A stretch of 23,184 bases of DNA from a virus, in the IMG/VR virus record IMGVR_UViG_3300025652_000577, positions 1 to 23,184 of that record; one strand, given 5' to 3'. The notes under the pieces were generated by a model, which saw only the letters and a program-made list of their open reading frames with translations, was not told the origin of the DNA and ran no database searches. Numbering within the stretch: the first letter of the stretch is position 1; every line of letters begins with the position of its first letter. Below, piece by piece: positions 1 through 23,184 of this stretch. The position numbers and the translations under genes were made by a program.

Positions 1-149
1 TATCATATTACTTATCTATGAAATTTGCACCACAACGAACACAGGAGATGAAGTTGTTGTACGAGGATGAATTAGCTAGAGCATTATCTGAAGATGGTTC
101 TGCAGCTAGTACATTTATTACTCCGAAAACATACTATCCAAATATATAA
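1..149 (+). CDS. C-terminal end of a head-tail connector-like protein (partial)
   Basis: An open frame enters from the left edge (first full codon at 3) and ends at the TAA at 147-149, leaving about 48 residues. The tail is helical and charged (KFAPQRTQEMKLLYEDELAR), then SEDGSAAS and a short end TPKTYYPNI. This helix of the form LYEDELARAL resembles the C-termini of tail-tubular-A or gp6-type connector proteins, which fits the adaptor gene just downstream, but most of the protein lies outside the window, so the family is only a suggestion. The stop codon overlaps the next start in a TAATG junction. Confidence 0.65.
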   Translation, partial: SYYLSMKFAPQRTQEMKLLYEDELARALSEDGSAASTFITPKTYYPNI

Positions 150-967
150 TGGCTAGATTCGCAAAAGGTAGTAGAGCATTAGCGATCTCTGATAGATCAG
201 GCGCAGCATTTCCATATAGAGAAATGGTTAAAGAATGGAATGGAGCTTTTGTACACAACTCTGAATTTGAACCTAAACAACCACAATTAGAACCACATCC
301 TGTAGGAGCAGATCCACAAGGATTAATGAATGCAAGACCTGCAAGAGTTGAATTTCCAGTACAAGATATTTTACCCAACAATCCTTTTACAACTACAGCT
401 GCTAACGCTAGTGTTAGTGTTTCTTATCCTGCTAATCAAATTAACGAAGGCACAACTTTTGTAAGATTTCAAGCCGTAAAATCTCCAGTAGGAGGAGTAC
501 CTATTGTTACTGGTGCTGCAGGTCCTGCATTAGAATTATCTACAACTTTAGATACAGCTGCTACAGCTACTGACGGAACAATTACTGTACAGACAGGAAC
601 GCATTTTCCTACTTCAGGTTTTATTATGATTGAAAAAGTAAATGCATTAACAGGTAAATATGAAAATGAAGTCATACAATATACCGGAAGAGCTGGAGAA
701 AATTTTACGGGTTGCACTAGAGGAACAAGTGCACCTTATAGAGGTTTAACACCTCCGGCTACAACAGCAGGAACGCATCCTATAGGAGCTAATGTTTTTG
801 GATGTTATCTTGCAACAGCAGTTCCTACTACAATAGTAGTGGGTCCAGTTGGACAAACGGCTGTAGTATTTAATAATTTAACTTTTTCTTTAATATCAAA
901 TGCTACAAGCACAGAAACAGGAGGCGGTTTTCAATGTACAATTGGACCGTTAAATGATAGAGCTTAA
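149..967 (+). CDS. Phage structural protein with a C-terminal beta-domain
   Basis: 272 residues, function not recognised. The N-terminal ~80 residues (MARFAKGSRALAISDRSG, then PYREMVKEWNGAFVH) are Pro-rich and probably bind another virion component. Residues about 142-216 form a small beta-domain with the pattern TITVQTGTHFP, EVIQYTGRAG, GCTRGTSAPYRG and HPIGANV. The same domain occurs inside the nozzle-like protein at 10363-12585 (about residues 236-293), and this pattern is common in virion proteins. The rest is Thr/Ala/Val-rich, typical of beta-structured phage proteins. The start sits in a TAATG overlap with the preceding gene and has no clear Shine-Dalgarno, suggesting coupled translation. 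Its place between connector-type genes points to the head-tail joint or a decoration role. Confidence 0.7.
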   Translation: MARFAKGSRALAISDRSGAAFPYREMVKEWNGAFVHNSEFEPKQPQLEPHPVGADPQGLMNARPARVEFPVQDILPNNPFTTTAANASVSVSYPANQINEGTTFVRFQAVKSPVGGVPIVTGAAGPALELSTTLDTAATATDGTITVQTGTHFPTSGFIMIEKVNALTGKYENEVIQYTGRAGENFTGCTRGTSAPYRGLTPPATTAGTHPIGANVFGCYLATAVPTTIVVGPVGQTAVVFNNLTFSLISNATSTETGGGFQCTIGPLNDRA

Positions 968-969
968 TT

Positions 970-1722
970 ATGTCAGGAATTACAAATTATACATATGATA
1001 CTTTAAAACAAGCAATCCTAGATTACACTGAGGTTGATAGTAATGTATTTACTACAACTATTTTAGATGGTTTTATTATGGCTGCACAAAACAGAATTAA
1101 TTTAGACCTTCCTATGGACTCAGATAGATTTCAAGATCAAGGACAATTGGTGACAGATTTTAATACAATTACTATGCCTGTTAAACTTTTATTTGTAAGA
1201 GGTATAGAAGTGTTTAATTCAACAGCAAATACTAACGGTCAAGGAATATGGTTAGAGAAACGTGATCAAACATTTATGTCAGAGTACGTTGGTAATTTAA
1301 CAGGAACATCTGGTGGTGCAGCATCTCAAGATGTAACAGGTCTTCCTAAATACTATGCAATGTTTGGTGGTGCAACAACAGGAGCAACAAGATCTACTTC
1401 AGGTGCTATTTATTTAGCTCCAACACCAGACGCTAATTATCAATATATTATACATTATAATGCAATGCCTGTAGGATTAGGTTCTGGTGGTGATGGAAAT
1501 TCTAATACTTATTTAAGTAATTACTTTCCTCAAGGTCTATTATATGCTTGTTTATCAGAAGCATTTATGTTTTTAAAAGGTCCAACAGACATGTTGACAC
1601 TATATGAAAATAAGTATAAAACTGAACTACAAAAGTTTGCAGCGATGCAACTTGGAAGAAGAAGAAGAGACGATTACACGGATGGAACAATAAGAATACC
1701 AATCGAGTCAGCGCCTCAGTAA
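970..1722 (+). CDS. SU10-type head-tail adaptor protein
   Basis: 250 residues. The order of features matches the phage adaptor family typified by phage SU10: an N-terminal helical part (YTYDTLKQAILDYTEVD, then FIMAAQNRINLDLPMD), a central beta-part with the LPKYYAMFGG and IYLAPTPDANYQYIIHYNAMP segments, and a C-terminal helical bundle (FPQGLLYACLSEAFMFLKGP, YENKYKTEL) ending in a basic run GRRRRDD. Adaptors of this class dock on the portal and carry the tail nozzle and fibres. The gene starts three bases after the previous stop and has no clear ribosome binding site. The family call rests on overall pattern and position, not on an alignment. Confidence 0.72.
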   Translation: MSGITNYTYDTLKQAILDYTEVDSNVFTTTILDGFIMAAQNRINLDLPMDSDRFQDQGQLVTDFNTITMPVKLLFVRGIEVFNSTANTNGQGIWLEKRDQTFMSEYVGNLTGTSGGAASQDVTGLPKYYAMFGGATTGATRSTSGAIYLAPTPDANYQYIIHYNAMPVGLGSGGDGNSNTYLSNYFPQGLLYACLSEAFMFLKGPTDMLTLYENKYKTELQKFAAMQLGRRRRDDYTDGTIRIPIESAPQ

Positions 1723-1738
1723 TTAGGAGATAAAAATT

Positions 1739-2170
1739 ATGGCAATAACATCAGCAGTATGTAACACTTTCAAGACAGAAGTTTTAAGAGCTATTCACAA
1801 TTTTACAAATGGTGGAAATGAATTTAAACTAGCATTGTACACAAGTAGTGCTACATTAAATAAATCAACAACAGCTTATACATCATCTAACGAAGTAGCT
1901 AATGGTAATGGCTACACTACTAAAGGGGTAGCGTTAACAAACGTAACACCGGCTTTATCAACTGACACTGCATGTTGTGATTTTGCAGATGTATCTTTTA
2001 CATCAGCTTCTTTTACAGCTAACGGTTGTTTGATTTTTAATGAAACAGCAAGTGGTGATCCAGCAGTTTGCGCAATAGCATTTGGTGGAGACAAAACTGT
2101 ATCAAGTGGAACTTTTACAATTCAATTTCCAACAGCAGACGCATCTAACGCAATCCTTCGTATAGCATAG
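1739..2170 (+). CDS. Small beta-rich virion protein, function unknown
   Basis: 143 residues. It starts MAITSAVCNTFKTEVLRAIHNF and is then Thr/Ser/Ala-rich, with alternating hydrophobic residues suggesting a beta-sandwich (FKLALYTSSATL, ADVSFTSASFTANGCLIF, SGTFTIQFP). A CC pair lies at TACCDFAD. No enzymatic motif is visible. It has a good Shine-Dalgarno, AGGAG at 1725-1729, nine bases before the ATG, unlike its overlapping neighbours. Its position after the adaptor and before the tail proteins suggests a minor structural or head-completion protein. I do not recognise a characterised family. Confidence 0.65.
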   Translation: MAITSAVCNTFKTEVLRAIHNFTNGGNEFKLALYTSSATLNKSTTAYTSSNEVANGNGYTTKGVALTNVTPALSTDTACCDFADVSFTSASFTANGCLIFNETASGDPAVCAIAFGGDKTVSSGTFTIQFPTADASNAILRIA

Positions 2171-2172
2171 AG

Positions 2173-2213
2173 GTAACGACGGATGTCCGTTACTAGAACT
2201 TTTACAGTAACGG
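2173..2213 (+). promoter_or_regulatory. Possible two-state RNA hairpin at a start codon
   Basis: Segment B (2187-2194, CCGTTACT) is perfectly complementary to segment C (2206-2213, AGTAACGG), giving an 8-bp stem with an 11-base loop. B also pairs with segment A (GTAACG, 2173-2178) through 6 bp plus a G-U pair at 2172, which would place the ATG at 2183 in a 9-base loop and cover the end of the weak Shine-Dalgarno. The two stems exclude each other. The complementarity is seen directly; a regulatory role is inferred and could be chance, since B and C are coding. Confidence 0.3.
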
Positions 2214-3544
2214 TAGTCAGTACCGGTTCAGGAAATAAATATTTTATTGATGGAGTACAACAAGCTACTTTACTTTTAGGTGAAGGTGGTACATATAAAT
2301 TTGATCAATCCGATAATTCAAATGGTAATCACCCTTTAAGATTTTCAACAACTAGTGATGGAACACATAGTGGAGGTGACGAGTACACTACTGGTGTAAC
2401 TACAAACGGTAGTCCAGGTAATGCTGGGGCTTACACTCAAATAGTTGTAGCTGAAAGTGCACCAACTCTTTATTACTATTGCACAAATCACTCAGGAATG
2501 GGTGGACAAGCAAATACTGTTGACGGAAACTCATGGGGACTTATGTCCTGGGGTGCAAACGAATATGGAAGTCAAGATGCGATTGATGTTATACTAACCG
2601 GTGTATCAGCTACATCCAATGTAGGTGCTGTAGATGCTTTTAATACAGAAGGTTGGGGTAGACAGGAATGGGGCAACTCCGGTTGGGGCGTAGATTATGC
2701 AGTACAACCCACGGGTTTATCTGCTACATCAGCAATTGGAAGTGTTACTGCTTTGGACACACAAACTGTTATACCAACAGGGGTTAGTGCAACTTCTTCT
2801 GTAGGTTCTATAACTGCGGGTGTATTATCTATTGCAGCTTTAACAGGTGTACAAGCACAAACAGAATTAGGTACTTTTGATAACGCAGGTACATTAGTTG
2901 GTTGGGGTAGAAATGGTTGGGGTGAAGAACCTTATGGAGATTCGTTTAATAGTTTAGTTCAACCTGTTGGAGTTAGTGCAACATCTAGCCTTGGATCATT
3001 AACAGCTACACCAGAAACATTTGTATCTTTAACAGGGTTGAGTTCTACTTCTGCTGTAGGTAGTTTAGATTTTATTGTAAGTCCTGTAGTTATACCAACT
3101 GGATTATCAGTTACATCTAACGTCGGTGCTCCTTTAATAACACAGGCCACTGTTGGATTAACAGGTCTTGGAATGACTTCTACAGTTGGTGGAATAATTC
3201 TAGATGCTTTAATAGTTGAATTAGATGGTCTATCTACAACTTCATCTGTAGGAGCTTTATCAGAACAAATTTCTCAAGTTCTAACAGGTGTATCATCAAC
3301 ATCTGCTGTAGGAACTTTAGTTCCTGAAATAGGAGTTCCAGTAACGGGTCTATCAACTACATCTGCAGTAGGTTCAATTTCACCTTCAGATGTAATGGGC
3401 TTAACAGGAGTACAAGCGACAACAGAGTTAAACCCTAATGTTGGTTTAAAGTATTTAAATAGATTAATTCCTAAAGATGGCACAGGTTATACTAGATTAT
3501 CACCTAAAGATGGCACAGGTTACACAAGAAAAACAGCAAACTAA
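2183..3544 (+). CDS. Tail-associated repeat protein with N-terminal cupredoxin-like domain
   Basis: 453 residues in three parts. Residues 1-112 look like a cupredoxin: beta strands, His50 in GNHPLRF, then YYYCTNHSGMGG giving Cys100, His103 and Met106. This His-Cys-X2-His-X2-Met set is a complete type 1 copper site with the C-X2-H-X2-M spacing of amicyanin. Residues ~117-160 and ~240-255 carry three Trp-Gly modules (SWGLMSWGANEYG, GWGRQEWGNSGWG, GWGRNGWGEEPYG). Residues ~138-417 hold twelve copies of a motif like LTGVSATSAVGS. The C-terminus has a tandem PKDGTGYTR pair. Repeats and location argue for a virion tail or fibre protein. There is no signal peptide, so the domain would be loaded with metal, if at all, in the cell or in seawater. 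A weak GAGG (2170-2173) overlaps the previous stop, and the start lies in a possible hairpin. Confidence 0.72.
   Translation: MSVTRTFTVTVVSTGSGNKYFIDGVQQATLLLGEGGTYKFDQSDNSNGNHPLRFSTTSDGTHSGGDEYTTGVTTNGSPGNAGAYTQIVVAESAPTLYYYCTNHSGMGGQANTVDGNSWGLMSWGANEYGSQDAIDVILTGVSATSNVGAVDAFNTEGWGRQEWGNSGWGVDYAVQPTGLSATSAIGSVTALDTQTVIPTGVSATSSVGSITAGVLSIAALTGVQAQTELGTFDNAGTLVGWGRNGWGEEPYGDSFNSLVQPVGVSATSSLGSLTATPETFVSLTGLSSTSAVGSLDFIVSPVVIPTGLSVTSNVGAPLITQATVGLTGLGMTSTVGGIILDALIVELDGLSTTSSVGALSEQISQVLTGVSSTSAVGTLVPEIGVPVTGLSTTSAVGSISPSDVMGLTGVQATTELNPNVGLKYLNRLIPKDGTGYTRLSPKDGTGYTRKTAN
2594..3433 (+). repeat. Twelve degenerate LTGVSATSxVGS protein repeats
   Basis: Within the cupredoxin-bearing protein, a ~12-residue motif recurs twelve times: examples are LTGVSATSNVGAV, PTGLSATSAIGSV, PTGVSATSSVGSI, LTGLSSTSAVGSL and VTGLSTTSAVGSI. 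Two members (LTGVQAQTELGTF and LTGVQATTELNPN) diverge in the same way, VQAxTEL. Spacing is irregular because linkers and one Trp-Gly module lie between units. At DNA level the copies have drifted, so this is an old protein repeat rather than a recent tandem duplication. Confidence 0.85.
3470..3529 (+). repeat. 33-bp period direct repeat at a gene 3' end
   Basis: A 20-base sequence (cctaaagatggcacaggtta) is exact at 3470-3489 and 3503-3522, with near-identity continuing for several bases. It encodes two tandem copies of PKDGTGYTR at the extreme C-terminus of the repeat protein. The near-identity of the DNA contrasts with the drifted upstream repeats and suggests a recent duplication. Confidence 0.85.
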
Positions 3545-3547
3545 TGT

Positions 3548-3575
3548 TTGACTTTAAGTATATAAGTAATATAAA
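3548..3575 (+). promoter_or_regulatory. Sigma70-like promoter candidate
   Basis: TTGACT (3548-3553) and TATAAA (3570-3575) are separated by 16 bases in the 58-base gap before the fibre gene at 3603, one of the few true intergenic spaces here. A Shine-Dalgarno-like CAGGAG (3588-3593) follows before the ATG. In AT-rich DNA such matches arise by chance, and no phage-type promoter was ruled out. Confidence 0.35.
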
Positions 3576-3602
3576 TTAACAAGCTAACAGGAGAACAAAA
3601 TT

Positions 3603-4700
3603 ATGGCATCAACTTTTACAAACCTTGGCGTAGAGCTAATGGCAACTGGCGAAAATGCTGGTACTTGGGGAACAAAAACTAACGCTAACTTACAACTTGC
3701 AGAACAGTTATTAGGTGGATTTAAAATTCAAACCTTAAATGCAGCAGGTACAGGAGCTAACACTACAGCATTAACAGTAGAAGATGGAGCTTTAACAGGT
3801 GCCGCTCAAAACAGAGTTATTATTCTTGGTGCAGTATCACCAGAAGCAATTACAGGAAACAAAGTTGTAACATTCCCTCTTCTTACAGAAACTTTTTATT
3901 TTATTAAAAACAGCACATCAGGTGCATACACAGTTCAGTTAAAAGCAGCTTCTGGTTCAGGAGCTACAGTTACTTTTTCAGCAACAGACAAAGGATATAA
4001 AGCTATATACCTTGATGGTGTTGCAACTAATACTGGAGTTATTGAAATACCTTTATCTACAGCAGGTACAGTAACAGAAACTGGCACTCAAACTTTAACA
4101 AACAAAACTTTAACATCACCTAAAATTGGAACTTCAATTTTAGATACTAATGGAAACGAATTATTTAAACTAACTGCAACAGGTTCAGCGGTTAATGAAT
4201 TAACATATGCTAATGCAGCAACAGGAAACAAACCAGCATTTACTGCAACTGGTGGTGATACTAATATTGGTGTATCAATACAACCAAAAGGTTCGGGAAC
4301 AGTTACTATTGATGCTTTAACTTTTCCTGCGGCAGACGGATCAGCAGATCAAATTTTAACAACTAATGGTTCTGGAGTATTATCTTTTGTAGATAATTCT
4401 GGCGGTACATCATGGCAAGCAGTAAAAACTTCTGGTTTTACAGCTGTTGCTGGTGAAGGTTATTTTATTAATACAACAAGTGGTGCTATAGAAATGGACT
4501 TACCTGCAGGAAGTATTGGAGACGAAGTATCTTTTATAGATTATGCAGGAACATTTGATTCTAACGCACTTACAGTTGATCCAAATGGTTCAGAAAAAAT
4601 TGCAGGATCTACGGATAGTTTAACAGTTTCAGTAGAAAGAGCGGCTAACACATTGGTCTATGTAGATGGAACTCAGGGTTGGCTCTTAAAAAATAATTAA
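3603..4700 (+). CDS. Tail fibre or collar-like structural protein
   Basis: 365 residues. The N-terminus (MASTFTNLGVELMATGENAG, then TWGTKTNANLQLAEQLLGG) is the virion-attachment type seen in marine phage fibre proteins. The middle has the segment TQTLTNKTLTSPKIG, a widespread phage tail-fibre signature, followed by LDTNGNELFKL and beta-helix-like strands (FTATGGDTNIGVSIQPKGSG, DGSADQILTTNGSGVLSFV). The C-terminal ~90 residues form a compact beta-domain ending in TLVYVDGTQGWLLKNN. No catalytic motif is visible. It has its own Shine-Dalgarno and a possible promoter. Fibre function is well supported by family features; the receptor is unknown. Confidence 0.8.
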   Translation: MASTFTNLGVELMATGENAGTWGTKTNANLQLAEQLLGGFKIQTLNAAGTGANTTALTVEDGALTGAAQNRVIILGAVSPEAITGNKVVTFPLLTETFYFIKNSTSGAYTVQLKAASGSGATVTFSATDKGYKAIYLDGVATNTGVIEIPLSTAGTVTETGTQTLTNKTLTSPKIGTSILDTNGNELFKLTATGSAVNELTYANAATGNKPAFTATGGDTNIGVSIQPKGSGTVTIDALTFPAADGSADQILTTNGSGVLSFVDNSGGTSWQAVKTSGFTAVAGEGYFINTTSGAIEMDLPAGSIGDEVSFIDYAGTFDSNALTVDPNGSEKIAGSTDSLTVSVERAANTLVYVDGTQGWLLKNN

Positions 4701-4708
4701 GGAGCTTA

Positions 4709-4861
4709 ATGACATTATATAGAAATATTCAAGGATTTGCCATCAAGTCTTATGCAGGTGATCCAGCTAATCCTAAAGAAGGACAAATTTGGTATAATTC
4801 AGTTTCACAAAAATTAAGGGGTAGAAATAATTCAGCTACTGTAACAATCACAACGTCTTAA
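4709..4861 (+). CDS. Anchor-only paralogue of the propeller fibre proteins
   Basis: 50 residues starting MTLYRNIQGFAIKSYAGDP, with GQIWYNS and a C-terminal ATVTITTS. The N-terminus matches those of the two larger proteins at 4866 and 6196 (pattern M-x-x-Y-x-x-I-x-G, then DP, then GE/Q-I/V-W-Y-N-S/T). Its last residues resemble their ends (KTVTTS and TATISSS). It therefore looks like the same gene with the propeller missing. GGAG at 4701-4704 precedes the ATG at a short distance. The reading frame is intact, so it may be a real short protein, such as a cap or competitor at the attachment site, or the remnant of a deletion. Confidence 0.7.
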   Translation: MTLYRNIQGFAIKSYAGDPANPKEGQIWYNSVSQKLRGRNNSATVTITTS

Positions 4862-4865
4862 AATT

Positions 4866-5834
4866 ATGAGTACTTATAAAGCTTTAATTGGAAAATATGT
4901 AAGATCAGTATCAAGTGATCCTACTGCAGCTTATGCTGATGGTGAAATTTGGTATAATACAAGTAGTAATACTTTTAAAATTGGTCTTCAAGTAGGAGCA
5001 TGGGCATCTGGTGGTACTGTAAATACTGCAAGAAGATATACAAATGGTGGTGGAACTCAAACTGCAGGATTAATGGTTAATGGATACTCAACAGGTTTTA
5101 GTGCTGACACAGAAGAATACAATGGTTCATCTTGGACATCTGTAACTAACGCACCTTTTGCAGTTTATAATTCATCAGGTGGAGGAACTCAAACTTCTTT
5201 TTTTATGACAGGTGGAGATTTAGGTCCCTCGGTTAACACAGTTACTGCTGAATACGATGGATCTAACTGGACTACTACTAATAATAACCCCAACGCTAGA
5301 AATGGTGGTGGTGGATGTGGAACACAAACTGCAGGTTTATATGCAGGTGGTCAAGGAAATACTGGCACACAAACTTATAATGGCAGTTCATGGACTTCTA
5401 CTGGACATAGTTTGAATGAGGCAAGAAAAGAAGTAAGTCAAGCTATGACTGGAATCACAACTGCTGCCGTAATTGTAGGTGATCAACCTTCAAGTGCTGT
5501 TGTAGAAGAATATAATGGTAGTTCGTGGACTTCTCAAACAGCGGTACCTACTGCAGGTTATGCAAGAAGTTCTAGTGGTATACAAACTTCAGCTTTATAC
5601 TATGGAGGAGGTTCTAGTGGTTTTGGAGGAACTACAGCTGCTTTATATGATGGTTCAGCTTGGACAAACGTAGCTGATTTAGCTACTCCAAGAGGCGGAG
5701 GTGCATCAGGTAAAAATGCTTCAACATCATCTTTAGCTTTTATGGCTGGAGGACAAACACCTGGTCCAAGTAATAGTAATAAAACAGAAGAATGGACAAA
5801 CGCAGCTGGTATAAAAACAGTAACAACAAGTTGA
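4866..5834 (+). CDS. Kelch-like beta-propeller tail protein, copy 1
   Basis: 322 residues. A ~40-residue anchor (RSVSSDPTAAYADGEIWYNT) is followed by about six blades built on a repeated unit of the form GGGTQTAGLYAGG then EEYNGSSWTS. Blade-end versions seen are YNGSSWTSV, YDGSNWTTT, YNGSSWTST, YNGSSWTSQ, YDGSAWTNV and a terminal EEWTNA. This is the pattern of kelch-type propellers found in marine phage tail proteins and presumed to bind host surface ligands. The end is GIKTVTTS. The gene begins four bases after the short paralogue and lacks a clear Shine-Dalgarno. The propeller fold is inferred from the repeats; ligand unknown. Confidence 0.75.
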   Translation: MSTYKALIGKYVRSVSSDPTAAYADGEIWYNTSSNTFKIGLQVGAWASGGTVNTARRYTNGGGTQTAGLMVNGYSTGFSADTEEYNGSSWTSVTNAPFAVYNSSGGGTQTSFFMTGGDLGPSVNTVTAEYDGSNWTTTNNNPNARNGGGGCGTQTAGLYAGGQGNTGTQTYNGSSWTSTGHSLNEARKEVSQAMTGITTAAVIVGDQPSSAVVEEYNGSSWTSQTAVPTAGYARSSSGIQTSALYYGGGSSGFGGTTAALYDGSAWTNVADLATPRGGGASGKNASTSSLAFMAGGQTPGPSNSNKTEEWTNAAGIKTVTTS

Positions 5835-5883
5835 TAATGAAAAAAATTTATAATATAAGATTAATAACAAAGGGATAAAAAAT

Positions 5884-6186
5884 ATGTCACTATTTATATA
5901 CGGAACAGCTACAAATACAGGTAAAGATTTTTTTACTCGTCAAAATAGATTAGATTTTTTTCTTGAAAGTCACATTGGAGACGTGTGGGTTGTTGGTAAT
6001 AATGAAAAAGGTGCTTTGTGGTTAGCTAGCAAAAATGCTGTTATAAAAACAAAAGAAGAAGCACAAGCTATTGTTGATGCAGAAATAACTGCAGCTCAAG
6101 CAGCTTGGGATGCTTTGGATTTTGAATCATCAGAGGAAAGAAGTTTAGCTAACGGTTCTAGACCAGTTCCAACAACATTACCTTAG
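5884..6186 (+). CDS. Small protein between the propeller genes, possible fibre-assembly factor
   Basis: 100 residues: N-terminal MSLFIYGTATNTGKDFFTRQ, a central part with two Trp residues (GDVWVVGNNEKGALWLASKN), and a charged helix (KTKEEAQAIVDAEITAAQAA). The helix and location next to fibre genes recall small tail-fibre assembly proteins, but I recognise no defined family. AAGGG about 10 bases before the ATG is a plausible ribosome binding site. The 49 bases upstream contain a TATAAT but no correctly spaced -35. Function is inferred from context only. Confidence 0.6.
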   Translation: MSLFIYGTATNTGKDFFTRQNRLDFFLESHIGDVWVVGNNEKGALWLASKNAVIKTKEEAQAIVDAEITAAQAAWDALDFESSEERSLANGSRPVPTTLP

Positions 6187-6195
6187 GAATTTATA

Positions 6196-7146
6196 ATGAG
6201 TAGTTACAATGTAATTAATGGATTAAAAGTTAGGTTTCTAACAGCAGATCCCCCTAGTCCAGAAAATGGTGAGGTATGGTATAATTCAAGTTCTATACGT
6301 GCTCAAGGTATTGCGGGTACAGGCGTATGGTCGTCTGGTGGATCCGCTCCAGCAGGACTTTCAGGATCAAGTATGGCTGGTAATAATACAGATGCTATGC
6401 AGTGGGGTGGAGACAATGGAGGTGGAACTCCTACTTGGCCTAGAACTTCACATCATTATAATGGTACTTCTTGGACAGGAGATGGAACTATTCCTACATC
6501 AGTTAACAATACAGGACAAGCAGGAGTAGGACATACAACTGCTATAATGTGGGGAGGTTATAATCCCCCAGGTGGTGCAGCAAGTGTAACAAATATATTT
6601 AATGGTTCATCTTGGACAGCGAGTGGAAATTTAAATAATGCTAGACAATATGCTTATTCTACTGGAGCTGGCCCACAAACAGCAGCTGTTGCAATAGGTG
6701 GAGGTCCAAACCAAGCTGTACACGAACATTTCAATGGATCTAGTTGGACGACAAAAACAAGTTTTCCTAGCGGAGCAAATTCTGTATATGCAATTGGAAC
6801 ACAAGCGGCAACTTTAGGTGTTTCAGGTGCTAATGGAACAACAGCATCTTGGAATGGTTCATCTTGGACTGGAATCCCATCTAGTTTAAATAATAATAGA
6901 CAGTATGGAGCAGCAGGAGGTTCAAATACTTCATCAGCATATGTATTTGGAGGAGGAAGTTCAACTACAGTAGAATTATATAATGGCACAAGTTGGGCTA
7001 CACAACCTTCTATGGCTAGGGCTAGAGAAAGTGGTGGTGGATCAGGAATTACAAGTAATGCATTAATAGCTGGATCAACATACGGTAATAGTTCTGTAGA
7101 AGAATTTACTATTCCATTTGGAACTGCAACAATATCTTCAAGTTAG
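6196..7146 (+). CDS. Kelch-like beta-propeller tail protein, copy 2
   Basis: 316 residues and the same design as the protein at 4866: anchor (MSSYNVINGLKVRFLTADPP, then ENGEVWYNSSS), five to six blades ending in HYNGTSWTG, IFNGSSWTA, HFNGSSWTTK, SWNGSSWTG and LYNGTSWAT, and a closing VEEFTIPFGTATISSS. Anchors and blade ends are conserved between the two copies while the loops differ (for example MQWGGDNGGG and IMWGGYNPPG here), as expected for receptor-binding proteins evolving different specificities. TAGGAA before the ATG may act as the ribosome binding site. Confidence 0.75.
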   Translation: MSSYNVINGLKVRFLTADPPSPENGEVWYNSSSIRAQGIAGTGVWSSGGSAPAGLSGSSMAGNNTDAMQWGGDNGGGTPTWPRTSHHYNGTSWTGDGTIPTSVNNTGQAGVGHTTAIMWGGYNPPGGAASVTNIFNGSSWTASGNLNNARQYAYSTGAGPQTAAVAIGGGPNQAVHEHFNGSSWTTKTSFPSGANSVYAIGTQAATLGVSGANGTTASWNGSSWTGIPSSLNNNRQYGAAGGSNTSSAYVFGGGSSTTVELYNGTSWATQPSMARARESGGGSGITSNALIAGSTYGNSSVEEFTIPFGTATISSS

Positions 7147-7148
7147 TC

Positions 7149-7176
7149 TTTACATATTAGTTTAAATAGCTATATT
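7149..7176 (+). promoter_or_regulatory. Sigma70-like promoter candidate before the oxygenase cassette
   Basis: TTTACA (7149-7154) and TATATT (7171-7176), each one base from consensus, are spaced by 16 bases in the 55-base gap before the gene at 7202. AAAGGA follows close to the ATG. If real, it would let the cassette at 7202-10345 be transcribed separately from the fibre genes. AT-richness makes chance matches likely. Confidence 0.35.
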
Positions 7177-7201
7177 AAGGTTATTCAATGAAAGGAATAA
7201 A

Positions 7202-7882
7202 ATGACAGAAAAAAGAAATATACATGCATTAATAGAAAAAGAAGCGCCTAGCTTAAATAATTTATTAGATCCAAATGATGTAAAAGAATTTAAAGAAATG
7301 ACATCCGAGTTAAGAGATACTTGGACTAAAAAACAAGTCTTTAGAACAGAAACAGAAATGAGAATGTCTGTTTTACAAGATGCAAAATATCCAACAAAAG
7401 CTTCTAAGTATTGGCAGTGTGTCAGAGAACAAAATGTATTTTTAGAAAATTTAATGACTTTGTCTTTTGATTGTAGACGTAATGAAGTTAGATTAAAAAG
7501 ATTACAAGAAAAATTAAAGACAGAAGAAGATCCTTTAAAAAGAGAATTACTTCAAATAGATATAGATGAAAAAAGATATGGTTTAGCCAACATGCAACTT
7601 ACTGCTAAAGACAGAATGAGAGAAATTAAACTATGGTCAACTCTTAAAAAAGAATTTAATGATGGTTCATTTGATGATAAAGACGTTAACAGACATCAAC
7701 TAGAATCTTACCATCAAATTATGAAAAACAAAGCAGAGACATTGACTCAAGGATCATCTCAGCCAGAAGTATTTAATGTGCTTGGACAGTTACAAACAAT
7801 AGAAAGAGTTAAAAAATCAGGAGAAATGATTTACAATAAGAAAGAACAATTGACCAATGACCTTGGAGCCACCGAAAAATAA
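7202..7882 (+). CDS. Helical coiled-coil protein heading the oxygenase cassette
   Basis: 226 residues, strongly charged and predicted almost wholly helical by eye. Segments such as NEVRLKRLQEKLKTEEDPLK and a later KRYGLANMQLTAKDRMREIK look like coiled coil. No enzymatic motif or membrane segment is visible. The C-terminal 26 bases overlap the start of the first oxygenase gene in another frame, implying translational coupling. It may be a scaffold or adaptor for the oxygenases, or a fibre chaperone; both are inference. I do not recognise a characterised family. Confidence 0.6.
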   Translation: MTEKRNIHALIEKEAPSLNNLLDPNDVKEFKEMTSELRDTWTKKQVFRTETEMRMSVLQDAKYPTKASKYWQCVREQNVFLENLMTLSFDCRRNEVRLKRLQEKLKTEEDPLKRELLQIDIDEKRYGLANMQLTAKDRMREIKLWSTLKKEFNDGSFDDKDVNRHQLESYHQIMKNKAETLTQGSSQPEVFNVLGQLQTIERVKKSGEMIYNKKEQLTNDLGATEK

Positions 7883-8525
7883 TTTTGATTTTATATTTTT
7901 AGGTCAAGCGGTATTAAAATATCAAGTACCTCTTGATATATATAATACTATTAATAATATTTATGAAACTAAATACACTGAATTAAAACCTGCTAATAAA
8001 CAACTTGTTGGTAAAATTGAAAAAGAACATAGTCTATTTTATAGTGGTGAAGATACTTCTAAAATGACTAGACATAATCATTTACCAAGAAATATATTAT
8101 ATTGGTTTAATGAAAAATTTAAACATTATTTAGATTGGAATAGAGTAAGAGAATATAATATGAATTTAAATTCTGTATGGGTTAACACTATGTTTGAGCA
8201 TGAATACAATCCAGTACACGTGCATCAAGGATCAATATCAACAGGTCTATCTAGTGTTATGGTTTTAAAATTACCAGAGTCTTATGGCGTAGAATATTCA
8301 GCAGCAGACTCACCACAAAATGGTAAACTTCAAATTTTAGGTTCAACCAACGGTCAGTTTGCTAATGTAGATTATGAACCAATATTAAAAGAAGGAGATT
8401 TTTTTATATTTCCATACGATATGAGACACTGTGTATATCCTTTTAATGGTCCTGGGTATAGAAGAACGCTTGCTGCAAATATGGATGTTGACTACAGTTC
8501 AATAAAAAATAGAGGAGTACAATAA
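7857..8525 (+). CDS. 2OG-Fe(II) oxygenase-like protein 1
   Basis: 222 residues. An N-terminal region (FIFLGQAVLKYQVPLDIYN) is followed by a double-stranded beta-helix core: SVWVNTMFEHEYNPVHVHQG with His121 and His123, then LSSVMVLKLPES, then GDFFIFPYDMRHCVYPF with His191, and YRRTLAANMDV with Arg202/203 as candidate 2-oxoglutarate binder. Such proteins use 2-oxoglutarate, O2 and Fe(II), usually to hydroxylate a protein or small molecule. The proximal pair is H-X-H where HxD/E is usual, so ligand assignment is uncertain. The start at 7857 lies within the preceding gene; no later ATG would keep the N-terminal segment. The stop forms a TAATG junction with the next gene. Confidence 0.65.
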   Translation: MTLEPPKNNFDFIFLGQAVLKYQVPLDIYNTINNIYETKYTELKPANKQLVGKIEKEHSLFYSGEDTSKMTRHNHLPRNILYWFNEKFKHYLDWNRVREYNMNLNSVWVNTMFEHEYNPVHVHQGSISTGLSSVMVLKLPESYGVEYSAADSPQNGKLQILGSTNGQFANVDYEPILKEGDFFIFPYDMRHCVYPFNGPGYRRTLAANMDVDYSSIKNRGVQ

Positions 8526-9118
8526 TGTACGAAAACAGACAGATTACAGAACCGAAATGGAAAAGTTGGATAGTTCATACAACAACACCATTGTTTACAC
8601 CAGATCAATGCAGACAAATTATTGCATCAGGTAGAGCACAGAAACCACAACAAGGACAAGTGGGAATGAATAAACCAGGTGGTGGAACCCATACAAACAA
8701 AAGAATTACAACAATTAGTTGGATACCATTTAAAGAAATGTCACATATGTATGTAGACCTTAATAACTTTATACAGAAAGCAAATGAAAATCATTTTGGT
8801 TTTGGTGACATACAAATAACAGAACAAGCACAGTTTACAGAATATCCTGAAGGAGGGTTCTATGATTGGCATATGGATTGTGATGTAAACATGCAACATG
8901 AGCCACCTGTTAGAAAAATATCAATGACTCTTTTGTTAAATGATCCGTCAGAATTTGAAGGTGGAGAATTAGAATTAATGGCTCCTGGTAAATCTGCAAG
9001 TTTAAAACAAGGACACGCTATTATATTTGCATCGTTTTTAAATCATAAAGTTAATCCAGTAACTAGAGGTATAAGACAATCTTTAGTTTGTTGGTTTGGA
9101 GGAAAATCATTTAGATGA
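8525..9118 (+). CDS. PKHD/prolyl 4-hydroxylase-type 2OG-Fe(II) oxygenase
   Basis: 197 residues and the clearest member of the cluster. It matches the P4Hc/PiuC-like pattern: FYDWHMDCD gives His116 and Asp118, ISMTLLLNDPSEFEGGELEL is the classic core strand pair, ASFLNHKVNPVTRG gives the distal His174, and RQSLVCWFGG gives Arg184 as the 2-oxoglutarate salt-bridge residue. All catalytic positions are present, so it is probably an active cytoplasmic dioxygenase that hydroxylates a protein or peptide side chain. Its substrate cannot be inferred. It overlaps the preceding gene by one base (TAATG) and the following gene by four (ATGA). Confidence 0.82.
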   Translation: MYENRQITEPKWKSWIVHTTTPLFTPDQCRQIIASGRAQKPQQGQVGMNKPGGGTHTNKRITTISWIPFKEMSHMYVDLNNFIQKANENHFGFGDIQITEQAQFTEYPEGGFYDWHMDCDVNMQHEPPVRKISMTLLLNDPSEFEGGELELMAPGKSASLKQGHAIIFASFLNHKVNPVTRGIRQSLVCWFGGKSFR

Positions 9119-9693
9119 TCAAAGAACAATTTTTTCCAACAACTATATATGCTAAAGATATTAAATTAGACAATCAACTTTTTACCAACGAAATTGTAGA
9201 ATGGTCTAAGAAAGACCCAGGACTTCAAAAAACAAACAAAAACGGTTGGCACTCTACAACTGAAATGCATGAACTGCCTGTTTTTCAACCTTTAGTTAAT
9301 GAATTGTTTTTGATGATGAATGACATATGGAAAGAAGAATGGTTAGATAGAGAACCTATACTAGGTAATATGTGGGCAAACATAAATCCCCCAGGTGGAT
9401 ACAACGTTCCACACATACATCCTAATAGTTTATTTAGCGGTGTGTATTATATAAAAGCTCCAAAAAATTCTGGTAATTTATGTTGTGATGAACCAAGAGC
9501 AGGGGCACAATTAAATATGCCAATAAGAAAAGAAGGTAAACTACCAAAAGAACTATGGAGAGAAGTGTATTTAGAACCTGTTGAAGGTAGAATTATAATA
9601 TTTCCATATTACCTTTGGCACAATGTTACACCTAACAAATCAAATGATATAAGAATATCAGTAAGTTTTAATTTTATACAACATGGTTTTTAA
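9115..9693 (+). CDS. 2OG-Fe(II) oxygenase of the TIGR02466 / 2OG-FeII_Oxy_5 type
   Basis: 192 residues. The family layout is visible: N-terminal FFPTTIYAKDI, WANINPPGGYNVPHIHPNS with His100 and His102, then SGVYYIKAP, a DEPR segment (residues 125-128), and EGRIIIFPYYLWHNVTPN with His169 followed by DIRISVSFNF with Arg180. These are the conserved blocks of this putative 2OG-Fe(II) oxygenase family, widespread in marine phages and bacteria. The H-X-H pair in place of HxD is usual in this family as I know it, but the exact ligands are uncertain. Its reading frame overlaps both neighbours. Confidence 0.75.
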   Translation: MIKEQFFPTTIYAKDIKLDNQLFTNEIVEWSKKDPGLQKTNKNGWHSTTEMHELPVFQPLVNELFLMMNDIWKEEWLDREPILGNMWANINPPGGYNVPHIHPNSLFSGVYYIKAPKNSGNLCCDEPRAGAQLNMPIRKEGKLPKELWREVYLEPVEGRIIIFPYYLWHNVTPNKSNDIRISVSFNFIQHGF

Positions 9694-10345
9694 TAAATAT
9701 CAATTAATTAAGAATGCAATTAGCTACGAGTTAGCTAATTTTGTATTTAACTATTTTCTTCTTAAAAGAGATTCAGTTAAATGGATGTATGATAATAACA
9801 TTATTTATGACAATGGTATGTTAGGTACTTGGGTGGACCCACAAATACCTAATACTTTTTCTTGTTATTCTGATCCAGTAATGGAAACGTTATTAGTTAA
9901 AGTATTACCCGTAATGCAAAAAGAAACCGGACTAAATCTATGTCCTACTTATTCCTATGCAAGAATATATAAAAAAGGTGATGAATTAAAAAGACACAAA
10001 GACAGAGAAAGTTGTGAGATATCATGCACACTTAATCTAGGTGGTGACCCTTGGCCTATATTTATTAACCCAAACCCAGAAGCAGGAAATGTTTCTGGCC
10101 CAAAATTAGGAATTAACAAAATACAAAAATACCATCCTACTACGGATAAAGGTACTAAAGTCTTGCTTGAAGTAGGAGATATGCTAGTATATAGTGGATG
10201 TGAACTTGAACATTGGCGAGAGCCTTTTGACAAGGACATATGCGGTCAAGTATTTCTACATTATAATCATGTAAATGGCCCATTTGCTGAGAAAAACAAA
10301 TTTGATGGAAGACCTATGTTAGGTCTACCTGGATTTGTAAAATAG
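9683..10345 (+). CDS. 2OG-Fe(II) oxygenase-like protein 4
   Basis: 220 residues, different in sequence from the other three. Core features are TYSYARIYKKGDELKRHKDR with His105 and Asp107 (an HxD pair), CTLNLGGDPWPIFINP as the core strand, GDMLVYSGCELEHWREPF with distal His177, and CGQVFLHYNHVNGP. The C-terminal Arg for 2-oxoglutarate is not obvious; Arg179 is one candidate. It is probably an oxygenase acting on an unknown substrate. The gene overlaps the preceding one by 11 bases and closes the cassette; the next gene follows after 17 bases. Confidence 0.7.
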   Translation: MVFNKYQLIKNAISYELANFVFNYFLLKRDSVKWMYDNNIIYDNGMLGTWVDPQIPNTFSCYSDPVMETLLVKVLPVMQKETGLNLCPTYSYARIYKKGDELKRHKDRESCEISCTLNLGGDPWPIFINPNPEAGNVSGPKLGINKIQKYHPTTDKGTKVLLEVGDMLVYSGCELEHWREPFDKDICGQVFLHYNHVNGPFAEKNKFDGRPMLGLPGFVK

Positions 10346-10362
10346 TATTATAATGGATTTAT

Positions 10363-12585
10363 ATGTTACAAAAATTAGGGTTTTTACCAGGGTTTAATAA
10401 ACAAGTTACATCAACAGGTGCTGAGTCGCAATGGATAGATGGAGAAAATGTACGTTTTAGATATGGTACACCAGAAAAAATAGGTGGTTGGAATCAATTA
10501 GGTGAATCAAAGCTTACAGGTGCTGCTAGAGGTTTGCATCATTTTGTAAACAAATCATCAACTAAATTTGCAGCTATAGGAACTAACAAAATTTTATACA
10601 TATATTCTGGTGGTGTTTACTATGATATACATCCACTAACTAATCCATCGGGTACAGCTATTACAAGTGCATTTAGCACAACTAACGGATCTCCAACTGT
10701 AACACTTACATTTGGTGGTTCACACAATTTTCAACCACAAGATATTATTTTATTTGGTGATGCTAGTACGTTTAGTGCTATTACAAATTCTAATTTTAGT
10801 GCCTCAGATTTTGCTGATAAAAAATTTATGATAACAAGTGTACCAACTACTTCTACAATTACTATTACAATGCCTAGTAATGAAACAGGATCAGGTGCAA
10901 CAACATCTGGTGGTATAACATATTTTCAATACTATCACGTAGGACCAGCAGAACAACTAGGTGCGTTTGGTTGGGGAATATCATTGTGGGGTGGTAACAT
11001 TTTAGGTGCATTGACAACTACATTAAACGGTGCACTAGGAGATAATACTAATGGTAACAATAGTTCAGCTACAGAAATTACATTAGCTAGTACGACAGGT
11101 TTTCCAAGTTCTGGTACAAACTTTATTCAAGTAGGTTCAGAAGAAATATCTTACACAGGAATTACAGGCAGTAAATTAACTGGTATAACAAGAGCTGCGC
11201 GAGGTTCAACAAGAGCTGCGCACAGTAATGGGGCAACCGTAACTAACACTTCATCTTTTACAGGTTGGGGATCACCTGCAGCTAACACCGATTCAGTAAT
11301 TGATCCAGGTCTATGGTCCTTGGATAATTTAGGAACAACACTTATTGCTTTAATCCATAACGGAGAATGTTTTAAATGGGATGGAGATGCAGTTAACGCT
11401 ACAGGCACTAGAGCTACAATTATATCTGGTGCACCAACAGCGTCACGTGATATGTTAGTATCAACACCCGATCGTCACTTAGTATTTTTTGGAACAGAAA
11501 CAACTATTGGTAACAAAGCAACACAAGATGATATGTTTATAAGATTTTCATCTCAAGAAAATATAGAAGACTATACACCAACAGCTGAAAATAGTGCTGG
11601 TACACAAAGACTGGCCTCTGGATCACGGATCATGGGAGCTAAACTTGGTAGAAATGCAATATACATTTGGAGTGACACTTCTTTATTTACTATGAGATTT
11701 GTTGGTCAACCATTTACATTTGCTTTTGAACAAACAGGTACTAACTGTGGATTGATTGGTATGAATGCAGCTGTAGAAGTTGATGGTGCTGCGTATTGGA
11801 TGTCTGATAATGGTTTCTTTAGATATACAGGTAAACTAGAATCTATGGATTGTTTAGTAGAAGATTTTGTTTACGATGATCTCAACACTACATCTAATCA
11901 ATTAATTTATTGTGGTATTAATAACTTGTTTGGTGAGATTACTTGGTTTTATCCAACGTCTACATCTAATGTAAATACTAGAGCAGTTACATATAGTTAT
12001 CTAGACTCAACAGCTAAACGACCTATATGGTTTACTAATGCTAGTACCTTGTTTCCTAGAAGCACATGGGAAGACTCAGCAGTATTTGGTTTACCTCATG
12101 CAACAAAATACAATCCAAGTGATGATGTATCATTTGATGTAATCGGTAATACTGAAGGTGTAACAATATACTTTGAACACGAAACAGGAGTTAACCAGCA
12201 AGAAGCAGGGACCACGGCTGTAGCTATTCCAGCAAACATTACATCTGGTGATTATGATATTACACAAAAAGTTGTTAGAGGAGCTGCAACTAATTTAGGT
12301 GACCTTAGAGGTGACGGTGAAAATATTATGAGAGTAAGTAGAATTATACCTGACTTTATATCACAACAAGGAAGTGCTATTGTACAATTAGATTTAAGAA
12401 ACTACCCTAATGATACGGCTGCTAGCTCATCATTGGGTCCATTTACTGTAACATCTTCAACAGATAAAGTAGACACACGTGCTAGAGGTAGAGCTATAGC
12501 TCTTACAATATCCAATACTGCAGTAGATACTAGTTGGAAACTAGGGACTTTTAGGTTAGACATACAAACTGGAGGAAGACGATAA
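10363..12585 (+). CDS. Tail nozzle or stem-like protein
   Basis: 740 residues. The N-terminus (KLGFLPGFNKQVTSTGAESQ) followed by ENVRFRYGTPEKIGGW is the hallmark of a large podoviral tail protein family related to nozzle or packaged-DNA stabilisation proteins. Later segments (GAKLGRNAIYIWSDTSLFTM, GLIGMNAAVEVDGAAYWMSD, NNLFGEITWFYPT) suggest a beta-propeller body. Two insert domains are visible: residues ~97-185 (TVTLTFGGSHNFQPQDIILF) and ~236-293 (ATEITLASTTGFPSSG, ISYTGITGS, TRAARGSTRAAHSNGATV), the second matching a domain at 149-967. It has no clear Shine-Dalgarno, and an in-frame stop at 10351-10353 fixes 10363 as the first ATG. A role at the end of the tail below the adaptor is inferred. 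Confidence 0.72.
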   Translation: MLQKLGFLPGFNKQVTSTGAESQWIDGENVRFRYGTPEKIGGWNQLGESKLTGAARGLHHFVNKSSTKFAAIGTNKILYIYSGGVYYDIHPLTNPSGTAITSAFSTTNGSPTVTLTFGGSHNFQPQDIILFGDASTFSAITNSNFSASDFADKKFMITSVPTTSTITITMPSNETGSGATTSGGITYFQYYHVGPAEQLGAFGWGISLWGGNILGALTTTLNGALGDNTNGNNSSATEITLASTTGFPSSGTNFIQVGSEEISYTGITGSKLTGITRAARGSTRAAHSNGATVTNTSSFTGWGSPAANTDSVIDPGLWSLDNLGTTLIALIHNGECFKWDGDAVNATGTRATIISGAPTASRDMLVSTPDRHLVFFGTETTIGNKATQDDMFIRFSSQENIEDYTPTAENSAGTQRLASGSRIMGAKLGRNAIYIWSDTSLFTMRFVGQPFTFAFEQTGTNCGLIGMNAAVEVDGAAYWMSDNGFFRYTGKLESMDCLVEDFVYDDLNTTSNQLIYCGINNLFGEITWFYPTSTSNVNTRAVTYSYLDSTAKRPIWFTNASTLFPRSTWEDSAVFGLPHATKYNPSDDVSFDVIGNTEGVTIYFEHETGVNQQEAGTTAVAIPANITSGDYDITQKVVRGAATNLGDLRGDGENIMRVSRIIPDFISQQGSAIVQLDLRNYPNDTAASSSLGPFTVTSSTDKVDTRARGRAIALTISNTAVDTSWKLGTFRLDIQTGGRR

Positions 12586-13517
12586 TGGCTGTAGATAAAA
12601 AAGTTAACTATGATGTGCAAGGTGGAGTTAGAAATTATTTAGGTAAACAAAAAGAAGTTAAGGCTCCTTTAAAATGGCAATCAAGTCCAGACAATCCAGC
12701 AACCGAATTAGCTTACATTACAAAAGCAGAAAAAGATTTATTAGTTAAATCAGATTTACATGGTTCTTTAAAAGGTGATGTTAATAGAGGTCCGTCTGGA
12801 ATCATGAGTTTAGATGGTTATGGATCATTTGATGGTCCTAGTGGTAAAGATACAGGTATGTCTGGTGCAGCAACAAGTGCTGCAGAAACCGGAAGAAATA
12901 CAAGTGACACAATGGCAGAAGGAGCTTCTTATAAAGATGTACAGGATTATCAATCTGGAGCAGTTGCAGCTGGAGCAGGACAAAGAGTTAACCCAGGTTT
13001 TTTTGATAGTAGGAATACTGTAAGTCCTGATGTTTTAGCAAGAGCAAAAGCATTTGCACCAGAAGCTTTTAGTAAATCAAGAAGTAGAGGTATTATGGAT
13101 TATATTACAGGAGGTGGATTAATAGGTATGGGTATTAGAGGTTTAGGAAGAAAATTAGGTTTTGGAAAAAACTACAATGAACCAACTTATGATATGTCAA
13201 ATGATGTTAATTATAATTATGATGGAGATTTTGAAGATGATGATGAAGGAACTATTTATGGAGACGATGTTTTAACTAAAACAACAGTTGCTCCACCAGA
13301 TGGTAACGGTAACGGAAATGGTAATGTTAATAATCAAGGTATTAATGTAGTACTACCACAAATTGAAAAATTAATTAATGAAAATAATGGCATATTTAAA
13401 TCAAGATTTTTAGACAATAGAACTACCGAAGAAAGAGAAGCTATTCAAAAAATGATTAATGAAAAATTTAAATATAACTATGGTGATTTTGGTTTAGGTG
13501 ACATGGACGGTAGCTAA
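12585..13517 (+). CDS. Putative internal virion protein with Gly-rich segments
   Basis: 310 residues. The conserved-looking N-terminus (VDKKVNYDVQGGVRNYLGKQ, then PLKWQSSPDNPATELAYITK) leads into a helical AEKDLLVKSDLHGSLKG and then GIMSLDGYGSFDG, a motif shared with the protein at 14196. A Gly-rich hydrophobic stretch (IMDYITGGGLIGMGIRGLG) could be membrane-active. It is followed by an acidic low-complexity part (GDFEDDDEGTIYGDD) and an Asn/Gly run. The type is common in marine podoviruses next to nozzle and ejection genes, but its function is not established. It shares TAATG junctions with both neighbours. Confidence 0.62.
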   Translation: MAVDKKVNYDVQGGVRNYLGKQKEVKAPLKWQSSPDNPATELAYITKAEKDLLVKSDLHGSLKGDVNRGPSGIMSLDGYGSFDGPSGKDTGMSGAATSAAETGRNTSDTMAEGASYKDVQDYQSGAVAAGAGQRVNPGFFDSRNTVSPDVLARAKAFAPEAFSKSRSRGIMDYITGGGLIGMGIRGLGRKLGFGKNYNEPTYDMSNDVNYNYDGDFEDDDEGTIYGDDVLTKTTVAPPDGNGNGNGNVNNQGINVVLPQIEKLINENNGIFKSRFLDNRTTEEREAIQKMINEKFKYNYGDFGLGDMDGS

Positions 13518-13681
13518 TGGCAAAGATAGTACAAACATTAACTAGAGCAAGTGATGAATATCAACCAGATGTAGCACAGTCTTTGGTTAGAGATTTAGAT
13601 GCTGTTCTTGAAAAATTAAATAGTACATTTCAAGAAGACTTAAAACAGGAGATAGAAGCTAGAAGTTTCTTTTTAGATTAA
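13517..13681 (+). CDS. 54-residue helical protein, function unknown
   Basis: A complete frame (MAKIVQTLTRASDEYQPDVA, ending EARSFFLD) between two TAATG junctions, overlapping each neighbour by one base. The middle (SLVRDLDAVLEKLNSTFQED) reads as an amphipathic helix that may form a short coiled coil. Exact tiling between its neighbours makes it a likely gene despite its size. It has no recognised family; a small virion or assembly factor is a guess from context. Confidence 0.6.
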   Translation: MAKIVQTLTRASDEYQPDVAQSLVRDLDAVLEKLNSTFQEDLKQEIEARSFFLD

Positions 13682-14016
13682 TGGCAGTAGTAAACCAATA
13701 TAAATTTAAAGGTATAGATAATAATACAAGTGGTAGTGCACTAACACCACTAGGTGCTAGTATTCCTGCAGTCAATGAAACTATCGTTGTTAAATCTATA
13801 CTTGTTACATCAGCAGGCACACCAAGTGTGACTATCGTTAATAATAGTATTACAGCTATTAAATCAGCAGCACTTACAGCAAATGTTACAACAGAATTAT
13901 TAACTCAACCATTAATAATAGAAGGCGGTACATCTTTTACAGTACAATCAAGCACAACAGATTCTTTTGATGTAGCTATTAGCTATCTAAATATTAAGAA
14001 AGAGGTAACAGCATAA
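13681..14016 (+). CDS. Small beta-sandwich virion protein
   Basis: 111 residues, nearly free of Cys, His and Trp, rich in Thr, Ser, Val and Ile in alternation: ETIVVKSILVTSAGTPSVTI, VTTELLTQPLIIEGGTSFTV, SFDVAISYLNIKKE. This is the pattern of a single beta-sandwich domain, as in decoration, spike or fibre-knob proteins. I do not recognise a characterised family. It is coupled by TAATG to both neighbours, in the run of small genes between two internal protein genes. Confidence 0.6.
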   Translation: MAVVNQYKFKGIDNNTSGSALTPLGASIPAVNETIVVKSILVTSAGTPSVTIVNNSITAIKSAALTANVTTELLTQPLIIEGGTSFTVQSSTTDSFDVAISYLNIKKEVTA

Positions 14017-14183
14017 TGGAGATATTACAGGCAAAAGTTGAGGAAACTTACAGACACAAAAAAACGGGTGAAGTTTTTAAGAAAAGAAAAGACTGGGAAT
14101 CTAAAGGTTATAAACCAGAAGAGATGGCACAAGATGTAAATGTTATCATGCCTCCTCTTGATTTATGGTCAAAAACAAAGTAA
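14016..14183 (+). CDS. 55-residue basic protein, function unknown
   Basis: A complete frame: MEILQAKVEETYRHKKTGEV, a basic segment FKKRKDWESKGYKPEEMAQD, and a conserved-looking end VNVIMPPLDLWSKTK. It starts in a TAATG overlap with the previous stop and ends 12 bases before the next ATG. The basic middle would suit contact with nucleic acid or a virion partner. The function is unknown, but tiling supports a real gene. Confidence 0.6.
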   Translation: MEILQAKVEETYRHKKTGEVFKKRKDWESKGYKPEEMAQDVNVIMPPLDLWSKTK

Positions 14184-14195
14184 ACTGACAAAACC

Positions 14196-15602
14196 ATGGC
14201 AATAACAGATATTGATATTTCAGAAGAATTAGTAACTAACGCACCTAGTATTAAGTATACAGGTAACGAAGGTCCTAAATCTCCACAGGAAGAACAACAA
14301 ATGAAGATGGCTCAATTAGAAGAAGTCTACAGTCAGTATGTTGAAGAAATGATAGAGCAAGGTATTGAACCTATGTCTTTACAACAGTTTATAGAACAAG
14401 CAATGGCTGAAGGACAAATGTCCGGTGGTCAACCATTACCACAAGATCCAACAAAACCAGTAAATCCTTTTCAACCTAAACCCACAGGACCAGTATTACC
14501 TAACAGACAAATGGCAGCGTATGGTGGTATCATGGGTTTAGATGGTAGACGTAGATATGGAATAGGTAGTTTTTTAAAAAAAACAGTTAGAAAAATTATA
14601 CCAAATGAAATAGCAGACATAGCGGTTAAGGCTGCACCATTCGTTGCACCGTTTAACCCGATAGCTGCAGGTTTAATGGCAGGTGTTGGTGGCTTTGATC
14701 AACACGGAAGTATAAGTAAAGGTCTTAAATCAGGATTAATGACTTATGGTGGTGGTCAATTAGCTAGGGGTATTGGTGGTGGTATGGATAATCTACAAGG
14801 AATGTCTTTAAAAGTTCCTGGAGGTGGTGAAGGATTTAGATCTTATTTTAGTAGTCCTATTCAAGACACGGGTGGATTAGGAGAAATGTTTAAAAATAAA
14901 TTAAAAACAGCCGGTGGAAGTATGGATGCTTATGCAGGAATGGGTGATCCTGTATCTACAGGTATGGACCTTGTAAAAAAACCCGGTATAGTAGAAAGCA
15001 TTGGAAATAAAATTTCAAGTTTAATTCCTGAAAGTAAACTAGGTAAAATAGCTTTAGGCGGTGGGGCGTTGGCTCTTGGAACACAATTATTAGGCGGTGG
15101 TCCAGAAGAAACTGTATCAGAAATCATGGATCGTGGTGAAGGATTAGATATAGAAGGTATTAGAGCAGAAGTTATAGATGCATTTAAAGATCAAACAGGT
15201 GAAAAATTATTAGCACTTAGAGCCAAGTATCCTTATCTAGGAAGACAAGATACTAAAGATATGTCATCTATGGCTATGGGTGGTAGAATTGGTAAAGCCG
15301 AAGGTGGGATCATGGACCTTGGTGGTATGGAAAAAGATTATAGAGCTGAAGGTGGTTTTGTACCTATCGGAAAAGCAGAAAAAGCAGACGATGTGCCTGC
15401 AAGATTAAGTGTAAATGAGTTTGTATTTACTGCAGATGCTGTTAGAAACGCAGGTGGTGGAGATATAGATAAAGGCGCAGAAATTATGGAGAACATGATG
15501 AAAAATTTAGAAGCTGGCGGACAAGTGTCTGAAGAGTCACAAGGTATGGCTGGCGCACAACAGATGTTTGAAACATCGGAAAGATTAAGTGAGGTAATAT
15601 AA
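14196..15602 (+). CDS. Putative internal/ejection protein with repeated GIM-L-G motif
   Basis: 468 residues. Residues ~20-75 are acidic and helical (QMKMAQLEEVYSQYVEEMIE). Then comes Pro-rich linker, then YGGIMGLDGRRRYGIGSFLK, a basic KKTVRKIIP patch, and a long Gly/Ala hydrophobic region (APFVAPFNPIAAGLMAGVGG) that could insert into a membrane. The C-terminal part repeats the motif as GGIMDLGGMEK after GGRIGKAE, then has EKADDVPARLSVNEFVFTAD and a helix AVRNAGGGDIDKGAEIMENM. This C-terminal block is common in marine podovirus proteins near the ejection genes. Structural and ejection roles are inferred from context. Confidence 0.62.
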   Translation: MAITDIDISEELVTNAPSIKYTGNEGPKSPQEEQQMKMAQLEEVYSQYVEEMIEQGIEPMSLQQFIEQAMAEGQMSGGQPLPQDPTKPVNPFQPKPTGPVLPNRQMAAYGGIMGLDGRRRYGIGSFLKKTVRKIIPNEIADIAVKAAPFVAPFNPIAAGLMAGVGGFDQHGSISKGLKSGLMTYGGGQLARGIGGGMDNLQGMSLKVPGGGEGFRSYFSSPIQDTGGLGEMFKNKLKTAGGSMDAYAGMGDPVSTGMDLVKKPGIVESIGNKISSLIPESKLGKIALGGGALALGTQLLGGGPEETVSEIMDRGEGLDIEGIRAEVIDAFKDQTGEKLLALRAKYPYLGRQDTKDMSSMAMGGRIGKAEGGIMDLGGMEKDYRAEGGFVPIGKAEKADDVPARLSVNEFVFTADAVRNAGGGDIDKGAEIMENMMKNLEAGGQVSEESQGMAGAQQMFETSERLSEVI

Positions 15603-16471
15603 TGGCTGTACAACAAACACAAGCACTCCCACCACAATACGTAGAAGATTTACAAAAAGATTTAGGAACACAGTTAACGGCGTTAACTGCTGCACCATTA
15701 GCTACTGATAAATTTGCACCTCAAGTTGCTGGTCAAGATCAAGCGCAACGAGATGCCTACACAATGGCTACAACACAAGGCCAAGGTATTGGTGCATTTC
15801 AACCATACATTTCACAAGCAGGAGCATACGACACAGCAGCTGCAGGTTTATCAGGAGCAGGAGCTTACCAACCTTTTATGTCTCCGTATCAACAAGATGT
15901 AATAGATGCAACACTTGCAGAGTATGACACACAAGCAGCACAAGGTTTAGCAGGTATAGGTCAACAAGCAGCAATGTCTGGTAATTTAGGTGGTGGTCGT
16001 GAAGGTGTTATGAGATCACAATACCAAAACAAATCTGACATGAACAGAGCATTATTACAATCAGGATTATTACAACAAGGTTTTACACAAGCTAATCAAT
16101 TAGGTAACCAAGCATTTAATCAACAAATGCAATTAGGACAAAACCAACAAGGACTAGCTTCACAAGTTCCAGGATTATTCGGTCAAGATATTGGTACTTT
16201 AGGATCAGCGGGCGCGATTCAACAAGCACAAGAACAAGCTCAACTAGATGCTACAAGAGAGCAAAACAGATTAAGAGCTTACGAACCATATGAGAGATTA
16301 GGTTTCCAACAATCAGGAATTGCTAGTATTGCATCTGGTGCACCTGGACAATATCAATCTATGGTAACACCTAATCCTACGCCGTTGCAGAATGCGTTAG
16401 GAATAGCTGGTGTTGCTGGCGGACTGATGACTGGTTACGGTGACATGATGGGAGGAATCCGAGGAACATAA
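15602..16471 (+). CDS. Gln/Gly/Ala-rich internal virion protein
   Basis: 289 residues with very high Gln content, for example QALPPQYVEDLQKDLGTQLT, QAFNQQMQLGQNQQGLASQV and QQAQEQAQLDATREQNRLRA. A segment around residues 95-150 (FMSPYQQDVIDATLAEYDTQ, GNLGGGREGVMRSQYQNKSD) is the conserved core of this phage protein type. The Gly/Ala/Met C-terminus (ALGIAGVAGGLMTGYGDMMG) is hydrophobic. Predicted to be helical, and placed between two other internal proteins, it may form part of an ejected channel, by analogy with podovirus internal proteins. No enzymatic residues are visible. TAATG overlaps lie at both ends. Confidence 0.62.
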   Translation: MAVQQTQALPPQYVEDLQKDLGTQLTALTAAPLATDKFAPQVAGQDQAQRDAYTMATTQGQGIGAFQPYISQAGAYDTAAAGLSGAGAYQPFMSPYQQDVIDATLAEYDTQAAQGLAGIGQQAAMSGNLGGGREGVMRSQYQNKSDMNRALLQSGLLQQGFTQANQLGNQAFNQQMQLGQNQQGLASQVPGLFGQDIGTLGSAGAIQQAQEQAQLDATREQNRLRAYEPYERLGFQQSGIASIASGAPGQYQSMVTPNPTPLQNALGIAGVAGGLMTGYGDMMGGIRGT

Positions 16472-17592
16472 TGAATAACTTATACAAAAGACCTATGTTT
16501 AGAAAAGGTGGAGCTGCTGAAGGCGGAATTACATCTGGACTACAAGCACCTAGACAAGGTTATCAAGAAGCAGGTGATGTACAAAAATTAAACATGAATC
16601 AAAACATGTCAGAGTTTTTAAAAAACGCAACTATTGGTGAAATGAAAGCAGCAGCTGATCAAATGTATACACCAAAAGAAAGACCTAATTATGCAAAACG
16701 TAGAGTAGGTGATCTAATGATTGACTTTGGAATAGACATTGCATCAAGAACACCAACTGGTGATGGTATTAGTGGAGCAATAAGCACGGCACTAGCAGCA
16801 GCTAAAGATCCGTTTGAAAGATTTAAAGCATCAAGAGGTAATGAAGAATTATTAATGCAACAACAAGCAGAAAATTTAGATGAAAGAAGAGCTGGTATGT
16901 TTAAATCATTAATCGAAGGTCAGTCAGATATATTAGCAGAAAAATCTGGGTCAGGTCGTTTTAGAGACGAAGCAGCAGCTATTGAGTTAAGAAGAATTAT
17001 TCCAAGACTTACAGAATTAAAAGAAAAAAGAAAAAATGAAACATTAGCTCAAGGTGAGGACGTAGAATTATTACAGTTACAAGAAGAGTTTAATCTCTAC
17101 CGTAAAAAAGATGTAGGTCAAGAACTACTAGTTGATATTTATGTAAAAGGAAAAGGGGACAGATACCTACCTAATAAAATGGAAGAAATATATAATGCAG
17201 ATTTACAATTAGGTGCTGATCGTAAATATAAAAATAATAAAGATCCACAAATTGAAAAAGATGCTATCGATGCTATTAGAAAAGAGATACAAGAATTAAC
17301 ATCATCTTATGCTAGTGGTGGTAGAGCAGGATATGCTAATGGTGAGATGGTTGAAGAACAGGTTACTGAAACAGAGACCATGGACCAAGGACCTATGGCT
17401 CAATCAGACAATCCTATAAGCTACGATCAACTAAGAGCAAGATTACCAGCAGAAATTACTGATGACATTGTAGAGTTAATGGCTAACAGTGCAGAAGCAT
17501 TAGAAGACTTTGCTATGATTTCATCACAACAGGATGTAAATTTGTTTAACCAAAAATATAGCGTTAATTTAGTATTACCATCAGGAGCGTAA
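16471..17592 (+). CDS. Putative internal virion protein
   Basis: 373 residues, starting MNNLYKRPMFRKGGAAEGGI. The central part is helical and charged (RRIIPRLTELKEKRKNETLA). Near residue 285 is SYASGGRAGYANG, a Gly-rich motif like GGRIGKAEGG in the protein at 14196. The C-terminal domain (ISYDQLRARLPAEITDDIVE, then LANS-like MANSAEALEDFAMISSQQDV, ending YSVNLVLPSGA) is a helical module I associate with marine phage proteins beside large ejection proteins. It begins on the previous stop and ends one base before the next start. No enzymatic motif is seen. Confidence 0.6.
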   Translation: MNNLYKRPMFRKGGAAEGGITSGLQAPRQGYQEAGDVQKLNMNQNMSEFLKNATIGEMKAAADQMYTPKERPNYAKRRVGDLMIDFGIDIASRTPTGDGISGAISTALAAAKDPFERFKASRGNEELLMQQQAENLDERRAGMFKSLIEGQSDILAEKSGSGRFRDEAAAIELRRIIPRLTELKEKRKNETLAQGEDVELLQLQEEFNLYRKKDVGQELLVDIYVKGKGDRYLPNKMEEIYNADLQLGADRKYKNNKDPQIEKDAIDAIRKEIQELTSSYASGGRAGYANGEMVEEQVTETETMDQGPMAQSDNPISYDQLRARLPAEITDDIVELMANSAEALEDFAMISSQQDVNLFNQKYSVNLVLPSGA

Positions 17593-17593
17593 C

Positions 17594-20500
17594 ATGGCAG
17601 AAACAGCCTACGAACGATTTCTTAAAGATGTCAAAGATGATAAAGCTGTTGATATAGAAGTAAGAGATCCTAAACCATTAGATTTAGATCAGATTAAATT
17701 TAAAATACAAGAAGAACTATCCTCACAAACTACACCTAAAAAACCCGTGAAGTGGTTGGCTATGCCTGAGCCTAAAAGTATTCTTGAAATGTATTATACA
17801 TTTAATCCTACAAAAAGATTAGCTAATTCTATAGCGGGTATAAAAGATCCAATGCAACAAGCAAAAGAACTGCCTGATGCAAAGGCTCCTAGTTTTAAAA
17901 TTAATAATGAAGAGATTACACAAGAAAGAGATTACACAACAGGTCTTGATGAAATAGCAAAAGGTATTAGCTCAGGTACATATGATCTACAAAACAGTTT
18001 AGGTTCATTATTATTTGCGGGAACAGACTTATTTTTAAATACAAACTTTAAGTCTGATTTTGAAAAAATTATGGAAAGAAATGAACCCACTCGTCCTGAA
18101 ACATGGAGAGGAGAGGTTACAAGTTTACTACTTCAGTTTGGTGTGCCTGGTACAGCTATTGCAAAAATTGCAGGAAGAATACCTGCCGTAGTTAAAATGA
18201 AAAAAGCAGCTGACGCTGTTAAAGGTGGTAAGGCTAGAAAATTTAGTCAAGTAATGTCAAGAACTGCAGAAGGTGGGGGAATAGTAGCTGTAACAGATTT
18301 TTTAGCATCAGAACCTGGTAGAGAATCTTTTTTTGTAGAACCAGAAGATACAAAAGGTTTGACTGGTAGAAAAAAAGCAGCAGCAGAATTTAGAAACAGA
18401 ATTAAATACGGTGTAGAAGGTTTTTTACTTGGTGGAGGCTTTCCATTAGTTGGTAAGTTTACTCAACTTGGTTTTAAATATTTTGGAAAACCTGTAATGG
18501 CTAATAAATATGGTGTGGGTGTAGCTCAACTAGGTGCAAAAGGAATTAATGCAACTTTAGTTAAACCAGTAGAGATGTTATTAGGTAATAAAGTTGTAGC
18601 TCCTTTAACAGCAGCAGCATCAAAAGGTTTACAAAACGCAGGTAAATTTACAATTGGTAAAGTATTAGCTCCTTTACTAGTAAATGCTAAAGCAGGAAAT
18701 TTTACAGCAAGTAGATTTAAAACACAATTACCGCCATTTAAGGATTGGAGATTAAAATCTGTAACATCACCCAACAAAATAGATCGAAGTGTTAAACAAA
18801 TAGATAACGTTTTATCTTGGTTTAGATCTTATGGTAAACAACCAAAAGACATTGAAGGTGTAAGTGAACAAGTTAAGTTATATATAAAAGGTAGAGCTAG
18901 AAAGATAGATAGAACTTATGAAGGTTTAGAAAAAACTGCATACAACTTAGCTAAAAAATTTCAAAACGATTATAATAAAACAACTACATCACCACCAATG
19001 CAAAAATATTATCTTGATATGATAGACGAATATTTAAAAGGTCAAAAAAAATTAGATGACATACCAGTTGAACTACATGCAGCAGCAAAAGATTTAGCAA
19101 AAGATATTAAAAATATTATGACTGAATTCAAAAAAGTATTACCTAAAGGAGAAAAAGCAGATCAACTAGCAAAAGAACTAGGTAATTTAGAAATAAATAA
19201 TATTAGTAAGTATTTAATTAGATCTTTTCAAACATTTGGAAACCCTAATTATGTTCCTGAAGAAAAAGTTATGAACAAAGCTGTTGATTTTTTAGTAGAA
19301 AAAGTAATTAAAAAAAATACAAACTTAAAAGAATCTGCAAGAAATACTTTTCCAAAATTAGATGCAGAAAAAGCTTACATAGAATCTGCTAAAATGCATG
19401 CAGAAGATATATTAAGAACAGGTAAGGTCGACGGTAAGTCACCAATAACACAATTAAGAGACATAGGAACTCGTATATTATTAAATGATAAATTTAGATA
19501 TTTAAAAACAGGTGAAGAATTACCAGATGCAATAAAAAATTTACTAGGACCTGAAAGAAATTTAAAAGCATCTGTTGGTTACACAACCGCAGAGGCTATA
19601 TCATCTATGGCTAACAAAAGAGCTGCAGACTATATTGCAAACTCTGGATTAAAAAATGGTTGGTTATTTAATACTGTAGAAGATGCAACTAATGCAGGTT
19701 TTATAGGTGCACAGCAAATTAAAAGTGTACCAAGACTTGGTATTATGAAATCAAATTTATTAAACAAGTGGGCATCCCCTGAATATGTAGAGGGATTTGC
19801 AGGCGTAGGTGGTTCTTTAGATAAACTTGTAGAAAATGCTTTTTATCGTTTTATGTTACAATCTAAAGTAGGTGTACAGATTGGTAAAACATTATACTCA
19901 CCACAAACACAAGTTAGAAACGTAACGTCAGCTTCTTTCTTTGCATTAATGAATGGACACATAGGTGGTAAAGCTAGTGTAACAGATGCTATGCAGATTG
20001 TTGCAAGAGATATATTTAAAGCAGGTGGTAATAAAATTGATGAAGTAGAATTTAATAACTATGTAGAAAAATTAATTAGACTTGGTGTGTGGGATGAAAA
20101 TGTTGTGGCTGCAGAATTAAAAGCTGTGACGCAGGATATAAAAAACAATGTAATAAACACCAGTGATAAATTATTCGATAGATTAATGAAAATGGCACCT
20201 ACTGATAAAGTTGCAAGACTGTACGCAGGTGGTGATAACTTATGGAAAGGTTATGGTTTTGAGTATGGTAAATCACAATTGTATCAAGCATTAAAAAGTT
20301 TAGATGATGTAAAACAATGGTTTAGATACATGGGTAAAGAATTTGATCCAATTAATACAATTACGGGTCAGAAAAAAACATTTGATGATGCGATAGAAGA
20401 AGCTTCAGCATTTTTATTAAGAAACACTTATCCTACATATAGTAAAGTACCACCACTTATTCAACAATTAAGGAAGTTACCACTTGGAAACTTTATATCT

Positions 20501-22054
20501 TTTCCCGCAGAGATACTTAGAACAGCTGCAAATATTATTGGTATAGGTTTAAAAGAAAGTGCACACCCTAATAATGCTATAAAACAAATGGGTATAAGAA
20601 GATTAACAGGTGCTTTCTTAACTAGCTATGCTATTGGAAAAGGATTTACAGAACTTTCACAATTCTTAACTAACTCTACAGACTCACAGTGGGCTGCATA
20701 CAAAAGATCTTCAGCTGCGTCGTGGGATGCAAATAAAAATTTATTAGCTGTTAAAGGTTGGAAAAATGGTGAGAGCGCTGCAATTAATTTTTCATATTTT
20801 AGTCCTTATGATAGTTTGTTTGAACCATTTGAAGCAGCTATTGCACAGGCACAAGAACAAAATTTAAATCCACAAGAAACAGAGCAGTTTGTAATGAATT
20901 TAATGTTTGGAGAAGACGGACCAGTATTATCTTATCTAGAACCATTTATATCAGAACCACTAGGTTTTGATAGGTTTCTAGATGTAACTACAAGAAATGG
21001 TAAAAAAGATGGTGGTGGATCTGTGTATACAAAATCAGATGATCTTGGAGATAAATTTATTAAATCATTAATTCATGTATTAGATGGTGTTAAACCTGGC
21101 TTTATATCAAGCGGTCAAAAAATTGGTGATGCTTTATCATTAGATTTAACTAAAGGTGGTAAACCAGTAAACTTAATGGATGAATTACTAGCGTTGTTTA
21201 CCGGAACACGGATTATTAGAATTGATGTTAAAAAAGATCTTAGATATTTTACATCTACAATGAATAGATTATTAAGATCTGTGGATGAAACAGAAAAATT
21301 TTATAGTGTGCAAAACTATGCACAAAATACACCAACAGATATGGTTAATAAATTTGATCAAATGCAGAAAGAAGCGCTTAGAATACAGAAAGACATGTAC
21401 ATTAGAATAGAAGATTTAAAATTGTTGGATCTATCTGAAAATAAAATATATGATATTATGAAAAAATCAGGAGCTTCTAAAAAACTTATTAACAATTTAT
21501 TAGATGGCAGATTTACACCAGTTAACTATTCTACACCTAGATTTGAAACTAAAGTTAGAACTGTAAAAGATCAAATGAATAAACTTAATGCAGATGAAGA
21601 AGGTAAATACATATACACCACTAATAGAAATTTTTTATTTCCACAATCTAAATTAGATAGAGTTATAGATAAATATAGCGGTATTAAATTTTTTCCTGAA
21701 ATATATAATGAAGAAACAAATGAATTAGAAGGTGGTTATTATCCTGACAAAGAAAACTATCAAACAGATAGAGAAGGTAGATTAATTTATAATGAAAATG
21801 GTAGACCAGTAAAAGAAGAAGGATTTATACAAAGAAATATTAAAAAAATAATACCTGCAGTTAAAGATTTATTAATACCGGGTTCACCTAAAACAGGATT
21901 ACAAAGTAAAGTGGAAACACCACCATTAGGTGAGACACCAATGCCTATTAAAATGGCCAGTAACACGCAACAAAAAGACCCACAAACTAACTTGACACGT
22001 AATCAAGAAGCGTTACTATCTCCAACTGAAAAGGTAATAGCGAGTAGAACATAA
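17594..22054 (+). CDS. Very large internal/DNA-ejection protein
   Basis: 1486 residues, by far the longest gene. It is mostly helical and Lys-rich, with hydrophobic stretches near residues 174-200 (LLLQFGVPGTAIAKIAGRIP), about 273-290 (GFLLGGGFPLVGKFTQLGF) and about 1004-1020 (LTGAFLTSYAIGKGFTEL) that could be membrane-interacting. Size, order (after three internal-type genes, before lysis genes) and composition fit the ejected large proteins of podoviruses, comparable in place to T7 gp16. I could not identify a transglycosylase, peptidase or polymerase motif, so enzymatic activity is not claimed. The C-terminal ~60 residues are Pro/Thr-rich and probably disordered. The stop overlaps the holin-like start. 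Confidence 0.68.
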   Translation: MAETAYERFLKDVKDDKAVDIEVRDPKPLDLDQIKFKIQEELSSQTTPKKPVKWLAMPEPKSILEMYYTFNPTKRLANSIAGIKDPMQQAKELPDAKAPSFKINNEEITQERDYTTGLDEIAKGISSGTYDLQNSLGSLLFAGTDLFLNTNFKSDFEKIMERNEPTRPETWRGEVTSLLLQFGVPGTAIAKIAGRIPAVVKMKKAADAVKGGKARKFSQVMSRTAEGGGIVAVTDFLASEPGRESFFVEPEDTKGLTGRKKAAAEFRNRIKYGVEGFLLGGGFPLVGKFTQLGFKYFGKPVMANKYGVGVAQLGAKGINATLVKPVEMLLGNKVVAPLTAAASKGLQNAGKFTIGKVLAPLLVNAKAGNFTASRFKTQLPPFKDWRLKSVTSPNKIDRSVKQIDNVLSWFRSYGKQPKDIEGVSEQVKLYIKGRARKIDRTYEGLEKTAYNLAKKFQNDYNKTTTSPPMQKYYLDMIDEYLKGQKKLDDIPVELHAAAKDLAKDIKNIMTEFKKVLPKGEKADQLAKELGNLEINNISKYLIRSFQTFGNPNYVPEEKVMNKAVDFLVEKVIKKNTNLKESARNTFPKLDAEKAYIESAKMHAEDILRTGKVDGKSPITQLRDIGTRILLNDKFRYLKTGEELPDAIKNLLGPERNLKASVGYTTAEAISSMANKRAADYIANSGLKNGWLFNTVEDATNAGFIGAQQIKSVPRLGIMKSNLLNKWASPEYVEGFAGVGGSLDKLVENAFYRFMLQSKVGVQIGKTLYSPQTQVRNVTSASFFALMNGHIGGKASVTDAMQIVARDIFKAGGNKIDEVEFNNYVEKLIRLGVWDENVVAAELKAVTQDIKNNVINTSDKLFDRLMKMAPTDKVARLYAGGDNLWKGYGFEYGKSQLYQALKSLDDVKQWFRYMGKEFDPINTITGQKKTFDDAIEEASAFLLRNTYPTYSKVPPLIQQLRKLPLGNFISFPAEILRTAANIIGIGLKESAHPNNAIKQMGIRRLTGAFLTSYAIGKGFTELSQFLTNSTDSQWAAYKRSSAASWDANKNLLAVKGWKNGESAAINFSYFSPYDSLFEPFEAAIAQAQEQNLNPQETEQFVMNLMFGEDGPVLSYLEPFISEPLGFDRFLDVTTRNGKKDGGGSVYTKSDDLGDKFIKSLIHVLDGVKPGFISSGQKIGDALSLDLTKGGKPVNLMDELLALFTGTRIIRIDVKKDLRYFTSTMNRLLRSVDETEKFYSVQNYAQNTPTDMVNKFDQMQKEALRIQKDMYIRIEDLKLLDLSENKIYDIMKKSGASKKLINNLLDGRFTPVNYSTPRFETKVRTVKDQMNKLNADEEGKYIYTTNRNFLFPQSKLDRVIDKYSGIKFFPEIYNEETNELEGGYYPDKENYQTDREGRLIYNENGRPVKEEGFIQRNIKKIIPAVKDLLIPGSPKTGLQSKVETPPLGETPMPIKMASNTQQKDPQTNLTRNQEALLSPTEKVIASRT

Positions 22055-22233
22055 TGGTTAAAAAATCAGCATTACAAAAAATTGAATCTCATGAAAAGCT
22101 TTGCAGAATAATGCAAAAGCAAACGTTTGATCAAATAAAAGAAATGCAAGAACGTATTAAAAGACTAGAGTATTGGATAGTAGGTGGTATGGGAGCCGTG
22201 CTATTAATTTTACTTACAGACATCACAAAATAA
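22054..22233 (+). CDS. Holin-like membrane protein (XhlA-type architecture)
   Basis: 59 residues: a charged N-terminal helix (residues ~5-40, RIMQKQTFDQIKEMQERIKR) with a heptad-like pattern, one transmembrane segment (YWIVGGMGAVLLILL, ~41-55), and a short tail TDITK. A coiled-coil helix followed by a single C-terminal membrane span is the architecture of XhlA-type lysis proteins. It directly precedes the M15 peptidase gene, which starts four bases after its stop, giving a lysis pair. It could also be a membrane-tethered spanin or another accessory factor. Translation is probably coupled to the preceding gene through TAATG. Confidence 0.62.
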   Translation: MVKKSALQKIESHEKLCRIMQKQTFDQIKEMQERIKRLEYWIVGGMGAVLLILLTDITK

Positions 22234-22236
22234 ATT

Positions 22237-22722
22237 ATGCAACTTTCAAAACATTTTACTTTAAGAGAGATGACCAATTCAATGACCGCACAACGTAAAG
22301 GGATTGATAACACACCGGGATCAGCAGAAATAAAAAACTTAGGTGATCTTTGTTATGAAGTTTTAGAACCACTACGAGCACATTTTGACAGGCCAGTTAC
22401 GATTACCAGCGGTTACCGGAGCGAAGCGTTGTGTGAAGCAATCGGCAGCAAAAAGACATCGCAGCATGCACTGGGCCAGGCATGTGACCTAGAAATTTTT
22501 GGCGTGCCCAACATTCAGACAGCTTACTGGTTACAAAATAACGTAGATTTTGATCAGTTGATCATGGAGTATTTTGATCCCGAAGATCCTGCAGGCGGAT
22601 GGGTCCACATAAGCTATCACGAGTCTGACTCAAACAGAAAACAAGTATTAACTTTTGACGGCAAAAAATATTCTGAAGGACTACCTGAAATGAAGTGGTC
22701 CGGCGGTAAAGTCGTAAATTAA
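22237..22722 (+). CDS. M15-family peptidase, probable endolysin
   Basis: 161 residues, a full single-domain peptidase M15A. The start QLSKHFTLREM, then GIDNTPGSAEIKNL, is typical; the active-site set is SGYRS (Arg61), SQHALGQACDLE (His77 and Asp84) and GGWVHISY (His124). His77, Asp84 and His124 would bind zinc. Such enzymes cut peptide bonds of the cell-wall stem peptide or cross-link and serve as phage endolysins; a virion-carried peptidase is an alternative. There is no signal peptide, so it would need the preceding holin-like protein for export. Its DNA is clearly richer in G+C than the genes before it (roughly 45-50 percent by hand count at 22381-22500 against about 25 percent around 19201), suggesting a different origin or constraint. 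Confidence 0.85.
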   Translation: MQLSKHFTLREMTNSMTAQRKGIDNTPGSAEIKNLGDLCYEVLEPLRAHFDRPVTITSGYRSEALCEAIGSKKTSQHALGQACDLEIFGVPNIQTAYWLQNNVDFDQLIMEYFDPEDPAGGWVHISYHESDSNRKQVLTFDGKKYSEGLPEMKWSGGKVVN

Positions 22723-22753
22723 AAATTACAGCGCGGTACGCGTATATATCCTA
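22723..22753. other. Convergent intergenic gap
   Basis: 31 bases separate the stop of the plus-strand peptidase gene from the stop of the minus-strand helicase gene. The only structure seen is a short CGCG-GTA-CGCG inverted repeat (22732-22742) followed by AT-rich DNA. A stem of four pairs with a three-base loop is weak, so a terminator is not claimed, although termination in both directions would be expected here. Confidence 0.4.
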
Positions 22754-23184
22754 TTATATCCATGACCTTAATTCTTCTCCTAAAACTTCTGATGCTATAT
22801 TTATTTTCTTGCGTAGAGCTTGCACGATTTTTTCATCCACTGTATCGTCCGCCATTAAATCAACATAAGTTACCGATTTTTTTTGGCCGATCCTGTGTGC
22901 TCTGTCTTCTGATTGTAATCGCTTTTCTAAGTCATATCCGTTAGAATAGTAAATTACGGTGTTTGCAGCTGTTAAAGTAATGCCATAGCCGCCCGTAGAA
23001 GGCGTTCCAACAATAAACCGGCACTTAGGGTCATCCTGAAAACGCTTGATATTAGGCTGTCTTTCATCTTGTGGAGTTAGTCCATAATAATCTACGATAG
23101 ACTCTTCTCCATATTTTTTTACTACAGCTTGTATAATAGCTGTAATGTCATACTGGTAGTGAGCCCATATAATAGCCTTACCTT
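22754..23184 (-). CDS. SNF2-family helicase, C-terminal part (partial)
   Basis: About 143 C-terminal residues of a minus-strand protein that continues past the right edge. Reading the complement gives GKAIIWAHYQYDITAII near motif IV, then GTPSTGGYGITLTAANTVIY (motif V), YSNGYDLEKRLQSEDRAHRI and GQKKSVTYVD, containing the diagnostic SNF2/superfamily 2 motif VI EDRAHRIGQ (around 22883-22913), then DTVDEKIVQALRKK. It ends at the TAA complementary to 22754-22756. SNF2-like ATPases of phages are placed with DNA replication and recombination genes. Orientation opposite to the structural genes marks a module boundary. Motif I and II lie outside the window. Confidence 0.88.
   Translation of the reverse strand, partial: GKAIIWAHYQYDITAIIQAVVKKYGEESIVDYYGLTPQDERQPNIKRFQDDPKCRFIVGTPSTGGYGITLTAANTVIYYSNGYDLEKRLQSEDRAHRIGQKKSVTYVDLMADDTVDEKIVQALRKKINIASEVLGEELRSWI

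Follow-up and report, generated by a model that had tools for sequence, protein, structure and literature searches.

A conserved row of four divergent 2OG-Fe(II) oxygenase-type genes between receptor-binding and nozzle genes of a marine phage

In phages that infect the ocean's most abundant bacteria, few auxiliary genes are commoner than those for oxygenases, and the literature cited here gives no established substrate for the marine phage enzymes. What does a row of four such genes do between the receptor-binding and nozzle genes of a phage? The row lies in the stretch of DNA analysed here, the window, which comprises 23,184 nt (positions 1 to 23,184 of IMG/VR record IMGVR_UViG_3300025652_000577; Table 1). 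A sequence-only reading had described a cassette of five overlapping genes among virion genes, one for a helical protein (HEL) and four for oxygenases (OGa to OGd), preceded by a promoter-like sequence. The gene positions proved exact, as did the overlaps of 26 (HEL-OGa), 1 (OGa-OGb), 4 (OGb-OGc) and 11 bases (OGc-OGd), and translational coupling of the four oxygenase genes is supported. The cassette does lie inside a virion-structure region, with kelch-like receptor-binding genes 5' and a nozzle gene 3'. The promoter was not upheld: the site before HEL (7149-7176) is not above chance, being one of 23 promoter-like matches in a region expected to give 20.5 +/- 4.7, and it shares its score of 10 of 12 with seven of the others.

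In our tentative placement, the phage is oceanic and kin to viruses of SAR11 bacteria, an HTVC023P-related podophage of the SAR11 type. Its nozzle is about 45% identical to those of 023Pt_psg01, HTVC023P and HTVC027P, and relatives are present in Pelagibacteraceae contigs, one of which carries OGb-OGc-OGd with the nozzle gene; no DNA polymerase for placing the phage lies in the 23,184-nt window.

Table 1. Features in and around the oxygenase cassette, in window coordinates.
Feature	Position	Strand	Evidence
SU10-type adaptor / tail protein (context)	970..1722	+	Pfam PF24175 E 9e-19; phrog_10775 tail protein 1e-29
Kelch-like fibre / receptor-binding protein 1	4866..5834	+	phrog_27227 E 2.4e-46
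Kelch-like fibre / receptor-binding protein 2, immediately 5' of cassette	6196..7146	+	phrog_27227 E 5.8e-31
HEL, all-helical protein, distant phrog_1409 member (T4-GC 353 of cyanophage tail-fibre blocks)	7202..7882	+	
OGa, 2OG-Fe(II) oxygenase type	7857..8525	+	PF13759 E 2.5e-8; H121-x-H123…H191…R202
OGb, 2OG-Fe(II) oxygenase, prolyl-4-hydroxylase-like	8525..9118	+	PF13640 E 4.1e-15; H116-x-D/E118…H174…R/K184
OGc, 2OG-Fe(II) oxygenase type	9115..9693	+	PF13759 E 1.5e-27; H100-x-H102…H169…R180
OGd, 2OG-Fe(II) oxygenase fold (predicted)	9683..10345	+	phrog_2954; H105-x-D107…H177-x-R179; AF2 + Foldseek
Nozzle / stabilisation-type virion protein, downstream boundary of cassette	10363..12585	+	phrog_3287 virion structural 2.3e-94

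The claim of four consecutive, apparently intact 2OG-Fe(II)-type genes held, with OGa, OGb and OGc above Pfam cut-offs and OGd recognised by fold and motif; none of the four is without jelly-roll-type evidence. They are also mutually divergent, as had been proposed, since BLASTP among the four (threshold E below 0.01) found only the OGa-OGc pair similar (29% over 111 aa, E 1e-6). Among family representatives, H121, H123, H191 and R202 of OGa are invariant (122/122); H116, D/E118 and H174 of OGb are kept in 107/107, with R in 96 and K in 11 at position 184; and the three His of OGc are invariant in 132/132, its Arg being found in 122/132. The canonical 2-His-1-carboxylate triad (H-x-D/E…H) is absent from OGa and OGc, which have an invariant H-x-H…H instead. 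This H-x-H motif also occurs in solved PF13759 relatives of OGc, the marine Roseobacter group proteins 3BVC and 2RG4, which have no assigned function to carry over. Judging from sequence, the oxygenases are probably active, with their putative metal-binding residues intact.

OGd has no Pfam family at E<=1 and no match in a PDB sequence search; Pfam oxygenase matches were absent from 50 members of its family, and Pfam ferrochelatase matches from OGd and the same 50. It matches phrog_2954 (T4-GC 615), publicly labelled ferrochelatase, at 2e-48. Foldseek with its AlphaFold2 model (pLDDT 81) returned 395 PDB matches at E<=1e-3, headed by a Pseudomonas putida prolyl hydroxylase (4J25/4IW3, 1.5e-7), with which OGd shares the fold at about 15% identity and a TM of about 0.5, the substrate not being transferable. 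Nearly all of the best 50 of these matches are 2OG oxygenases, with prolyl hydroxylases at the head, and no ferrochelatase is among them. H105, D107, H177 and R179 are invariant in 93/93 representatives. Profile comparison by hhalign gave a probability of 0.2% against OGb, from a shallow alignment, and nothing significant against 'endonuclease V' families; an indirect link to oxygenases is provided by phrog_3531, a single fused family of which OGd and OGb match different halves. A natural OGd+OGb fusion gene is present in cyanophage S-SCSM2R, and OGd adjoins another oxygenase in 88/90 cases. Because the predicted fold is prolyl-hydroxylase-like and the H-x-D…H…R motif is invariant, the ferrochelatase label looks wrong, and phrog_2954/T4-GC 615 is most likely another oxygenase of prolyl-hydroxylase-like type. 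The label has been used as an argument for a role in the metabolism of iron or haem (PMC9599517, PMC11561400); if it is wrong, what was reported as a partnership of oxygenases with a ferrochelatase is a cluster of oxygenases.

The oxygenase row is genuine, occurs very widely and has a constant gene order. The order helical-OGa-OGb-OGc-OGd-nozzle was found in 143/143 distinct IMG/VR segments that span the helical gene to the nozzle, so that the genes are co-inherited and not shuffled in this clade. The sequence-only reading had named independent shuffling, or two or more proteins without a jelly roll, as contrary outcomes, and neither was fully found. Overlaps are near-fixed in relatives (OGa-OGb 1 nt, OGb-OGc 4 nt), and a sulfotransferase gene (SUL), added in 79/143 segments (about half), overlaps HEL by 26 nt in 74/75. 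Across the cassette, dN/dS is 0.073-0.235 (OGa 0.13, OGb 0.077, OGc 0.235), indicating purifying selection; a gene set conserved in many contigs under such selection is not due to chance.

Oxygenases had been taken to be known singly in marine phages, which the published genomes contradict: S-SCSM1 has 24 per genome (PMC9602691), and eight nonorthologous families are recorded in phages of the HTVC023P type (PMC9599517). Multiple oxygenases in such phages are thus already known, and we found runs of 5-6 in HTVC008M and Mosig and one run of 10 in IMG/VR. HTVC023P-type pelagiphages (MN698239 gp65-67, MW574966), whose lineage is probably that of the window's phage or near it, also have the OGb-OGc-OGd trio, again 5' of a nozzle gene related to that of the window, but these two phages, unlike the window, lack HEL and OGa. 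Their oxygenase genes have been described as nearby, non-adjacent and variable in order, with OGd named ferrochelatase (PMC9599517), whereas adjacency and order are strict in the window's clade. Several tandem, often overlapping genes of the same OGb/OGc/OGd families occur in the T4-like phages HTVC008M, Mosig EXVC030M, syn9, S-CAM8 and S-SCSM1, in several cases beside neck or tail-fibre genes, although phage family, gene order and gene number differ from those of the window. In the Synechococcus myovirus S-ShM2 (SShM2_036-042), fibre genes are followed, as in the window, by a HEL homologue (phrog_1409) and four genes, three matching PF13759 (one weakly) and one weakly DUF6445; unlike in the window, the OGd homologue is elsewhere, between gp45 and gp44, separated by about 98 kb from the oxygenases linked to tail genes. 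Given this location, and the inversion of the cassette relative to the nozzle gene in HTVC027P, the oxygenases need not be linked to tail genes. The same distance, and the loci in which the OGb-OGc-OGd trio occurs without OGa, speak against the proposal of one stepwise four-enzyme process; an obligate four-step pathway is unlikely because OGa can be missing where the other three stay.

The protein encoded at 7202 is all helix, as described (AF2 model, pLDDT 76). Direct tblastn gave no match in isolate phages, the HEL profile none in eleven phage records (two of which phrog_1409 matched), and a fold search of the PDB none at E<=1e-3; homology came from the PHROG profile, with 21/27 HEL members matching phrog_1409 (best 5.8e-6), and from a BFVD fold match to the S-ShM2 homologue. 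Homologues (phrog_1409/T4-GC 353) lie in fibre blocks of P-HM2, S-CAM4, S-RIM2 and S-ShM2, and that of P-HM2 has no recognised oxygenase within about 6 kb. HEL is present in 55/55 loci with the kelch-like receptor-binding type and in 0/25 without it, yet 24 of those 25 still have oxygenases. The suggested role of oxygenase scaffold is unlikely because HEL tracks the kelch-like type of receptor-binding gene rather than the oxygenases, and we rejected it on this presence and absence and on the P-HM2, S-CAM4 and S-RIM2 fibre blocks. HEL probably belongs instead to the fibre module, as an accessory or assembly protein apart from the enzymes. Since HEL, OGa and the kelch-like gene are all clade markers, their coupling does not represent many independent events.

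Our leading, if tentative, answer is that the several oxygenases of the row are probably active, work independently of one another, are synthesised alongside the late structural proteins and most likely have virion proteins as their substrates. The four distinct Fe(II)/2-oxoglutarate enzymes would be translated as a single coupled unit together with the receptor-binding and nozzle proteins and would be made late, each oxidising, most likely hydroxylating, its own target, and these targets would most likely be virion proteins, chiefly tail and receptor-binding proteins. OGa accompanies the kelch-like receptor-binding type, and its target may therefore be that protein; the OGb-OGc-OGd trio is found beside several receptor-binding types and therefore probably acts on a virion or host factor that is shared. 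The sulfotransferase, often inserted, could act on new or existing hydroxyls. The structural surroundings of the cassette in the window (PF24175 and phrog_10775 matches) count for virion proteins as targets. Fibre genes also adjoin HEL homologues and oxygenases in the unrelated cyanophages S-ShM2, S-CAM4 and S-SKS1, the last of which has kelch, HEL-like, sulfotransferase, OGb and OGd genes together, its homologues of receptor-binding protein 1 matching a Pfam kelch model. Against this, a tail-side location is also the mark of an auxiliary-gene hotspot, petE and gnd coming after the oxygenases in S-ShM2. Strict order in the clade and repeated juxtaposition with fibre genes make virion-protein modification a concrete hypothesis, testable in cultured pelagiphages. 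A wider proposal, which we regard as doubtful, is that phages abundant in the sea modify the chemistry of their own receptor-binding and tail proteins and thereby alter receptor specificity or stability; a modular deck of two to ten oxygenases, with optional sulfotransferase and ParB-like proteins, would hydroxylate and perhaps sulfate fibre proteins. We know of no precedent for a bacteriophage protein-modification system of this kind.

It is unlikely that the enzymes are instead directed at host proteins, such as translation factors, and aid takeover. The P. putida prolyl hydroxylase that best matches OGd was solved with EF-Tu, and the several receptor-binding types found with OGb-OGc-OGd would suit a host target, but the match is at fold level only, and genes in a structural block are expected to be expressed late, which is late for takeover. 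Rather unlikely, too, is that the oxygenases, with the sulfotransferase, make or modify a surface sugar, a lipid or a metabolite: OGb is prolyl-4-hydroxylase-like, and neither a sugar-nucleotide gene nor one for a glycosyltransferase was seen in the cassette of the window. In favour of such tailoring are the frequent sulfotransferase and the glycosyltransferases that come after the fused gene of S-SCSM2R and, in HTVC023P and HTVC027P, 3' of the nozzle gene.

Auxiliary metabolism, by 2OG drawdown or by action with ferrochelatase in iron/haem or nitrogen metabolism, follows published proposals of a 2OG and nitrogen role in cyanophages (PMC3037559) and of ferrochelatase partners of oxygenases (PMC9599517, PMC11561400). 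We consider it improbable, as the supposed ferrochelatase has a predicted oxygenase fold and no ferrochelatase Pfam match, and consuming 2OG does not require four to ten divergent oxygenases. AlkB- or TET-like oxidation or repair of nucleic acids, suggested earlier for cyanophages (PMC3037559, PMC9146016), in some of which oxygenases adjoin the DNA helicase gene uvsW, is very improbable here, where the OGb match to Tet_JBP is insignificant (E 0.18), OGd is closest to protein hydroxylases and no DNA-modification gene lies beside the cassette. A five-protein complex on a HEL scaffold would accord with fixed gene order and translational coupling but is scarcely credible, given that HEL follows fibre type and has a P-HM2 homologue without recognised neighbouring oxygenases.

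A sulfotransferase aimed at acidic-Tyr motifs of the kelch fibres was considered and rejected (uncorrected p 8e-5, no signal in phylogenetically independent pairs). In one locus, L071, HEL and the sulfotransferase appear fused, an observation set aside as evidence because a frameshift in the 26-nt overlap could explain it.

The five open reading frames that the sequence-only reading had assigned to the cassette, encoding an all-helical protein (HEL) and four 2OG-Fe(II) oxygenase-type proteins (OGa to OGd), were confirmed, with overlaps of exactly 26, 1, 4 and 11 bases. Their oxygenase signatures were upheld, as OGa, OGb and OGc matched 2OG-Fe(II) oxygenase families in Pfam with scores above the cut-offs and OGd was recognized by its predicted fold; so was their mutual divergence, OGa-OGc being the only pair with E<0.01 (29% over 111 aa). 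The promoter-like site proposed before HEL proved no better than chance. The window, a 23,184-base IMG/VR virus record, contains a structural block comprising an SU10-type adaptor, fibre-like proteins, two kelch-like receptor-binding proteins, the cassette, a nozzle-type protein, additional probable virion proteins and an M15 endolysin. In one fibre-like protein, the N-terminal part shows an H…CTNHSGM pattern that recalls copper-binding cupredoxins; this protein matched tail-fibre, baseplate and unknown PHROGs only, and Pfam and PDB searches returned no match.

The suggested neighbourhood survey recovered the order HEL-OGa-OGb-OGc-OGd-nozzle in all 143 HEL-to-nozzle segments (duplicates removed, window included), a set that represents one clade and is biased toward presence, many loci having been retrieved with HEL, OGa or OGd as the query. 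Among the nozzle-seeded loci with at least 5 kb upstream, a fairer sample, HEL occurred in 9 of 24, and all nine carried the full set. A sulfotransferase (PF13469, 2.6e-13) lies between HEL and OGa in 79 of the 143 segments, overlapping HEL by 26 nt in 74/75, and its presence requires at least 33 state changes on the weakly resolved HEL tree. In one locus, HEL and the sulfotransferase share a single ORF, either a true fusion or a frameshift within the 26-nt overlap. Small ParB_N-like ORFs interrupt the cassette at several positions; two of their three groups resemble the ParB N-terminal domain with scores slightly under the Pfam cut-off, and for the third the resemblance was judged on visual inspection alone. 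Oxygenase genes are duplicated in some loci, with six consecutive in one (L179), and two near-identical contigs carry a run of ten oxygenase-type genes. In HTVC027P, the same-site oxygenase genes are on the opposite strand, and in Mosig EXVC030M, genes annotated as haem oxygenase and phycocyanobilin:ferredoxin oxidoreductase directly follow the run.

Coordinates of cassette genes and of features in related loci (L numbers)
Feature	Location	Family or position
HEL	window 7202-7882	
OGa	window 7857-8525	
OGb	window 8525-9118	
OGc	window 9115-9693	
OGd	window 9683-10345	
Fibre-like protein	window 2183-3544	
'DNA endonuclease V'-labelled genes	L291:6654-7166, L289:2240-2821, L289:3426-4010, L282:5313-5795	phrog_274 / phrog_2297
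Sulfotransferase, 265 aa	L124:921-1715	PF13469
Small inserted ORFs, three groups, 105-140 aa	L180:4695-5018, L010:924-1286, L118:6884-7291	different cassette points
Joined HEL-sulfotransferase ORF	L071:1125-2534	
Run of ten oxygenase-type genes	L398:2500-8091, L400:1506-7097	
HTVC027P opposite-strand genes	L284:7295-8956	
Mosig EXVC030M genes after run	L291:8975-10211	

The oxygenase-type genes of the cassette are intact, under selection, co-translated and located in the structural block. H-x-H…H is kept in OGa (122/122 representatives) and OGc (132/132); their solved relatives 3BVC and 2RG4 share it at the sequence level. This putative metal site differs from the textbook carboxylate triad. 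In OGb, all 107 representatives retain H-x-D/E…H, and the presumed 2OG-binding position is R in 96 and K in 11. Median dN/dS values were 0.073 (HEL), 0.077 (OGb), 0.081 (OGd), 0.129 (OGa), 0.235 (OGc) and 0.125 (nozzle).

OGd matched no Pfam family; it did match phrog_2954 (2e-48), which is labelled ferrochelatase. An AlphaFold2 model built from 50 relatives (pLDDT 81, pTM 0.77) matched 395 PDB chains at E<=1e-3, led by the P. putida prolyl hydroxylase, PHDs and a chlorella-virus prolyl hydroxylase; ferrochelatase was absent among the best 50 of these, and ferrochelatase Pfam models matched 0/50 family members. All 93 representatives examined have H105, D107, H177 and R179, and S-SCSM2R fuses the OGd family to an OGb domain, the same two halves that make up phrog_3531. 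The ferrochelatase label is therefore most likely wrong and OGd a further oxygenase, with the caveat that profile comparison found no sequence homology between OGd and OGb. The label dates at least from PMC3037559, where T4-GC 615 is called 'hypothetical with ferrochetalase domain'; PMC9599517 and PMC11561400 make statements that rest on it. The 'DNA endonuclease V' genes in these runs, which show the H-x-D…R pattern and oxygenase profile matches, are probably mislabelled oxygenases too.

The sequence-only reading had also suggested a stepwise or complex-forming modification by the four enzymes. Another oxygenase adjoins OGd in 88/90 cases, and OGd is usually the final gene of its run. In S-ShM2, however, the OGd homologue is located at 134 kb, apart from a tail-linked oxygenase run at 35-38 kb; the OGb-OGc-OGd trio recurs in HTVC023P, 023Pt_psg01, HTVC033P and one Pelagibacteraceae contig, and runs reach ten genes. 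A single obligate four-step pathway is therefore unlikely, and a variable enzyme deck around an OGb-OGc-OGd core fits better.

HEL, a distant phrog_1409 member, belongs to the fibre module. Of 80 distinct loci anchored on the nozzle gene, 55 contained both HEL and the kelch-like family and 25 contained neither; OGa occurred in 55/55 of the former and 1/25 of the latter, and OGb in 24/25 of the HEL-less loci. Cyanophage phrog_1409 members are located in the fibre block T4-GC 351-354. Cassette-type parts are united in unrelated phages, though not always, because S-ShM2 has a HEL homologue directly followed by four genes with oxygenase-type domains, kelch proteins occur in S-SKS1 together with a HEL-like protein, a sulfotransferase, OGb and OGd, and oxygenases flank the phrog_1409-containing fibre block in S-CAM4 and S-RIM2, whereas no recognized oxygenase lies near that of P-HM2.

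We tentatively propose, at a little short of an even chance overall, that the cassette is made late and that its enzymes would oxidise separate targets, most likely virion proteins. The best candidate for an enzyme acting on the kelch-like receptor-binding proteins is OGa, since its presence tracks theirs; alternatively, OGa, HEL and the kelch-like proteins may simply be joint markers of one clade. A possible sulfotransferase-tyrosine link lost its signal under phylogenetic control.

Several oxygenases per marine phage were already known (PMC9599517, PMC9602691, PMC3037559). Within the open-licence literature searched, four points are new: the strict order and coupling of the cassette in its clade, the insertion of sulfotransferase and ParB-like genes, the dependence of HEL and OGa on fibre type, and the relabelling of the supposed ferrochelatase. 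Any of these may have been noted earlier elsewhere.

A SAR11 host is likely for the window phage, although not proven, because phages with related nozzle proteins infect HTCC1062 and because OGd and nozzle occur on two Pelagibacteraceae contigs, of which one carries the OGb-OGc-OGd trio and the other is truncated inside OGd. A contig binned in a Maricaulis MAG (L447) is a phage of the cassette's clade with the full cassette, and is therefore probably a binning contaminant.
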